Below are positions 1-64,000 of a stretch of DNA of 64,000 nucleotides, piece by piece. Made by a program: the position numbers and the translations under genes. The DNA comes from Rhodopirellula bahusiensis (GTDB lineage Bacteria; Planctomycetota; Planctomycetia; Pirellulales; Pirellulaceae), in the NCBI RefSeq assembly GCF_002727185.1, contig NZ_NIZW01000020.1, positions 62,001-126,000 on the forward strand, given 5' to 3'. The stretch's first letter is position 1. The number at the start of each line of letters is the position of its first letter. The notes beneath the pieces are model-generated. The model was not told the DNA's origin and made no database searches. It saw only the letters and a program-made list of their open reading frames with translations.

Positions 1-314
1 GCATGACCATGCGAAGGCACGCCGGTTCGCTCGGGTGACCGCCCCGTCAACACACTCGCTCGTGTCGGCGAACAAACTGCTGAGGCCGCATAAAACCGAT
101 CCAGACGCAATCCACCGGATGCCAATCGATCGAGCTCAGGCGTCTTCAGCAACGGATGTTCAAAGTACCCCGTCTGCGCGTATCCCAGATCATCCGCCAT
201 CACCAGGATAACATTGGGACGCTTGGCCTCATCGCCAAAAACAACTGGGCTCGTCCCCATGACGCAAACCAGAGTCACGACGCCACACAACCATTCACTC
301 GACCTCAATGCCAT
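1..314 (-). CDS. Sulfatase (partial, N-terminal part only)
   Basis: The first 104 codons of a formylglycine-dependent sulfatase run off the left edge on the minus strand. It begins with a hydrophobic signal-like segment (about residues 9-27), then the family opening [10 protein letters not shown] (33-42), whose Asp pair binds the catalytic metal. CSPTR at 81-85 is the C-x-P-x-R motif in which Cys81 is converted to formylglycine, and GRSPERTG follows. The family cleaves sulfate esters, often on algal polysaccharides, and is strongly expanded in marine planctomycetes. It is probably exported. The ATG at 314 is the first in-frame Met before the signal peptide. Substrate cannot be told from this fragment. 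Confidence 0.93.
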
Positions 315-447
315 GCTCGAATCCCCGAATGAGTCCACAGCGTCCGCCTTCGATGCCGATCCACCGCGGAACCGTCATCCGATTTCGCCGACGCAGACAG
401 CGAAAACAGTTGCCCATCATAGGCTCTCACTCACCAGTTTTCTTGGT

Positions 448-1347
448 TCAACCAGGTCGATGAGCGTTCAAAAACTCGATCGCTCGCTGCAGGGAATCTC
501 CTGAGAAGAATTGCTTGCCGCCGTGGCCTGCACCCTCGTGCTGGATCAATTCCACGTCCAGACCAAGTGGCTCGTACAATTCAACCATCCGTTCGCTTTG
601 ATCCAACAGAACCGTCTTGTCCGCTGTTCCGTGAAAGATCAATAGCGGCGGGTCATCGGAAGACACATAGGCTGCCGGGCTGGCCAATCGTTCCATGGAT
701 TCTGGAACCTTCCCGTCTTTGCCGCCCAGCAACGCGTAGCTGCCGGACTGATCCGTGTACGCTCGCTCGGGTTGAGTCTTCCCTCGCAAGACGAAATCGG
801 ATGGGCCGTAGTAGTCGATCACGGCCTGCACACGAGAAGATTGATCAAGGTTGCCACCGATCTCGCTTTCCAATTCAGCAATGTCGCCTGACGTTCCTAA
901 CAACAGAGCTAGGTGACCTCCAGCGGAGCTGCCCGCCACCGCGATCCAGTCCGCGTTGTAGCCATACCGTTCCGCATTGGCTCGCAACCAACGAATCGCC
1001 GCTTTGCAATCGTGAACCTGAGCCGGGAAGATTGCCTCTTTTGAGAAGCGGTAACTCAGACTGGCCAGTGCATATCCTTTTTCAGTCACTTCCATCAGCT
1101 TCGGGTTCCGCCGCGATCCATTTCGCCATCCACCGCCATGAATCCACACCACAAGAGGCGGAGGCTGTGACATGGCCGGAACAAACAAGTCCAACTGAAT
1201 CTGGCGATCTTCCTCGCCTTCGATCTCCGCAAAAACCAGGTCGCGATGCGCCACCACCGAATTCGCTTCCTCGGCATAGCCGGTCTTCTGCGCCATCAAC
1301 AAACACGTGACAATGAGCAACCATGGACGGTGAATGCTTCTCATCAT
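448..1347 (-). CDS. Exported alpha/beta-hydrolase (acetyl-esterase/lipase type)
   Basis: About 299 residues. The start is placed at one of two adjacent ATGs (1347 or 1344), because a signal peptide ending near AEE follows directly and upstream codons look non-coding. Counting from 1344, IHGGGWR (68-74) is the oxyanion-hole HGGGW motif and GSSAGG carries the nucleophile Ser140. A late HGTAD supplies the acid, and EGAGHGG supplies the His. This is the BD-FAE/Aes esterase fold, acting on short acyl esters, probably in the periplasm. It is transcribed divergently from the aminotransferase gene to its right. A longer start at 1566 is open but would bury the signal peptide. Confidence 0.88.
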
Positions 1348-1432
1348 TGTGTTCCCGGTTGATGATGGTGGCCCAAGGCCATGCGTCGGCACAGCTGGAC
1401 GACTCATCATAGCCGCTTTGCGAGCTCCACTG

Positions 1433-2698
1433 GTGCCGCGACGCCAACTCATCGCGACACTCTTTGACATCCCGCCTGACACTAATCCTTTTAAACCAAC
1501 AGGTCCTTCGTTGAACGACACCAGACATGAACCATGGCTGATCCGCAGTGACCTGAATTTCCTCAATCACGGCTCCTTTGGAGCGACACCGCGTTGCGTG
1601 ATCGAAGACCAACGGCATTGGCAGACTCTCTTAGAAGAGGATCCCATCGAGTTCCTGGCACCGGAACGGTCACTGCTACCCAAATTAAATTTCGTTCGTC
1701 AAACCGTTGCCGATGAGATCCATGCGTCACCTCCAGACATCGCGTTTGTTCGCAATGCCACCGAAGGAGTCAACGCCGTCGTGCGTTCGTGGCCACTGCA
1801 ACCGGGCGACGAAATCTTGGTGACCAACCACGGTTACAACGCCTGCATCAACGCAGTCGCGCAAGCCGCTGATGCAGCGGGTGCGTCGGTGGTCACCGCA
1901 ACGATTCCGTTCCCCATTCGCGATCCCGATGAAGTGGTGCAGGCGATCGAGCAGAGCATCACGCCCAAGACCAAGTGGATGCTGATCGACCATGTGACCA
2001 GCCCCACAGGGATCGTCCTGCCGATTGCCGAGTTGATTGAACTGGCGCACTCCAAAAACATTCGCGTGATGGTCGACGGGGCTCACGCACCTGGAATGCT
2101 GCCCCTGAACCTCAGCGAATTGCAGCCCGACTACTACACCGCGAATCATCACAAATGGTGGTGCGGACCAAAGGTGTCTGGTTTTCTGTATGTCGACCAA
2201 GACTGCCAAGACGACGTGCTACCGTCCATCATCAGCCATGGCGCGAACACGGAAGGTTACGGCCCGAGCAAATTCCAAAGCCAATTCAATTGGCCCGGAA
2301 CCTTCGACCCGTCGCCTCTGCTGGCTCTCCCAACCGCAATCGACTTTCTGGCGAGTTTGCATCCAACGGAAGATTCCAATCGACTGGCCGGACTGATGCG
2401 GCACAACCATCAACTGGCCGTCGCGGGGCGGCGCATCATTTTGGAGAGATTCAACCTTTCGGAACCCGCACCGGAGTCGATGCTAGGAAGTCTCGCGACG
2501 GTTCCGATTCCGTCTTGGGCGAATCACTCGCCGGATCAAATTCAAGCCATCCGGACATCACTGCGGGACGAGCATCGCTTTGAACTTCCTGTGTTCCGCT
2601 TCGATGCGACGAACGTCTGCTTGAGAATTTCAGCGCAGGCCTACAACAAACTGGAACAATACGAACGTCTCGCAGACGCGGTTGCCGGCTTGTCGTAA
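1433..2698 (+). CDS. Class V aminotransferase (isopenicillin-N epimerase-like)
   Basis: A PLP enzyme of aspartate-aminotransferase fold, class V. Recognisable parts are [11 protein letters not shown] near the N-terminus, NATEGVNAV, the Asp-bearing segment VDGAHAPG that contacts the PLP pyridine, and ANHHKWW, where the Lys is the expected Schiff-base residue. The set fits the isopenicillin-N-epimerase-like or cysteine-desulfurase-like branch; the substrate is unknown. An ATG at 1334 gives a longer reading frame but lies across the start of the divergent hydrolase and encodes a poorly protein-like stretch. I prefer the in-frame GTG at 1433; a TTG at 1511, just before the conserved domain, is also possible. 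Confidence 0.88.
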
Positions 2699-2729
2699 GC
2701 AGGTCGACAGGAATGATTGGGTAGAACCT

Positions 2730-2791
2730 CACGTAGGCGAGTCTCTCTGAAACTCGCAAATGACAGCGTCTCGGAGAGACGCCGCTACGTG
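2730..2791. repeat. Palindromic intergenic repeat between convergent genes
   Basis: The outer arms CACGTAG and CTACGTG pair. Inside, GCGAGTCTCTC on the left faces GAGAGACGC on the right as an imperfect inverted repeat. It sits between two converging genes, so it may act as a two-way terminator or be a REP-like element. There is no T-tract on either side. Confidence 0.6.
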
Positions 2792-2830
2792 ATCAAGCCC
2801 AAGGACTCCCGCTCACGTGCTTAAGACCGA

Positions 2831-4117
2831 CTAGCCAGCCAAACGCCGCTCCGACGGCAATGTCTCCGAGGCCATTGGCATCGGCAAAATAGACGGGGTC
2901 TCTTGACCGCTTTGCGAGGTATTCTTCGAAGCCCGTCGAGCCATCACGCCACGAAGAACGAAGTGCATCCCCACAGGAATCCATACCGCCACCGTGGTTC
3001 CAAGGGCCATTTTGAACACCGGCGAAACCGTGGGCAGGCCATGCTTGGCTGCGACATGGAACAGCACCAAAATGGGATGATGCAACAAGTAGATCGCAAA
3101 GGATGCGGTCGCCAATCGTTGCGTGATCGGATCAATCTTCTTCACCAACCTGCACGCCATTCCAATCAGTGTCAGCGATACACCCGTGGCACTGGCGACG
3201 GTGAGCAACGCGAGCGACGTCCAAGTGATTGGACTGACCACAACCGGAAACGCTGACGCTTGGTTGACGTCACTGGACGATGTCTGCCGAAGCACCCAAA
3301 TGCCCAAGACCGTCGTTGCAACGCAAAGCATGACACTGGGACCGCAAGTTCTTCCTGCAATCTGCCTCAGCCAAACCAGGTTGGAATCCGCATGTGCGAT
3401 CAGCACTCCCATCGCGAAGGCGCAACCGCTGTACAACCACTTTGAAGGGACCGGCAAAAAGGCGTGTTGGAATCCCCACACGACTTCAGGATGAATGCAC
3501 AACACCAACACCGCAGCCAACATGGTTAGCGGCATGCCGACCCGAAAGGCACGTGCCGGATCGATTCGTTGCAACCACTTCCAAGCACCTGCGAGAACGG
3601 CGATGTAGAGGATCAAGTACTGCAGGAACCAGAGATGAGACAATCCCCAAAGATGCTCATCCTGTCCCTCGGCAAATTTCAATGCTCGCATCTGGCGAGG
3701 CGTGATCACGCCATCCGCCAACCAACCCAACAACCACGCGTAGAGGTCGACCGGGATCAAGAAAATGACTGCTAAAAGAAATGGCCAACCCAATCGTCGA
3801 GTTCTGGATTTCAAAGTCGCCAGCGGTCCTCGCGAGGACATGCTTCGAAACGCCAGAAACCCAGCCATCACCAAGAATATTGGCATGATGACAATCTCGA
3901 TCGCCCACATCAGCGCCGTCAGACCCATGTGAGGTGTGTCGGTTGTCGCCCAGGTCAGGCCAGGAACATCGGGATCGGAGTAGGGCACGCACGCGTGCAA
4001 CATCACAACTCCAACGGCAGCCCACGCCCGCACGGCATCCAGGCCGAGCAGGTTGTTATTCTGGGGAGCCGATTCGGCAGAATCCGCTTGATTCAGTCGA
4101 AGGTGAGTCGCGTGCAT
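2831..4117 (-). CDS. Acyltransferase family 3 integral membrane protein
   Basis: 428 residues with about ten hydrophobic segments. The N-terminal GLDAVRAWAAVGVVMLHA pattern (near residues 24-42) is the characteristic first helix of acyltransferase-3 (OafA/NodX/OpgC) proteins, where an Arg and a His on helix 1 are important. Such enzymes move acetyl, succinyl or other acyl groups from the cytoplasm onto exported glycans or lipids. The C-terminal 40 residues are polar. No glycan cluster surrounds it, so the acceptor is unknown. It converges on the aminotransferase gene. Confidence 0.88.
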   Translation of the reverse strand: MHATHLRLNQADSAESAPQNNNLLGLDAVRAWAAVGVVMLHACVPYSDPDVPGLTWATTDTPHMGLTALMWAIEIVIMPIFLVMAGFLAFRSMSSRGPLATLKSRTRRLGWPFLLAVIFLIPVDLYAWLLGWLADGVITPRQMRALKFAEGQDEHLWGLSHLWFLQYLILYIAVLAGAWKWLQRIDPARAFRVGMPLTMLAAVLVLCIHPEVVWGFQHAFLPVPSKWLYSGCAFAMGVLIAHADSNLVWLRQIAGRTCGPSVMLCVATTVLGIWVLRQTSSSDVNQASAFPVVVSPITWTSLALLTVASATGVSLTLIGMACRLVKKIDPITQRLATASFAIYLLHHPILVLFHVAAKHGLPTVSPVFKMALGTTVAVWIPVGMHFVLRGVMARRASKNTSQSGQETPSILPMPMASETLPSERRLAG

Positions 4118-4282
4118 ACCTTTTCAATAACGAATGAGCGATCTTCAACGCCAGACGAGTCAACTTAAAACTCACTCGTGAAACCGGTGTGAAACGGAGC
4201 CGCAAATAATTGCGACCGAACCCGAACGAGCCCTTGTCTGTAAACAAATCGAGATCACTGATCACTTACAACTGGAATCCTG

Positions 4283-5173
4283 ATGCCGGAGTTGCCGGAA
4301 GTCGAAACGATGTGCCGCGGCATCTCACCAATCATCGGCCGCGAAATCGAGCGGGTTGAACTGCCGCCCTGCCATTGCCGACCGATGACGATCGAACCCT
4401 CGGTCAGCATCATCAACCGCCGCCTACGTGGCCGACTCATCGTGGCGATTCAGCGACGTGGCAAGCGGGTGATGCTGTGCTTGGATGATCAATCGAGGCT
4501 TGTGATCGAGCCCCGCATGACGGGGCTGGTGTTGCTCGCCGATCCGCCGGACCCAGACCACCTGCGACTTCGAATTCAGTTTCGACCTCCGCACGAATCG
4601 CCGGAGAATCCGCCCACGGAATCCCCTACTGAACTGCTGGTTTGGGACCGTCGCGGATTGGGAACCATTCGCTGGATGGACGATAGTGACTACCGCGAAA
4701 AAGTCGATTCGCGGCTGGGACCGGATGCAATGTGCGTCACTATCGCAGAACTTCGTCAGAATCTGGCGACCTCCAAACGCCCGATCAAAGTGGCATTGCT
4801 GGATCAATCGGCCGTCGCAGGGATTGGTAACTTGTACGCGGCGGAAATCCTATTTCTGGCCGGCGTCGATCCTCGAACACGTTGCGATCGGCTGACCAAA
4901 CCGCAGTGGGAACGCATTCACCCGGCGATCACGTTGGTGCTACAAGATGCCATCAACCACGAAGGCAGCACACTGAGCGACGGGACTTATCGCAACGCGT
5001 TGAACAATCCAGGCAACTACCAAAACATGCACCGGGTTTATGATCGTGAACACCTGGCATGCCCGCGATGCGAGGATGGCGTGATCCGACGAATCGTCCA
5101 AGCTCAGCGGGCAACGTTCTTTTGCCCGGGATGTCAACGCAAAAGCGGTCGGCATCCCAGCGTTTGTAGTTGA
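4283..5173 (+). CDS. mutM: Formamidopyrimidine-DNA glycosylase (Fpg/MutM)
   Basis: Base-excision repair enzyme that removes 8-oxoguanine and formamidopyrimidines and nicks the abasic site. It starts MPELPEVET, where Pro2 (the N-terminal residue after Met removal) is the Schiff-base nucleophile and Glu3 is catalytic. A helix-two-turn-helix region with QSAVAGIGNLYAAE lies at about 172-186. The C-terminal zinc finger is intact: CPRC and CPGC frame the end of the protein. At 296 residues it is slightly longer than the usual 270; an extra polar loop near residues 105-120 (ESPENPPTESPTE) explains this. The next gene converges, 36 bp away. Confidence 0.96.
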   Translation: MPELPEVETMCRGISPIIGREIERVELPPCHCRPMTIEPSVSIINRRLRGRLIVAIQRRGKRVMLCLDDQSRLVIEPRMTGLVLLADPPDPDHLRLRIQFRPPHESPENPPTESPTELLVWDRRGLGTIRWMDDSDYREKVDSRLGPDAMCVTIAELRQNLATSKRPIKVALLDQSAVAGIGNLYAAEILFLAGVDPRTRCDRLTKPQWERIHPAITLVLQDAINHEGSTLSDGTYRNALNNPGNYQNMHRVYDREHLACPRCEDGVIRRIVQAQRATFFCPGCQRKSGRHPSVCS

Positions 5174-5209
5174 TAGCAGAAAGGCGAGAATCCTCCCGCC
5201 ACACAACAA

Positions 5210-6571
5210 TCAGTTGTCGACGCAGGTTTCTAGGAACCGTGCCAGACGATGGAAGTCAGAGCTTTGCTCGATGAATCGAACTTTGGTGACCAAAGTTTGC
5301 GGATCGACCAGCTCTTCGAATGGCACGAAGTGCAAATCGAATTGGCCCGAAACCGAAACCATCACACCATTGAGTTTCTCTTCCACCAAAGCTCGGTAAG
5401 CACCCACGCCCAGTTGCGATCCCAACATGACATCGTAAGCGTGTGGCGGTGCACAACGAGATTCGTATCCCATTTGCAAGCCGTTCACCTTGCGAGTCCG
5501 GCCGGTTCGCTCGTTGTAGCGAGCGGCCAGCAATCGAGACATGACCGCGGAGAGGTTCACCAACGAGATGTTGATGTGACCATGGTCGTCGCGGGTGACT
5601 CCTTCGAGATACTTTGATGGCAAGTACTCGGCCATGCCTTCGGCGATCACGATCGTGCCGTATTGGCGACCTTCCCGTTCGCGAGCCATCATCATGTCGA
5701 CCATGCGATCGATCACTCGTTCCATCGCCATGATCTTGCGAGTTTCACCGGTGTCTTGATTGACGACTTCTTCGTCAGCCAGTGCGCCGGTGATGTCTTC
5801 GACGCTGAGCACCATGCTGGCTTCGCCGGCAATCGCGGCACCGTACGCCAACCAACCGGCGCTGCGGCCCATGGCTTCGCACAGGAAATACGCACGGCCC
5901 GCGGCAGCGTCGTAGTTCAAGTTACGAATCTCTTCGGCCAAAGTTTCCACGGCGGTGAAGAAGCCGAACGTGAAATCAATGCCTGAGTAATCGTTGTCGA
6001 TCGTCTTGGGCAAGTGAACCACTGGGAAACGACGCGCGTCTCCGGGCAGGTTGTCTTGGAACATCTTGAGTTTGTTGGCGGTCTTCAGCGTGTCATCACC
6101 GCCGATCGAGATCAACGCGTCGACTTCCAGCGAGCACAGACCTTCGTAGACTCGGCGAAGCGGAGCGACCAACTCCGGATCTTTCAAATGCTCGGGACTG
6201 CTGACGTGTTTGCCCGGGTTGGTCCGAGCGGTTCCGATCATGATGCCACGGCTGCTGCGAGCATGGGTCAGCGAATCGTGTGTGAACCGAATGTAGTCGG
6301 CACCTTCTTGCAACGGTCCGGCAGCGGTGTACTCCGCCAAACGGCTGTACCCGTGTTTGATGCCGAAGACCTGAGCACCTTCTTCCAGGAACGAAAACGC
6401 TGCGGTGCTGATGACCGCGTTGGCGGCGGGAGCGGGTCCGCCGGCGAACAAGATCGCGACGCGTTTGATATCCAAATTGTGATGAGCGAGCTCAGCCACG
6501 ATGACACTGCCTGGTGAAGAGGAATTTCCAAAGACAATCGCGTTGCGATCGAGAGCCCAGATTCTAAGCAT
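5210..6571 (-). CDS. 6-phosphofructokinase, pyrophosphate-dependent type
   Basis: Phosphofructokinase fold. GGDDT at 157-161 and PKTIDND at 188-194 are the diagnostic sites. ATP enzymes usually have GGDGS and PGTIDND; an Asp in the first motif and a Lys in the second mark the PPi-using subtype, which makes the fructose-6-phosphate step reversible. AMGRSAGWLA and the substrate segment FVNLSA-like ISLVNLSAVMSR follow. The length of 453 fits the compact PPi-PFK group. The start is uncertain: residues 1-24 are not conserved-looking, and an in-frame GTG at 6499 would give 429 residues. The PPi assignment rests on these two motifs only. Confidence 0.88.
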   Translation of the reverse strand: MLRIWALDRNAIVFGNSSSPGSVIVAELAHHNLDIKRVAILFAGGPAPAANAVISTAAFSFLEEGAQVFGIKHGYSRLAEYTAAGPLQEGADYIRFTHDSLTHARSSRGIMIGTARTNPGKHVSSPEHLKDPELVAPLRRVYEGLCSLEVDALISIGGDDTLKTANKLKMFQDNLPGDARRFPVVHLPKTIDNDYSGIDFTFGFFTAVETLAEEIRNLNYDAAAGRAYFLCEAMGRSAGWLAYGAAIAGEASMVLSVEDITGALADEEVVNQDTGETRKIMAMERVIDRMVDMMMAREREGRQYGTIVIAEGMAEYLPSKYLEGVTRDDHGHINISLVNLSAVMSRLLAARYNERTGRTRKVNGLQMGYESRCAPPHAYDVMLGSQLGVGAYRALVEEKLNGVMVSVSGQFDLHFVPFEELVDPQTLVTKVRFIEQSSDFHRLARFLETCVDN

Positions 6572-6859
6572 CCGCCCCGTTTCGCCAAGACGCCTGCCAA
6601 TCGGCGAGGCGACAGGAACCGAGCGAACTAAGAGGACGGAATCAGTTGTAACGCCGGCCGGTCATCGATCGGCTGAATCCGGTGGTTTGAAGACTCGTGA
6701 GAGGTGAGAACCGCCAGTTCTCACGCGAAAATGTCGCCGATCGCAGGTTGGATCGACGAGAACGCCGGGAATTCAGGAACGGTGAACAAAAGCCAACTAC
6801 AAGGCTTTGATCATCCGGCATTCACATCTGCCATCAATGGGCCGCGATATCGGAACAGA

Positions 6860-7705
6860 CTAGGCTGCTTCTCGATGGACTTCGGCCTGAAATCGATTGT
6901 CGGAATCACATCCCGGCTGAGTACGGGACTCAGGATTGCTGGTTCCTTCGAGTGATCCAGATGTCTCATCAGCTCGTCGATTGACAGAGACTGACTTTTG
7001 TCCGGACCGAGCGCGCCGTTTCCCAGCTTTTTCGCGGCACAAGCGGTCGCAGAGTTCCGCCTCTTTCGGATCCATGCGATGTTCCATCTCTCGCAAAGAT
7101 TCAGCCACCTTTTGCCTCAGGTCATCGACCGTTTGTCCGGGAGTCGGAAAGATTGGGTCGCCGAACAACGCATCCACCAATGTGAACGGAAGCAGGATTT
7201 GCATTCGGTCCCACGCCTTTGGCAGGATCCAACGTCGACGCGGTATGAGCACGACGGGAACGATTGGGACGTCGGCTTTGATCGCCACCATCGCGATCCC
7301 CTTTTGAGCAACGCCGCGAGGCCCACGAGGCCCATCCACGGCGATCACACTTGGATTGCCATCCTTCACGTGGCGAATCATTTTGCTCAGGGCTGTTGCG
7401 CCACCTTTTTCTCCCGAACCACTGCTGCCACGAATGGGCACACAGCCATTGCCTCGAAGCAACGGCATCAACAAATCGCCATCGCGTGAACGAGAAACCA
7501 TCGCTCCCACTTTGGGCGCGGACAACGACAACGCAGCCAACTGATGAGCATGCAAAATTGCGAGCGCGTACTGCTTGCCCGTCCGCTGCACCAAACGTTC
7601 GCGCTGGTCGTTGCGAACACGTATTTGAAACGTGAGTCGAAACAACTTGAACGTCACAGCGATGCCTGCTCCGATCACTGGATTCACGAGACGTGGGACT
7701 TTCAT
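6860..7705 (-). CDS. DUF374 / LpxL-like lysophospholipid acyltransferase family protein
   Basis: About 281 residues from an ATG at 7705 (MKVPRLVNP). An N-terminal hydrophobic helix is followed by an acyltransferase core: HAHQLAAL, SRSRDGDLL, the GCVPIRGSS block and AVDGPRGPRG, which match the conserved order of DUF374 proteins. These are relatives of lipid A acyltransferases. The His-x4-Asp motif is replaced by a His-rich HAHQ segment, as DUF374 members tend to differ there. The C-terminal 60 residues are polar and Arg/Ser-rich, probably disordered. Role in outer-membrane lipid assembly is inferred from the family. An upstream ATG at 7801 is less likely. Confidence 0.8.
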   Translation of the reverse strand: MKVPRLVNPVIGAGIAVTFKLFRLTFQIRVRNDQRERLVQRTGKQYALAILHAHQLAALSLSAPKVGAMVSRSRDGDLLMPLLRGNGCVPIRGSSGSGEKGGATALSKMIRHVKDGNPSVIAVDGPRGPRGVAQKGIAMVAIKADVPIVPVVLIPRRRWILPKAWDRMQILLPFTLVDALFGDPIFPTPGQTVDDLRQKVAESLREMEHRMDPKEAELCDRLCREKAGKRRARSGQKSVSVNRRADETSGSLEGTSNPESRTQPGCDSDNRFQAEVHREAA

Positions 7706-7813
7706 CGAGGTAAAAGGAAAAAACAACGAGGCGGGACAACCAATGGTAACACCACCACCGAAGGATTTTCCTTCAGCGGCAAACATTGCCAAAGCGATCA
7801 CAACGCTGGCGAC

Positions 7814-8665
7814 TCAGTCAGCGAACTTGTTCCAGTTCACTTGTTTGTAAACGACTCGGTAACCCATGGCTCGATCGATTTGACGCTGAGCGTCATCGTC
7901 GATCCCTTCGGACCAAGCCGATTCTATGTTCAGGTTTGCTTTCATGACCGGTTCGCCCTCGGCTCCATTCCGGTCAATTGACAATTTCGTTTTCACGCCG
8001 ATCAGTGACTGCTTCCACAATTCATCATTCAGCCGCATTCGGCCAAACGGCGGCAATCCTCGAGGTCGGACAATGTTGAGACGACATGCCCAATCAACCA
8101 ACTGAGCGTTGGCAATTGCCATCGCGGGCGACGGAGGAACCACTCCCTCCACCTCATACCGCACGCCAGGGTATGTCATCTCGTAGCGGAGGTTCCCCAA
8201 CGAGTTCACCCTCGCGTTCATCCCCAATCGATCACGTCGTGTGGGGTCCGTGACCGCCGCGTCCGCGCGGGCAGTCAATCGAGTCAACTCGTCCATTGAA
8301 ACTGAGCAACGCGTTTTCGTTTGCTGGTCCAGCAACACAATCATGGACTGATTCAAATCAAACACGGTCAGAAACCGAGGATCCGATTCCGAAACACTGT
8401 AGATCACGCCTTCAGCAAAGATGTTCTTGTGGACCGAGTTGGGTTTTCGCTCGCCCGCGAAATAGATTTTGGTTGTCAGCGTGAAGTCAGGCGTGTTTGC
8501 CTTGGCTGTCTTTCCACCCAGATGGTTTGCCAGGCGAAATTCTTGGGCGATGGAAGAACCGCCTACCAGCAGCATCAAGAACGCGGCCACGCTCAGAACC
8601 AGACCGCTGGCAAATGCCGTTTGTCTCGGCGCAAGCGGCAACCTAGGCCGAATGTGACTCGGCAT
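7814..8665 (-). CDS. Exported protein of unknown function
   Basis: I do not recognise a family. From the ATG at 8665 the protein has a basic N-terminus (MPSHIRPRLPLAPRQ), a hydrophobic segment rich in V, L and A, and a likely signal-peptidase site after SSIAQ. The mature part, about 240 residues, is soluble and mixed alpha/beta in character, without cysteine pairs or repeats. It mentions no catalytic motif I can name. It is transcribed in the same direction as the DUF374 gene with a gap of about 110 bp, so the two may be co-transcribed; an envelope role is a guess. Confidence 0.7.
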   Translation of the reverse strand: MPSHIRPRLPLAPRQTAFASGLVLSVAAFLMLLVGGSSIAQEFRLANHLGGKTAKANTPDFTLTTKIYFAGERKPNSVHKNIFAEGVIYSVSESDPRFLTVFDLNQSMIVLLDQQTKTRCSVSMDELTRLTARADAAVTDPTRRDRLGMNARVNSLGNLRYEMTYPGVRYEVEGVVPPSPAMAIANAQLVDWACRLNIVRPRGLPPFGRMRLNDELWKQSLIGVKTKLSIDRNGAEGEPVMKANLNIESAWSEGIDDDAQRQIDRAMGYRVVYKQVNWNKFAD

Positions 8666-9011
8666 TTGATAATTTCGGGTGGAAAGAGAAAGCATCGCGG
8701 GACCCATCCAATTCATTTTGGGCATCGAATTCGTGCCTAGAACAGGGAATAGTCGACCGCTGCGGGGGGCGTCCAGACCGGTTTGTAATTCTTGACATCG
8801 GCTTGTAACAGCTACTGGCAAAATCTGCACTTCGCCGAAACGTCAACACACCCCAAAAAACGCAAACACCTGCCCACAAACCACTTACGAAAGACTCGTA
8901 AGTTTTCAAAGACTGTTTGGCACCGTCGTTGCATTAGTCCTCCATCACAACCGCGGGTCGCAACGGTCCGCTCCTCACAAACGATTCTTTTCTTGGGCAA
9001 AGGAAGCTGCC
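8666..9011. other. Divergent intergenic region upstream of csrA
   Basis: About 346 bp without a convincing gene. It must contain promoters for the leftward exported protein and rightward csrA. A TTGACA-like hexamer occurs near 8793, but no good -10 box stands at the right distance. The csrA ribosome-binding site AAAGGAAG lies just before the ATG at 9012. Confidence 0.5.
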
Positions 9012-9581
9012 ATGTTGGTTCTCACACGAAAAATCGACGAACAAATTGTCATCGGCGACAACATCAAGATCACCGTCATCAAAGTTCGCAACAATCAAGT
9101 TCGGATAGGCATTTCCGCTCCACGTGACGTCCGCGTTCTGCGAGGTGAACTGGAACCAAACGAAACGGAAGCCTCGGAATCAAACGACACGCAATTGGTC
9201 GTTGATCTGGACTTGGAAGATGAAGCAACCCAAAGCCTGCTGAAAACGACCGAAGAGATCGAAACCAGCTACCGCCCTACGGCAGCCAAGAAACCAAGTC
9301 CGTCGGCCGAATCCGTTGCCAAACGCCCTCAGCCATCAGCCGTTGAACGAACGACTCCGATTGCATCCGCTCCAAACAATGCATCGACGAACCGAGTCGG
9401 CCACATGTTGCCATCTGGAAACACATCCAACCGCATGACCGCTGCGATCGATGCAACCGATACGGCTTCCCAAAAGGATGCCAGCCCTGAACTGCGTGTT
9501 TACAGCGGCAAAGTCAGTCGGCGGACCGGTGAAGGATCGCTCAAACGCAGTCCTTTGGCCAATTACTTCACCGCTCCCTGA
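9012..9581 (+). CDS. csrA: Carbon storage regulator CsrA with long C-terminal extension
   Basis: Residues 1-48 are a canonical CsrA: MLVLTRKIDEQIVIGD, then IKITVIKV, VRIGISAPRDVRVLRGEL. It binds GGA-containing hairpins in mRNA leaders to control translation. Normal CsrA proteins have about 60-75 residues; this one has 189. The extra 120 or so residues are rich in Ser, Thr, Pro, Ala and Glu with no hydrophobic core, so probably disordered. A strong AAAGGAAG ribosome-binding site supports the start. The next gene downstream is a sigma-54 response regulator on the same strand, 125 bp away. No fliW or flagellar gene is nearby. Confidence 0.93.
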   Translation: MLVLTRKIDEQIVIGDNIKITVIKVRNNQVRIGISAPRDVRVLRGELEPNETEASESNDTQLVVDLDLEDEATQSLLKTTEEIETSYRPTAAKKPSPSAESVAKRPQPSAVERTTPIASAPNNASTNRVGHMLPSGNTSNRMTAAIDATDTASQKDASPELRVYSGKVSRRTGEGSLKRSPLANYFTAP

Positions 9582-9589
9582 GTTCGTGC

Positions 9590-9605
9590 CGGGGCGAACG
9601 CCCCG
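9590..9605 (+). terminator. Short GC hairpin after csrA
   Basis: CGGGGC and GCCCCG close a four-base GAAC loop 8 bp after the csrA stop codon. No T-tract follows, so it could be a weak or factor-dependent terminator or an mRNA 3'-end stabiliser. Confidence 0.35.
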
Positions 9606-9706
9606 CATGCAGCCCGAAAGCAACACGTGTTCTTTTTTGCCTCATCGTCAAACATGACCTAGGAAAGGAGTAGTCCTTACGAAACACCCTGCTTCGGAAT
9701 CGCACC

Positions 9707-11164
9707 ATGATGCCCGCTGCTTCGATCCTACTTGTCGACGACGACCACCACTTGGCAACCTCGCTGGGTGAATGGCTCGCAGAAGAAGGATTCGAAATCC
9801 ATCTGGCCGGTACGCTCGACGATGCTCGCCAACAGCTCAAGCAGCACGCATTCGAATTGGTGATCACCGATTTGCGATTGGGTGGTGAAGATGGAATGAC
9901 GTTGGTGACGGACGTCAAAAACCACCACTCCGAGACTCCCGTCTTGGTCATGACAGGCTACGCCACACCCAACACCGCCGTGGAAGCCGTTCGCGCCGGT
10001 GCAGTCGACTTGCTGACGAAACCGGTCATCGACGACGAATTGTTGTTGGCCATCGATCGAGCGATGAACCAGCGCAAGATCGAGGCCGAAAACGAAACCC
10101 TGCGTCGACAACTCGACCAACGCAGCGGTCTGGAAAACATCCTCAGTCATGACTACCGAATGATGAAAATCTTCGATGTCATCGACAGTGTCGCGGATGC
10201 CAAAGCATCCATCCTGATCACCGGAGAAAACGGTACCGGGAAAAGCATGATCGCGCGGGCGATTCACAATCGTTGCAGTCGACGAAGCGGACCTTTCGTC
10301 GAAGTCGCCTGCGGTGCTCTGCCGGACACCTTGCTCGAAAGTGAATTGTTTGGACACGTCGCAGGCGCCTACACCGGTGCCAACACCGACCGACGCGGCA
10401 AATTTGAATTGGCCGATGGCGGAACGCTGTTCCTGGATGAAATCGCGACGGCGACACCCGCCATGCAAGTCAAATTGCTCCGCGTCTTGCAGGAACTCCA
10501 GTTCGAACCACTCGGCGGCATGGAGACTCGCAGTGTCGACACACGAGTCATCCTGGCGACGAACGAAAACTTAGACCAAGCCGTCGCGGATGGATCATTC
10601 CGGCAAGATTTGTATTACCGAATCAACGTCGTGAACATTGTCTTACCTTCGCTGCGAGAGCGAACCGGAGACATTCCGTTGCTGGTCGATCATTTCCTCC
10701 GCGAAGCCGCTGAAACCGCCGGCCGCGAGGTGGATGGTTTTGACCGCGAAGCGATGAAGTGCTTGCAGTCATACGCTTGGCCCGGCAACGTTCGCCAATT
10801 GGAAAACGTGGTCGAACGAGCTGTCTTGCTTGCCACCGATCGTGTGCTCACCAAAGACGACCTGCCGCCGGATGTGCTGGGAACATCGGCCAACCAACAC
10901 GCCTCCATCGGCAGCATCGGAAATTCCCCCGGCGTGACCGCGTCGAACGGACCTTCGTCGTTCAACCCGGCGGTACTAGACGGGTGCAGCCTGCGGGAAG
11001 CTCTCGAAGGCCCCGAGCGAGAAATCATCCTCCACTCGCTTCGACGCCACAATTGGAACCGAGCCGCGACCGCCGACGAGCTTGAAATCAATCGCACAAC
11101 GCTCTACAAAAAAATGAAACGCTTGGGCCTCGATGACCCGCGTCTTCAATACGCCAACCACTGA
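9707..11164 (+). CDS. NtrC-family sigma-54-dependent response regulator
   Basis: Three domains in 485 residues. An N-terminal receiver (about 5-120) has the acidic pair in LLVDDDHH, the phospho-acceptor Asp in ITDLRLGG and the conserved Lys in LLTKPV. A central AAA+ domain (about 140-375) has Walker A TGENGTGKS, the sigma-54 contact loop GAYTGA (usual form GAFTGA) and Walker B LFLDEI. A C-terminal Fis-type helix-turn-helix (about 440-480) includes NRAATADELEINRTTLYKKM. It activates sigma-54 promoters after phosphorylation. No histidine kinase is adjacent, so the partner is elsewhere. thiD follows after 7 bp. Confidence 0.95.
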   Translation: MMPAASILLVDDDHHLATSLGEWLAEEGFEIHLAGTLDDARQQLKQHAFELVITDLRLGGEDGMTLVTDVKNHHSETPVLVMTGYATPNTAVEAVRAGAVDLLTKPVIDDELLLAIDRAMNQRKIEAENETLRRQLDQRSGLENILSHDYRMMKIFDVIDSVADAKASILITGENGTGKSMIARAIHNRCSRRSGPFVEVACGALPDTLLESELFGHVAGAYTGANTDRRGKFELADGGTLFLDEIATATPAMQVKLLRVLQELQFEPLGGMETRSVDTRVILATNENLDQAVADGSFRQDLYYRINVVNIVLPSLRERTGDIPLLVDHFLREAAETAGREVDGFDREAMKCLQSYAWPGNVRQLENVVERAVLLATDRVLTKDDLPPDVLGTSANQHASIGSIGNSPGVTASNGPSSFNPAVLDGCSLREALEGPEREIILHSLRRHNWNRAATADELEINRTTLYKKMKRLGLDDPRLQYANH

Positions 11165-11171
11165 CATCCCA

Positions 11172-11960
11172 ATGCACGATGCCGCTCCAGTTGCTCTCAC
11201 GATCGCTGGTTCGGATCCGTCCGGTGGCGCGGGGCTGCAAGCCGACCTGAAAACGTTCCATACCCTCGGCGTGTATGGCAGCAGTGTGGTGACGTTGCTC
11301 ACGGCTCAGAACACCCAGGGTGTCCAAGGCATCCAAATGGTCCCTGTTGATTTCGTACGGGCGCAGTGGACGAGCGTCTCCAGCGATCTGCCCTTGGCCG
11401 TAATAAAAACCGGCGCATTGGGAGACTCTGAAATGATCCGCGTGGTCGCAGATTGCCTTGATGCCTCGGCATGCCCCACGGTCATCGATCCTGTGATGAT
11501 CAGTAAACATGGTCACGCCATCATTGACGATAACGCGGTCGATACCTTGATCAGTTGCCTGCTTCCACTGGCTGATCTGGTGACGCCCAATGCCTTCGAA
11601 GCGGAACGGTTGGCCGGCCAATCGATTCGCAACGAAGATGACCTTGCGATCTCGGCTGTGAGACTGCTCGAGATGGGACCGCGAGCGGTCTTGATCAAGG
11701 CCCATCTGGACGAAGAATCGGTCGACTGCCTGGCCGATGACACCGGCGTCCAATTGCTTCGTTCACCCAGACTGAAATCCAACCGCACCCATGGTAGCGG
11801 TTGCGTTCTATCGGCAGCCATCACCGCCGGCCTCGCTAAAGGCGATCGCCTAAACGACGCAGTGAAATTCGCGAGATCGTTTGTCCAGAATGCGATTCAC
11901 ACCGCACCCGAACTGGGCAAGGGAATCTCGCCGGTTGGACTCGTCAACCAAAGCCCGTGA
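11172..11960 (+). CDS. thiD: Hydroxymethylpyrimidine (phosphate) kinase ThiD
   Basis: Ribokinase-fold enzyme that phosphorylates HMP and HMP-P for thiamine synthesis. The N-terminus ALTIAGSDPSGGAGLQADLK is the ThiD signature; VIDPVMISK lies in mid-protein; TVDCLAD-like and the anion-hole segment THGSGCVLSAAI, with the catalytic-base region GSGC, lie near the C-terminus. About 262 residues, normal for the family. The ATG at 11172 is chosen since it is 7 bp after the regulator stop and right before the conserved N-terminus; an in-frame ATG at 11133 would overlap the regulator. No other thi gene is near. Confidence 0.93.
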   Translation: MHDAAPVALTIAGSDPSGGAGLQADLKTFHTLGVYGSSVVTLLTAQNTQGVQGIQMVPVDFVRAQWTSVSSDLPLAVIKTGALGDSEMIRVVADCLDASACPTVIDPVMISKHGHAIIDDNAVDTLISCLLPLADLVTPNAFEAERLAGQSIRNEDDLAISAVRLLEMGPRAVLIKAHLDEESVDCLADDTGVQLLRSPRLKSNRTHGSGCVLSAAITAGLAKGDRLNDAVKFARSFVQNAIHTAPELGKGISPVGLVNQSP

Positions 11961-11993
11961 CTCAGCGTTCGCATGTGCAAATTCGCCTGAGGC

Positions 11994-12923
11994 CTAAAAC
12001 GCCGATTGTGGCATCCCGGGCTGACCTGGACGCTCGCCCTTCATCATCAGGTAGGTCGTGGCAACCATCACACCAACGAATGGGGCAGCAAACAACAACC
12101 CGACTCCGAGCGCCAACAGACCAGCAACAAAGATCGCCATGGCGGCGATTGCCAGGACGATCGACGTCAGCCAATTCAGTTTTCCGACAGCAAATGCACG
12201 TGAGAAGGATTCCATCACACCGCATTGGCGATCCACGATGAAGTAGTAGTGCGGCCACAGCAACAACATGAAGATGAGCCCCGGAATGATCAGCAACAAC
12301 AGCCCAGCGAACATCCCCATCGCGAACAGGATGCTTGCACCAAAAACCGGCAGGATGACATCCATGCCACTAAACAGCATGCCAACGTTCACAGGTTGAA
12401 AACGGGCCGCCCCCAAACAAATGCGAGCCATTCCAATTCCCAGAAACATATTCAGAAAGCTGCCAAACAAGCTGACCAAAGTCCCAAGCAAAAGCAGCCC
12501 CATCTGATCGTTTTGCTGCCCCATGGCATTGAACACCGATGTGATGACGTTGATCAGGAACGAGACCCCAAACAAGATCACCGTTGCCCCAACCAAGACG
12601 CCAATGTTTGGTTTGAACGCTTGCCAAGCATGCGAAAAAGCCTCACCAAAATCAGCTGCCGTTGGTTGATAACCGCCCGCGGACACGCTTGCGTGTGAAT
12701 GGGAAGTCACCGGTGCAGCGTAAGGATTGGCTGACGGAGCCTGAGGAGGCTCGTTGAACTCCGACTTGAACGCACCAAAGGGATCTTCGGCGGCGGCAGG
12801 AGCCGATGGCCCGGGAATCGGCTGCACGCTTTGACACGTGGGGCAGCGAGCCGACTTGCCGGCCGATTCGTCGCTGACTCGCAACACAGCGTTGCACGAT
12901 GAACAGTTGAATTGAATCGCCAT
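11994..12923 (-). CDS. Zinc-ribbon multi-pass membrane protein of unknown function
   Basis: About 309 residues from the ATG at 12923. The first 40 residues hold a zinc ribbon of the MJ0042 type (CSSC and CPTC). A proline- and alanine-rich linker (about 45-95) follows, then five or six strongly hydrophobic helices to near the end. The C-terminal part, with IPGLIFMLLLWPHYYFIVD and an MESFSRAF segment, resembles the DUF975/GlpM-like 'glycerophosphoryl diester phosphodiesterase membrane domain' kind of protein, but I would not name it. This ribbon-linker-membrane design is common in planctomycetes. It converges on thiD, 33 bp away. Confidence 0.75.
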   Translation of the reverse strand: MAIQFNCSSCNAVLRVSDESAGKSARCPTCQSVQPIPGPSAPAAAEDPFGAFKSEFNEPPQAPSANPYAAPVTSHSHASVSAGGYQPTAADFGEAFSHAWQAFKPNIGVLVGATVILFGVSFLINVITSVFNAMGQQNDQMGLLLLGTLVSLFGSFLNMFLGIGMARICLGAARFQPVNVGMLFSGMDVILPVFGASILFAMGMFAGLLLLIIPGLIFMLLLWPHYYFIVDRQCGVMESFSRAFAVGKLNWLTSIVLAIAAMAIFVAGLLALGVGLLFAAPFVGVMVATTYLMMKGERPGQPGMPQSAF

Positions 12924-13058
12924 GAGATGCCTTCGGCGAGGAGCGCGTATAGTAAGGACAGCCTGCAGTGTAACGCTCGCCACCTTCTCCGTGGGAGCGG
13001 ATCCACCCACTGCTATCTTTTCGCACTCCGATTCAACTTCAACAAGCAATGATGTGGG

Positions 13059-13886
13059 CTACCGCTTCGTGGTCCAATCCGAATTGGCGTAACGTTGCGT
13101 AACAATTTGATCAGCCGCCGCCTGCTCGCTGGGCAGCAGTGCACCGGACTGCCAATCAATTCCAAAGCTCCGTTGCAATCGTTGCTGCAAACCGCGAACG
13201 AACCCATCCAAGTCCAATCGCCGTCCCGCCAATTGCTGCATCCCCGGCAAGACATCCGCGAAACGCGAAACGCTCCAAAGCAAACTACCGTGTTGCAACA
13301 ACGCTCCCTTTGTTCGTCGTTGAGCACTGCCGAGTACCTTGTATCCGCTGACGATCAAGTCTTCGTCGGTGCGACGCTGAAAGCACAAAAATGGCTCGTC
13401 ACGTTTGCTTGCAGGTGAAGACATCGCTGCGCTGTCTCGCTCCCGTTCCACCGCCCCGACTCCCAGCGTTCGAAACGGTTTCGCATCGACGCCCAAAGCT
13501 TTGAGTTCGTCCGCGATCGATTCATGCACGTTTCGATACGTCGCCTCACGAGCCCCGGTGTCCGACACATTCATCGGCAGCGTTAAAGACAATGTCAGCT
13601 CGGCGTCATGCAGAATGGCTCCGCCACCCGTCGACCGGCGGACCAGATCCACCTCGCCGGCATCGCCAAACGTGACTCCCGTTTGCTCCGCCCAAGCCTT
13701 CGCTTCGGCCAAAGGTTGAAAGTACCCGAGTGACAACGTCGGCCGTTTCCAGACATAGAAACGCAGGGTTGGTGGTGCTCCCGCAGCGACGCTGTTGAGC
13801 AACGCTTCATCCATGGCCATGTTCGCCGCACCAGCGTGCTGCGACAACTCGATCAGTCGGCCAGGGATGCAGGAAGCTTCACTCAC
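13059..13886 (-). CDS. Lipoate-protein ligase / octanoyltransferase family protein
   Basis: BPL/LPL fold. MAMDEALL, RFYVWKRPTLSLGYFQ, VRRSTGGGAILH (the RRxxGGGxVxH motif) and SGYKVLGSAQRR, with the acyl-binding Lys, appear in the family order. These enzymes attach lipoate or octanoate to carrier lysines. The gene is the last of the glycine cleavage operon, so GcvH is the natural substrate. An in-frame GTG at 13886 overlaps the gcvPB stop as GTGA, a classic coupling; an ATG at 13916 would overlap by 34 bp. Whether it is LplA-like (ligase) or LipM-like (octanoyltransferase) cannot be settled by eye. Confidence 0.88.
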   Translation of the reverse strand: MSEASCIPGRLIELSQHAGAANMAMDEALLNSVAAGAPPTLRFYVWKRPTLSLGYFQPLAEAKAWAEQTGVTFGDAGEVDLVRRSTGGGAILHDAELTLSLTLPMNVSDTGAREATYRNVHESIADELKALGVDAKPFRTLGVGAVERERDSAAMSSPASKRDEPFLCFQRRTDEDLIVSGYKVLGSAQRRTKGALLQHGSLLWSVSRFADVLPGMQQLAGRRLDLDGFVRGLQQRLQRSFGIDWQSGALLPSEQAAADQIVTQRYANSDWTTKR

Positions 13887-15385
13887 TTCGTCGATTCGCC
13901 CGCCGCGTCGGTCCACTTCAAGACGGGACGTCTCGCCGCGGTCACGTCGTCGGGTCGACTGATTCGAGTCGAGTGCGGTGCATCGTGAATCAACTCTTCG
14001 CCTTCTTCCGTGATTCGGAAAAGGGCTTCGACAAACGCATCCAAGGTTTGCTTGCTTTCCGTTTCGGTTGGTTCCACCATCACAGCTTCATCAACCACCA
14101 ACGGGAAGTACACCGTGGGTGCGTGGAAACCGTAGTCCAAAATCCGTTTGGCGATGTCCATCGCGGAAAGCTTCTTTTCCTTCTTCAAACGGGTCGCCGA
14201 TGCAACGAACTCATGCATGCAACGATCGCCGTGAGGCACATCGAGGAAATGCTTGACCTTGCTGAGCAGGTAGTTCGCACCGAGCACGGCGTCTTCGCTG
14301 ACATGACGCAAACCGTCGCCACCGTAAGTCCGCAGATAGATGTAGGCTCGCACCAACACGCCGGTGTTGCCAAAGAAACTTCGCACACGCCCGATGGAAT
14401 CATCCGATGGCGATGTCAGTTGATAGGTGTAGCGATCTTCTTCGCCCGTCGCATTTTCGTTCTCAACGCGAGTCACAATCGGACCGGGAAGATACTTGGC
14501 CAAGAAGTCGCGAACACAGATCGGACCTGCACCAGGTCCACCACCGCCATGAGGTCCTGAGAAAGTCTTGTGTGGGTTGTAGTGCATCAAGTCCGCACCG
14601 AAGTCACCTGGACGAGTGATGCCCAAGATCGCATTCATGTTGGCACCGTCCAAGTAAATCAACGCTCCGGCATCGTGAACCAGTTGGTTGATTTCTTCGA
14701 TCTGGCTGTCAAACAATCCCAAAGTGTTTGGGTTGGTCAACATGAACACGGCGGTCTTGTCATCGAGCTTGGCTTTGAGATCTTCCAGATCCACCAAACC
14801 ATTCGCGTTGCTCTTGACCGTCTTGGTTTTGAAACCGGCCATTTGAGCACTGGCGGGATTGGTGCCGTGAGCTGAATCCGCCGTCAAAACCACGCTGCGA
14901 TCGCTACCCTGGTCGCGGAAGTAAGCCGCCGCGACCAACAATGCCGCCAACTCACCATGGGCACCTGCCGCAGGCTGCATCGAAACGCCTGGCAACCCGC
15001 TGATCTCAGCGAACATGCCTTGCAGTTCGTACAACAGTTCAAGCAGTCCTTGCAGACCCGACTCATGTTGCAGCGGGTGCACGTTCAGGAACCCAGGCAA
15101 CGACGCGATGCGTTCGTTGCGTTTTGGGTTGTACTTCATCGTGCACGAACCCAAGGGGTAGAAGTGCGTGTCGACGCTCATGTTCAACGTCGACAATCCA
15201 ACGAAGTGGCGGACCACGTCGCCTTCGGCAAGCTCAGGAAGTGGCGGTGGAGTCTCGGCGAGGGCTTCGTCCGCGAACAAGTCGTCCACATTCACCGACG
15301 GCACGTCCAAATCACCGAGTCGGTGTGCACGTCGGCCAGCGCGGCTGAGTTCAAACAGAAGCTGAGTCGATTGTTGGTTTCGCAT
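13883..15385 (-). CDS. gcvPB: Glycine dehydrogenase (decarboxylating) subunit 2
   Basis: C-terminal half of the P protein of the glycine cleavage system in its two-gene form; it decarboxylates glycine using PLP and passes the aminomethyl group to lipoyl-GcvH. Conserved pieces include FYPLGSCTMKYNPK, QPAAGAHGELAALL, HGTNPASAQMAGF and NPHKTFSGPHGGGGPG, in which the Lys forms the PLP Schiff base. 500 residues is normal. It follows gcvPA by 33 bp and overlaps the downstream lipoate transferase by 4 bp. Confidence 0.96.
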   Translation of the reverse strand: MRNQQSTQLLFELSRAGRRAHRLGDLDVPSVNVDDLFADEALAETPPPLPELAEGDVVRHFVGLSTLNMSVDTHFYPLGSCTMKYNPKRNERIASLPGFLNVHPLQHESGLQGLLELLYELQGMFAEISGLPGVSMQPAAGAHGELAALLVAAAYFRDQGSDRSVVLTADSAHGTNPASAQMAGFKTKTVKSNANGLVDLEDLKAKLDDKTAVFMLTNPNTLGLFDSQIEEINQLVHDAGALIYLDGANMNAILGITRPGDFGADLMHYNPHKTFSGPHGGGGPGAGPICVRDFLAKYLPGPIVTRVENENATGEEDRYTYQLTSPSDDSIGRVRSFFGNTGVLVRAYIYLRTYGGDGLRHVSEDAVLGANYLLSKVKHFLDVPHGDRCMHEFVASATRLKKEKKLSAMDIAKRILDYGFHAPTVYFPLVVDEAVMVEPTETESKQTLDAFVEALFRITEEGEELIHDAPHSTRISRPDDVTAARRPVLKWTDAAGESTK

Positions 15386-15418
15386 GGTTGCGTGAATAAA
15401 AGAGTGAACTTCGTTGAA

Positions 15419-16822
15419 TCAAACCGTGGCCATCGCGGGAGCTTCGCAGAGCACTTTGGCCCAGCGATCGATCTCCACACGCGAACGTTTTTCAGTCACC
15501 GCGACGAGGAAACATTGCTCGTATCGCGACGGCAAAGCGACCGCGGTCTCCGAGCACTCGGAACCACCGACGCACATCGGCGTCATGTCGATCCCGGCTA
15601 GCAAGCCGTTGTCGCGAGCGTACGCCAGCAAACCATCGACGTCCGAACCGAGGTCTCGCACGACGAACTCTTTCAGCGACGGCCCCTCGCCAACGATTTC
15701 GAATCGATCCGATTTCGCAATCACTTCTTTGGCATAAGCCGTCTTCGCGATGCAGTGATCCGCCGTCTCTTTCAGCCCCTCGGGGCCAAGCAACGACAAG
15801 TGAACGGTCGCTCGCAAAGCCAACAGCGTTTGGTTGCTGCAGATGTTGCTGGTCGCCTTTTCACGGCGAATGTGTTGCTCGCGAGTTTGCAACGTCAGCA
15901 CCCAACAACGCTTGCCACGACGGTCGGTCGTTTGTCCCGCGATTCGGCCGGGCAGTCGACGAACCAATTCGTCGCGACACGCCATGATGCCAAGGTAGGG
16001 TCCACCGTATGCCAGCGGATTGCCCAGGCTTTGACCTTCCGCGATCGCGATGTCGACGCCCATGTCACCGGGACGCTTCAAACGTCCGAGGCTGACTGGA
16101 TCGAAAACCTGAATCGTCAGTGCCCCAGCTTCCTTGGCCGCGGCTGCGATTTCAGAAACTGATTCGAGTTGACCGACGAAGTTTGGATGCTGGATCAGCA
16201 CGCAAGCGGTTTTGTCATCGATCGCATCGATCATGGGCTTGGAGTGCCCATTTTCATCCGAAGGAACCACCACCAACTCAGCGTCGATGTTCTTGAGGTA
16301 AGCCACCAAGATATCGCGGTACTGTGGATGAACCACATCGGTCGTGATGACCTTGTTGCGTCCGCGTTGCATCGATAAAGCCATCAAGACAGCTTCGGTC
16401 GCTGCGGATCCGCCGTCGTACAAACTGGCGTTGCTGACGCCCAACCCGGTCAACTGCGTGACCAAGGTTTCGTACTCGAACATCACCTGCAAATTGCCTT
16501 GGCTGACTTCGGCTTGATAAGGAGTGTACGACGTGTAGTACTCACCCCGCGACGCGATCTCATCGACGGCGGCAGGGATGAAGTGGTCGTACGCACCGCC
16601 ACCCAAGAAGCATACGTGCGAATCGGCCGATGCGTTGCGAGCGGCCAACCGAGTCATCTCGGCAGTCAACGCCAACTCATTGCAGGCCGGTGGCAAATCC
16701 AACGGGCGTTTCATACGGACCGCTTCTGGCACCTGATCGTTGATGATCTCATCGATGCTTTCTGCACCGATTGATTTCAACATCTCTCGGCGGTCTTCGT
16801 CGGTGTGAAAGAGATAACTCAT
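15419..16822 (-). CDS. gcvPA: Glycine dehydrogenase (decarboxylating) subunit 1
   Basis: N-terminal half of the split P protein. MSYLFHTDEDRREML at the start, FLGGGAYDHFIPA, YTPYQAEVSQGNLQ, YDGGSAATEA and ATSNICSNQTLLAL are family hallmarks. 467 residues from the ATG at 16822. That start is 4 bp after the gcvH stop; an ATG at 16864 lies inside gcvH and adds a non-conserved tail. It forms a heterotetramer with GcvPB. Confidence 0.96.
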   Translation of the reverse strand: MSYLFHTDEDRREMLKSIGAESIDEIINDQVPEAVRMKRPLDLPPACNELALTAEMTRLAARNASADSHVCFLGGGAYDHFIPAAVDEIASRGEYYTSYTPYQAEVSQGNLQVMFEYETLVTQLTGLGVSNASLYDGGSAATEAVLMALSMQRGRNKVITTDVVHPQYRDILVAYLKNIDAELVVVPSDENGHSKPMIDAIDDKTACVLIQHPNFVGQLESVSEIAAAAKEAGALTIQVFDPVSLGRLKRPGDMGVDIAIAEGQSLGNPLAYGGPYLGIMACRDELVRRLPGRIAGQTTDRRGKRCWVLTLQTREQHIRREKATSNICSNQTLLALRATVHLSLLGPEGLKETADHCIAKTAYAKEVIAKSDRFEIVGEGPSLKEFVVRDLGSDVDGLLAYARDNGLLAGIDMTPMCVGGSECSETAVALPSRYEQCFLVAVTEKRSRVEIDRWAKVLCEAPAMATV

Positions 16823-16826
16823 TCGA

Positions 16827-17225
16827 TCAACCTGCTTCGGAACACTGTTTTTGATAAGCGGCATAGTCCATCAACGAATCAGGCAGATCCGCTGATAATT
16901 TCACTTTCAGAATCCATCCAAAATCGAACGCGTCATCGTTCAAATTGTCCAAGTTGTCTGGCAGGTCGGAGTGAACCGCGACGACTTCTCCAGCCACCGG
17001 GCTGTATAGAGGGCTAACCGCTTTGACCGATTCGACTTCACCGAATTCCTCGCCGATTTCGAGAACCCGTCCGACTTCGGGAAGGTCCATATAGACCAAG
17101 TCGTTGAGCTGCTCAACGGCGAAGGCTGAGATACCAATCGTTGCGAACTTGTCGCCGCCTTCTTCTTGAACGTCGACCCACTCGTGAGTCTCGGCATAAC
17201 GCAGGGTCGAAGGGTCTCGTGCCAT
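16827..17225 (-). CDS. gcvH: Glycine cleavage system H protein
   Basis: Lipoyl carrier protein, 132 residues. THEWV near the N-terminus, then GISAFAVEQLNDLVYMDLPEVG and the lipoylation segment FGEVESVKAVSPLYSP with Lys68 as the lipoyl acceptor. It shuttles the aminomethyl group between P, T and L proteins. AGGAGC-like GAGCCTCT on the sense strand just before the ATG acts as ribosome-binding site. Between gcvT and gcvH lies a GC-rich hairpin. Confidence 0.97.
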   Translation of the reverse strand: MARDPSTLRYAETHEWVDVQEEGGDKFATIGISAFAVEQLNDLVYMDLPEVGRVLEIGEEFGEVESVKAVSPLYSPVAGEVVAVHSDLPDNLDNLNDDAFDFGWILKVKLSADLPDSLMDYAAYQKQCSEAG

Positions 17226-17295
17226 CAGAGGCTCCTAACGAATCAATGAAAAATGAAAAGGAAATGGATGAATCAAAACTTATTGAACAACAATC

Positions 17296-17320
17296 GCGAG
17301 CCGCCGTCGCGACGGCTCGC
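17296..17320 (-). promoter_or_regulatory. Hairpin between gcvT and gcvH
   Basis: On the minus strand GCGAGCCG pairs with CGGCTCGC around a 9-base loop, followed by GATTGTTGTTC. It sits in the 104-bp gap between gcvT and gcvH. It may reduce read-through into gcvH (a partial terminator) or protect the gcvT mRNA end. Confidence 0.45.
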
Positions 17321-17329
17321 GTCGCACTA

Positions 17330-18496
17330 CTAAGACGCGGCGGGTGGCCGTTTGTAGAACGGCAGCTTCGTCGGCAAAGCATCCGTTGTCTTGCCACGAA
17401 TATCAATTTGGAAGCTCGCATCTTTCGCGTGCTTGGCATCAATGGTTGCCATCGCGATTGGAACGCCCAACGTGGGGGAAGGCCCGCCGCTGGTGACATG
17501 CCCGATCGTTTCGCCATCCACACTGAGCACAGCACAACCTTCCCGAGCGGGACGTTTGCCGGTGGGAAGCAAACCGATCCGGCAACGTGTGCGGCCTTGT
17601 TCAGCGACGGCTCGCAAGGCATCTTCGCCGATGAAGTGACGGTCTTTCAGGTTGCAACCGAACTTCAACCCGGCCGTGATCGGGTCAATTGTTTCATCGA
17701 GCTCGTGTCCGTAGAGCGGCATCCCGGCTTCCATTCGCAACGTGTCGCGAGCCCCCAAACCGGCGGGAACAAACCCGGCTTCACGACCGGCGAGCAAGAC
17801 GTTCTCCCATACCCGCTGGGCTTCTTCCGCCCGGACGATCAATTCCAGCCCATCTTCTCCGGTGTATCCCGTGCGGCTGACGATGACCGGCTTCGCAAAT
17901 TGGTCGGTGATGAACGCGTTGTAATTTTTCAGTCGCGATGGATCGACTGAGAACAGTTTCTTGCAAACTTCGATCGCCATCGGTCCTTGGATCGCGATCA
18001 TCGCGGTCAACTCGGTGCGATCCGACATGGTGACAGTGGGAAAATCCGCCAAGTGAGGCTCGAACCACTTCAGGATTTTTTCCCGGTTCGATGCGTTGAC
18101 GACCAACAGGTGAAAACGTCGTTCCGACGGGGTCTGCAAAAACGAAACCAGCACGTCGTCGAGGACGCCGCCTTCCGCGTTGCAGACCATTCCATAGCGG
18201 ACTTGGCCGGGCACCATGTCGGTCACGCGACGCGTCAGAACATGATCGAGAAATTCGGCTGCGTGGTCGCCGTCGAACCGCAACCGGCCCATGTGCGAAA
18301 CATCAAACAAAGCGGCTTTGGTGCGGCAGGCCTGGTGCTCCGCAACGATGCCTTCGTACTGGATCGGCATCTCGTAACCGGCGAAGGGAACCATTTTGGC
18401 CCCGGCTTGGCGATGCCAAGCATCCAACGGTGTTTGCAGAAAGTCCGCCGGGGAAGCTGGAGTTCCCACAGGATCGTTGGTGGATGAAGTTGTCAT
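17330..18496 (-). CDS. gcvT: Aminomethyltransferase (glycine cleavage T protein)
   Basis: Transfers the methylene group from aminomethyl-lipoyl-GcvH to tetrahydrofolate, releasing ammonia. About 388 residues. MVPFAGYEMPIQYEG, FDVSHMGRLRF, YNAFITDQ, RTGYTGEDGLELI and GLGARDTLRMEAGMPLYGHELDE are the standard GcvT blocks; the Asp of ARDTLR-type region contacts folate chemistry. The ATG at 18496 is chosen because it lies shortly before the conserved start; an in-frame ATG at 18643 adds about 50 low-similarity residues. It heads the gcvT-gcvH-gcvPA-gcvPB operon. Confidence 0.96.
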   Translation of the reverse strand: MTTSSTNDPVGTPASPADFLQTPLDAWHRQAGAKMVPFAGYEMPIQYEGIVAEHQACRTKAALFDVSHMGRLRFDGDHAAEFLDHVLTRRVTDMVPGQVRYGMVCNAEGGVLDDVLVSFLQTPSERRFHLLVVNASNREKILKWFEPHLADFPTVTMSDRTELTAMIAIQGPMAIEVCKKLFSVDPSRLKNYNAFITDQFAKPVIVSRTGYTGEDGLELIVRAEEAQRVWENVLLAGREAGFVPAGLGARDTLRMEAGMPLYGHELDETIDPITAGLKFGCNLKDRHFIGEDALRAVAEQGRTRCRIGLLPTGKRPAREGCAVLSVDGETIGHVTSGGPSPTLGVPIAMATIDAKHAKDASFQIDIRGKTTDALPTKLPFYKRPPAAS

Positions 18497-18630
18497 AAAA
18501 AACGCTCGACAACGCAGGCAAAAACGAACCTCATCGGAAGGGATTCTCTCCCAACCGGCACAACACCAGCCAACAGGAACCCTGGACAAGGACGAAACAC
18601 TCGGATGAAAAAGATCAATGTTGGTGCCGA

Positions 18631-18680
18631 GTGTAAACAACAAAAGCCGGACCTGGCACCCGCCCGGTCCGGCTTCGTTA
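18631..18680 (-). terminator. Rho-independent terminator of the M16 peptidase gene
   Basis: On the minus strand AAGCCGGACC pairs perfectly with GGTCCGGCTT over a 12-base loop, followed at once by TTTGTTGTTT. It lies about 45 bp downstream of the M16 peptidase stop codon and upstream of gcvT, separating the two leftward transcription units. Confidence 0.85.
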
Positions 18681-18718
18681 CATTTTTGTGAATCGATCGC
18701 AGCGGAACTGCGGCTTGA

Positions 18719-21547
18719 TCACTCTGCTGGTTGCTCGACCGCCGCAAAGTCACCCGCGATGGCCATCACCAAGCCATCGAGATCGACGTATTTTTTCAGT
18801 GCCGCGTTGACCGAATCAACCGTGGCCGCCTGAATTCTCGCCTCGTGATCCGCCACGAACTCCATCGTGCGATCGTTGAAGACCGATTTCACCAGCATGC
18901 TAGCCAGTCTCGAATCACCCGTTCGGCCAATTCGTTCAGCTTGCAAGTACGCTCCCTTGGCTTGCTCCAACTCCTCCTCGGTGACGCCTTCTTCCAACAC
19001 CCGATTGACCTCTTCGCGAATCACACGAAGCAGTTTGTCTTTGTTGGCCGGGTTGGTGATCGCGTACAGCGTGAAGCTGACCTTCTCATCCACCGCAAAA
19101 TTCGCGGCGGTCAAACCACTGCGAACGCCGTACGACAAACCTTCTTGCTGACGAACGCGGTTGGCCAAACGGCTGCTCAGCGAACCGCCACCCAAGATGA
19201 AGTTGCCAAGCACCAACGAAGCGTACTCGGGGTCCGAATCCGCCAACTTGTATTGCTGCCCGCTGTACAACAACGCGTTGGATTTGTCGGGAGTCTCAAT
19301 CGTCACGACGGCACCGGGAATATCAGGCTGAGCCGGCGTCACGATTCGCTCGAATGGCTGTTTGGCTTCCCAATCTTCCACGACCGAGCGGAATTTCTCG
19401 AGCGTTGGCTCGACTTCAAAGTTCCCCACCACGGCCAACTCGCCAGCCTGGTTGCCCAAGTATTCAGCGTGCAACTGGCGAATTTGCTCAATCGTCGTTG
19501 CCAAGTACATTGCGATCTCTTCCTCGATCGTCATGACGTAGCGAATGTCGTCCTTGTCGAACGGCGAGAGCATTTGCTGAACCCGGCGTGGTGCAAGCGA
19601 GTTCGGTTCGGTCTTGTTCTTTTCCAAACTGGTGATGACCTGGCGTCGCATGACCTCCAATTCCGAAGGCTCGAAGCGTGGCGAACGGAAAATCTTGCCC
19701 AGCAACTCAATCACTTCAGGCAAGAACTCTTCTTTGGTCTGCACCTGAACCTGCAGCACGCCTTTCAGGCTGTAGATCTGCACCGCGGCACGCAACCGAG
19801 TCCACTCGTCTTGCAACTGTTGGTAGTCGAGTTCCTCGGTTCCGCGAGCCATCATCATGCCCAACAACTCGACCGCACCCAATTTGTCCTTCAGCGATTC
19901 CGGCGTCCCAAAACGCAGCGTCATCAGAACGGATACCGAGCCACCGCGAGTCTTCTTGGGAAGCACTGCGTAATCGATTCCGCCAGTCAAGTTGCCGCGC
20001 TGAACTCGTTCTTCGATCGCGGTTGGATCGGGATCGAAACGCTCACCGGCGGCAACCGCGGCGCGGCCTTTGTAGTCTTTCAACAAGGCTGCCAAATCGG
20101 GCGACTCCGGCACACTGACGCGATCCGATTCTTCCGATGGCATGAACAATCCAACCGTGCGGTTGTTCCGTTTCAAATAGCGACTGGCCACGTCGCGGAC
20201 TTGATCAACGGTCAATGCCTCCACCGCGTCGCGGTACAAGAAATACAAACGCCAATCGCCTTGAGCGGCCCAGTCGCTGAGCGAAACAGCGATCTTGTCC
20301 GTGTTGGCCGCCTCCAATTCGCGAGCCTTCAGCATTTGCTGCTTGGCTCGTTCGACCTCTTGTTCCGTGATTGGGTTCTTATCCCAATCGCTTTCCATCA
20401 GCTCGATCAGTTTGGCTCGAGCCTGTTCGATGGATTGGTCTTCGGGCACTTCCGCCATCGTCATCAGCAAACCAGGCTCTCGAAAACCGAATGCCATTGC
20501 GAAAACGCTGCTGGCGATCTCAGTTTCCACCATTTCTTTGTACAGACGGCCACTCGGTTCATCACCCAAAACGTTGGTGAGTGCTTTGACTGCGGCATAG
20601 TCAGGGTGGCTGCCCGCGGGGATGTGATACGCGGCACCGACGACTTGCACATCGCCGACCCGACGCAGCACGACCGTTCGCTCGCCGTCCTTGGGTGGCT
20701 CAACCGTGTACGTTTCGTCGATCGGAGTGCCTGGCACTGGCAGGCTACCAAACGCATCGTTGACTGATTGGAGTGCGTGATCGACTTCGAAGTTGCCCGC
20801 GATGATGACCATCACGTTGTCCGGGCGATAATACTTGCGATAGAACTGACGCAGTTTGACCACTGGCACACGCTCGATGTCGCTGCGGTTGCCGATCGTT
20901 GATTTGCCATAGTTGTGCCAATCGAACGCCGCCGATTCGATCCGCTGCATCAAGACTCGCATGGGTGAGTTCTCGCCGCGTTCGAACTCGTTGCGAACCA
21001 CGGTCATTTCGCTTTCGAGGTCTTCGCCTTTGATGTTGCTGTTGAGCAACCGATCGGCTTCCAAGTTCAAAGCGAACTCGAGATTGTCTTCGCTGGCCGG
21101 CAGCGTTTCGTAGTAGTTCGTTCGGTCCATCCAAGTCGTGCCGTTGAACCGAGCTCCCCGGTCCTGCAACACCTTGGGAACTTCCGGATGAGTGGGCGTG
21201 CCCTTGAACAACATGTGCTCGAGCAAGTGAGCCATCCCGGCTTCGCCGTAGCCTTCGTGACGTGAGCCAACGAACACCGTCATGTTGACCGTCACAACCT
21301 CTTTGCTCTCATCGGGGAAGAGCAAAACCTTCACGCCGTTGGGCAACGCGTACTCGCTGATCCCCTCGACTTCGCGGAGTTTCAATGGCACGGACGAATC
21401 CTTTTTTGCCGCGTCATCGGCAGGACAGAGGGTTGGAATCAAACAGAGAGCAGCGACCAGACTGCTCAGCAGGAAAGCGGACGTTCTGCGTCCGAAGCGG
21501 CATCGAGCCGCCGCCACATCCAGTTGTGAAAGCATTGCGAAATTCAT
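18719..21547 (-). CDS. M16 family zinc metallopeptidase (two-module, exported)
   Basis: 942 residues with an N-terminal signal segment (about 20-44). The first peptidase module carries the inverted zinc motif HLLEH at 107-111, and an Glu about 75 residues later completes the site (ESEMTVVRNEFERG, near 180-193). The second module, from about 480, lacks the HxxEH motif, as in pitrilysin-type pairs, where the inactive half shapes the closed chamber. It probably degrades peptides in the periplasm. It has its own strong terminator. A divergent Rieske gene begins 145 bp upstream. Confidence 0.94.
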   Translation of the reverse strand: MNFAMLSQLDVAAARCRFGRRTSAFLLSSLVAALCLIPTLCPADDAAKKDSSVPLKLREVEGISEYALPNGVKVLLFPDESKEVVTVNMTVFVGSRHEGYGEAGMAHLLEHMLFKGTPTHPEVPKVLQDRGARFNGTTWMDRTNYYETLPASEDNLEFALNLEADRLLNSNIKGEDLESEMTVVRNEFERGENSPMRVLMQRIESAAFDWHNYGKSTIGNRSDIERVPVVKLRQFYRKYYRPDNVMVIIAGNFEVDHALQSVNDAFGSLPVPGTPIDETYTVEPPKDGERTVVLRRVGDVQVVGAAYHIPAGSHPDYAAVKALTNVLGDEPSGRLYKEMVETEIASSVFAMAFGFREPGLLMTMAEVPEDQSIEQARAKLIELMESDWDKNPITEQEVERAKQQMLKARELEAANTDKIAVSLSDWAAQGDWRLYFLYRDAVEALTVDQVRDVASRYLKRNNRTVGLFMPSEESDRVSVPESPDLAALLKDYKGRAAVAAGERFDPDPTAIEERVQRGNLTGGIDYAVLPKKTRGGSVSVLMTLRFGTPESLKDKLGAVELLGMMMARGTEELDYQQLQDEWTRLRAAVQIYSLKGVLQVQVQTKEEFLPEVIELLGKIFRSPRFEPSELEVMRRQVITSLEKNKTEPNSLAPRRVQQMLSPFDKDDIRYVMTIEEEIAMYLATTIEQIRQLHAEYLGNQAGELAVVGNFEVEPTLEKFRSVVEDWEAKQPFERIVTPAQPDIPGAVVTIETPDKSNALLYSGQQYKLADSDPEYASLVLGNFILGGGSLSSRLANRVRQQEGLSYGVRSGLTAANFAVDEKVSFTLYAITNPANKDKLLRVIREEVNRVLEEGVTEEELEQAKGAYLQAERIGRTGDSRLASMLVKSVFNDRTMEFVADHEARIQAATVDSVNAALKKYVDLDGLVMAIAGDFAAVEQPAE

Positions 21548-21691
21548 CCGATCGTCTCGTTGGAGTGATGTGTGAGCTGAGGGACGCCCGAATTGTAACG
21601 GCGAGTCGACAACTGTGTCCCCCCGGGGTCGCCGCGATTGACGGCAAACTCCACACTGTGTGTTCCCAACTGCCTTTCACGGACAGCCCCC

Positions 21692-22138
21692 ATGAGCGAT
21701 TCGCAACCCAACCCTTCCGATCCAAAACCGAAGCGGGATTTGTATCCCAACGAACTCGCGGAGCAGAACCACAGCAGCCAACCCCGCGCGGATCTGCCGT
21801 GGCACCTCGCGTTTGACCTGGAGGAGGTGGAGACGGGCCTCGCCGAACGATTGGCCGCCAACCCCGACACCGAATCCTTCGCACGAGAGACTTTGGTCGG
21901 CGATCGGATTCTTGCCGTGATCTTTCACGCGGGTCGGTGGTACGCGATGGACGGCATTTGCACCCATCAAGGCGGTCCTCTGGCGGAAGGTCACATCGCC
22001 GATGGCTGCGTGACTTGCCCTTGGCATGGATGGCAATACGAGCTGGACACGGGCACGCAAACGACCAGTCGGCAACCGCTTCAGGCGGTGTTCCCGATTC
22101 GGCAAAACGGCAACCTGATCGAAGTTCAGCTTTTGTAG
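21692..22138 (+). CDS. Rieske [2Fe-2S] protein (ferredoxin type)
   Basis: 148 residues from the ATG at 21692. The two cluster-binding boxes are CTHQGGPL (Cys90, His92) and CPWHGW (Cys109, His112). After them the C-terminal beta strands follow as in small Rieske ferredoxins such as NirD-like or dioxygenase ferredoxin components. The first 40 residues are polar and proline-rich; no transmembrane helix is present, so this is not the bc1 subunit. There is no adjacent oxygenase, so its partner is unknown. Confidence 0.92.
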   Translation: MSDSQPNPSDPKPKRDLYPNELAEQNHSSQPRADLPWHLAFDLEEVETGLAERLAANPDTESFARETLVGDRILAVIFHAGRWYAMDGICTHQGGPLAEGHIADGCVTCPWHGWQYELDTGTQTTSRQPLQAVFPIRQNGNLIEVQLL

Positions 22139-22252
22139 ATGAGAGAGTCAACTCTCTCGGCGAAGCCGGGAAAAGTCGAAGACTCGGCGTTCAGCAAGAA
22201 TCGGCGTGAAGGCCCGTTTCCATCGATCGGAGTCGATGGGCGACTGTTGTCA

Positions 22253-22312
22253 GTAGCTCGGTGGCCCCCACCGTGAGTTAGCATTCGTCTCGGTGGGGGA
22301 CCACCGAGCTAC
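22253..22312. repeat. Palindromic intergenic repeat, CTCGG family (full copy)
   Basis: GTAGCTCGGTGG-CCCCCACCG on the left is the near-perfect inverse of CGGTGGGGG-ACCACCGAGCTAC on the right, with a 17-base centre. It occupies the space between converging Rieske and gltX genes. The right arm recurs with compensating changes at 34225-34257. Confidence 0.75.
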
Positions 22313-22325
22313 AGGTTGAGCCGTT

Positions 22326-23876
22326 CTACTCTGGCAGATTCGCGATCGTTTTTTCGATTCGTGCGGTGACCTTGGTTTGGCCTAAGACTGCCAACGTATC
22401 GAACATGCCAAAGCCGCTGGCCGCTCCCGTCGTCGCGACTCGCAACGCGTGGATGATTTGGCCGATCTTGATGCCTTCCGATTCGCAGAATGACTTCACG
22501 GTCGTTTCCACACTGTCGGCGTCGAACTCGGTTGCTGCTTTCAAAGTCTCATTCAACTTCGCCAGCAACTCCTTCGCTCCGTCCGCTTTGACCAAACGTT
22601 TTTGATAGGCCTTGTCGTCGACGGCATAGTCGTCCACGAAGCAATAATCGAAATCGATGATGTCGCCGGCCATCTTCAGTCGATCGCCCGCCGCGGCCAC
22701 AACCGCTGACAGCGTGTCGGCCGAGTCGTCTTCCGCGACAAAGCCAGCTGCGACCGCGAACGGACGCACCAACTCGGTTCGTTTCTCATCCGACAGTTCC
22801 GCGAACGCGTCGCCTTGGAATGATTGCAATTTAGCCGGGTCGAACGAGGCGGGAGCTTTGTTGACACGATCCAGCGTGAACTTCTCAATCATTTCCGCGA
22901 TCGTGAACTTCTCGGTCTCGCCATCGAGCGACCAACCGAGCAACAACAGGTAGTTCAGCAACGCATCTGGCAAAAACCCGATCTCGCGGTAGAAGTCGAC
23001 CAACACGGGATTGAACGTGTCCGCGTCGACTTGCATGTTGCAACGCTCGGCGATCTTTTCACCGTGAGCCAGCAACACGGCGAAGTCGCGGTTCTTTTTG
23101 TACTTGTCCAGTTTGCGTTTGCTCAGCTTGGCAGATCCGCCGGGTTCGGCCACGTAGGGTAGGTGAGCGTACGTGGGTAACTCATACCCAAGCGACTGAG
23201 CGATGAAGACTTGGCGAGCGGTGTTGGGCAAGTGCTCCGCGGCGCGAACGACGTGAGTGATCTTCAGTTCGTGATCATCGACGACGCTAGCCAGGTGATA
23301 CAGCGGGCTGCCATCGGCACGCGCGATCACGTGGTCTTGTTCGGACGCCCATTCGACGATGACTTCGCCGCGGATCAAATCTTGGATCACGCATTGGCCT
23401 TCGCGTGGCATCTTCAGACGCACAACGCCTTGGCGACCTTCGGCTTCGAACTTGGCCGCGGCCGCATCGTCTTCCGCCATCCAGCGTCGATCGTAGACAA
23501 ACGCCTCGCCAGCTTTCTGAGCTTCTTCACGAAGCGTTTGCAACTCATCCGGCTTGGCAAAATCGCGATAGGCATGTCCGTCAGCGAGCAGCTTTTCAGC
23601 CGCGGCTCGGTACTGGTCGCCTCGCTGGGATTGAAAGTACGGACCGTGTGGACCGCCGACATCGGGGCCTTCGTCCCAATCCATCCCGAGCCAACGAAAG
23701 CCATCCAGGATGGGTTTCAGAGCCGCCTCGACATTTCGTCCGGCGTCCGTGTCATCGATTCGCAGAATGAATTGGCCGCCGGATTGCTTGGCGAGCAACC
23801 AATTGAACAGGGCCGTGCGGACGCCTCCGATGTGCAAGTATCCGGTCGGGCTGGGGGCAAATCGCGTGCGAATCAT
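22326..23876 (-). CDS. gltX: Glutamyl-tRNA synthetase
   Basis: Class I aminoacyl-tRNA synthetase charging tRNA with Glu (or possibly also tRNA-Gln before amidation). It starts [14 protein letters not shown], with the HIGH-type signature at 15-18, then ALFNWLLAK and FILRIDDTD. The second class I signature appears as KLSKRK in mid-protein (usual KMSKS/R). The C-terminal half is the alpha-helical anticodon-binding cage. 516 residues is slightly longer than average. Confidence 0.97.
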
Positions 23877-24322
23877 GGTCGAAAAACACTTGGGATGAAA
23901 TGGTGTGAGGAACGACCGGGAGTCCTCAACGTTTGGATGGATTGAGTCGACCGGTGTGCAACGTTCATGCTAGCAGGCCACCGAAACTTTCCTAACCCGC
24001 CAACCGCAACTCGTCCCGACTTGCAAAAACCACAACGGGCTTCCGAGTTGCCCCGTACGATGGGCTTCCAAGCCCGTCGGTGCTCGGCTCAAGTTCGCGA
24101 CGGGCTAGGAAGCCCATCGAACTGTCCTGAAAACGACGAAAAGCCCGACGGGCCCGCAAGCAGACCGGTCGAGCTAGTCGTGGGGGTGGGTCGTGGATCC
24201 AACGCGCGTGTGTCGGACGACAACCACCCAAGCCTCCGCCCCTACGAAGGTGATGAGAACCGTTCCGAGTCTGCCAGCGATCAGCCGGTCAGTGACTCAG
24301 ACCTGGTTCGTGTTCAGGTGCT
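23877..24322. other. Intergenic region between TolC-type gene and gltX
   Basis: About 446 bp without a supported gene. It contains the palindromic element described at 24058-24119 and, presumably, the gltX promoter. The rest has no reading frame with protein-like composition or a ribosome-binding site. Confidence 0.5.
24058..24119. repeat. Palindromic intergenic repeat, TTCC/GGAA family, copy 1
   Basis: Left arm CGATGGGCTTCCAAGCCCGTCG and right arm CGACGGGCTAGGAAGCCCATCG are nearly perfect inverse copies. Each arm is itself a small palindrome (GGGCTT..AAGCCC; GGGCT..AGCCC), so it can fold as one long hairpin or two short ones. Copies with different inner bases are at 34153 and 37883. Confidence 0.75.
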
Positions 24323-26791
24323 TCAGCGAGGAATGGGTTTCCGTCGCACGGGTTGCGGTGCGTACTCGGCGGGTTCCGCAGCCGATGTCGCCGCGGGTGC
24401 CGTGTAGGCGGCAGGTTGGACTCGGCGAGCCGTTCCCCACGACGCACCATCGTTGGACGATGCGGCGGGCGATCGAAGTGGCTGAGCCGATTCAATCGAA
24501 GGAGCCGGAGTTGGGACGGTCACGGGTGGCGACAGTCGGTCGATCGGCTGAGGAGCTTGCAACATTTCTTGAGTGCTGCTGCCGTACTCCATCAACGGTT
24601 GGTGATCGTCGATCCGGATTGGATCGCGAACGATTCCCATGTCCATTGGCAACGCTTCGCCATTGGCATCGCCGAAAAAGACTTGGCCGTCAGCCGCGTT
24701 CATTTCGAACTCGCCCGGTGGCAACGTTTGTCCGTGAGTGGTCGTTCCACTGCCAATGATTTGCGAAGCGGAGTCCGCATCACGAACCGGCCCTTGGCGA
24801 ACCACGCCTGGACGAGTCACGCCGTACTGCAACTTCTTGCCAGCACTTCGTTCACGAGCACGTTCCAGTGCATCCCAGTAGGCTTTCTTGTTCCAAGGTC
24901 CTTCTCGCAACACGATGCCGCTGTTGGCCAGCAAAGTGCCCTTCAAGTAGTCGACGTAGCTCAACGATTTGCTGTATTCAGCCAAGGCACGGTAGTAGTT
25001 GATTTCCGCTTGAGCCTTTCGTTGTTGACTTTGCAGGACCACGTTGATGTCTCGTGTGCCGGCTTCGAATTCAGCCAATCGAGTTTCCACTTCGGTTTCG
25101 AAAGCTTGCCATTGTTGTGCGTTGGTTTGCGTCAGTTGGTAGTGCGACTGAGCCTTGCGGATCGCCCCCGTTAGCAAACTGACCTGCAAACGCTCATCTT
25201 CCTGCAGTTTGCTTCTGGCTGCTGCCAATCGGAACTTCGAACCTTGGATTCGAGCAAGCTCTCGGCGGCTACCAATCGCGGGCGGAGTCACTTCGAGACG
25301 AACTGCCCCCTCCTGGAAATCACCACCGGTCAAACTGCCCAGTGCTGAACTTCCGGGTTCAGGAAATTCGCCGGTTCCACCATCGGGAGGACCAAGCGTG
25401 TCACCGACACCCACCCAGCGGTAAAGCAACGACAGGTTCACCTCTGGAAGGATTTGATTCTTCGCCGAGATCAATTCCAGTTCGAGTTGTTTGACGCGAG
25501 TCTTGCTCTTGCGAAGTTCAGGCGAGAGGTACAGCATTTGTGCGACTGATTCATTCCAGTCGAATTCGACGCGAGCGAGTGTCGGTTCGTCGATGGGACG
25601 AATCAAGCGACCATCGGTTGCCGCCAAGCCCATCAACTCACGCAGACGGTTTTCGGATCCGTAGACACCGAATCGGTCTGGGCCGGGCAGGTTCGATCCC
25701 GCCAATGCGGTTTCGAGCTGTGCCTTGAACTGGAAGTATTGACCTTTGGCTTGCGACAACTCTTGCAGCGTGCCAGTACCGTTTTCCATAGCGAGTTGAG
25801 CAAACTGTGCCGTTGCGATCGCACTGTTTCGACCAACCACCGAAGTGGCCACGTTGCGGTAAGCAACATACAGATCCCAGTAAGCGTTCTCGACGTCACG
25901 AACCAAGTTGCGAACCTGCAGTTCGTATTCAGCGATCGACACGTCTTCGTTGAGGCTGGCCAAGACAACTGGAATGCGATTGACCAAGGTGCCACGGTTT
26001 CGCATCAACGGTTGCTGGACTTGAGCTTCCATCGTAACGGTGTAGTCGCTCGGAACCACTCGTGATGCTGAGTTAAGTGCCAACGGTGCAGTCGGCAAAT
26101 TGCTGTAGCCGTAGACCAATTGGTGACGCAGCGTGGCGACACCACCGGTAGCGAATCGTTTGCTGATCGCGGCTTGTGCGGTCACATCATCCGATTGGAA
26201 CAGCGAGGTCGAAACAGCACTGTTGCCCGAGTTCCGTGGACGATCGGTGTTGCTGTAACTGATGAACCCGCTGGCTTGAGCATCGAACTCAGCCAACGCG
26301 TCTTCGACACCACCAACTTGATTGGCTCGCAGAACACCACGAGGCAGCGTGCGGTTGCCGTTGCTGTCGACAGTCAACGGGACCGACTGAGTCGTCGACT
26401 GTTGAATAGCGACGTCGTAAACGCTACCCACTTGCTCAAAGCTACTGCTGATGAACTGTTCCGCCACGTTCTGACGTGTTTCTGCGATGCCGCTGGTAGT
26501 GACGAAGAACTTCGCGTTTTGCAACGCAATGTTGGTCGCTTCTTCCAGCGTCAAATCCCAGAACTGGTAGTCGTGATTGCCAAGGGCCAGCGGAGGCAGC
26601 GACTCCGTCGTTTCAGGCAGACTCTCCACGTCCACATCCGGATATTCTATCTGGGTGGCTGAGTTGAGATAGTAGTTCAGGTCCGGTGACTCGTTCAAGA
26701 AGAACGGCTGAGTTTGTGCGCATCCACTGGCGATCAGGAGGGTGATTCCCAATTGCAGTTTTGCAGTCATACGGATCAATGAGCGTTTCAT
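24323..26791 (-). CDS. TolC-family outer-membrane efflux lipoprotein
   Basis: About 822 residues from the ATG at 26791. A signal peptide ends in the lipobox LIASGC, with Cys24 as lipidation site. Two OEP repeats lie between about residues 90 and 620, with long amphipathic helices such as EYELQVRNLVRDVENAYWDLY and ARSKLQEDERLQVSLL. The C-terminal 180 residues are proline- and serine-rich and unlike TolC, giving a total nearly twice the normal 450. The protein likely forms the outer-membrane channel for a tripartite pump, but no adaptor or inner-membrane pump is next to it. Confidence 0.87.
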   Translation of the reverse strand: MKRSLIRMTAKLQLGITLLIASGCAQTQPFFLNESPDLNYYLNSATQIEYPDVDVESLPETTESLPPLALGNHDYQFWDLTLEEATNIALQNAKFFVTTSGIAETRQNVAEQFISSSFEQVGSVYDVAIQQSTTQSVPLTVDSNGNRTLPRGVLRANQVGGVEDALAEFDAQASGFISYSNTDRPRNSGNSAVSTSLFQSDDVTAQAAISKRFATGGVATLRHQLVYGYSNLPTAPLALNSASRVVPSDYTVTMEAQVQQPLMRNRGTLVNRIPVVLASLNEDVSIAEYELQVRNLVRDVENAYWDLYVAYRNVATSVVGRNSAIATAQFAQLAMENGTGTLQELSQAKGQYFQFKAQLETALAGSNLPGPDRFGVYGSENRLRELMGLAATDGRLIRPIDEPTLARVEFDWNESVAQMLYLSPELRKSKTRVKQLELELISAKNQILPEVNLSLLYRWVGVGDTLGPPDGGTGEFPEPGSSALGSLTGGDFQEGAVRLEVTPPAIGSRRELARIQGSKFRLAAARSKLQEDERLQVSLLTGAIRKAQSHYQLTQTNAQQWQAFETEVETRLAEFEAGTRDINVVLQSQQRKAQAEINYYRALAEYSKSLSYVDYLKGTLLANSGIVLREGPWNKKAYWDALERARERSAGKKLQYGVTRPGVVRQGPVRDADSASQIIGSGTTTHGQTLPPGEFEMNAADGQVFFGDANGEALPMDMGIVRDPIRIDDHQPLMEYGSSTQEMLQAPQPIDRLSPPVTVPTPAPSIESAQPLRSPAASSNDGASWGTARRVQPAAYTAPAATSAAEPAEYAPQPVRRKPIPR

Positions 26792-27197
26792 GCCCTGGAC
26801 TTCCCTGGCGCGGTGCCGCCGCAGAACATACCCCACGAGTGCCGCGAATGCGGCATGGCATGTCCCCGGTCGGGCCGAGTGTGGAAAGCCCCCCTACAAA
26901 AGTCTCGCCCATCAACGTTCCACCGAATGGAACGAGACCTTCATCCGAAAGTAGGTATCGGGTTCCGATCGGGTAAACTTTGACGGCAATCCGAAAAATC
27001 GTGAAGTTTTTCGCCAGCCGTCCTTGAGGCTCCTTTTCGAGCCAAAACCGCAAGGATTCTGGCGGCTCGCTCCATGAAGATTTGATGGGCAACGAATGTT
27101 TCATTCTGAAGCGTCCAGTACAAAGGACGCTCGTCATGAAAGACTTCCGTGAAACTTGCCTTCGACCTCCCGCCAACTCTCTCGCCTGAATTCCACC
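26792..27197. other. Divergent intergenic region
   Basis: About 406 bp between the leftward TolC-type gene and the rightward PHP gene. No reading frame with protein-like composition is seen. Promoters for both neighbours are expected here, but I cannot point to a convincing pair of boxes. Confidence 0.45.
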
Positions 27198-28463
27198 ATG
27201 AAACTCACCAAGCGTTTGCACCGTCGTCTCCTGCCTTTTTCCCTCGTCACACTTTGCTTCACCATTCCGTGTTTCACACCTTTGTGTCACGCCGATGAAC
27301 CGGCACCCCAATGGTGGAAGGGAAATATCCACACACACTCGCTCTGGAGCGATGGCGATCAATTCCCTGAGATGATTGCGGACTGGTACCAATCCGAAGG
27401 CTACAACTTTCTGGCCCTGACTGATCACAACGTTCTCAGCGAAGGCTCACGCTGGATGGCGTATTCGAAGATTCTGCAACGTAGCGACGATGGAATTTTG
27501 GATCGCTACCGAGCCCGATTCGGCGACGCATGGGTCGAAACTCGCGGCACCGAGGGCGAGGCCGACTACCAAGTGCGACTCAAACCACTCGATGAGTTCC
27601 GTTACTTGGTCGAGCAACACCATCAATTCATCATGATTCCGGCCGAAGAGATCAGCGACCGTGGCGACGGCAAACCGGTCCACATCAACGCGACCAACTT
27701 GGCCGAAGCCCTGGAACCCGCCGGCGGTGACACCGTTCGCCAAGTGATCGAGAACAACCTCCGAGCGATTCTCGAACATGAAAAGGCCCATGGCCGGGAA
27801 GTTCTTCCTCACGTGAACCACCCGAACTTCCATTACGCCGTCACTGCCGAGGACCTCGCCTCGGTTGTGTCGGAACGGTTCTTCGAGGTCTACAACGGGC
27901 ACCCGGGAGTCAACCATCTTGGCGATGACGAACACCCCAGCATCGAACGCATGTGGGACATCATCAACGCTCTGCGTCAGACTTCTCTGAACGTCCCGCC
28001 GATGATGGGCATCGCGACCGATGACAGCCACGAATACCACGGTAAACCCGGATCGCGTCCCGGCCGCGGATGGGTGATGGTCCGCAGCCAATACCTGACG
28101 CCCGAGCACCTGATCCGAGCGATGAAACGCGGCGATTTCTATGCGTCCAGCGGAGTCAGCTTGGACGATGTGAAATACGACGCCGAATCGAAAACCTTGT
28201 CGCTGCAAATTCAATCCGAACTCGACACGACTTACCAAACCAAGTTCATCGCGACGCTGGCAAAAGCGGATGGATTGATCGACGAACACCGGATCGGAGT
28301 GACCGTCGCCACATCCGCCAGCCTCCAGCCCGAATACACGCTGACCGGAAAGGAGCTGTACATCCGGGCGGTTGTGACCAGCAGCCAACCTGCCCGAGAC
28401 CCGTCGTTCAAGGACCAAAAACAGCAAGCCTGGACCCAGCCCGTTGGCTGGGAATCGCCCTGA
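27198..28463 (+). CDS. Exported PHP-domain phosphoesterase-like protein
   Basis: 421 residues from the ATG at 27198. A signal peptide (about 1-31, ending CHADE) precedes NIHTHSLWSDG, whose His45 and His47 are the first PHP metal ligands, and FLALTDHN with Asp76 and His77. Further metal-ligand candidates are PAEEISD, LPHVNHPN and the late DDSHEYHGKPGSRPGRG. PHP proteins hydrolyse phosphoesters with two or three metal ions; the exported branch, seen often in planctomycetes and Bacteroidetes, has no settled substrate. The C-terminal 90 residues form a small beta domain. Confidence 0.87.
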   Translation: MKLTKRLHRRLLPFSLVTLCFTIPCFTPLCHADEPAPQWWKGNIHTHSLWSDGDQFPEMIADWYQSEGYNFLALTDHNVLSEGSRWMAYSKILQRSDDGILDRYRARFGDAWVETRGTEGEADYQVRLKPLDEFRYLVEQHHQFIMIPAEEISDRGDGKPVHINATNLAEALEPAGGDTVRQVIENNLRAILEHEKAHGREVLPHVNHPNFHYAVTAEDLASVVSERFFEVYNGHPGVNHLGDDEHPSIERMWDIINALRQTSLNVPPMMGIATDDSHEYHGKPGSRPGRGWVMVRSQYLTPEHLIRAMKRGDFYASSGVSLDDVKYDAESKTLSLQIQSELDTTYQTKFIATLAKADGLIDEHRIGVTVATSASLQPEYTLTGKELYIRAVVTSSQPARDPSFKDQKQQAWTQPVGWESP

Positions 28464-28558
28464 TTCGCTGCTTTCCGCCGGTTTGAACCCGCGGGATCCG
28501 GGGACCGTGCGTGAACTCTATGTTGATCGGCCGATTTGGGCAGGTTATCGTAGAAAGC

Positions 28559-28921
28559 ATGAGCAAGAAAAAAAACCTAAATATCTCCCGGGGTCCCGAA
28601 GGCTGGACCGTTCGAATCGTTCGCGAAGGCGAGCAGCACTCCAAGTACTTTCGGTTCTCCGATGGCGGGATCCGAAAGTCACTGGCCAAGGCCCAGAAAT
28701 GGCGTGATGCCAAAATCAAAGAGCTCGGCGAGCGACAATGGCGCAAAGGGCCTCGCAAGAAACCCACCAACAACACATCTGGCATTACAGGTGTCAGCAG
28801 AAACTTCTACGGCCGCTGGGTCGCGACTTGGCAGGAAGACGGGGTCCAACGTTTCTTGACGTTCAAGACCAAAAAAGAAGCCGTCGCTCATCGAAAAGCG
28901 ATGGTCGAGGACGCGGGTTAG
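28559..28921 (+). CDS. Small AP2-like domain protein
   Basis: 120 residues, basic, from ATG at 28559. The C-terminal half, TSGITGVSRNFYGRWVATW, followed by FLTFKTKKEAVAHRKAM, has the three-strand-plus-helix pattern of AP2/ERF DNA-binding domains (GVSR, RWVA, F..KKEA). The N-terminal half, with ISRGPEGWTVRIV and an AKAQKWRDAK helix, looks like a second, diverged copy. No nuclease or integrase domain is present. It could be a small DNA-binding protein. The DNA target is unknown. It converges on the GNAT gene 42 bp away. Confidence 0.7.
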   Translation: MSKKKNLNISRGPEGWTVRIVREGEQHSKYFRFSDGGIRKSLAKAQKWRDAKIKELGERQWRKGPRKKPTNNTSGITGVSRNFYGRWVATWQEDGVQRFLTFKTKKEAVAHRKAMVEDAG

Positions 28922-28963
28922 GGAACGCCAGACTTTCGCCCCGATTTCCCTTGGCCGCATCAA

Positions 28964-29380
28964 TCACTGACCGGTCAGCTTTCCCATGCTGATTCGCTCT
29001 TCGACACCAAAGCCAAGTGACCGGTAGAACGCAACGACTTCACTGTTGTCCGCGATCACTTGCAAGTTCACCTTGGGACAACCGCGACGGGTCAGTTCCG
29101 ATTCAGCATGCTGGACCAATCGCGACCCGACGCCTCGTCGTCGATAGACGGGCGAAACGGCGACGGAATACAACCAACCTCGGTGCCCGTCGTACCCGGC
29201 CATCACGGTCCCGGCAACATTCCCTTCTTCGATCGCGACGAAGAACAAGTCATCGCTCGCTGCCATTTTGCGATCGATCGATGCACCTGGGTCATTGTGC
29301 CCGGTCGAACGTGGAAACACGGTAAGCCAAAGGTCCGCGACGGCATCACGATCTTCGGCGACAAACTTGCGAATCAACAT
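28964..29380 (-). CDS. GNAT family N-acetyltransferase
   Basis: 138 residues from ATG at 29380. It opens MLIRKFVAEDRDAVADLW, typical for GNAT strand 1/helix 1. The acetyl-CoA loop is VSPVYRRRGVGSRLV (the R/Q-x-x-G-x-G/A motif), followed by CPKVNLQVIADNSEVVAFYRSLGF, the motif B region. This resembles the YpeA/RimI-like subset. The substrate is not predictable. A start at 29467 is open but precedes the conserved domain by 29 residues. Confidence 0.9.
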   Translation of the reverse strand: MLIRKFVAEDRDAVADLWLTVFPRSTGHNDPGASIDRKMAASDDLFFVAIEEGNVAGTVMAGYDGHRGWLYSVAVSPVYRRRGVGSRLVQHAESELTRRGCPKVNLQVIADNSEVVAFYRSLGFGVEERISMGKLTGQ

Positions 29381-29417
29381 GAATCCTTGCCACCGAGACA
29401 ACAGCAAACGAATGGGG

Positions 29418-29708
29418 TCATCGGTGAGACCAATAGCTGGGAACCCGCGATCCGTGTGCAACAGCAACCACGACCACAGCGTCGCGCTCGATACGGTAAA
29501 TCACTCGAAACGGAAATCGACGTAAAAGAAAAAAGCGGTGCCGAGCATCGCATTTCGGGTAACGTGTGGGCTCCGCATCGATCAACGAGAATGCTCGATC
29601 CAGCTCAATGTCGAAATCCTCGGCAACACCAGTACTTCTCTTCGCATACCACGCAAGCGACTCGGAATAATCGCGTTCAGCACCTTCGAGAACGATGACA
29701 CTAGTCAT
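29418..29708 (-). CDS. ParE/RelE-superfamily toxin
   Basis: 96 residues from ATG at 29708. The pattern GAERDYSESLAWYAKRS, then EDFDIELDRAFSLI and FPFRVIYRIERDAVVVVAVAHGSR fits ParE-type toxins, including the basic strand and the final AVAHGSR strand. ParE proteins poison gyrase; related RelE proteins cut mRNA on ribosomes, and this cannot be separated by eye. Its start overlaps the antitoxin stop by 8 bp (ATGACTAG), so the two are translated together. A longer start at 29780 would overlap the antitoxin extensively. Confidence 0.85.
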   Translation of the reverse strand: MTSVIVLEGAERDYSESLAWYAKRSTGVAEDFDIELDRAFSLIDAEPTRYPKCDARHRFFLLRRFPFRVIYRIERDAVVVVAVAHGSRVPSYWSHR

Positions 29709-29937
29709 CGAGGCCGGCCTGACGACGAGCGCGTTCTCGAACCTCTCCCCAGGAAGAACCAGACATTTCGCCTGAGTCATAGGCGTCGCTTCGACGATTC
29801 GCTTCAGTGATCCACTGCGTGCTTGGTGGCACCCAATCAGCGGGCGAGATGTCGTCCCAAAGCGCCTCGATCAACCTTGCTCTCTCCGCAGAGGGAAGAG
29901 CCTTCGCCGCCGTCAGAATCTCTTTCATTGTGGTCAT
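29701..29937 (-). CDS. Antitoxin of the ParE-type module (addiction-module family)
   Basis: 78 residues, acidic, from ATG at 29937. It begins MTTMKEILTAAKALPSAERARLIEALWDDI, the hallmark of the short TIGR02574-like 'addiction module' antitoxins that pair with ParE toxins. The C-terminal half, with SGSSWGEVRERAR, is the expected toxin-binding tail. It comes first in the operon, as usual. A leftward promoter should lie within 29938-30040. Confidence 0.85.
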   Translation of the reverse strand: MTTMKEILTAAKALPSAERARLIEALWDDISPADWVPPSTQWITEANRRSDAYDSGEMSGSSWGEVRERARRQAGLDD

Positions 29938-30040
29938 ATTGCAGCAACCCAACTGATTCGCAACCAGAGAAACCGTAACGCCACATTCAACCGACGTGAC
30001 CAAACCATTCTATCAACCGCTGCAACTCGCCGCTGAACAA

Positions 30041-30649
30041 TCAAGGCAACAGGAACACCTGTAGCTTGCGGCAACCGTGGGCTCCGAGGACCAACGATTG
30101 TTCGATGTCAGCGGTTTTGCTAGGGCCGGATACGAAAACTCCAAACCCAGGATCCGGTGTTCCGATTCGGGCGTACGCTTCGTGCATGTTGTTGAGCAAA
30201 TCGGATCGCGAAATCACGATGGCCAAGTACTGGGCGATGAAGATCATGACTCGGTGAGGCAATGTCTTTCCATCGATCCAAATCGCTCCATTTTCCGCCA
30301 CGCCGAACTCGCCGCGAACGATCGTCCAGTCCAACGTCGACAAAGAATGCGGGTCGTCAACAGTTGCCAAGTCCACCGTCGATGCAACCGCGTCCGGAAC
30401 CGTCGAAGCGATCCGGCGAGCAGACTGAAAGACCTCGATGGTATCCAACTTCTCGCGAATTTCGCCGGGAGTGTTGACCAAGTGGGCTTCACCGCCCACC
30501 GACGCCAAAGTCTCTTGAAAATGCTGCAAACGATCTTCGAACTGGATCACGCGAGCGGGATCGATCGTGGGCAACTCGGGCGCGTCCACGACGCAACCTT
30601 TCAATCGATCCAAAACGGTTTGCCGACTGTTGGAATGCGCTTCGTTCAC
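30041..30649 (-). CDS. lutC: LUD-domain protein LutC, lactate utilisation
   Basis: 202 residues beginning at a GTG (30649-30647). Strong evidence for that start: AAAGGAGG lies 8 bases before it, and GTGA overlaps the lutB TGA stop. The LUD fold shows DWTIVRGEFGVAENGAIW, then RVMIFIAQYLAIV and the C-terminal GFGVFVSGPSKTADIEQSLVLGAHG, where the Asp/Glu residues are well conserved. LutC acts with LutA and LutB in oxidising L-lactate to pyruvate; its exact task is less clear than that of its partners. Frames starting upstream (to 31126) run inside lutB and are not real. Confidence 0.93.
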   Translation of the reverse strand: MNEAHSNSRQTVLDRLKGCVVDAPELPTIDPARVIQFEDRLQHFQETLASVGGEAHLVNTPGEIREKLDTIEVFQSARRIASTVPDAVASTVDLATVDDPHSLSTLDWTIVRGEFGVAENGAIWIDGKTLPHRVMIFIAQYLAIVISRSDLLNNMHEAYARIGTPDPGFGVFVSGPSKTADIEQSLVLGAHGCRKLQVFLLP

Positions 30650-32097
30650 GACCGCTCCTCCTTTGAAACCGCTTGCGAAGCCGTTGGACGATTCTTGGCA
30701 TACCACTCGTGGAATGACTGCTTCGGCGGCTCGGGAAGATCTCGATCCTTCGCCCACGTGTTGAATCGATTGTGAGTCAGTGCTTTCGGCAACACTTTCA
30801 AAGCGACTCGTCCGAAATAGCCAGCGGCTGCAAACAACGGCGGATTCTGGAACAAGAACGAAGCGGCCTTCATCGCCATCCGTTTGTTCCAAGCGACCAA
30901 ACGTTTTCCCACCAACACCTTTCGCCACGCCAGCAATTGATGGTGCAACGGAATCTTGACCGGGCAAACGTCGGTGCACGAACCACACAAACTGCATGCA
31001 AACGGCAAACTTTTGTGAGCCTTCGCATTCTTCGCTGGCCCCAGCACACTGCCGATCGGCCCAGGCACGGTGGCTCGATAGCTGTGCCCACCGCTGCGTC
31101 GATACACCGGGCATGTGTTCATGCAAGCGCCGCAGCGAATGCAGTGCAACGATTCGCGAAAAGTCTTGCTGTCGCGAATTTTGGATCGGCCGTTGTCGAC
31201 CAACACGATGTGCAGTTCGCTGTTCTCGTCACGAGGCCCATGGAAGTGCGATGTGTAGCTGGTGATCGGTTGCCCCGTCGCGCTGCGAGCGAGCAATCGA
31301 GTGAAGACCGAAAGGTCTTGAAACCGCGGCACCAGCTTTTCAATTCCCATGCAAGCGATGTGAATTCGCGGCAGAGAAACTCCCAGGTCCGCGTTGCCCT
31401 CGTTCGTGCAAACGACCAATCCGCCAGTGTCAGCGATTGCGAAATTGACACCGGTGATTCCGACTTCACCGCTCAAGAACTTGCCTCGCAAGTGACCACG
31501 GGCCGCTTCGGTCAGCACCTGCGGATCGGACTCGCCAGCCCGCGTTCCAAGGTGCTCGTGAAAGGTGTCGCCGACCTCTTCCTTCTTGATATGAATCGCA
31601 GGCAGAACAATGTGACTGGGGGTTTCACCACGCAATTGAACAATGCGTTCGCCCAAGTCCGTGTCGACGACGTCGATCCCGTTGTCGATCAAGTACTCAT
31701 TCAGGCCGCACTCTTCGGTCAGCATCGATTTGCTCTTCACGATGCGAAGCGTGTCGTTGCGACGAAGCAGATCCAGCACAATGCGGTTGTGTTCCTCAGC
31801 ATCGGCCGCCCAATGAACAACCGCACCCAACCGAGTCGCGTTGGCCTCGAATTGCTGCAAGTACTCCGGCAGTTTCGCGATCGTGTGGGTCTTGATCGTC
31901 GACGCTTGCTCGCGAAGGTATTCCCACTCGGGAATTGAATGCGCTTGTTTGTCACGCTTGCTGCGAACGAACCACAACGAGTCATCGTGCCAATGCGACC
32001 GCGGCTCATTGGTCACGAATTCGCGAGCGGCACTCGGGTGATCGACGATGGGAAGAGTGGAGGTCAAGGAAGTCACTTCGCTTTGGAATTCATTCAA
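30646..32097 (-). CDS. lutB: Iron-sulfur protein LutB, lactate utilisation
   Basis: 483 residues: an N-terminal LUD-like domain (about 60-300) with MLTEECGLNEYLIDNGIDVVDTDLGE, then two 4Fe-4S motifs, CIRCGACMNTCPVYRRSGG and CSLCGSCTDVCPVKIPL, and a C-terminal tail. This is the LutB/YkgF arrangement. It lies 29 bp after lutA and overlaps lutC by 4 bp. The complex is thought to take electrons from lactate at the membrane. Confidence 0.95.
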   Translation of the reverse strand: MNEFQSEVTSLTSTLPIVDHPSAAREFVTNEPRSHWHDDSLWFVRSKRDKQAHSIPEWEYLREQASTIKTHTIAKLPEYLQQFEANATRLGAVVHWAADAEEHNRIVLDLLRRNDTLRIVKSKSMLTEECGLNEYLIDNGIDVVDTDLGERIVQLRGETPSHIVLPAIHIKKEEVGDTFHEHLGTRAGESDPQVLTEAARGHLRGKFLSGEVGITGVNFAIADTGGLVVCTNEGNADLGVSLPRIHIACMGIEKLVPRFQDLSVFTRLLARSATGQPITSYTSHFHGPRDENSELHIVLVDNGRSKIRDSKTFRESLHCIRCGACMNTCPVYRRSGGHSYRATVPGPIGSVLGPAKNAKAHKSLPFACSLCGSCTDVCPVKIPLHHQLLAWRKVLVGKRLVAWNKRMAMKAASFLFQNPPLFAAAGYFGRVALKVLPKALTHNRFNTWAKDRDLPEPPKQSFHEWYAKNRPTASQAVSKEERS

Positions 32098-32126
32098 ACA
32101 AACAAGAACGCCGGATCGTCAGTCGG

Positions 32127-32921
32127 TCACTGATTCGCCATCGCTGACGAAGACCGATCCAAACCGCTGGAATCTGACTGGATCGCTTCGTTCAATACTT
32201 CGGCAACATGCTTGACCGACATCGGCATGTTGCGTCGCCGAATCAATCCGCTCATGTGCATCAAACAGCTCATGTCGCCAGCGACCATCACTTCGCTGCC
32301 AGAGGAAATGTGATCCGTCACTCGGTCCACTCCCATCGCCACACTGGTCTCTCGTTCAGCAACCGCAAACGTCCCGCCGAAGCCACAGCATTCATCGACA
32401 CGGGTGATGGGTTTGATTTCAATTCCTTCAAGTGATTCCAACAACATCCGCAATTTGTCTTCTCGCGGAGTCATGTTCTCGCTGCATGCACCCAATCGCA
32501 ACTCTCGCAGCCCGTGACAACTGGAATGAATGCTGACCGGGCGATCGAAACGCCCAGGGATGGAACGAACCCCCAACTGATCGACGATGAACTCGCACAA
32601 TTCGAACGTGTTGTCCCGCAGATGCTGAAAATCGGTGTCTTCGGGGCCGAAGTAATCCGAATAGTGATTCCGGATCATCGACACGCAGCTGCCAGAGGGG
32701 CACACCACGGCGTCATATCCGGCGAACCGCTTCACCCACTGCTTCGCGACCGGCGCCGTGTCGGAATCGCACCCCGTGTTGGCCATCGGCTGGCCACAGC
32801 ACGTTTGACCGGCCGGATATTCGACCTGAACCCCTAAACGTTCCAACACTGTCAACGTCGCAATTGCGACATCCGGGTAGAACTGGTCGATGTAACAGGG
32901 GATGAACAGAGCAACAGTCAT
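32127..32921 (-). CDS. lutA: CCG-domain Fe-S oxidoreductase LutA
   Basis: 264 residues from ATG at 32921 (MTVALFIPCYIDQF). Two cysteine-rich CCG motifs: TCCGQP in the first half and ECCGFGGTF in the second, plus CPSGSCVSMI and SSCHGLREL. These bind a noncubane or 4Fe-4S cluster in heterodisulfide-reductase-like proteins. LutA is the first gene of the lactate-utilisation operon. A start at 32975 is in frame but adds a non-conserved leader. Confidence 0.95.
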   Translation of the reverse strand: MTVALFIPCYIDQFYPDVAIATLTVLERLGVQVEYPAGQTCCGQPMANTGCDSDTAPVAKQWVKRFAGYDAVVCPSGSCVSMIRNHYSDYFGPEDTDFQHLRDNTFELCEFIVDQLGVRSIPGRFDRPVSIHSSCHGLRELRLGACSENMTPREDKLRMLLESLEGIEIKPITRVDECCGFGGTFAVAERETSVAMGVDRVTDHISSGSEVMVAGDMSCLMHMSGLIRRRNMPMSVKHVAEVLNEAIQSDSSGLDRSSSAMANQ

Positions 32922-33112
32922 GCGAGGCGGGGACGTTGGGCAATTGAAAGGAAAATCGCGCATGCAAGCAAACAAATCACGCTAACGCAGAGAGTATAGA
33001 CTACAGGTCCACCGCCGTAGAGAACGCCCTCGGCAGAATTGAATCCGGTTGATTTGTCGCTTCCGTAGAGTCAGGATGAAGCGCCACCTCATTTGCTTTC
33101 CTCGGATGAAAC

Positions 33113-34117
33113 ATGATCTCCGCCGCCAAACCCACCACGTGCACGCTGGTTGTTTCCAAGGGACAATCTCGCAACCCGGCCAAACGAGGCCTGGAAACGG
33201 CGATTGCACAGGCCGCGGGCCAGCTCGACGGCGTCGAAGTCATCATGGTCCCTCACCTGTACGATTTGCCCAAGGGTGGTGAATCCCTGGAGTTGCTGCA
33301 GAAAATCGAAGGCGACCTGATCGTCTGCAGCTGGATTTTCTCACGAGCCGCCCACTGGGTTCTGGACCGCAACGGAATCGGCGGCGCCACCGGCGAAGTC
33401 GAACTGGGTGCGGATGACGAAGACGAGGAAGAACTATCACTGGCGGAACCAGATCCAGCCGCCGAAGAACAAGAACCAGTCGACCGGGTCACGGATTTGT
33501 ATCCTCGGCCGGATCGCACGATCCACTGCCTGGACCTGAAGGTTTCCGAATCGGTGGACGACTTCGTTGGCGAAATCAAACGCATCCTCCAGCTCGAAGA
33601 AGCGGATGATCGATCGCTGCCGATTGTTGGCGGAAAGATCGTCGAAGTCGATGAAACGACCAATCGACGCTGGTACCCGGTCATCGATTTCAGCCGCTGC
33701 ACCAATTGCATGGAGTGCATCGACTTCTGCTTGTTCGGCGTTTACGGAGTCGACGGGGTTGAAAACATCTTGGTCGAACAACCGGACAACTGCCGCAAAG
33801 GTTGTCCCGCATGCAGTCGCGTGTGTCCCGAGAACGCGATCATCTTCCCTCAACACAAGGCTCCCGCCATCGCAGGAGCCGTGACCGAGGGCGACGAAGG
33901 ATTCAAAATCGATTTGTCGCAGTTGTTCGGTGCTCCTACCGACAAAGGCGACCCGATCGCGACCGCCGCGCGAGAACGCGATGAGCAGTTGTTGCTCACC
34001 GGTCGCGAAGCGGTGGGAATCGACGACAACCTGAAAAAACGCCAAGCTGCTCTGAACGAGAAACCCAAAGACAACTTGGATCGCTTGATCGATTCGCTGG
34101 ACGAATTGGATTTATAG
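33113..34117 (+). CDS. 4Fe-4S dicluster ferredoxin-type protein
   Basis: 334 residues. Residues 1-85 form a domain with Rossmann-like alternation of strands and helices that I do not recognise; it lacks the Cys motifs. A long acidic linker (about 100-130) follows. At 193-260 two cluster sites appear: CTNCMECIDFC and CRKGCPACSRVCPENAIIFP. The C-terminal 80 residues are charged and helical. It may serve as an electron carrier for the divergent lut operon, but this rests only on neighbourhood. Confidence 0.82.
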   Translation: MISAAKPTTCTLVVSKGQSRNPAKRGLETAIAQAAGQLDGVEVIMVPHLYDLPKGGESLELLQKIEGDLIVCSWIFSRAAHWVLDRNGIGGATGEVELGADDEDEEELSLAEPDPAAEEQEPVDRVTDLYPRPDRTIHCLDLKVSESVDDFVGEIKRILQLEEADDRSLPIVGGKIVEVDETTNRRWYPVIDFSRCTNCMECIDFCLFGVYGVDGVENILVEQPDNCRKGCPACSRVCPENAIIFPQHKAPAIAGAVTEGDEGFKIDLSQLFGAPTDKGDPIATAARERDEQLLLTGREAVGIDDNLKKRQAALNEKPKDNLDRLIDSLDELDL

Positions 34118-34152
34118 AGTATTCGCGACCAGAGGTTCTCGGGTTGAGCGAC

Positions 34153-34214
34153 AGTACGACGGACTTCCAAGTCGGTCGACATCTATACCGACGGCCTTGG
34201 AAGGCCATCGTACT
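34153..34214. repeat. Palindromic intergenic repeat, TTCC/GGAA family, copy 2
   Basis: AGTACGACGGACTTCCAAGT at the left meets the inverse GGCCTTGGAAGGCCATCGTACT at the right around a 10-base centre. Inner palindromes GACTTCCAAGTC and GGCCTTGGAAGGCC can each form a small hairpin. It lies between converging genes; the CTCGG-family repeat follows directly. Confidence 0.7.
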
Positions 34215-34224
34215 GGACTTGTTG

Positions 34225-34257
34225 GTTCGTCTCGGCGGGGACCGCCGAGCTACAGGT
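34225..34257. repeat. CTCGG-family repeat, shortened copy
   Basis: TTCGTCTCGGCGGGG, then ACCGCCGAGCTACAGGTTG; CTCGGCGG pairs with CCGCCGAG. It matches the right half of the element at 22253-22312, with a paired change (GGTGG/CCACC there, GGCGG/CCGCC here). Confidence 0.65.
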
Positions 34258-34271
34258 TGGGGAAATTGGAG

Positions 34272-35696
34272 CTACGCTTGGGGCTCGGTCATCTTCCATG
34301 GATCCAACGCTTCGGTCAAAACGTCGTCCTCCAAGATCCCTTTTTCTTTGCACAACTCGCGAATCGTTTGGCCGGACTTGAACGCTTCTTTTGCTAGCGC
34401 CGCGGCTTGTTCGTAGCCGATCAACGGGTTCAGGCTGGTGCACATCGAAAGGCTTTGCTCCACCGCGGCTTCGCAAGCTTCTTCGTTGGGTTCCATGCCG
34501 TCCAAGCAGAAATCGATGAACGCGGTCACGCCACCGGCCAACAACTCGATCGATTCCAAAACGGTATGGGCCATCACGGGCATCATGATGTTGAGCTGGA
34601 AGTTTCCTCCGCATCCGCCGCTGACCGTCATGCAGGTGTCGTTGCCGATCACGCGAGCGGCAACCTGCATCAAAGACTCACACATCACCGGATTGACTTT
34701 GCCGGGCATGATCGAGCTGCCCGGTTGGCGAGTTGGCAATTTCACTTCGTAGAAACCGCAACGCGGCCCGCTGCCCAGCCAGCGAATGTTGTTGGCGAGA
34801 CCGAGCAATGTTTGGGCGACGCATTTTAGCCCTCCGTGCGAGTCCACCAATCCGTCACGGTTGGCGTTGCCCTCGAAGTGATTGACCGCTTCGATGAAAG
34901 CGATGCCGGTTTGCTCCGACAAACTGGCCGCGACGCGAGCACCAAACTCCGGATGCGTATTGATTCCACTGCCGACCGCGGTGCCGCCAACGGGCAGTTC
35001 AAGGACCGCGTCTCGGGCAGCCTCGGCGCGGGCGATCGACAACTCAATCTGACGAGCAAACCCACCAAACTCTTGCCCCAAACGCAACGGCGTCGCGTCC
35101 ATCAAGTGAGTCCGCCCGATCTTGATGATTTTGTCCCACGCCTGGGCCTTTTCCGTCAGTGACTCGTGCATGCGGCGCAAAGCGGGCAGCAAACGATTCT
35201 CAATTTCATAGGCCGCCGCCACATGAATCGCGGTCGGGAAGGTGTCGTTGGTCGACTGCCCCATGTTGATGTGATCATTGGGGTGAATCGATTTCGCCTC
35301 GGCCATCCGATCGCCGCCATCGATTTCAATCGCGCGATTGGACAACACCTCGTTGATGTTCATGTTGCTGCTGGTGCCGCTTCCCGTTTGGAACACATCC
35401 ACGGGGAACTGGTCGACCAGCTGTCCATCGGCGACTTCTTTGGCTGCGGACAACATCGATTCGACTTGGCCGTCGCTGAGCGGGTTTTTGCCCGAGCCCG
35501 TCAATTTTCCGAGATCACGATTGGCGATCCCACAAGCCAGTTTGACGCGTCCCATCGCGGCGATCATCGATGGAGGCAGCTGCCAACCACTGACGGGAAA
35601 GTTTTCGACCGCCCGTTGAGTCTGGGCACCGTAGTAAGCATTTTGCGGCACGCGGACTTCACCCATCGAGTCGCGTTCAGTTCGGAAATCGGTCAT
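34272..35696 (-). CDS. fumC: Fumarate hydratase class II
   Basis: Reversible hydration of fumarate to L-malate in the TCA cycle; iron-independent class II enzyme. 474 residues. GSGTSSNMNINEV (substrate site), TGLNTHPEFG-type GSGINTHPEFG, and the superfamily signature GSSIMPGKVNPV near 324-336 are all intact. The His of the IGRTHLMDATP region is the second catalytic site residue. The mdh gene for the next step is about 14 kb away. Confidence 0.97.
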   Translation of the reverse strand: MTDFRTERDSMGEVRVPQNAYYGAQTQRAVENFPVSGWQLPPSMIAAMGRVKLACGIANRDLGKLTGSGKNPLSDGQVESMLSAAKEVADGQLVDQFPVDVFQTGSGTSSNMNINEVLSNRAIEIDGGDRMAEAKSIHPNDHINMGQSTNDTFPTAIHVAAAYEIENRLLPALRRMHESLTEKAQAWDKIIKIGRTHLMDATPLRLGQEFGGFARQIELSIARAEAARDAVLELPVGGTAVGSGINTHPEFGARVAASLSEQTGIAFIEAVNHFEGNANRDGLVDSHGGLKCVAQTLLGLANNIRWLGSGPRCGFYEVKLPTRQPGSSIMPGKVNPVMCESLMQVAARVIGNDTCMTVSGGCGGNFQLNIMMPVMAHTVLESIELLAGGVTAFIDFCLDGMEPNEEACEAAVEQSLSMCTSLNPLIGYEQAAALAKEAFKSGQTIRELCKEKGILEDDVLTEALDPWKMTEPQA

Positions 35697-35973
35697 GGCG
35701 TGGTTGGATCAACAGAGAGTGAAACGGGTCATCAAAAGCAAAAAACCGTCGGGACAAACATCCTAGCGATCCACCCAAACGGCGCGAACGACGCCCGAAA
35801 CCCAAACTCAGCGACGCTTTCTGCTACTATCTGGCGTTCGGTCGAACTGTAGGGAATGAATCGCACCACACGGCGACCGAAATTGGGTGGCAGATTGCCT
35901 TCCCACCAAACTCTGGACCTTCAAATCGACATTGGATACGAATCGGATGATGCCTTGGGATAATGGGTCAGCG

Positions 35974-37839
35974 ATGAAACGCTTGGCCGCATGTTTGGGT
36001 TTGTTTTCGCTCGTGATTTTTTCGGGCGACGTTTTTGCCGCGGAGTCGGTCGGCGATGTCGGTGCGCAGACGGCTGAATCCATTTCGATGACTCCCATCT
36101 GGATGGTCCTGGCAGGCATCGTCAGCGTGCTGGCGATGATCATCGGGTTGAAGCTCAATGCCTTTCTGGCGCTGATCATCTCGGCATTGTTCGTCAGCCT
36201 TCTGATCGGGTTTCAGTCCGGTGACGATGCGGGCTCCCGGATGGAAGCTGTCGTTTCCGCCTTTGGTGGTTCAGCCGGCGGCGTTGGCATCGTCATCGCC
36301 ATGGCGGCGATCATCGGCAAGTGCATGCTCGACAGCGGATCCGCGGACCGAATCGTCCGCACCGCCGTTGGTGTCACCGGCGAAAAGAAAGCCTCACTGG
36401 GATTGATGGTCAGCGGTTTCATCCTGGCGGTGCCGGTTTTCTTTGACACGGTTTTCTACCTCTTGGTGCCGCTGGCTCGCAGCCTTCACAAACGCACCCA
36501 AGCCAACTACTTGCGTTACCTGATGGCCATCGCCACCGGCGGCGCGATCACTCACACGTTGGTTCCGCCGACACCCGGCCCGCTTTTGGTGTCCGCGATC
36601 TTGGGTGTCGACATTGGAATGATGATGGCCGTCGGTGCCGCCGTCGCCATTCCATCCGCGATCCTCGGTCTGATCTTCTCGATCGTGGTCGACAAGAAGA
36701 TGCCCGTCCCAATGCGTCCGCTGGGTGCCAACGAAGACAAACACGAACCCTTGGCCGAAGAGCAGCTTCCATCGCTTTGGGCCTCGATGTTGCCTGTCAT
36801 CCTGCCGGTTGCTTTGATCGGTGCGGGCACGTTGGCCACCACGTTGGCAGACAAAGAAGATCGCGCGGCGGTCACCGCAGCGGACATCGAAAGCTTTGAA
36901 CTCCTGAGCGAAAAATTCGCCGACGCCAGTGCCTTGTCACCAGCGGGCCGCATGGTCAATAGTTCGAAATTGACCGATGAACAACGCGAAACTTTGAAGG
37001 CACCGCCGACCACTCCCGAACAAGAAGCCCTGTTTGTCGCCGCGATGAACGACGCGTTGCTCGACCCCGACTTCTACGACGCCGATGCGTTTGACGATGT
37101 CGAAATCCCAGAGGTCAGCAGCGAACTGATGGCTGCCAACCAACTGCGAATGAAACCCGTTGATCGTCGCCGCATGAACCGGGCTCTTTTCGATTCGGCT
37201 TACCCTGAATTGCTCGCCGCACATCGCTGGGACAGCTCAATGCGAAAGACGGCCAATTCGCTCGGACTGTGGAGCAACCCGAACTTTGCGTTGTTGCTGG
37301 CAGCTTTGTCGGCGATCCTGACCTTCAAAATCGTTCGTCAACTGTCGTGGCGAGAGGTCGGCGTGGACGTGGAAGAATCACTGATGAGTGGTGGCGTCAT
37401 TATCTTGATCACCGCCGCGGGTGGTGCTTTCGGAGCGATGCTCAGCGGGACCAACATCGCCAGCACGATCCAGCAATTCTTCGAAGGCCGTGAAGCCGCC
37501 GGGCTGGCGATTTTGCTGCTGGCTTGGTCGATTTCCGCGGTCTTGAAAGTGGCACAAGGCAGCAGCACCGTCGCCATGATCATCGGTGCCGGAATGATGG
37601 CCGCGATCCTGGGCGGGCAACAACCGCCGTTCCACTTGGTCTACGTTGCGACCGCCGTTGGCAGCGGATCATTGATGGGCAGCTGGATGAACGACAGCGG
37701 ATTTTGGGTGTTCACCAAAATGGGCGGGCTGACCGAAAGCGAATCGCTGCGAAGCTGGACACCGCTCTTGGCGACCCTGTCGATCGGTGGCTTGGTCACC
37801 ACGATTATCCTCAGCCAAATCGTCCCGATGGCAGGCTGA
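35974..37839 (+). CDS. GntP-family permease with large hydrophilic insert
   Basis: Gluconate:proton-symporter family. Core motifs are GGSAGGVGIVIAMAAIIGKCMLDSG, PVFFDTVFYLLVPLA and THTLVPPTPGPL in the first half, and AQGSSTVAMIIGAGMM and SWMNDSGFWVF near the end. GntP members usually have about 440-450 residues; this one has about 620. A polar, mostly acidic segment of roughly 150 residues (about 293-440) interrupts the membrane part. The N-terminus, from the ATG at 35974, resembles a signal peptide. ATGs at 35947 and 35887 are also in frame. Natural substrate is unknown. Confidence 0.88.
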   Translation: MKRLAACLGLFSLVIFSGDVFAAESVGDVGAQTAESISMTPIWMVLAGIVSVLAMIIGLKLNAFLALIISALFVSLLIGFQSGDDAGSRMEAVVSAFGGSAGGVGIVIAMAAIIGKCMLDSGSADRIVRTAVGVTGEKKASLGLMVSGFILAVPVFFDTVFYLLVPLARSLHKRTQANYLRYLMAIATGGAITHTLVPPTPGPLLVSAILGVDIGMMMAVGAAVAIPSAILGLIFSIVVDKKMPVPMRPLGANEDKHEPLAEEQLPSLWASMLPVILPVALIGAGTLATTLADKEDRAAVTAADIESFELLSEKFADASALSPAGRMVNSSKLTDEQRETLKAPPTTPEQEALFVAAMNDALLDPDFYDADAFDDVEIPEVSSELMAANQLRMKPVDRRRMNRALFDSAYPELLAAHRWDSSMRKTANSLGLWSNPNFALLLAALSAILTFKIVRQLSWREVGVDVEESLMSGGVIILITAAGGAFGAMLSGTNIASTIQQFFEGREAAGLAILLLAWSISAVLKVAQGSSTVAMIIGAGMMAAILGGQQPPFHLVYVATAVGSGSLMGSWMNDSGFWVFTKMGGLTESESLRSWTPLLATLSIGGLVTTIILSQIVPMAG

Positions 37840-37882
37840 ACGTAAGGTGGCCCAACAAGGCCGCCGGACACGACGAAAGACC

Positions 37883-37973
37883 GTACGATGGCCTTCCGAG
37901 GCCGTCGAAGACCAGTCCATTAGTCTTCCGTTTAGCCAAAACCGCACTCGACGGCCTTGGAAGGCCGTCGTAC
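37883..37973. repeat. Palindromic intergenic repeat, TTCC/GGAA family, copy 3
   Basis: GTACGATGGCCTTCCGAGG, then GCCGTCG, pairs with CGACGGCCTTGGAAGG, then CCGTCGTAC, around a 39-base centre. Inner palindromes GGCCTTCCGAGGCC and GGCCTTGGAAGGCC are complete. It fills the gap between the converging GntP permease and rny genes. Confidence 0.75.
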
Positions 37974-37982
37974 AAATCAGTC

Positions 37983-39551
37983 TTACTTCGCCGTGTTGGT
38001 GAAGCGGGCTTCGCGGACCACGGTGACTTTGATTTCACCAGGGTAGGTCAACTCTTTTTCAAACGTGGACGCGATGTCACGGCAGATCGCAGCGGCTCGC
38101 TCGTCGCTGACTTGCTGACTGCCGACCATCACTCGTAGCTCGCGACCGGCCGAGATCGCATAGGCCTGCTGCACGCCATCGAACCGTTGGGCGATGGATT
38201 CCAATTCTTCCATCCGTTTGACATATCGCTCCAAAGATTCGCGTCGGGCACCGGGACGGGACGCACTGCAGGCGTCGGCCGTCGCGACCAACATCGTGTA
38301 GGGGAACTCGGTCACAATTTCGTCGTGATGGCCTTTGGCGGCGTGCACCACTTCGTCGTTTTCTTTGCTGCGACGCAAAAGGTCCGCACCGATTTTGGGG
38401 TGGCCGCCTTCGAGTTCGTGATCAGCCGCTTTGCCAATGTCGTGAAGCAATCCACAACGACGGGCCAGGTCGCCATCCAGACCGATCATCTCCGCCATCA
38501 TCCCGGACAAGAACGCCACTTCGACGCTGTGCCGCAACACGTTCTGGCTATACGAGGTCCGAAAATGCAATCGACCAAGCATTTCGATCACGCGATCATG
38601 CAAACCCGATATATTGACTTCGCCGGCGGCTTCGTGCCCCTTTTGCAGAATGAACGCCTGGATTTCTTTGCCGGCCTGCTCGACTGTTTCTTCAATCTTC
38701 GACGGATGGATCCGACCGTCCGCGATCAACTTTTCAAGTGACATGCGAGCGACTTCGCGGCGGACCGGATCGAAGCCGCTGACCACAACCACGCCGGGAG
38801 TGTCGTCGATGATCAAGTCCACACCGGTCGCTTTTTCGAACGCACGGATGTTGCGACCTTCGCGGCCGATGATGCGGCCTTTCATGTCGTCGGTCGGCAC
38901 GCCAACCGTGCTGGTGGTCGTGTCAGCGGTGTGCACCGACGCGTAACGCTGCATGGCCGTCAACAACATCTCGCGAGCCTGCGCATCGACTCGTCGGCCC
39001 AATTCACGCTGATGTTTCAGCACCGTTGAACCGATTTCGTGCTCGAGATCTTGACGGAGTGATTGCATCAACTGGTCGGCCGCTTCCTCCTGAGTCATGC
39101 CGCTGACCTTCTCGAGCGACCGCTGGCTTTCCTGCACCAATCGATCCAGCTCGGCACGTTGCTCGGTCAGGTTTCGCATCTGCGCAGCGAGCCGAGTTTG
39201 GCTGCTTTCCAAACCACGCTGGGCTTTCCGCAGGGACTCTTGGCCGGACGCCAATTGATCTTCCCGGGCGTCCAGTTTGCGATCGCGAATTTGTTCTTTT
39301 TCGCGCATGGTCGCCACTTCACGATCCGCATCGGCTTTGACAGCCAGTGCTTTTTCGCGAGCGTCGACGATGAGTTGATTGCCTCTTGTTTCTGCTTCTC
39401 GACGAGCGGTCTCGAGAACCGCCTTGGCTTCTTCATCAAGCCGTTCTCGGCGTTTGACGGCCTGACGCTGGATGAAGGCCAAAACGGCGGCAATACCGAG
39501 GAAAAAGAAGAACAGGCAATAGAGGATGGTGGTGGCGAGTTGCGGATTCAT
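37983..39551 (-). CDS. rny: Ribonuclease Y
   Basis: Membrane-anchored endoribonuclease that starts mRNA decay. 522 residues: N-terminal helix (about 6-27), a long coiled coil (about 30-190) rich in E, R, K and Q, KH domain with [21 protein letters not shown] (about 217-237), and HD domain with LLHDIGKA plus [10 protein letters not shown] (about 345-375). KH and HD motifs are intact. Start [11 protein letters not shown] directly precedes the anchor helix. Confidence 0.96.
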
Positions 39552-39832
39552 TAGATTCTCGAAGCCGCTTGTTCATCCCAGGCGCGCACCATTGGTCGAG
39601 GAGGTGCGGAACGCCTTGCTTCACACATGATCGCGGCGAAACTGGGCTGGCAAAAAGAACGCCAACCGTCGCAAAGCGAGTGAACAGCAGATAAATTATC
39701 AGCCACATGAGCAAAACGTCCGATGCAAAGCACGGGATTGAAAGCGGTGGTGTTAAGACGGAATCGCGAGTGTAACCGACCTCACTGACGCGGGAAACGG
39801 ACTCGCCCCCGCAGGACGCTCCCAACCACCAA
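39552..39832. other. Divergent intergenic region between rny and tilS
   Basis: 281 bp. It presumably holds promoters for both neighbours. I looked for 6S RNA or another structured RNA on both strands and found no convincing fold or T-tract. Confidence 0.4.
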
Positions 39833-41026
39833 ATGATCGGCGACGTGCCTCCAACAAATCCCAACGAGTCGTCGACCTGGCAATCCTTGCGTGACGCAAT
39901 CCGATTGACCTGGCCCAACCGACACGGCAGGTCATCCGACGTCGCAACGCTGATCGGATGCAGTGGCGGTGCCGACAGCGTCGCGTTGGTTCGGTTGCTG
40001 GCGGAACAATGGGCGGAGGAGTCACGTGCAATCAGCGGCTCGGACGAAGCTCGACCGATTCCCACGGCACCGCTCGTCGTGGCTCACTGCAATCACGGAC
40101 TTCGCGGCGAAGAATCCGATGCCGACGAAGCATTTGTTCACGCACTCTGCGACCAATTGCAACTGCCTCTCGTCGTGCATCGTGTTCGTGAGCAAGCGAG
40201 ATCCGCTGCAACCATCCAGGCCAGCGACGAACAAACGCTGCGACAGATCCGTCGCGAATTTTTTGTGCGAACCGCGAAGCTACACGGTTGCCGTTACGTG
40301 GCCGTCGCCCATTCGGCCGATGACCAAGCCGAGACAATGCTGCACCATTTCATTCGCGGCACCGGGCCACTCGGGTTGGCCGGCATCGCAGAGTCATCCG
40401 ATTTAAACGCGGACATTGTTCTGCGGCGACCGTTGCTGCAAGTCCGTCGCGAATCCTTGCGAGCCGGCCTTCGCGAGATCGGACAACCATGGCGAGAGGA
40501 CGCCAGCAACCAACTCACGCACTACACCCGCAATTGGATTCGCCGTGATGTGCTGCCGCTCGTCGAGAGTCGATACCCGAACGTGGTTGAAGCGATCCAT
40601 CGTGCAGGAACCCTGCAACGTGAAACGAACGAGATGGTTCGCCGGATGGCTGATCAGTGGCTAGAAAGATACTCGGAATTGGATGACAACCGATGGACCG
40701 TTCACACCGAGCGACTGTCGCGATCGACCAACTCCGATTTTTCAACAGCCCAATCAACCAACAGCGTCCACTGGGCGACCGAACGGCCGATCATCGTCGC
40801 GGCGAGCCAACTGGCGTGGGATCGCCTGGGTTGGCCTCGCGGTTCCATGACGATGGATCACTGGCAACGACTGTCGATGCTGATTCATGCTGACTCGCAA
40901 TCAATCTCCCCAACGGCAGATTCTTCAGCCGGCCAAGCCGACGATGCCGCGAACCATGGCGGTCATCTTCCCGGCGGCATCTCTCTTTGCGTTCAAGCGG
41001 ATCGCTTGGTGCTACGAAGCGAATGA
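39833..41026 (+). CDS. tilS: tRNA(Ile)-lysidine synthetase
   Basis: Adds lysine to C34 of the minor tRNA-Ile so that it reads AUA. The PP-loop SGGADSVALVRLL lies at about 44-56, followed by VAHCNHGLRGEESDAD and VAHSADDQAETMLHHFIRGTG, all typical of TilS. The C-terminal 120 residues, after the TilS substrate-binding domain, are less conserved. 397 residues is within the family range. Confidence 0.95.
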   Translation: MIGDVPPTNPNESSTWQSLRDAIRLTWPNRHGRSSDVATLIGCSGGADSVALVRLLAEQWAEESRAISGSDEARPIPTAPLVVAHCNHGLRGEESDADEAFVHALCDQLQLPLVVHRVREQARSAATIQASDEQTLRQIRREFFVRTAKLHGCRYVAVAHSADDQAETMLHHFIRGTGPLGLAGIAESSDLNADIVLRRPLLQVRRESLRAGLREIGQPWREDASNQLTHYTRNWIRRDVLPLVESRYPNVVEAIHRAGTLQRETNEMVRRMADQWLERYSELDDNRWTVHTERLSRSTNSDFSTAQSTNSVHWATERPIIVAASQLAWDRLGWPRGSMTMDHWQRLSMLIHADSQSISPTADSSAGQADDAANHGGHLPGGISLCVQADRLVLRSE

Positions 41027-41163
41027 CGAGCAAGGTGTCGGTTGATCGACACAATCCGGTCGACCGAACCAGCCCGATCAAACGGCCCATCACGTCGTCG
41101 GTTTGACTTCTGCAGCACGCAATCGGTGTTTGGTTGGGGGCCTGACACGAAGCTGAGAGTTAC

Positions 41164-41196
41164 GGTTCCCAAAGGAACCCGCGCGGATCGACCGCG
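41164..41196 (+). promoter_or_regulatory. Two adjacent short hairpins upstream of the ABC operon
   Basis: GGTTCC-CAAA-GGAACC is followed 2 bp later by CGCGG and CCGCG flanking a 5-base loop. They lie about 45 bp before the ABC ATPase start, so they could be part of its mRNA leader. No known riboswitch fits. Confidence 0.3.
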
Positions 41197-41239
41197 GACC
41201 TCTGATTAATTGCTTGCTACCGCGTCTGGCTGACACCTC

Positions 41240-42061
41240 ATGATTCATGTCCAACACCTGACGAAGGCTTACGAAGACCTTCGTCGGGGACGTTTCTTAG
41301 CCGTTGACCACATTTCGTTTTGTGTCCAACCAGGAGAAATCTTTGGACTGCTCGGTCCCAACGGAGCCGGCAAAACAACTGTGCTGCGAATCCTTTCGAC
41401 CGTGCTGCGTCCCAGTTCTGGCATCGCAACGATCGACGGCTACGACGTTTCGCATGAGCCCGCCGAGGTCCGTCGCCGCATCGGTTTTGTCAGCAACAAC
41501 ACCGCGATTTATGACCGAATGACGGCCTGGGAAATGGTCGGCTACTTTGGACGGCTTCACGGCATGCAACGCGACGAGTTGAACGATCGACTCGAAAAGC
41601 TGTTCGGCCAACTTCGCATGAACGAATTTCGCGACGTGCCCGGCAGCAAAATGTCCACGGGGATGCAGCAAAAGGTTTCCATCGCACGGGCCTTGGTGCA
41701 CGACCCTCCCGTGCTGGTCTTTGACGAAGCGACCCTGGGTCTGGACGTGTTGGTTGCTCGCAATCTGTTGGAAGTCATTCGCGAACTACGCGAAGCAGGC
41801 AAGTGCCTGATCTTTTCGACTCACATCATGAGCGAAGTCGAACGTTTGTGCGATCGAATCGCGATCATGCATCGTGGCCGCATCCTGGATTCAGGAACGC
41901 TGGGTGAACTGGTCGACCGGCACGAAGAAGAGAACTTCGAGGAACTTTTCTTCTCACTGCTCAACGAACATGAAACGGCAGAAGCAAACGAACAAAACGA
42001 AGGGCTGGGAAGCAATCCATCCCCGACTGAAACGCTCGCTACCACGGAGGCTGTTCGATGA
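41240..42061 (+). CDS. ABC transporter ATP-binding protein (NatA-like)
   Basis: 273 residues with a full nucleotide-binding domain: Walker [11 protein letters not shown]-loop region, signature [15 protein letters not shown], Walker [13 protein letters not shown] and a switch His in FSTHIMSE. This is the DrrA/NatA/CcmA-like exporter group. The C-terminal 40 residues are acidic. Its TGA stop overlaps the ATG of the permease (ATGA), so they form one operon and one transporter. Confidence 0.95.
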
Positions 42062-44379
42062 GTGAATCGTCCAAACAAAAACGCGAACGAGCTGCCAAGG
42101 TCAACCGACCACGACTCGAAACGATTGGCTTGATCTACGCGCGTGAGATGCGAGATCAATTGCGAGACCGTCGAACGCTGTTCACGATCATCGTCTTGCC
42201 GATCTTACTGTATCCCATCGTCGGAATGCTGCTGTTGCAGATCGCTCAGTTCACTCAACAGCACCCAATTTCGGTCTGCGTGATCGGAATGGAACATGTC
42301 CAATCGGCCGCGGTCGGCGACATTCCACCGCTGCTGGTTGAAAAGGAAGCCGAAGAGGAAACGAACAAACCGGAAAAGGCGTTGCCGCAATATCGATTCG
42401 CCGACGCGGTATCCGAAGGCGTTCAAAATGTGAACGTGACGACGTATCAAACCAGCGAACTGCAACGCACCGGCGATTTGAGCGAACGAAGTGAAACCTG
42501 GGTTCGCGATGGGATCTATGACTGCGTGGTTTGCTTTGAAACGCCTTTGTCAGGAGTCGACCTAACGCAGCCCAATCAACAGGGAACGATCGGACTGTTT
42601 TACAACGTTGCATCCGATCAATCGTTGGTCGCCCGAGAACGCATGGCGTCGATCTTGAATCGTTGGCGCGGCACATGGGTTCGCAATCGATTGTCATCCG
42701 CAGGGATGGAGCTTTCGGTATTGGACCCGTTCCAAGTTCGTGACGTCGACATCGCACCGGAACGAACTCGCGAGGCCGCGTTCTGGAGCAAACTTCTGCC
42801 GTTCATCATGCTGATCTGGGCAATGACCGGTGCGTTCTATCCCGCGATCGACTTGGTCGCCGGTGAGAAAGAACGCGGCACTTTGGAAACATTGCTCTGC
42901 AGCCCCACGCTTCGAAGCGAAATCGTCTGGGGCAAACTCGGCGCCGTGATGTCATTCAGCATGATGACCGCGATCCTGAATGCTTGTTCGATGCTGGTAA
43001 CCAGCACGTTCGTGTTCAACCAAATCGCGATCGGTCCCGCCGGCGGATCCATGGGGACGCCGCCGTTGATTCCGATGCTGTGGTTGTTTGTCGCGCTCGT
43101 TCCTTTGTCAGCGTTGTTCAGTGCATTGGCCCTCGCGGTCGCTGCGATGGCACGCAGCAGCAAAGAAGGCCAGTACTACTTGATGCCGTTGATGATGCTG
43201 ACGCTGCCGCTTGTGCTGCTTCCCATGTTGCCAGGCACAACGCTCAGCCTCGGCACCAGCTTGATCCCCGTGACAGGAATGTTCCTGCTCGTTCGAACGT
43301 TGGTTGAAGGACACATGTTCGAAGCGCTCACGTACGTTCCGACCGTCGCACTTGTCACCGGCATCTGCTTGTGGATGGCCGTCCAATGGGCTCGGCGTCA
43401 ATTCGAATCCGAATCCGTTTTGTTCGGCGACGGCGATCAATGGGAACTCGGAGCATGGTTCCGACACCTTTGGCGTGACCGCCAATTGGCCGCCACTCCC
43501 ACCGTCGCGTTTGGCTGCGGAGCCGTCGTTCTGGTTGGACTGTTCTTTGGCAAGTTGGCAGTGACCGAGATGCCAACCACGTTCTCAGGAATCGCAACGC
43601 TGGTCCTGATCCCGCAACTTGGATTGATCCTGGGCCCCACGTTGTTGATGTCGATCATGCTGACAACATCACTTCGCACCAGCCTGCGGCTCAGCCTTCC
43701 GAGCTGGCGAACTTGGCCTGTGATCGGTGTGCTGTGCGTCATGCTTCATCCGCTGTACATCCAATTGGCAGGATGGATCAGCACGATGTATCCGCTCAGC
43801 GATCAGGCTGTTGAAGCCATGCTGCCATTCACCCAGCAGATCGCATCGGCACCATGGACATCCGTGATTCTGTTGATGGCATTCGTCCCTGCGATCTGCG
43901 AAGAGATCACGTTCCGTGGATTCATCTTCGGTGGACTGGTTCGTGGCGGTCATCCGCTGCGAGCTGTGTTGGTCACCGCATTGATGTTTGGTATCTCACA
44001 CGGTGTTCTTCAACAATCAATCTCAGCGACCTTCATGGGAATGTTGCTCGGCTGGATCGCTCTTCGAACCGGTAGCGTGCTGCCGGGCATCGCGATTCAC
44101 TTTTCCAACAACGCGATGTCAGCATCACTCCAGCGTGTCGCCGAATTGGATCTGCCAGTCATGAACGAACTGATTCAAAACACTGCCAATGGGCCAGCGT
44201 ACCATCCTTACTGGACCGCTTGTTGCTTCATCGTGTCAGCGGCATGTCTGGCCGGAATCTACCGGATCACGCAAGACGTGGACTCCATCAACAGCAGCGA
44301 TGCATTGGCCGACCGAGTGATCCTGGGCGGCAACGCAACGGACCCATCACTCAAACGACTGACAGCTGCGACTCAGTGA
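42058..44379 (+). CDS. ABC-2 type permease (NatB-like) fused to CPBP intramembrane protease
   Basis: 773 residues. Residues 1-400 are a NatB-like ABC-2 permease: one helix near 35-65, a large outside domain (about 70-235), then five or six helices including [13 protein letters not shown]. After a further membrane stretch, residues about 560-710 form a CPBP (CAAX/Rce1-like) domain with EEITFR (Glu615, Glu616, Arg620), FGISH (Phe644, His648) and HFSNN (His681). All expected catalytic residues are present, so it may be an active protease. The family may act on exported peptides, for example in bacteriocin self-immunity. Substrate unknown. Confidence 0.92.
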
Positions 44380-44395
44380 CCAACGCCTTGACCGT

Positions 44396-45832
44396 CTACC
44401 AATACCCACGCGACTGCGGTGCGTCGCTGGGAACTGGAGCCGATTGAAAGCCGCTGATTCGACCAGAGATTCGCGGTGCGTTTTCGCCGATGGGTTGTCC
44501 CGATTCATCGAACTGTGGCGAACCGGGAATACTTCCGACGGAATCGTTCAGGGTAAGTGGGCCACGCGGCGGTTGCAGCAACCAAAGCATCTCCAACGTC
44601 TGCCCGGACACCGGTACCGACACGCTGTGAGGAGCCGCAAACAGACGCATCAGTTGCGTCGCGGCAATCTGCTGCGGACCGGTCATCACAATTGGCTGGC
44701 CTCCGGCGCACAACATGGTTCCCGGTGGCATCTTTTCAAACCCACGCTGGCTGTTGCACAAGCCTTCCATGGCGAGTTTGCCATCGTACAAATCGAAGTC
44801 GATCGCGATCAAATCAAATTGAAAGTCTTCGGGAACGGCGGTGGACAATTGGCATCCCAAGTCTTCGGCCAATCGCGGCAACAACGATGCCGAGATCCAA
44901 CCGCGAGAAACCTGGACCACTCCGTCCACATCGACCACGCCTCCGCGAACAATCTGGCAACGGTTCAATTGCAACGACGCTTTGCCAACCAAACGGTGCG
45001 GCAAGAACTCAGTCATCCTCGCGAGGTCGATGTTCTCGATCCGAGCGCTGCTGAGATCCAACATCCAGTTCAATCCGCCGGCCCCGCCGCCATATTGATT
45101 GGGTACCTGAGCGAGCTTCGCGGCTCCGTGAAACGTTGCTTCGTCGCCAAGTTTTTGAAACGCGGGATGATAACCAGCCAGCCAAGCCAGCGGTGCGTTC
45201 AGCTCACCCGTCCGCAACGAAACAATCGTCCGAGGTTGAGCCTCATCGCGACGCCGCTTGATTTCGATTTCCATCGGCTCGATGTCCGGACGCTCACCCG
45301 CCAACATGCAACTCAGCATTGCCGTGACCTGTTTCTCGTCCGGCAAAATGGTTCCGTCTAAATCGCGAATCGTGAGCTGCGAATGAGCGGATTGGATGGT
45401 CAGGTCATCAGCCGCCAACCGGATCGGATTCATTGTGTGTTCGGGTCGGCAGAGGAACCGGTCGTGCACCAGCTGCCAAACGTCATCAAGGTACTCTGCA
45501 CGGATCTCGGGTTGGCTCAACCGCACGACGGTTCGATTGTCTTCTTGAACCCAAGAAACAATCCGGATGCGGCCGATCGATTGTTTGGTCTCGTTGTCTC
45601 GCAATTGGACGTCGCCCAGCTGCCACGTCGATGGGCTGACACGTTCGAGCGAACCGATGCGAACATCCAAACCTGTCTGCAAAGCCAGCGAGGCTTCGGT
45701 CGCGAGAACGCATCGACGGTGATACCACGGCGACCACAACACCAAAATGATCAACATCGTCACGCAGGTCGGAACCGCGCAGCAGGCAACGAACAAACTT
45801 CGAGCCACGGCTCGCATCGTCCGTTCGTGCAT
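44396..45832 (-). CDS. AsmA-like single-anchor protein of unknown function
   Basis: 478 residues. A single N-terminal transmembrane helix (about 18-37) is followed by a long periplasmic part of repeating beta strands: LQTGLDVRIGSLERVSPSTW, LGDVQLRD and similar segments resemble the opening of AsmA-type proteins, where LEVRIGxxxxxxxG is common. Such proteins may move lipids to the outer membrane. The match is weak, so I call it AsmA-like only. It converges on the ABC permease gene; the gap is 16 bp. An ATG at 45817 is an equal start choice. Confidence 0.65.
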   Translation of the reverse strand: MHERTMRAVARSLFVACCAVPTCVTMLIILVLWSPWYHRRCVLATEASLALQTGLDVRIGSLERVSPSTWQLGDVQLRDNETKQSIGRIRIVSWVQEDNRTVVRLSQPEIRAEYLDDVWQLVHDRFLCRPEHTMNPIRLAADDLTIQSAHSQLTIRDLDGTILPDEKQVTAMLSCMLAGERPDIEPMEIEIKRRRDEAQPRTIVSLRTGELNAPLAWLAGYHPAFQKLGDEATFHGAAKLAQVPNQYGGGAGGLNWMLDLSSARIENIDLARMTEFLPHRLVGKASLQLNRCQIVRGGVVDVDGVVQVSRGWISASLLPRLAEDLGCQLSTAVPEDFQFDLIAIDFDLYDGKLAMEGLCNSQRGFEKMPPGTMLCAGGQPIVMTGPQQIAATQLMRLFAAPHSVSVPVSGQTLEMLWLLQPPRGPLTLNDSVGSIPGSPQFDESGQPIGENAPRISGRISGFQSAPVPSDAPQSRGYW

Positions 45833-46271
45833 TCGGCGAATCCTTCGCGCTGCATGTGCTGGGTTGACGAAAACGTTTTCTCAACGAGGCATCGCGTCCG
45901 CCGCCATCGATGGCTGGCATCCGCGTTAGGCAATTTGCCGATTGGCTTTTGAGACCTCGTTGAGTCTCCGTTTCACGATTGCGACCATACTCAACTCGTT
46001 CCGCGAAAGGACAGATCGAAACGGGCTGGATTTTGTTTCGGTGGACGACCATTTCACGCTCGCAAACCATCGTGAAACTCGTCTTCGCGAGGTTCGCTCA
46101 AACAAGAAACGAAGAAGTCGTGAAACTGACGTGAGAAGAAACCATCTTTTGCTCAGGCATCAAAATTCAACCTACACGCGGGATAGCCCTCACCACGATG
46201 GAAGCGAATGCTGGCGAGAGGCTTGCTAGCATTCAAACGAACAATCCAGTGGGCACAACTCCGGCCAGAAT
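45833..46271. other. Intergenic region between two leftward genes
   Basis: About 439 bp with no supported gene. An imperfect hairpin (GAATGCTGGC and GCTAGCATTC, near 46207-46235) lies just after the glycosyltransferase stop and may mark its 3' end; it has no T-tract. Nothing else is seen. Confidence 0.4.
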
Positions 46272-47156
46272 TCATCGACGAAGCAAGCCGTAGCGGAAGA
46301 TGCATCCGAGAGCAGCGACGCCATCACGCCAACCGATCTTTTTGCCTTCGTCGTACCAACGATGGTGATAGCGAATCGGCCGTTCCGTGAAACGCAGATT
46401 CTTTCTGGCCCAACGTGCCGTCACTTCGATCTCGATTCCGAATCGATTTTCTTTCAGCTTTGGCAGGATGTCCAAAAAGTTTTCACGGCTAGCCATCTTG
46501 TAACAGGTCTCGACGTCACTCAGCCGCGGACCAATCGCGACACTGGCCAACCACGAGATGAACCCGTTGACGGCTTGGTGCCACCAAGGAGAGACCTGGC
46601 GGTCGCAATGGCCGTAACGCGTGCCGTAAACCACGTCGGCTTCACCAGCCAACAATGGCTGCAACATGACCCGAAAGTCACCTGGATCGTATTCGCTGTC
46701 GGCATCCTGAATCACGATCACGTCGCCTTCCGCCGCTTCAATGGCAGTGCGGATTGCCGCACCTTTGCCACGGTTTTCGGGATGACGAAGCAACGTGACT
46801 TGGTGGTCATTTTGACATTGTTCGAGGGTTTCCCCTGAGCCATCGTTCGATCCGTCGTCGACCACGATGATTTGCATCGGTAGTCCGGTGTTGCGCAGTG
46901 AGTTGAGCACCGATTCAACGGTGGAGCATTCGTTGTAGACAGGAACGATCACCGACAAACGAAACTGATCTGGCAGCGGATAGATCGAAAGCGCGCGACA
47001 AGCATCGGGGCCAATCGTTTGACGCATGCGAGCAACGTATTCGTCGCTGAACCAATAGCCGGGATCAACGGCTGAATCGACACCCAATGACGGGGGATTC
47101 AATTGCGGTTGCGATTCGTCCGATACGACATCGGAAGGCGCATTCAATTCGTTCAC
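46272..47156 (-). CDS. Family 2 glycosyltransferase (dolichol-phosphate-mannose-synthase-like)
   Basis: 294 residues. After a 65-residue non-conserved N-terminus comes the GT-A fold: LSVIVPVYNECSTVESV, IIVVDDGSNDGS (the Asp pair), NRGKGAAIRTAI and the metal-binding IQDADSEYDP. The C-terminal KENRFGIEIEVTARWARKNLRF and a HHRWYDEGKKIGWRDG segment match DPM1-like bacterial enzymes that make polyprenyl-phosphate sugars or lipids. No transmembrane helices of the GtrB type are seen. Confidence 0.92.
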   Translation of the reverse strand: MNELNAPSDVVSDESQPQLNPPSLGVDSAVDPGYWFSDEYVARMRQTIGPDACRALSIYPLPDQFRLSVIVPVYNECSTVESVLNSLRNTGLPMQIIVVDDGSNDGSGETLEQCQNDHQVTLLRHPENRGKGAAIRTAIEAAEGDVIVIQDADSEYDPGDFRVMLQPLLAGEADVVYGTRYGHCDRQVSPWWHQAVNGFISWLASVAIGPRLSDVETCYKMASRENFLDILPKLKENRFGIEIEVTARWARKNLRFTERPIRYHHRWYDEGKKIGWRDGVAALGCIFRYGLLRR

Positions 47157-47419
47157 GTGCGTTCACCGGATGTTGCATCAACGACTGAAACGTCATCGAG
47201 TTCGTCCTTCGGACAACATGCAACAACAAAGAAAAGGAAACCTGTTTGCGCACATCATACGACACTTCGCATCGTCGATGTTGTTGCTTCGCATCCACGA
47301 ATGGAAGTGAGTTGCTTCCCAAGTTGGTTGACAAAAAAAACTTCACTCGAACGAGTCGCATTTTCCAATGTCAAATCAATCGACCGGTCGACGCGAATGA
47401 TTTTTTGATGACTTTGTTG

Positions 47420-47448
47420 TTGACATTGATCGACCGTCACGCCAAATT
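47420..47448 (+). promoter_or_regulatory. Possible sigma-70-type promoter
   Basis: TTGACA at 47420-47425, then 17 bp, then CAAATT at 47443-47448. The -35 box is perfect, the -10 box matches at three of six positions. The spacing is ideal, and the site lies upstream of the first terminator of this region. Confidence 0.3.
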
Positions 47449-47566
47449 TTCGCTCGCTTGACCCACACATCTTCGATCCCCACACACACTTGTGCGGCGG
47501 TTGCATTGAACGTTCTGTTCAACCGATTGTGGTCGATGATTTGTCTCTTCTAACGGAGTGTGTTCG

Positions 47567-47671
47567 ATGCGGTTTGCCAGAGTTCCTTTTCAGTCTGTCA
47601 ATCACCGATCGCCCCACACTTTCTTCGACGTTTCCCCTTGGCAAGCGGGGTCGCCATCCGGCGTCATTTGA
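47567..47671 (+). CDS. Possible 34-residue small protein
   Basis: An ATG is preceded by ACGGAG nine bases upstream and opens 34 codons (MRFARVPFQSVNH... to ...SGVI), ending 29 bp before a strong terminator. Composition is basic and proline/serine-rich, with no membrane helix. This could be a real small gene or a chance frame within a small RNA. No family is recognised. Confidence 0.2.
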   Translation: MRFARVPFQSVNHRSPHTFFDVSPWQAGSPSGVI

Positions 47672-47700
47672 TTGACTCGGCATTTTTCCATTGACTAAAT

Positions 47701-47728
47701 CATGGCGAAGGGCCTCGCCATGTTTTTG
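47701..47728 (+). terminator. Rho-independent terminator 1 in the mdh upstream region
   Basis: CATGGCGA (47701-47708) pairs perfectly with TCGCCATG (47715-47722) over the six-base loop AGGGCC, directly followed by TTTTTG. The T-tract is on the plus strand only. No annotated plus-strand gene ends upstream, so it must serve a small RNA, a small gene or a leader. Confidence 0.8.
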
Positions 47729-47949
47729 TTCGTCACAACGATTGTGAACGATTCACGGGAGACGGTTTGGACTCCACGTCGTCGCTTCATTGCTTCGATT
47801 GACACGGACGTCACTCCCTTCATTTCGATGTTGCCCAACGATGCTTCTTGATTTCTCTCACGCAATCAAGGTGCATTGGTGAACTTGAATTCCGATCGCC
47901 GACAAGGATTGTTTGCATCGGGTAACAATTTGAATTGGTAGCACAGCGA

Positions 47950-47987
47950 AGCCAGTTTTGCATGAAGCAAAACTGGCTCGTTTTTTT
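47950..47987 (+). terminator. Rho-independent terminator 2 in the mdh upstream region
   Basis: AGCCAGTTTTGC (47950-47961) pairs perfectly with GCAAAACTGGCT (47967-47978) around ATGAA, then CG and seven T. A very strong plus-strand terminator. It stands 260 bp before the mdh start and 222 bp after terminator 1. Confidence 0.88.
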
Positions 47988-48009
47988 ATCTTCGCGTTCA
48001 CTCGCACGA

Positions 48010-48071
48010 AGGACGTTTTCTCACGTCCTGCAAACCCCAAAATTCACGGTCCGCTTGCAGACCGTAGAATT
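48010..48071 (+). promoter_or_regulatory. Tandem hairpins in the mdh leader
   Basis: AGGACGT (48010-48016) pairs with ACGTCCT (48023-48029); 11 bp later AATTCACGGTC (48041-48051) pairs with GACCGTAGAATT (48060-48071) with one bulged base. Both lie between terminator 2 and the mdh start and could form part of a regulatory leader. Confidence 0.45.
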
Positions 48072-48169
48072 GAGGCTCAAAGCAGCGCCACCTCTGCCGA
48101 TCGAGGAATCGCGGCTGCCGCCATTTTGCGGGCTGGTTGGCCACAAACGCCGCACCCGTGCCCTCTTGA

Positions 48170-49195
<1,026 letters not shown>

Positions 49196-49271
49196 CGATG
49201 AGAATCTGAATGCTATGAAGTATTCGGATGGATCGCACCAGATAGGCTGATTTGACAATCGCCAACGGATC

Positions 49272-49297
49272 AATCCGCCAGTTTTGTCTGGCGGGTT
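49272..49297 (+). terminator. Hairpin terminator after mdh
   Basis: AATCCGCCAG pairs with CTGGCGGGTT around a six-base TTTTGT loop, 77 bp after the mdh stop. The following bases (GCCTTCTCTCTTT) are only partly T-rich, so termination may be moderate. Confidence 0.55.
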
Positions 49298-49393
49298 GCC
49301 TTCTCTCTTTCCGTTGATCGGTTAACCTAGACTGGCCCGCCCCCGTCGAGGGAGCGGTCTCCCATTCGCTTGAATCTCCTCGGAGCCTTCCCG

Positions 49394-50032
49394 ATGAAAC
49401 GCAGTTGTTTCCACCTTTTGATGGCTGCCGCGTTGGCTGTCGTTTCCGTCTCGGCCCACGCCCAAGACGAAGAACTTCCCAAGGCATCGCCCGCGAAAGC
49501 CGAACCGACCAAGGCGGCTCCGGTTCAAGACGCAGGCCTATCGTCCAAGGCTCGGCCACTCAGTGTGACCGTTGGTTTGGTCAACGATTCCAAAATCGAA
49601 GGCACGCTGACCGACACGACTCAGTTGCAAATGCAAACGTCGTTTGGCACCGCCAGCATTCCGTTGTCGGAAGTTGCCGGCATCCGATTCGCCTCTGCCA
49701 ACGACGCGACCACCACCGTCGTCATGCTCAATGGTGACTCGATCACCGGAGCAACAGACGTCAAACTCATCACGGTCGAAACCGAATGGGGCACGGCGTC
49801 GATCAATGGACCCAGCATCGCGTCGCTGATGTTTGTTCCCGGCCTCAGCTGGAACCCATCCGACGGGCTAAATGGAAAACGCTGGAACCTCAGCGACATC
49901 CAAAAGAAGGACACTCCCCAACGCCCTTCGACGAATCCATCGAATACCCCGAGCACTCGTCCATCTGGCACACAACGTCCCGCGGCTGTCAGCACACCAT
50001 CGTTCAATCAACCGTTCTTTCCGAACCGGTGA
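49394..50032 (+). CDS. Secreted protein of unknown function
   Basis: 212 residues from ATG at 49394. A clean signal peptide (MKRSCFHLLMAAALAVVSVSAHAQ) is followed by a short low-complexity segment rich in K, A and P. A beta-rich domain (about 50-140) contains VTVGLVNDSKIEGTLTD, a G-rich strand pattern ending in GVRFAS-like AGIRFASAND and LNGDSITGATDVKLITVETEWG. The tail is Ser/Thr/Pro/Asn-rich. The domain has the look of the LSm-like or 'DUF' beta barrel used in planctomycete exported proteins, but I do not assign a family. Confidence 0.7.
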   Translation: MKRSCFHLLMAAALAVVSVSAHAQDEELPKASPAKAEPTKAAPVQDAGLSSKARPLSVTVGLVNDSKIEGTLTDTTQLQMQTSFGTASIPLSEVAGIRFASANDATTTVVMLNGDSITGATDVKLITVETEWGTASINGPSIASLMFVPGLSWNPSDGLNGKRWNLSDIQKKDTPQRPSTNPSNTPSTRPSGTQRPAAVSTPSFNQPFFPNR

Positions 50033-50080
50033 ACCTCGGTGACCCGTTCGCGGTCAATCAAACTCCACGACGTCCAACCC

Positions 50081-50116
50081 AACATCCCATTTCGGCTTCG
50101 CCCGGAATGGGATGTT
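50081..50116 (+). terminator. Strong hairpin after the secreted protein gene
   Basis: AACATCCCATT pairs perfectly with AATGGGATGTT over a 14-base loop, 48 bp after the stop. There is no T-tract; it could stop transcription with help or protect the 3' end. hisC starts 68 bp later. Confidence 0.5.
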
Positions 50117-50183
50117 GTCGTGAAATGACTACAATGCCTGCTCCCCCGACTGCTCATCCAACATTCTTCTCCGAGTTGATTCG

Positions 50184-51272
50184 TTGCTATACCGTCCCGC
50201 GCTTTCCAAGATGAAACCGTATGTCCCGGGGGAACAACCTCCGCCGGGCAAATTCATCAAGCTCAACACAAACGAGAACCCGTATCCACCACCGGCGCCG
50301 GTTGTCTCCGCGATCCAAGCCGCCGCGACCGGCCCGCTGAATCGCTACCCCGACCCGATGGCGACTTCTTTCCGACGAGCCGCCGCGAATGCCTTGGGAT
50401 TGCCTGGACCGGAATGGGTCCTGGCCGGTAACGGCAGCGACGAAATCCTGACATTGCTCGTTCGTGGATTCGTCGGTGAGGGCGAATCGCTGCGTCTGCC
50501 TTACCCCAGTTACATCCTGTATCGCACTTTGGCCGATATCCAAGGTGCAAACTGGGAACAAGTCCCGTTCAACGATCCTTGGGAACTTCCACAGTCGTTC
50601 GGCGAGAATCGCGACGACCTGAAACTCGTGCTGTTGCCCAATCCGAACAGCCCCAGCGGGACGATCGTTTCCAAAAGCCAGATCGCTGAACTATCGAGCT
50701 CACTGGACTGCCCACTGGTCGTCGACGAAGCCTACGCCGACTTCGCGGAAGACAATTGTCTCGACCTTGTCCAATCCGATGAGAACATCCTCGTCACGCG
50801 AACGCTTAGCAAGTCGTATGGGTTGGCGGGCATTCGATTTGGCTTCCTCGTCGCGCAGCCGCAGGTGATCGCGGAACTGACCAAAATCAAAGACAGCTAC
50901 AACTGCGACGCGATCTCCATCGCCGCCGCGACCGCAGCGATGGGATGCCAAGATTGGTTGTCCGATGTGATTGCAAAAATGAATGTCACTCGCGAACGGA
51001 TGACGCAGCGTTTGCGAACACTCGGGTTCGACGTGACACCATCGCACGCGAATTTCGTGTGGTGCCGCCATCCCGAAGGAAAACACGCGGAAATTCACCA
51101 GTATCTCAAACAAAGCCAGATCCTGATCCGATACATGGACTTTCCCGACTGGGGCGATGGACTGCGAATCAGCGTCGGGACCGACGAACAGATCGATGCG
51201 TGCTTGTTGATGATCGAGCGAGCGATGCAGTCACTCAACTTTTCTCTTCCCGCCCGAGCGGACTCAACATGA
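50184..51272 (+). CDS. hisC: Histidinol-phosphate aminotransferase
   Basis: PLP enzyme of histidine synthesis, converting imidazole acetol-phosphate to histidinol-phosphate. 362 residues. The start is a TTG at 50184 (LYRPALSKMKPYVPGEQ), since HisC proteins normally have about ten residues before KPYVPG; an ATG at 50211 would omit them. NTNENPYPP, GNGSDEIL, PNPNSPSGT, VDEAYADF and TRTLSKSYGLAGIRFG (Lys for PLP) are all present. Its stop overlaps the hisB ATG (ATGA). Confidence 0.95.
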   Translation: MLYRPALSKMKPYVPGEQPPPGKFIKLNTNENPYPPPAPVVSAIQAAATGPLNRYPDPMATSFRRAAANALGLPGPEWVLAGNGSDEILTLLVRGFVGEGESLRLPYPSYILYRTLADIQGANWEQVPFNDPWELPQSFGENRDDLKLVLLPNPNSPSGTIVSKSQIAELSSSLDCPLVVDEAYADFAEDNCLDLVQSDENILVTRTLSKSYGLAGIRFGFLVAQPQVIAELTKIKDSYNCDAISIAAATAAMGCQDWLSDVIAKMNVTRERMTQRLRTLGFDVTPSHANFVWCRHPEGKHAEIHQYLKQSQILIRYMDFPDWGDGLRISVGTDEQIDACLLMIERAMQSLNFSLPARADST

Positions 51273-51877
51273 CCTCTTCCAATTCCAACTCGTCACGCGA
51301 AGTCAGCCTCGAACGCAAGACTGGCGAGACCGAAATCAAACTCTCTGTCAATCTTGATGGCAGCGGTGCGGGAAAACGAAACTCCGGAATCGGCTTCCTT
51401 GACCACATGCTGGATCTGCTGGCCAAACACGCGTTGATTGACTTGACCGTGGAAGCCAAAGGTGACTTGCACGTCGACGATCACCACACTGCCGAAGACA
51501 TCGGCATCGCTCTCGGCACCGCGGTTGACGAAGCCCTCGGCAACCGCGCGGGCGTGCGTCGATACGGCCACTTCACGTTGCCGATGGATGAATGCTTGGT
51601 TACATCGGCGGTCGACATGGGTGGACGCTATGCGTTCGAATACAACGCTCCCATCGCGGCATCCAAGATTGGCACCTTCGACAGCGAATTGGTCGAACAC
51701 TTTTGGCAATCCTTCGCCGTCAATGCGAAGTGCAACTTACATGTCTTGTTGCACTACGGAAGCAACGCTCACCACATCAGCGAGTGTGTCTTCAAGGCGA
51801 CCGCGAGAGCAATCCGCATGGCAGTCGAGAGCGACCCTCGCAGCGATGCCATCCCGAGCACGAAGGGCGTGCTGTAA
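51269..51877 (+). CDS. hisB: Imidazoleglycerol-phosphate dehydratase
   Basis: 202 residues. Removes water from imidazole glycerol-phosphate in histidine synthesis, with manganese. RKTGETEIKLSVNLDGSG opens the domain; GFLDHMLDLLAKH, HHTAEDIGIALG and the second His cluster HHISECVFKATARAI carry the metal-binding residues; DAIPSTKGVL ends the protein, as in the family. The ATG at 51269 overlaps the hisC stop, which is stronger evidence than the longer frame from 50945. Confidence 0.96.
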   Translation: MTSSNSNSSREVSLERKTGETEIKLSVNLDGSGAGKRNSGIGFLDHMLDLLAKHALIDLTVEAKGDLHVDDHHTAEDIGIALGTAVDEALGNRAGVRRYGHFTLPMDECLVTSAVDMGGRYAFEYNAPIAASKIGTFDSELVEHFWQSFAVNAKCNLHVLLHYGSNAHHISECVFKATARAIRMAVESDPRSDAIPSTKGVL

Positions 51878-51898
51878 GCGACCGAGCAGAACTGTTCA

Positions 51899-51916
51899 GC
51901 AGCAATGAATTGCTGC
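51899..51916. terminator. Small palindrome between converging hisB and tsaE
   Basis: GCAGCAAT and ATTGCTGC form a perfect 8-bp stem with a two-base GA centre, 22 bp after hisB and just before the tsaE stop on the other strand. It may end transcription from both sides. Confidence 0.4.
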
Positions 51917-51921
51917 ATTAC

Positions 51922-52425
51922 TCACTCAGTTGAACGCAAACTTTGCAGGACTCGCTCGACCCAATTCCAACGCTCGGGATCCTCACATCGAAACCGAATT
52001 TCGCGGGTCCCGGAATCAGGCAAGTCCGCCTGGATGTCAATTTGCATCCAAATCGCGTCCGGTGGCATCGCTTCCGCAAAACGATCCGCCCATTCGATGA
52101 CCGTCCAAGCGTTGGGCTCTTGGTAACACTCTTCCAAACCCAACTCCCACCACTCGTCCTCATCGCCAACGCGATACGCATCAACATGGTGCAACGTGTG
52201 ATGCTGTGCGTGATAGGTTCGCAGCAACGTGAACGTAGGACTGGTCACTTCTGATGCATCCAAACCCATCGCTCGGGCGAGCTCTTGTGCCCATCGCGTC
52301 TTGCCCGCACCAAGTGTTCCGGTGACGGCAAAGCAGACCGGGAACGCAATCGGCTCGCGAACAAAAGCGTCCGCGAGCCGAGCGAGTGTTTTCAAATCAA
52401 CTTGGTCGAGTGTGACCAAATTCAA
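51922..52425 (-). CDS. tsaE: tRNA threonylcarbamoyladenosine synthesis ATPase TsaE
   Basis: 167 residues. P-loop protein that works with TsaB and TsaD to make t6A37 in tRNAs reading ANN codons. FAVTGTLGAGKTRWAQELARAMG holds Walker A; VTSPTFTLLRTY and LHHVDAYRV are the characteristic next blocks, and VIEWADRF follows (the family EWxE/D motif). The C-terminal 40 residues are more variable. Converges on hisB. Confidence 0.93.
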   Translation of the reverse strand: MNLVTLDQVDLKTLARLADAFVREPIAFPVCFAVTGTLGAGKTRWAQELARAMGLDASEVTSPTFTLLRTYHAQHHTLHHVDAYRVGDEDEWWELGLEECYQEPNAWTVIEWADRFAEAMPPDAIWMQIDIQADLPDSGTREIRFRCEDPERWNWVERVLQSLRSTE

Positions 52426-52457
52426 TCCTCTGACTTCGATTCCAGTGGGTCGGAAAC

Positions 52458-52646
52458 TCAGGGAGTTTCTGCGGTGCCGGTCACGTTGTCCGAAGGCATT
52501 TCAGCAGCGCCGGTGGCGTTGTCGCTGACAACAGGAGCGGTGTCGGTGTCGACATCCACGTCGGCTGGTGGAGCTGGCGGTGGGCAACCAACGGTTGTGG
52601 CCAGCAATGCAAGTGCGAATACGCAACGAAGAGTTTGTTGAATCAT
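52458..52646 (-). CDS. Small lipoprotein with a tandem repeat
   Basis: 62 residues from ATG at 52646. A hydrophobic signal ends in the lipobox TTVGC; a run of prolines and acidic residues follows. The C-terminus repeats an 11-residue unit: SDNATGAAEMP then SDNVTGTAETP. No family known. It is transcribed toward tsaE and ends 33 bp before it, so both may share a transcript. Confidence 0.65.
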   Translation of the reverse strand: MIQQTLRCVFALALLATTVGCPPPAPPADVDVDTDTAPVVSDNATGAAEMPSDNVTGTAETP

Positions 52647-53024
52647 GGTGACTCGGGAAGGAAGTAGGTGGGACAACTTGAGATCGATTCGGCAACCCGA
52701 ATTCGCTTTCCAGCCTTTAGATTAGCAAAACGTTCATAAATTGCACCCTCTCGTTGCGAGAATCCATCGCAACAGGCCGTTCGTGGCGTTCAGCCAACCC
52801 TTGTCACCTGCCTAAACCTCATTACCTTCCCAAAGTCGGCGATGAATCCATCTGTCATGACTGCTTCCAGACTGCAAAACACCGCTTTCGTTCGGTCTGC
52901 CAAAATCGTTTCGAGCCGCGCGTTGACGTTTCTATCCTGCGGGATTTGATCAATCCCCAATCAGACTCCCTCTCGAACGGGTCGATACCACCACCGAAAT
53001 CAGTCCATTCACCTGGGTTTACCT
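52647..53024. other. Divergent intergenic region
   Basis: About 378 bp between the small lipoprotein and the next rightward gene. AT-rich around 52710-52745 (TTTAGATTAGCAAAACG), which may be promoter DNA. No small gene or structure is convincing. Confidence 0.4.
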
Positions 53025-53459
53025 ATGAAATCGACCGTCCCTTATTTGTTCGCTTTGTTGATCGGTGCAACCTTGGCCCCAGCTGCTTCGGCACAGGGAT
53101 TGGACGATCTCTTTTCGGCTTCGCCACAACGAGACACGCCCCAAAGAAACGCTGAGCGTTTGGCGTTGCCTCCAATGACGCCCGCGGTAGCCGACGTGGA
53201 AGCCGATCCGGTGGACAGCCCATCGGATCGCAAACTGGTCCACTCCGCCGGCTCGGTCGCGGAAGAAATGCCATCGATGGCGATGCAACTGCGTCAGGCG
53301 CGTGCTCTGGAAGCATCACGACAACGTCAAGCCCGCCTGGAAGCGTCGTACTGGGCGAGCAACCCGAACTTGCGTCCCGCCTGGGACAGTAACTTTGGCC
53401 AGCACCAGTATCGCAATCGAATCATTTACTACGTGCCAGCGTACATTCGCAATCGCTGA
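53025..53459 (+). CDS. Small secreted protein of unknown function
   Basis: 144 residues. The signal peptide MKSTVPYLFALLIGATLAP... is cleaved around ASAQG. The mature protein is polar and Ala/Arg/Gln-rich with a helical patch (MQLRQARALEASRQRQARLEAS), then a Tyr/Asn-rich end (YRNRIIYYVPAYIRNR). I do not recognise a family. A hairpin follows at 53533-53574. Confidence 0.65.
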   Translation: MKSTVPYLFALLIGATLAPAASAQGLDDLFSASPQRDTPQRNAERLALPPMTPAVADVEADPVDSPSDRKLVHSAGSVAEEMPSMAMQLRQARALEASRQRQARLEASYWASNPNLRPAWDSNFGQHQYRNRIIYYVPAYIRNR

Positions 53460-53532
53460 TCGCGAAAGCAACGGGGTCTGCTGACTCCGCAGACATCGAC
53501 TGGATACGGGCTCAGACACATGGGCTCAACGA

Positions 53533-53574
53533 GAGCTGGACGGGCGACTAACATGGGTTCGCCACCTCCAGCTC
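53533..53574 (+). terminator. Hairpin after the small secreted protein gene
   Basis: GAGCTGGA pairs with TCCAGCTC, and inside it GGGCGA pairs with TTCGCC. The two stems stack into one long imperfect hairpin in the 134-bp gap before the MFS gene. No T-tract follows. Confidence 0.4.
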
Positions 53575-53593
53575 AACGAGGCTCCCTGCCGTT

Positions 53594-54901
53594 TTGAATC
53601 CGCCTCGCCAAGTCTTGCTGCCCCTGTTCGGGTTCACCTTCCTGACGTCCGCAACCTACTCGGTTGCCAGGGCACTGGGAGTCAGCTTGTTCATCGCGCG
53701 GATGGGTTCTGACGCGTTGCCCGTCGCACTGGTTGCATCGGCTGTCACCGTGATCGCTGTCTCCGCGATCACGCACTTGGTCAACCAGCACTTCCCAGCC
53801 CGCTTCAGCGTTATCGGCAGTTGGATCGGCTTGGCGTCGATTACCGCTTGGCTGACCGCGATGATCTCGGTCGAACACCATTCCTTTTTCTTGCTGGGTG
53901 CTCTTTACGTCCTCGCGGAAGTTCGCGGATGCGTGAATACGATCTATGCGACGACGTTAGCGAACAACGCGTTTGCTTCGTCGACTTCCAAGCGACCATT
54001 CGTCTTGATTGCGGCGGGTGCACCGATCGCTGGAATCGTAATGGGCACGGTGATGGGGTACGAAGCGTCCGTCATTGAGGACACGACCTGGCTGAAGATC
54101 ATCATCGGACTGGACGTCGCCACCATCATATTGCTGAGTTGGATTCCAAAGACCTCCACCGCGAAAACCATGTCCACGGTCGAATCGCGTTCTCGAATCA
54201 AGCGATCCAAGCAATTGGTTCAGAAAGGAATCCGTTCGATGAAACGGATCCCGGCCAGCCCATCGGCGTATCGATATCGGTATGGCTTGGTCAGCCTGAT
54301 CGCTTTCAACGTTTTCGCCGTCACGATGGTCGACTACCAATGGAAAGTCATCGCCGGTGATCACCTGATCGCTGAAGATGAACTGCTGACCTACTTCGCG
54401 GGCTTCTATGCAGTCAATGACATTTTGATTGTCTTGGTGCAGTTCACAGTCGCGACCAAACTGCTGGATCGTTTTGGCATCGGGATGCCGCTCTGTGCCT
54501 ACCCGTTGTTGCTCAGCATTCTCGGTCTGATTGCGTTGATCAATCAATCCCATTCGGTGTTGATTCTGCTGTTCACGCTCGGACAAGGACTGACCGTACT
54601 CAAACGATCACTGTATGACCCGGGACTGACATCAGCGTACGCGATCCTACCGCAGAACATTCGGAACGAAACCATTCTGCTCATCAAAGGCGTGGTCAAA
54701 CCGTTGATCGAAGCGGCGGTCGCGGTCGGCCTGCTATTCCTCGCTTCCCGAATGACAACGAATCAAATCACGTCGACATGGTTGGCGGCCCTGATCCCCT
54801 GGTTCCTGTTGTCCAGTTGGGTCTCAAGCACCTACGAGAAATGGGCGCCGACGCAGCCTGGAAAAGAGCCCACGTCCGAGCTCAAACTTTCCGAACAGTG
54901 A
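53594..54901 (+). CDS. MFS-like membrane protein resembling nucleotide carriers (Npt/Tlc-like)
   Basis: 435 residues starting at a TTG (53594). About twelve hydrophobic helices. Segment FAGFYAVNDILIVLVQFTVATKLLDRFGIGMPL and a later KRSLYDPGLTSAYAILPQ resemble the second half of Npt1/Npt2-type carriers known for ATP/ADP exchange in chlamydiae and rickettsiae. Free-living bacteria have many relatives of unknown substrate, often fused to HEAT or cyclic-nucleotide domains; none of those are present here. The 3' end overlaps the converging nfeD gene by 20 bp. Confidence 0.7.
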   Translation: MNPPRQVLLPLFGFTFLTSATYSVARALGVSLFIARMGSDALPVALVASAVTVIAVSAITHLVNQHFPARFSVIGSWIGLASITAWLTAMISVEHHSFFLLGALYVLAEVRGCVNTIYATTLANNAFASSTSKRPFVLIAAGAPIAGIVMGTVMGYEASVIEDTTWLKIIIGLDVATIILLSWIPKTSTAKTMSTVESRSRIKRSKQLVQKGIRSMKRIPASPSAYRYRYGLVSLIAFNVFAVTMVDYQWKVIAGDHLIAEDELLTYFAGFYAVNDILIVLVQFTVATKLLDRFGIGMPLCAYPLLLSILGLIALINQSHSVLILLFTLGQGLTVLKRSLYDPGLTSAYAILPQNIRNETILLIKGVVKPLIEAAVAVGLLFLASRMTTNQITSTWLAALIPWFLLSSWVSSTYEKWAPTQPGKEPTSELKLSEQ

Positions 54902-56432
54902 CTCGAGCTCCTTGCTTCCCGACCACGCGGACCTCGGTGCCGGGATCGATGTAATCACCTTCCGTCACAACATCCACTGCATCGTCCCCGAATTGCACCT
55001 TGCCACTCGGTCGCAGTGCCGACATTGCCGAGCCCGTGTCGCCTACCTCGACACGCTGCCACGCCGGCCCACTGACCAACGTGGCGCTGGCACCACCATC
55101 GGCCGCCACCATGACCTGAGGTCGCAGCGTCAATCGACTCAATCCCGGTATGTCCCCGAGATACTTCGCCATGACGGCCAAGCAAACCAGAAAACCAAGG
55201 AAGGCCCCCATCACCGTCATCATGTCGGTTGCCAACGACGTCCACTGGATCTCATTTTCGGGCAACGCGAATCGACGCGAAGCCATGACCAAAGCACCCA
55301 GCGACAACGCCAATCCACTGATCCCCGCGACGCCAAATCCCGGGATGACAAAGACCTCAGCAGCGATGAACAGAATCCCAACGAGAAACAAAACCACTTC
55401 CAGCCACCCGGAAGTTCCACCCAGAAAGCGTGCCCAAAAGAACAAGCCAAAGCACAACACGCTCGTCAGACCGCCAATGCCAATCCCGGGAGCGGACAAC
55501 TCAATCGCAAGTGCGACCAGCCCGATCAACAACAACAGGAACGTGACGAACTGAGTGTTCAGCAAGAGCACCAACGTGTCGGTCCAACTTCGCTCCATCT
55601 CGACGATCGGTTCTTGCAGATTCAGCACCTGGGCCAATTCCTCCCGCCCCTCGACGGTTTGATCGACCATCCCAAGCTCAACGCCACGGCGACCATTGAC
55701 GGTAAAGAACATTTCTTTGCCTGCTTCACGAATCGGTGGACTGAGCTCCCACTGATCGGCATCTTCACGGGACGCCAAGTCTTTGTCGGATAGGTAGAGT
55801 TTCTCTCCCGAATCCTTGTTGGTCGCCTGATAAACAACCATGTCTTTGTCAGTCATCTTCTCCGCCAAAGCGAGCGGGCGTCCCGTGGCTTCGGCTGTGT
55901 CCCTGACTTTCTGAGCCAACACGCTGCGACTCTTGGCGGGCGTGTAGCGAAACGCGCCATCCTCACCCATCACGATCTCACCGGCGTCACCCATCCGGGC
56001 ATCCGGTCGCATCAAGATTGTGTCCGCGGACAAAGCGAGCAAGGCGGCACCGCTGATCGCATCCTTTTCGATGAACGCGACGGTTTCGACATCCTTCGCT
56101 TCCAACACCATGTCCATCAATTCAAACGTCACCGAAGTGAACCCGCCGGGCGATTGAATATCAAGAATGATCACATCCGCATCGGACTCCACCGCCGCCT
56201 CGAACTTGCGTTTGAGCAGTGCCCCGCTGAGTGGGTTGATATCTTCTTTGAACTCAATCAGCACCGCGCGACGCTTTCCCGAACCGGCATCCGCGGCGTC
56301 CGCCTGAGCAAAGCCCCGCGAGCATGAAAGCAACGCGGCCACAGCAACAAAGACAGCAAGGAAGGCTGACACGATTGACTGTGTACCGCGACACGGAAGA
56401 ACAAACGTTGTGTGTTGTTTAGTTGTGGTCAT
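54882..56432 (-). CDS. NfeD-family membrane serine protease (long form)
   Basis: 516 residues from ATG at 56432. A signal/anchor (about 17-40) leads to a ClpP-like domain with DIQSPGGFTSV and DAISGAALLALSADTI, the latter likely carrying the catalytic Ser. A Lys of the SVLAQKVRDTAEATGR region is a candidate partner. Three or four transmembrane helices follow (about 285-415), then an OB-fold domain (about 430-516) with GKVQFGD. These proteins work with SPFH/stomatin-type proteins on membrane quality control. The gene starts 4 bp after trkH. Confidence 0.93.
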   Translation of the reverse strand: MTTTKQHTTFVLPCRGTQSIVSAFLAVFVAVAALLSCSRGFAQADAADAGSGKRRAVLIEFKEDINPLSGALLKRKFEAAVESDADVIILDIQSPGGFTSVTFELMDMVLEAKDVETVAFIEKDAISGAALLALSADTILMRPDARMGDAGEIVMGEDGAFRYTPAKSRSVLAQKVRDTAEATGRPLALAEKMTDKDMVVYQATNKDSGEKLYLSDKDLASREDADQWELSPPIREAGKEMFFTVNGRRGVELGMVDQTVEGREELAQVLNLQEPIVEMERSWTDTLVLLLNTQFVTFLLLLIGLVALAIELSAPGIGIGGLTSVLCFGLFFWARFLGGTSGWLEVVLFLVGILFIAAEVFVIPGFGVAGISGLALSLGALVMASRRFALPENEIQWTSLATDMMTVMGAFLGFLVCLAVMAKYLGDIPGLSRLTLRPQVMVAADGGASATLVSGPAWQRVEVGDTGSAMSALRPSGKVQFGDDAVDVVTEGDYIDPGTEVRVVGKQGARVTVRKV

Positions 56433-56436
56433 CGCA

Positions 56437-58254
56437 TCACACCCTTCGCCAAAACGACGGAACAAATAGCAGTAGCACGCTGAAGATCTCGACTCGCCCC
56501 AGCATCATCAGCCACACGAACAACAACTTGGCACCTTGGCTGAATCCGGCGTAATTCCGAGTCGCACCCACAACACCCAAACCAGGCCCAATGTTGTTCA
56601 GCGTCGCGGCAACGGCACTCGCGGAATCGAGCAACTTCTCGTCCAACGTTCCATGCAACAACTCTTTCCCGGCCAAAGATTGATCCACGATCACCATCTC
56701 CTCGCCGGACTTCACCACTTTGGCGGACTCTTCGATCACGTCTTCAGGCGGCGTGTCTGTCATCACGACACCCCATGTGGAATTGGGTTCGAACGTGACC
56801 AACGCCAACCAAGACATCACGAAGATGGCCAACACCATGCAAAAGTACAGCAAGATATTGTGCGCCAATTGCGGGTCATCCACAGCAACACCGCTCACCC
56901 TCAATGGCCGAACAACACGCGGACGGTGGGCGCGCTCAATTTCCAATCGCAGAATTTTGTAGAACAAAACGTGCCGAATCACCTTCATTCCCCCGCCGGT
57001 GCTTCCCGCACAACCGCCGACGAACATCAATAACAACAAAATCCCACGGCCAAAGTTGTTCCATTCGTCAAAGTCTGCCGTCCCGTAGCCAGTCGTCGTG
57101 ATGACCGAAACGACTTGGAACAAACCGTTTTGGATGCCTTTTGCGAGCGTTCCAAACCCTTCGTCTTCCGCACGAAGTCCAAACAACACGACACCCAACG
57201 TGACGACGCCAATCACCAAGGCATACGTTCGAAACTCAACGTCCTGAAACAACCTGCGAGCAGCCGTCAGCGGTCGCCGCGGGATGTCCAGCAGCATCAA
57301 ATACAGCAGCGTGAAGTTGGTCCCCGCCAGAATCATGAACAACACGGTCGTGTATTCAATCAACGGACTGTCGAATCCGCCCAGCGATCGGTTGTAGGTA
57401 CTGAAACCACCGGTCGCCATCGTGCCAAATGCGTGACACAGAGCATCAAACGAACTCATCCCTTCGAACATGTAGATGAACGTCAACAACATGTTCAGAC
57501 CAACATAGATCGCAGCAAACACCAACGCGGTGTGCTGCATTCGAGGCATGCTGCCATCTTTGGTCGGCCCAGGCATCTCGGCCCTCATCATCGCCTTGCC
57601 CGCGGACCCTTGTCCCAGGATCGCGACAAACAAAACCACAATTCCCAATCCACCCAAGAAGTGCGTCCACGACCGCCAGAACAAAATGCAGTGCGGGACC
57701 AATTCGGGTGTTTCCAAATCGGTCAGTACCGTCGCGCCCGTGGTGCTGAATCCAGACTGCGACTCGAACATGGCTTCAATGAACGTGATCGGCGAATTCT
57801 CCGCGATCATCGTTCCGCTCAAGTAATAGGGCAGGGCACCGAGCACGGTGGCACTGACCCAAGACAGACCGACAATCGCCATCGCTTCTTTCTGGTACAG
57901 CTCGCCACCGCCTCGATGACCGCGTCCCAAGAACCGGAAGAACGCTCCAACGAAAAAGCAAATCGCCATGCTCGCCAGCAATCCACTCGCCGCCGCGGAT
58001 TCAAATTCCGTCGCGGGAGGCAAATGCGTTCGGTTGGCAACGCTTGGGAATGCAAATGGCAGGCTGAACGCCATCGATCCGCCAATCAACAGGCAAATCG
58101 TTCCCAAAAAACGGAACAACAACGGGAAATTCAACGACGATGCCTTCTCGACGAGTTGTAAAACGGTGGCGATGACAGCGATCGACGAATGACTTGATTC
58201 GTTGTGGACCGTGGCAATCCAGACTTTGTTACCCAACCACTCGTTTCTTGGCAA
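56437..58254 (-). CDS. trkH: TrkH-family potassium uptake membrane subunit
   Basis: 605 residues with the four MPM repeats of Trk/Ktr channels. Selectivity-filter-like turns are visible at [35 protein letters not shown] and, near the end, [10 protein letters not shown] polar insert of roughly 45 residues comes before the last filter ([13 protein letters not shown] to LDEKLLDS). It carries potassium across the inner membrane and needs a TrkA-like regulator, which is not in the window. The true start may be some 30-40 residues further in. The last base pairs touch the nfeD start region, suggesting an operon. Confidence 0.94.
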
Positions 58255-58317
58255 CTCACAGCTATTCGCGGAACGCTCAAGGTTCTCATTTCATTCGTCG
58301 GCCGGATACGCTGCATA

Positions 58318-58998
58318 TCAACCGTCAGCGGGTGTCTGCCCCAAAATCACGTCGAACTGGCAGGCGAGTTCACCGATTTTTGATTCCTTCAGCGGCTTGA
58401 AATCAGCCACCAACAACTTGCGTTTGGCAGGATCCGTCACGCGGCGAAATACGCCATCACGCTGGTTCCCCTCGTGACCACGAATCAACAACTGTGTCGT
58501 GAGCAAATCCTTGTCACCTTGTTTGACCTTGATGTGAATGTGAGGGGCGGGTCGACCTGGGTAGGGCACTGGCTTGATCGTTCGAAAGCGATACCCACCG
58601 TCGCTAGCAGTTTCAAAGCGACCAAAGCCCTGAAAGTTCTTGTCTTGCTGCTCTTTCTTTCCATCACTGTCACGCGAGTGCAAATAAACCGCGTTGGCAT
58701 CGCACTGCCAAATCTCGATCGTTGCATTGCGCACTGGTGAGCCCGCCGCCGTCAGCACTCGTCCGGTCAAATGAGTCACATCGCCAACCGCGGGAGTCGT
58801 GTTGTCACCGATCACGATCAAATCATTGTCTTGATCCAGCGGCATGCGATCGGGATAGAAAGGCCCTTCAGTCAACGACGGCGTCGGCTTCAACAGTTCT
58901 TCCGCGAACAAACCGGGCGTCGTCCACATCGCAGCACCGCCAATCGCCATGGCGGATCGACTTGCGAACCATCGTCGTGACATCGTCTTCGTTTTCAT
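58318..58998 (-). CDS. Intradiol ring-cleavage dioxygenase-like protein, Tat-exported
   Basis: 226 residues from ATG at 58998. MSRRWFASRSAMAIGG is a twin-arginine signal (SRRWFA, then a hydrophobic stretch). The mature domain has LTEGPFYP, VTHLTGRVLTAAGSPVRNATIEIWQCDANAVYLH and the iron-binding segment YPGRPAPHIHIKV, providing one Tyr and two His; the other Tyr is likely in the KPVPYPG region or upstream. This is the protocatechuate 3,4-dioxygenase/TTHB fold. Exported members are common in planctomycetes and their substrate is not established. Confidence 0.87.
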   Translation of the reverse strand: MKTKTMSRRWFASRSAMAIGGAAMWTTPGLFAEELLKPTPSLTEGPFYPDRMPLDQDNDLIVIGDNTTPAVGDVTHLTGRVLTAAGSPVRNATIEIWQCDANAVYLHSRDSDGKKEQQDKNFQGFGRFETASDGGYRFRTIKPVPYPGRPAPHIHIKVKQGDKDLLTTQLLIRGHEGNQRDGVFRRVTDPAKRKLLVADFKPLKESKIGELACQFDVILGQTPADG

Positions 58999-59267
58999 CA
59001 GATTCACCTGAACGGGCTTCGAACAACACAGAAACTGCCTGATCCGACATTGTAACGCTTCTCTCGCTCGCACCGCAGATTGTTCCCCAGACCCCCGTCC
59101 GGGGAGCACCCGCGATCCATTTTCGCGGTTTGTAGCGATCGCACCGCCCAAACAACCTTCCCCGGTCATGTCGTTCGCCCAACCAAGAAAAAGCATTTGG
59201 AGGCCCTGATTTTGTCACCTAGATGTTGTTGTGATTCTGGGGCCACTCTTCCATTCGGGCAAACAAC

Positions 59268-60755
59268 ATGACCAACGAACGTCCATCGACCGAGCGCAAA
59301 GCACTTCAAATCAACTTGGACCCGCGACGCTACGGTTCTTTCGCCGAAATCGGTGCTGGACAAGAAGTCGTCCGCTGGTTCTTTCGCGTCGGCGCCGCTG
59401 CGGGCACAATCGCCAAGAGCATGTCCGCCTACGACATGGCGGTGAGCGACGCGATCTATGGCGAATGCCAACGATATGTTTGCCGGCAACGTCTGGAAGA
59501 CATGTTGACCCGAGAACACACCCTGAACATCGAACGGCTGAAAGAACAACGCGGCGATTCCACCGCATTCTTCGCGTTCGCCGATACCGTCTCGGCTCGA
59601 AACTACCACGGAACGAACGAGTGCCATGGCTGGATGGGCATCCGATTCCAAGCTCACCCGCGAGATGAAGACAGCCAAATCATCATCCACGTCCGAATGC
59701 TGGACAACAACAACGCGGCACAACAAGAAGCCCTCGGCATTGTCGGCGTCAATCTCTTGTATGGTGCGTTCTTCCTGAATCACGAACCCGATCAGTTGAT
59801 TGAGTCGCTGCTGGACAACCTCAGCACGCAGCGCATTGAAATCGACATGATCGAATTCTCAGGCATCGCGTTTCGTCATGTCGACAATCGCGTGATGAGC
59901 CTTCGCCTCGTGCAGCTCGGACTTAGTAAAGCGGCGATGTTCTCGGCCGACGGCGAAGTCCTGCAGCCCGCTGAAGTGCTTTACAAAAAGCCAATCTTGG
60001 TCGAACGAGGCAGCTTCCGTCCCGTCACTCACGTGAACTTGGACATGATCCAAGCTGCACAAAAAAGCTTCCGCAAAGAAGACGAGGTGGACTCCAATCA
60101 AGTCGTGGCGCTGGCGGAGATCACGATGCGTAATCTTCGTGCCAATGGCGAGATCGACTTGCAAGACTTCCTCGCTCGCGTCGACACGCTCGCCGCATGT
60201 GGCATGACGGTGCTGATCTCGGACTACTTCGAGTACTACCGTTTGGCGGCTTACCTTTCGCAATACACCAAAAAGAAAATTGCGATCACGATGGGTGCAG
60301 GCAGCCTGCATGAACTCTTCGAAGAGAAGTACTACACACAACTCGACGGCGGCATCCTCGAATCGTTCGGACGAATGTTCAAGAACGATTTGAAACTCTA
60401 TGTGTATCCGTTGATGGATCGCGATACGGGTGAATTGACCACGGTTGAGAATCTGGAGATCGCGCCGGAACTTCGAAAACTGTACGACTACTTGGTGGAC
60501 AAAGGCTGCATCGAACAACTGCACGCCTACAATCCGGAACACCTTTCGACGTTCTCACGAGAAGTGCTGAAGATGATTGAAGCAGGCGATGACGAATGGA
60601 AGAAACACGTTCCACCTGAAGTGGCAACCGTGATCCAAAAACGTGGCTTCTTCGGCTGCAAATCCTACGCTCCCGAGTCGAGGCTCGCGGCCATGGTTGC
60701 CGCCAACTCGTCCAGCTTTGGAAACATCCCGGCCCCGGTCGGGTTCCCTGTCTGA
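59268..60755 (+). CDS. Conserved protein of unknown function
   Basis: 495 residues. The opening LQINLDPRRYGSFAEIGAGQEVVRWFFRVG and a later GLGFGIFR-free but well-formed HGWMGIRFQ, YYRLAAYLS, TMGAGSLHELFEEKYY and LYVYPLMD segments look highly conserved, and I know similar proteins from Bacteroidetes whose database names disagree (some call it a TonB-dependent receptor, which the sequence does not support). There is no signal peptide or beta-barrel; it looks like a soluble cytoplasmic protein. No catalytic motif is obvious. Own terminator at 60798-60832. Confidence 0.8.
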   Translation: MTNERPSTERKALQINLDPRRYGSFAEIGAGQEVVRWFFRVGAAAGTIAKSMSAYDMAVSDAIYGECQRYVCRQRLEDMLTREHTLNIERLKEQRGDSTAFFAFADTVSARNYHGTNECHGWMGIRFQAHPRDEDSQIIIHVRMLDNNNAAQQEALGIVGVNLLYGAFFLNHEPDQLIESLLDNLSTQRIEIDMIEFSGIAFRHVDNRVMSLRLVQLGLSKAAMFSADGEVLQPAEVLYKKPILVERGSFRPVTHVNLDMIQAAQKSFRKEDEVDSNQVVALAEITMRNLRANGEIDLQDFLARVDTLAACGMTVLISDYFEYYRLAAYLSQYTKKKIAITMGAGSLHELFEEKYYTQLDGGILESFGRMFKNDLKLYVYPLMDRDTGELTTVENLEIAPELRKLYDYLVDKGCIEQLHAYNPEHLSTFSREVLKMIEAGDDEWKKHVPPEVATVIQKRGFFGCKSYAPESRLAAMVAANSSSFGNIPAPVGFPV

Positions 60756-61398
60756 CCCGATCTTGTCCGCTTCGTAGCGGACCACACTGAATCCATCGAC
60801 CACCGGCGAAATCACTTTTGCCGGTGGTTTTTCTATGCGCTGACACAGACACAAAAACCGTTCGGACGTCCATCCAAACGCGGGCCATTCGGTGAATCGA
60901 CGTTCGATTGACTCTGGCCATCCTCTGTCTCAGCGTGCAAAACATCCTCCACACCTAAGATCCTCAAGCATTGACACGGGCGACCACCCTCCTGGAAAAG
61001 GGGTGTGCAAGCACCCCTCTTCAGGCCAAAGCACAGCAGAATGGGATCTGATTTTCATGAAGGCACCGCAAACAAAGGCATCAACCGAGCGAAAACCGAC
61101 CTCAAAATTCACCGTCTTCCAGAACCGGTGTTGCATGAACCCAAAAAAAGTTCCGGATTCAACAACTCTCGTACGGCCGAAAAAGTCGCCTCAGCACGGT
61201 CACGAGGCCCCTGAGCTCAACCACGCTCAAACATCGCGTTAGCCACACAGTTACTTCACGGAACGTTAACAACCTCCGTCACCCTTTCTGTTTTAATCCC
61301 CGCGCTCGATTCCGGGGACTTGAAGATCTCAATTCTCCGAGGTCGCTCTCATCCTACCGCTCAATCATTCTTCCCCTTGAGAACTTCAGAACAACGTC
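60756..61398. other. Intergenic region before the DUF1559 gene
   Basis: About 643 bp. It has the terminator at 60798-60832 and a small GC hairpin at 60999-61018 (AGGGGTG/CACCCCT, no T-tract). A second hairpin CCCCG...CGGGG lies near 61299-61320 in the presumed leader of the DUF1559 gene. I see no gene here. Confidence 0.5.
60798..60834 (+). terminator. Rho-independent terminator
   Basis: CCACCGGC (60800-60807) pairs with GCCGGTGG (60820-60827) around a 12-base loop and is followed by TTTTTC. It ends the 495-residue protein gene, about 45 bp after its stop. Confidence 0.85.
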
Positions 61399-62493
61399 AT
61401 GAAAATCCAACATCCACACTCGTGTGATCGACGGACTGCCAAGCGATCTGGCTTCACCCTCGTCGAACTCTTGGTCGTGATCGCGATCATTGGTGTCCTG
61501 GTCGGTCTGCTTTTGCCAGCCGTCCAAGCCGCCCGTGAAGCCGCTCGTCGCATGCAGTGTCAAAACAACTTCAAACAGTTTGGCATCGCCCTACACAACC
61601 ACATGGCCGCATTCGGTTCGTTCCCGCCAGGCAACGTCAACTATGACGAAAACGGCAACCGCTTCAAAACCGGTGGCTGGCAGCATGGTCAGAACGAACT
61701 GGGATGGCACTGGTTGCCAATGTTGTTCCCTTACATGGAACAACCCGGTGTCTGGGAACTGATCACCCGCTGCGAAGACTCGGTCACGGGTCACACCATG
61801 AACCCTTGTGATCACTGCGAGTACTACGCTGAATTCGAACACATCGGTCGCGAACAACTGGGTTCATTCGTTGCCTGCCCCTCGGCGCCTCGCGTGACCA
61901 ACCAATTCTCAGACGGTGGCTACGGTTTGGAATCGCTGGCTAAGGGTTCTAACTACGCGGCCAACTGGGGATCCGGTGACATGCTGTCTTGGGAAAGCGA
62001 CCAAACCTCCGGTGCATTCGGCACTTACTACGTTCACCAAGACGTGATCATCAAAGACGGCATTGCTGGCGACCGCTTCCAAAACCGAAACGGCATGGGC
62101 AGCGAAGACTTCCTCGACGGCATGAGCAACACCATGGCAATGAGCGAAATCCTTAACCACAACTCAAGCACCGACATCCGTGGTACCTGGATGTCGCCTG
62201 CCATGGGTGCCACGATCTTCTCGGCTTTCACCAGCCCCAACAGCAAAGAGAAAGACGTGCTCGCCGCGTGCGACGAAACCATTCCAGAAGACAAGCTGAA
62301 CCCTTACTTGGCTTGCTTGGAACAACGCGACACCGCTGAAATCTGGGCCGCCGCTCGCAGTCACCACACCGGCGGAGTCAACATCCTGATGGCTGACAGC
62401 TCGGTTCGCTTTATCACCGATTCGGTGGACAAAGAGAACGTCTGGCATCCTTTGGCGACGGCGAAGAACAGCGAAGTCTTCGAAATGCCCTGA
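61399..62493 (+). CDS. DUF1559 prepilin-type protein
   Basis: 364 residues. Residues 17-40 form the type IV/II prepilin cleavage motif and helix: [20 protein letters not shown], cut before Phe. [22 protein letters not shown] is the typical start of DUF1559, and [22 protein letters not shown] near the end is the signature of its H-X9-DG C-terminal region. Planctomycetes encode dozens of such proteins, believed to be secreted pseudopilin-like surface proteins. Own leader hairpin upstream. Confidence 0.96.
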
Positions 62494-62537
62494 TCAAACG
62501 GATGCATGAAGTTATTTCTTTGTGCTTGAACCAATCA

Positions 62538-62562
62538 CTCTCTCTCGCTCAGCGAGAGAGAG
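62538..62562. repeat. Perfect inverted repeat after the DUF1559 gene
   Basis: CTCTCTCTCGCT and AGCGAGAGAGAG form a perfect 12-bp stem around a single C, 45 bp after the DUF1559 stop. It may act as a 3'-end hairpin; there is no T-tract. Confidence 0.55.
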
Positions 62563-62722
62563 CTGCTTCGAAACGTTGTGGTCGACGCCACGAGTCCGTC
62601 TCCAGCACAATCCGGAGACACCCCAACGAGTCCAACTTGATCTGCCGCATGCCGGGACTCGTTGCCTCGCCCACAACCCCGAAGCCTTTCTCCCACACCT
62701 CTCTCCACCTCATCCAAACCAG

Positions 62723-63130
62723 ATGAACTTTCAAAACCCAATCAAATTGTTGCCCGTTTTTGCGTTGCTCACCGTCATTGGCTGCGGATCATCGGCTCCG
62801 CCCAAAGCGACCCTCGAGCAAAACGCCTTTGCGAGCGTTCTGGGACTTGGCGACATCGCTGGTGACCCCAACATGTTCCCTACCGCGTTCGTCGATGGAT
62901 CCGCTCCCGACAATCGCGAAGAATACGCTCAACGTGGCTATGAAATTGCGGGCGAAGCAGAAGTGAACGGCGACCAACTGACGGTCCCAGTCAAAATCTT
63001 CGGTGGCATCTTCGCAACCTCCACCGCGGACCGAACCAAGAAGGCATCGGAAGTCAGCACCACCACGCAAAATTGGGTGCTGCAACGTGTCGGTGAGGAA
63101 TGGAAAATCAAAGACGCTCCTTTGGGTTGA
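62723..63130 (+). CDS. Lipoprotein of unknown function
   Basis: 135 residues from ATG at 62723. A short signal ends with the lipobox TVIGC (Cys21). The mature domain, about 115 residues, has alternating strands and helices and ends with QNWVLQRVGEEWKIKDAPLG, resembling small NTF2-like or SnoaL-like folds without their active-site residues. No family assigned. It may be translated with the DUF1559 gene, which lies 229 bp upstream. An upstream ATG at 62522 gives a non-conserved tail. Confidence 0.6.
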   Translation: MNFQNPIKLLPVFALLTVIGCGSSAPPKATLEQNAFASVLGLGDIAGDPNMFPTAFVDGSAPDNREEYAQRGYEIAGEAEVNGDQLTVPVKIFGGIFATSTADRTKKASEVSTTTQNWVLQRVGEEWKIKDAPLG

Positions 63131-63150
63131 TCCCCTCTCAAGGACATTCC

Positions 63151-64000
63151 TTGTTTTCGAAGATCCTTTCTAGAAAGAGCCTCCAGTTCCTGGGGCTCTT
63201 GGTGTTTTTGGTCATCGGTGTTTGTGCGGCCAGTGTTGCACGTGACTTGATGCTGGCTGAACCTGCGCCATCATCCGCTTCGCAGCGAAGGCAACAACTT
63301 CGAGCCTCCGACCACTCAGTCACTCAAGCTGTGAATCGATGGAGTCAATTTGTCTCCTCGCAGTTCGCCGGTGATCAAGCCTGCCAGTCCTGCCATCCGG
63401 CCGAATACGAAGCCCACCAACGCTCGGGCCATTCCCGCACAGCGACACCGATGGCGGATTCCGAACTCGCCCAGCAACTGTTGCAACAAGGCGAGTACGA
63501 CGACTCGCTTCGCGACCAAACCTTTCGCTTTCAAAAGAAAGCAGGCCAATTTTTGGTCAGCACATCCGCGGGGCAGGGCAGGGCGGTTGCCAAACAAAAC
63601 TCTGTTCCATTAACGAACGAACCCAGTGTGTCGGTGGCGGTCAATTGGTTGCTCGGATCCGGCACGCACGCACAAACACCGCTCGCGATCCAAGCGGACG
63701 GCACTCGAGGCATCGAGATGCGTTGGTCATCGTTCCATGGTGACGGAAAGCTGAACGTCACTCCCGATCACGACGAATACGATTCCTTTCGCGCAGGCAC
63801 GCTTGAATGCTTTGGGCGTCCCATGGATGCGATGGATGTTCGTTCTTGCATTGGGTGTCACTCAACCGTGGTGCCACCTCCACCGCTTCCGCTGACATCT
63901 CAAACGATGATCGCGAATGTTGGTTGCGAACGCTGCCATGGGCCGCGAAAGAAACACGTGGTCCTCGCCGAACGTGGGTTGCCCGAACAAATCAAACCGA
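63151..64000 (+). CDS. Multihaem c-type cytochrome (partial)
   Basis: The window ends inside this gene; 283 codons are visible. It begins with a TTG (63151) placed six bases after AAGGA, directly before a hydrophobic signal (LQFLGLLVFLVIGVCAASVA). Three haem-binding CxxCH sites are visible: CQSCH, CIGCH and CERCH. Spacing of about 140 and 30 residues between them resembles the planctomycete 'cytochrome c family' proteins with TPR repeats further on. It is probably periplasmic and moves electrons. The lipoprotein gene ends 20 bp upstream, so they may be in one operon. Confidence 0.9.
   Translation, partial: MFSKILSRKSLQFLGLLVFLVIGVCAASVARDLMLAEPAPSSASQRRQQLRASDHSVTQAVNRWSQFVSSQFAGDQACQSCHPAEYEAHQRSGHSRTATPMADSELAQQLLQQGEYDDSLRDQTFRFQKKAGQFLVSTSAGQGRAVAKQNSVPLTNEPSVSVAVNWLLGSGTHAQTPLAIQADGTRGIEMRWSSFHGDGKLNVTPDHDEYDSFRAGTLECFGRPMDAMDVRSCIGCHSTVVPPPPLPLTSQTMIANVGCERCHGPRKKHVVLAERGLPEQIKP

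Follow-up and report, generated by a model that had tools for sequence, protein, structure and literature searches.

The gap between a family 2 glycosyltransferase (GT2) gene and mdh in the window, by which we mean the whole 64-kb stretch of DNA analysed, holds an element which we conclude, with high confidence, to be an independent conserved RNA gene and not a leader of mdh. The element is conserved, is independent of mdh, contains a covarying fold and matches CsrA-type motifs far above chance. Its transcription, and the binding and titration of CsrA by its product, are predicted from sequence, and the proposal that the RNA is a sponge titrating CsrA is one to which we would give slightly less than an even chance.

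Architecture of the locus and its relation to mdh

The GT2 and mdh genes are separated by 1,091 bases in the window, in agreement with an earlier description, made from the sequence alone, of some 1.1 kb without a clear protein gene. None of five ORFs tested in the gap (61, 49, 60, 86 and 101 aa) gave a Pfam match at E<=0.001, and a protein gene at this place was dropped as a candidate. The features of the locus are as follows.

46272-47156, minus strand: GT2 gene, the divergent and constant neighbour (PF00535, 1.1e-36)
47331-47395, plus strand: box rich in A-tracts and T-tracts upstream of the promoter, possible UP element
47413-47448, plus strand: putative promoter TTTGTTGTTGACA, with -35 TTGACA at 47420-47425, a 17-nt spacer and CAAATT at 47443-47448
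47455-47987, plus strand: predicted transcript of ~530 nt
47553-47558, plus strand: Shine-Dalgarno-like ACGGAG, which is also an ANGGA; GGAGTG precedes the ATG in 13/13 congeners
47567-47671, plus strand: short ORF of 34 aa (MRFARVPFQSVNHRSPHTFFDVSPWQAGSPSGVI); an ORF is found here in 13/13 congeners, with differing peptides
47701-47722, plus strand: hairpin 1 ('terminator 1'), perfect 8-bp stem, then TTTTTGTT, with the T run at 47723-47727
47731-47750, plus strand: hairpin 2, CGTCACAACGATTGTGAACG, with 96.7% of cells paired in 13 congeners
47757-47818, plus strand: three-way-junction core, with P1 (GGGAG/CUCCC), P2 with a GGA loop (GGA at 47769-47771), P3 and P4
47800-47813, plus strand: P4 mini-hairpin TGAC[ACGGAC]GTCA, with the decamer ACACGGACGT at 47802-47811
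47902-47912, plus strand: 3' hairpin loop ACAAGGATTGT, a further GGA site whose GGA is aligned in the genus alignment
47950-47986/47987, plus strand: terminator 2, perfect 12-bp stem (47950-47978), then CGTTTTTTT
48248-49195, plus strand: mdh, ~260 nt downstream of the RNA

The promoter candidate previously proposed at 47420 has an exact TTGACA at 47420-47425, and the 13-genome alignment of the genus shows TTTGTTGTTGAC in all members, followed by the 17-nt spacer and CAAATT or a similar sequence as the putative -10 element; transcription would be expected to start near 47455. TT[GC]TTGAC was likewise found 268-424 nt before the match of model R1 (built from 13 sequences) in 26 of 28 listed loci, L140 and L148 being the exceptions. 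The box at 47331-47395, in which the alignment retains, as judged by eye, an A-tract and then CTTC and T-rich blocks, is possibly an UP element.

The region was matched in nine of the 40 genomes searched, including its own, and the match extends slightly past terminator 2 in five congeners. Identity to these five was 71-100% in the tabulated stretches of 47455-47978, as against 24-47% in 47996-48137, and two additional hairpins that had been reported at 48010-48071, while present (48010-48029, 7 bp; 48046-48065, 6 bp), consequently fall outside the conserved element. The segment preceding the short ORF (47455-47566) is 93-96% identical in four close congeners, slightly above the 90-93% of the ORF itself, and may for this reason hold a structure of its own.

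Across the 13 genomes the elements follow one order, namely promoter, Shine-Dalgarno-like site and ATG of the short ORF, hairpin 1, hairpin 2, core and terminator. The two perfect plus-strand hairpins with T tails were found where the sequence-only reading had placed them, with stems of 8 and 12 bp. A loose terminator scan of 45000-50000 showed no excess (seven found, 6.3 expected), and a stricter script (perfect stem of at least 6 bp, at least five T within the next eight bases) returned four sites on the two strands of the 64 kb, the longest two stems being those of hairpin 1 and terminator 2. An 11-pair terminator-like hairpin at 49271-49298 (plus strand), shortly 3' of the mdh stop codon, is probably the terminator of mdh. 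Terminator 2 has changed in sequence among the congeners with its stem and T run kept (13-genome alignment, by eye), a crude script detected a terminator after the core in eight of 16 representatives, and in the window a free-standing transcript with an intrinsic terminator is predicted.

It had been suggested that the region encodes one or two small RNAs ending at these hairpins. A single RNA accords with the conserved promoter, body and final terminator and with the covarying fold, while the existence of two is doubtful, since relatives carry hairpins of other sequence at the position of hairpin 1 in the same order of elements, and the T run is confined to the six genomes of the window's clade (both by eye). 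Two separate RNAs with ends at 47728 and 47987 would account for the perfect stem and T run of hairpin 1 in that clade; given that this T run is absent in the other seven congeners and that no separate conserved promoter was seen by eye between hairpin 1 and the core, we regard them as very improbable. Hairpin 1 is probably structural, because its T run is missing in those seven congeners.

The alternative of an mdh gene under attenuation control, with the element as its long 5' leader, derives from the position of mdh in the window, some 260 nt downstream on the same strand, and from its downstream position in six of the 13 congeners. Both GT2 and mdh are present in all 13 genomes of the genus; in the other seven mdh lies elsewhere and the element stays upstream of GT2, from which it is divergent throughout the 13 congeners, as it is in other genera. 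The RNA and GT2 were adjacent and divergent in 41 of the 42 genomes that have both the RNA and an entered GT2 place; in the remaining one the two are on different contigs, the RNA being at the end of its own. This count draws on 80 GT2 places, with upstream stretches taken from 60 genomes outside the genus; 56 of the 80 were entered, and none of the other 24 comes from a genome listed as having the RNA. The downstream gene changes from genome to genome while the GT2 side is constant, and among 16 representatives, 11 had the longest frame of the 2.6 kb downstream of the RNA on the opposite strand (frames only). The RNA is therefore not located upstream of, and co-oriented with, one and the same gene, and the sequence-only proposal of an mdh leader, which we now consider scarcely credible, falls: the RNA keeps GT2 while its downstream neighbour changes. 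A lactate/malate dehydrogenase paralogue lies beside the RNA in L082 (genome G005) and L085 (G007); it is convergent to the RNA and distant from the mdh of the window (33% identity), which speaks against a leader role there too, and although it belongs to the same enzyme family its position is probably a coincidence.

A covarying three-way junction and its distribution

The core was analysed in an alignment (A6) of 33 of the 35 matches, from which L153, a near-duplicate of L152, and L118, on account of its register, were left out; the 34 rows of the P4 count given below include L118 in corrected register. A6 supports P1, P2 and P3, with 91.8% of cells paired in comparison to 43-51% when the helices were slid, a control that favours the structure as the fold was drawn from the same sequences. 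Two-sided changes occurred in 10 of the 14 core pairs and in 66 cells (20 when shuffled), and the covariation score was 0.424 (0.209 when shuffled); none of 500 shuffles reached any of these three values or the share of paired cells. The number of further pair types was not above that of the shuffles (471/500). Covariation was weaker within the genus alone, where five pairs showed two-sided changes (70/500 shuffles), and the six rows from the window's clade have not retained P2. When four cores were folded alone, that of G003 displayed the full model and those of the window, L098 and L134 did not. The first pair of helix 5 of the genus model was dropped as it breaks in other genera, its two inner pairs remaining as P4. 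Hairpin 2 often has a GGAU loop in other genera (by eye). The check by covariance models that had been recommended for conservation and hairpin covariation was thereby borne out, in that the region is conserved, the core covaries and the models match relatives.

Model R1 matched three of 296 genomes of the order, these being its own and two members of other genera of the family, in both of which the match lies beside GT2. Applied to 62 loci (the 60 GT2-upstream stretches and the two loci already matched by R1), it matched 22 times (16 matches at E<=0.005, six at E 0.02-0.2), always on the strand opposite to GT2. Among 241 family genomes the core model, R2, had matches at E<=0.05 in 60, of which four (E 0.008-0.04) are no more than chance would give; the other 56, in nine genera, match at E<=3e-4 and comprise 33 genomes that had built the model and 23 further ones. 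Among the best 20 candidates scored per genome, each of these 56 had one R2 match, apart from a fragment at a contig end in G461. A search of 24 more GT2-upstream loci with the filters turned off yielded 15 matches at E<=2 (E 0.001-1.1), spread over 13 loci, and in 12 of the 24 loci a match had the strand and distance expected of the RNA; the matches that did not fit were those in L150, the second in L144 and the minus-strand one in L166.

Over 392 genomes of the phylum, R2 gave six matches at E<=0.01 and nothing above chance outside the family: two were the own genome and a family member, and the other four (E 2.6e-4 to 0.009) are taken as chance in view of the 0.01 x 392 expected. The best of these, in G668, was rejected as noise, its 4,645-base locus containing no TT[GC]TTGAC. 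The RNA gene appears, on these figures, to be limited to part of the family, which we take to be Pirellulaceae.

Known RNAs were considered as candidates. The window had no Rfam match at the gathering score, and neither did 17 related loci (nine searched at E<=0.5 and eight at E<=1); four weak matches (E 0.56-2.8) were taken as chance, and no known Rfam RNA was matched. 6S RNA was likewise discarded, RF00013 being absent in the own genome, while the control search was positive in five of 14 genomes.

CsrA-type sites, the short ORF and candidate functions

P4 contains ANGGA in all 34 rows, N being A, C, G or U, and mostly reads C-[ANGGAN]-G. At least two closing pairs are possible in 33 rows, the closing pair is C-G in 32, and 18 carry the perfect decamer [AU]CANGGANG[UA]. 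The CsrA SELEX consensus is RUACARGGAUGU, mostly in six-base loops with AC pairing with GU (PMC7652899), and the RsmZ loop is ANGGAN (PMC3791407); at the level of its letters, the P4 motif is the CsrA/RsmE consensus as published. A GGA is also present in the P2 loop in 33/33 rows, 31-41 nt before that of P4, and the further 3' site at 47902-47912 lies in a predicted hairpin loop (unpaired 0.9).

The perfect decamer was found in 31 of 35 transcripts (in P4 in 18 and further 3' in 13), compared to a mean of 1.4 and a maximum of five in shuffled transcripts, a comparison that overstates independence as the transcripts share ancestry. It was found in none of the 35 on the antisense strand, and one is present in about 3% of the window's 538-nt stretches. 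The ends of the 22 transcripts from outside the genus were placed at fixed distances from the core. Among the 17 transcripts that lack a perfect decamer in P4, 13 have one further 3', and 12 of these 13 lie inside a predicted hairpin loop. ANGGA occurs two to seven times per transcript (three in the window, 1.4 expected). The full decamer is clearly enriched, unlike GGA as a whole, which was not enriched in the window transcript (five, 7.5 expected); E. coli CsrB has 22 GGA (PMC7652899).

Based on these motifs, the following mechanism may be proposed: (i) the independent RNA gene would give rise to a transcript of ~530 nt ending at the 47950-47987 terminator; (ii) the three-way junction would offer GGA in the loops of P2 and P4, with a further GGA hairpin located 3'; (iii) a CsrA dimer would grip two of these three GGA loops; (iv) by titration, the RNA would keep one or more of six CsrA-domain proteins from mRNAs, in the manner of CsrB/RsmZ of gammaproteobacteria; and (v) the Shine-Dalgarno-like ACGGAG could allow CsrA to control the embedded short ORF as well. 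The sponge reading is weakened by full-length single-sequence folds, which place no perfect P4 decamer, out of 18, in a hairpin loop; in the fold of the window, the GGA of P4 and that of the Shine-Dalgarno-like site are largely base-paired (unpaired 0.1), leaving the 3' loop as the one open site.

These folds would also suit a structured non-coding RNA whose core binds a partner other than CsrA, be it another protein, a metabolite or mRNAs by pairing, with the GGA loops as part of the fold. Conservation and covariation do not name a partner, the sites are few for a sponge, P4 is closed in the single-sequence folds, and the conserved unpaired bases of the junction would also befit an aptamer. 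Conservation falls, however, on an ANGGA whose N is free and which adjoins C-G closing pairs, and a perfect decamer is carried elsewhere by 13 of the 17 transcripts that lack it in P4, on which grounds we rate a non-CsrA partner as unlikely, albeit with some weight.

Regarding the proteins that a sponge would address, the own genome has six CsrA-domain matches, with one CsrA copy at G000:C7:220913-221068, and one FliW, whose presence counts against the sponge reading as FliW too antagonises CsrA; the best CsrA copy keeps L4 and R44 by our own reading of its sequence, residues which we presume to have the roles attributed to them. One CsrA-domain match lies in the window itself (9012-9581, plus strand), at the start of a 189-aa ORF with a long C-terminal extension. 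Since csrA was found in all 241 family genomes, a comparison of its presence or absence with that of the RNA tests nothing. The fliW gene (G000:C6:256399-256740) is close to a csrA (257260-257415), and FliW may for this reason control one CsrA copy too; according to a proposal made in one survey, control of CsrA in Planctomycetes may be exerted through FliW (PMC4682653). One crude look at 47001-47430 of the window found no match to a GacA/UvrY-type box pattern.

The short ORF raises the possibility that the transcript is an mRNA for a small protein (ORFs of ~23-65 aa), with CsrA perhaps acting at ACGGAG and the 3' structure stabilising or regulating the message, or that it has a mixed mRNA-plus-sponge role. 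The Shine-Dalgarno-like site and ATG in 13/13 congeners point this way, and the site is similar in several loci of other genera. In six congeners outside the window's clade, the last 13 codons and stop (SFQRQ[CS]LWxS[ST]R) differ at 27, 41 and 94 places at codon positions 1-3, with 79 synonymous and 36 non-synonymous changes (9 and 13 synonymous in the shifted frames), a coding signature at the 3' end of the ORF. The ORF of g44/g46 also gives a weak signature (14, 21, 27; 20 synonymous, 30 non-synonymous), with MRxPxD..GSPP-like peptides, which favours the mRNA by their likeness and counts against it by the weakness of the signature. Further against it, a coding signature was absent both at the start of the ORF in five of the six congeners (32, 14, 23; 15 synonymous, 38 non-synonymous) and throughout the ORF of the window's clade (34, 24, 34; 21 synonymous, 58 non-synonymous), the peptides do not align across clades and L140 has no convincing start. 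In genus g35 (L133, L135, L137, L132) the ORF may start at a GTG after GGAGACGTTTTGTC, giving a different peptide. A small-protein mRNA is accordingly improbable as the main role; in one clade the peptide is likely to be translated, and in the window it is no more than a possible product.

Relation to known regulatory RNAs

Searches of the literature on Rhodopirellula and planctomycete small RNAs, CsrA in Planctomycetes and Rhodopirellula-1 returned no title on this RNA, which is weak evidence of novelty as most subscription papers fell outside their scope. A term search of PMC5568370, on the prediction of small RNAs of the RsmA pathway, found no mention of Planctomycetes. The Rhodopirellula-1 motif (Weinberg 2010, PMC2864571) is entered in a table as cis-regulatory 'y', from Proteobacteria and Planctomycetes, and without an Rfam number; judged by that table row, it resembles the present RNA in being a candidate structured RNA from Planctomycetes.

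Whatever its partner, the RNA is a conserved structured RNA without an Rfam match in a group for which few small RNAs are annotated, a table in PMC9029176 giving eight for the whole PVC group. If the sponge reading is correct, RNA control of CsrA extends beyond the gammaproteobacterial systems and a structured scaffold replaces many repeats. A more specific form of this reading is an antagonist of CsrA with an origin independent of CsrB/RsmZ, in which a junction with two GGA loops would serve each dimer and a dual-function transcript would provide a short peptide in some clades, acting beside FliW; we hold this doubtful.

Dual mRNA/sRNA transcripts, of which SgrS is one type, resemble the RNA described here in combining a short ORF with regulatory RNA parts in one transcript, whereas here the ORF lacks conservation at the protein level in the window's clade. 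A CsrA-bound flagellin mRNA of dual function is described in Campylobacter (PMC4894983). In comparison to CsrB/CsrC and RsmX/Y/Z, the present RNA occurs in planctomycetes and not in gammaproteobacteria, has no Rfam match, offers fewer sites and contains a covarying three-way junction and an embedded short ORF, while sharing with them an RNA gene that ends in a terminator, ANGGA(N) next to C-G closing pairs and a genome that encodes CsrA.
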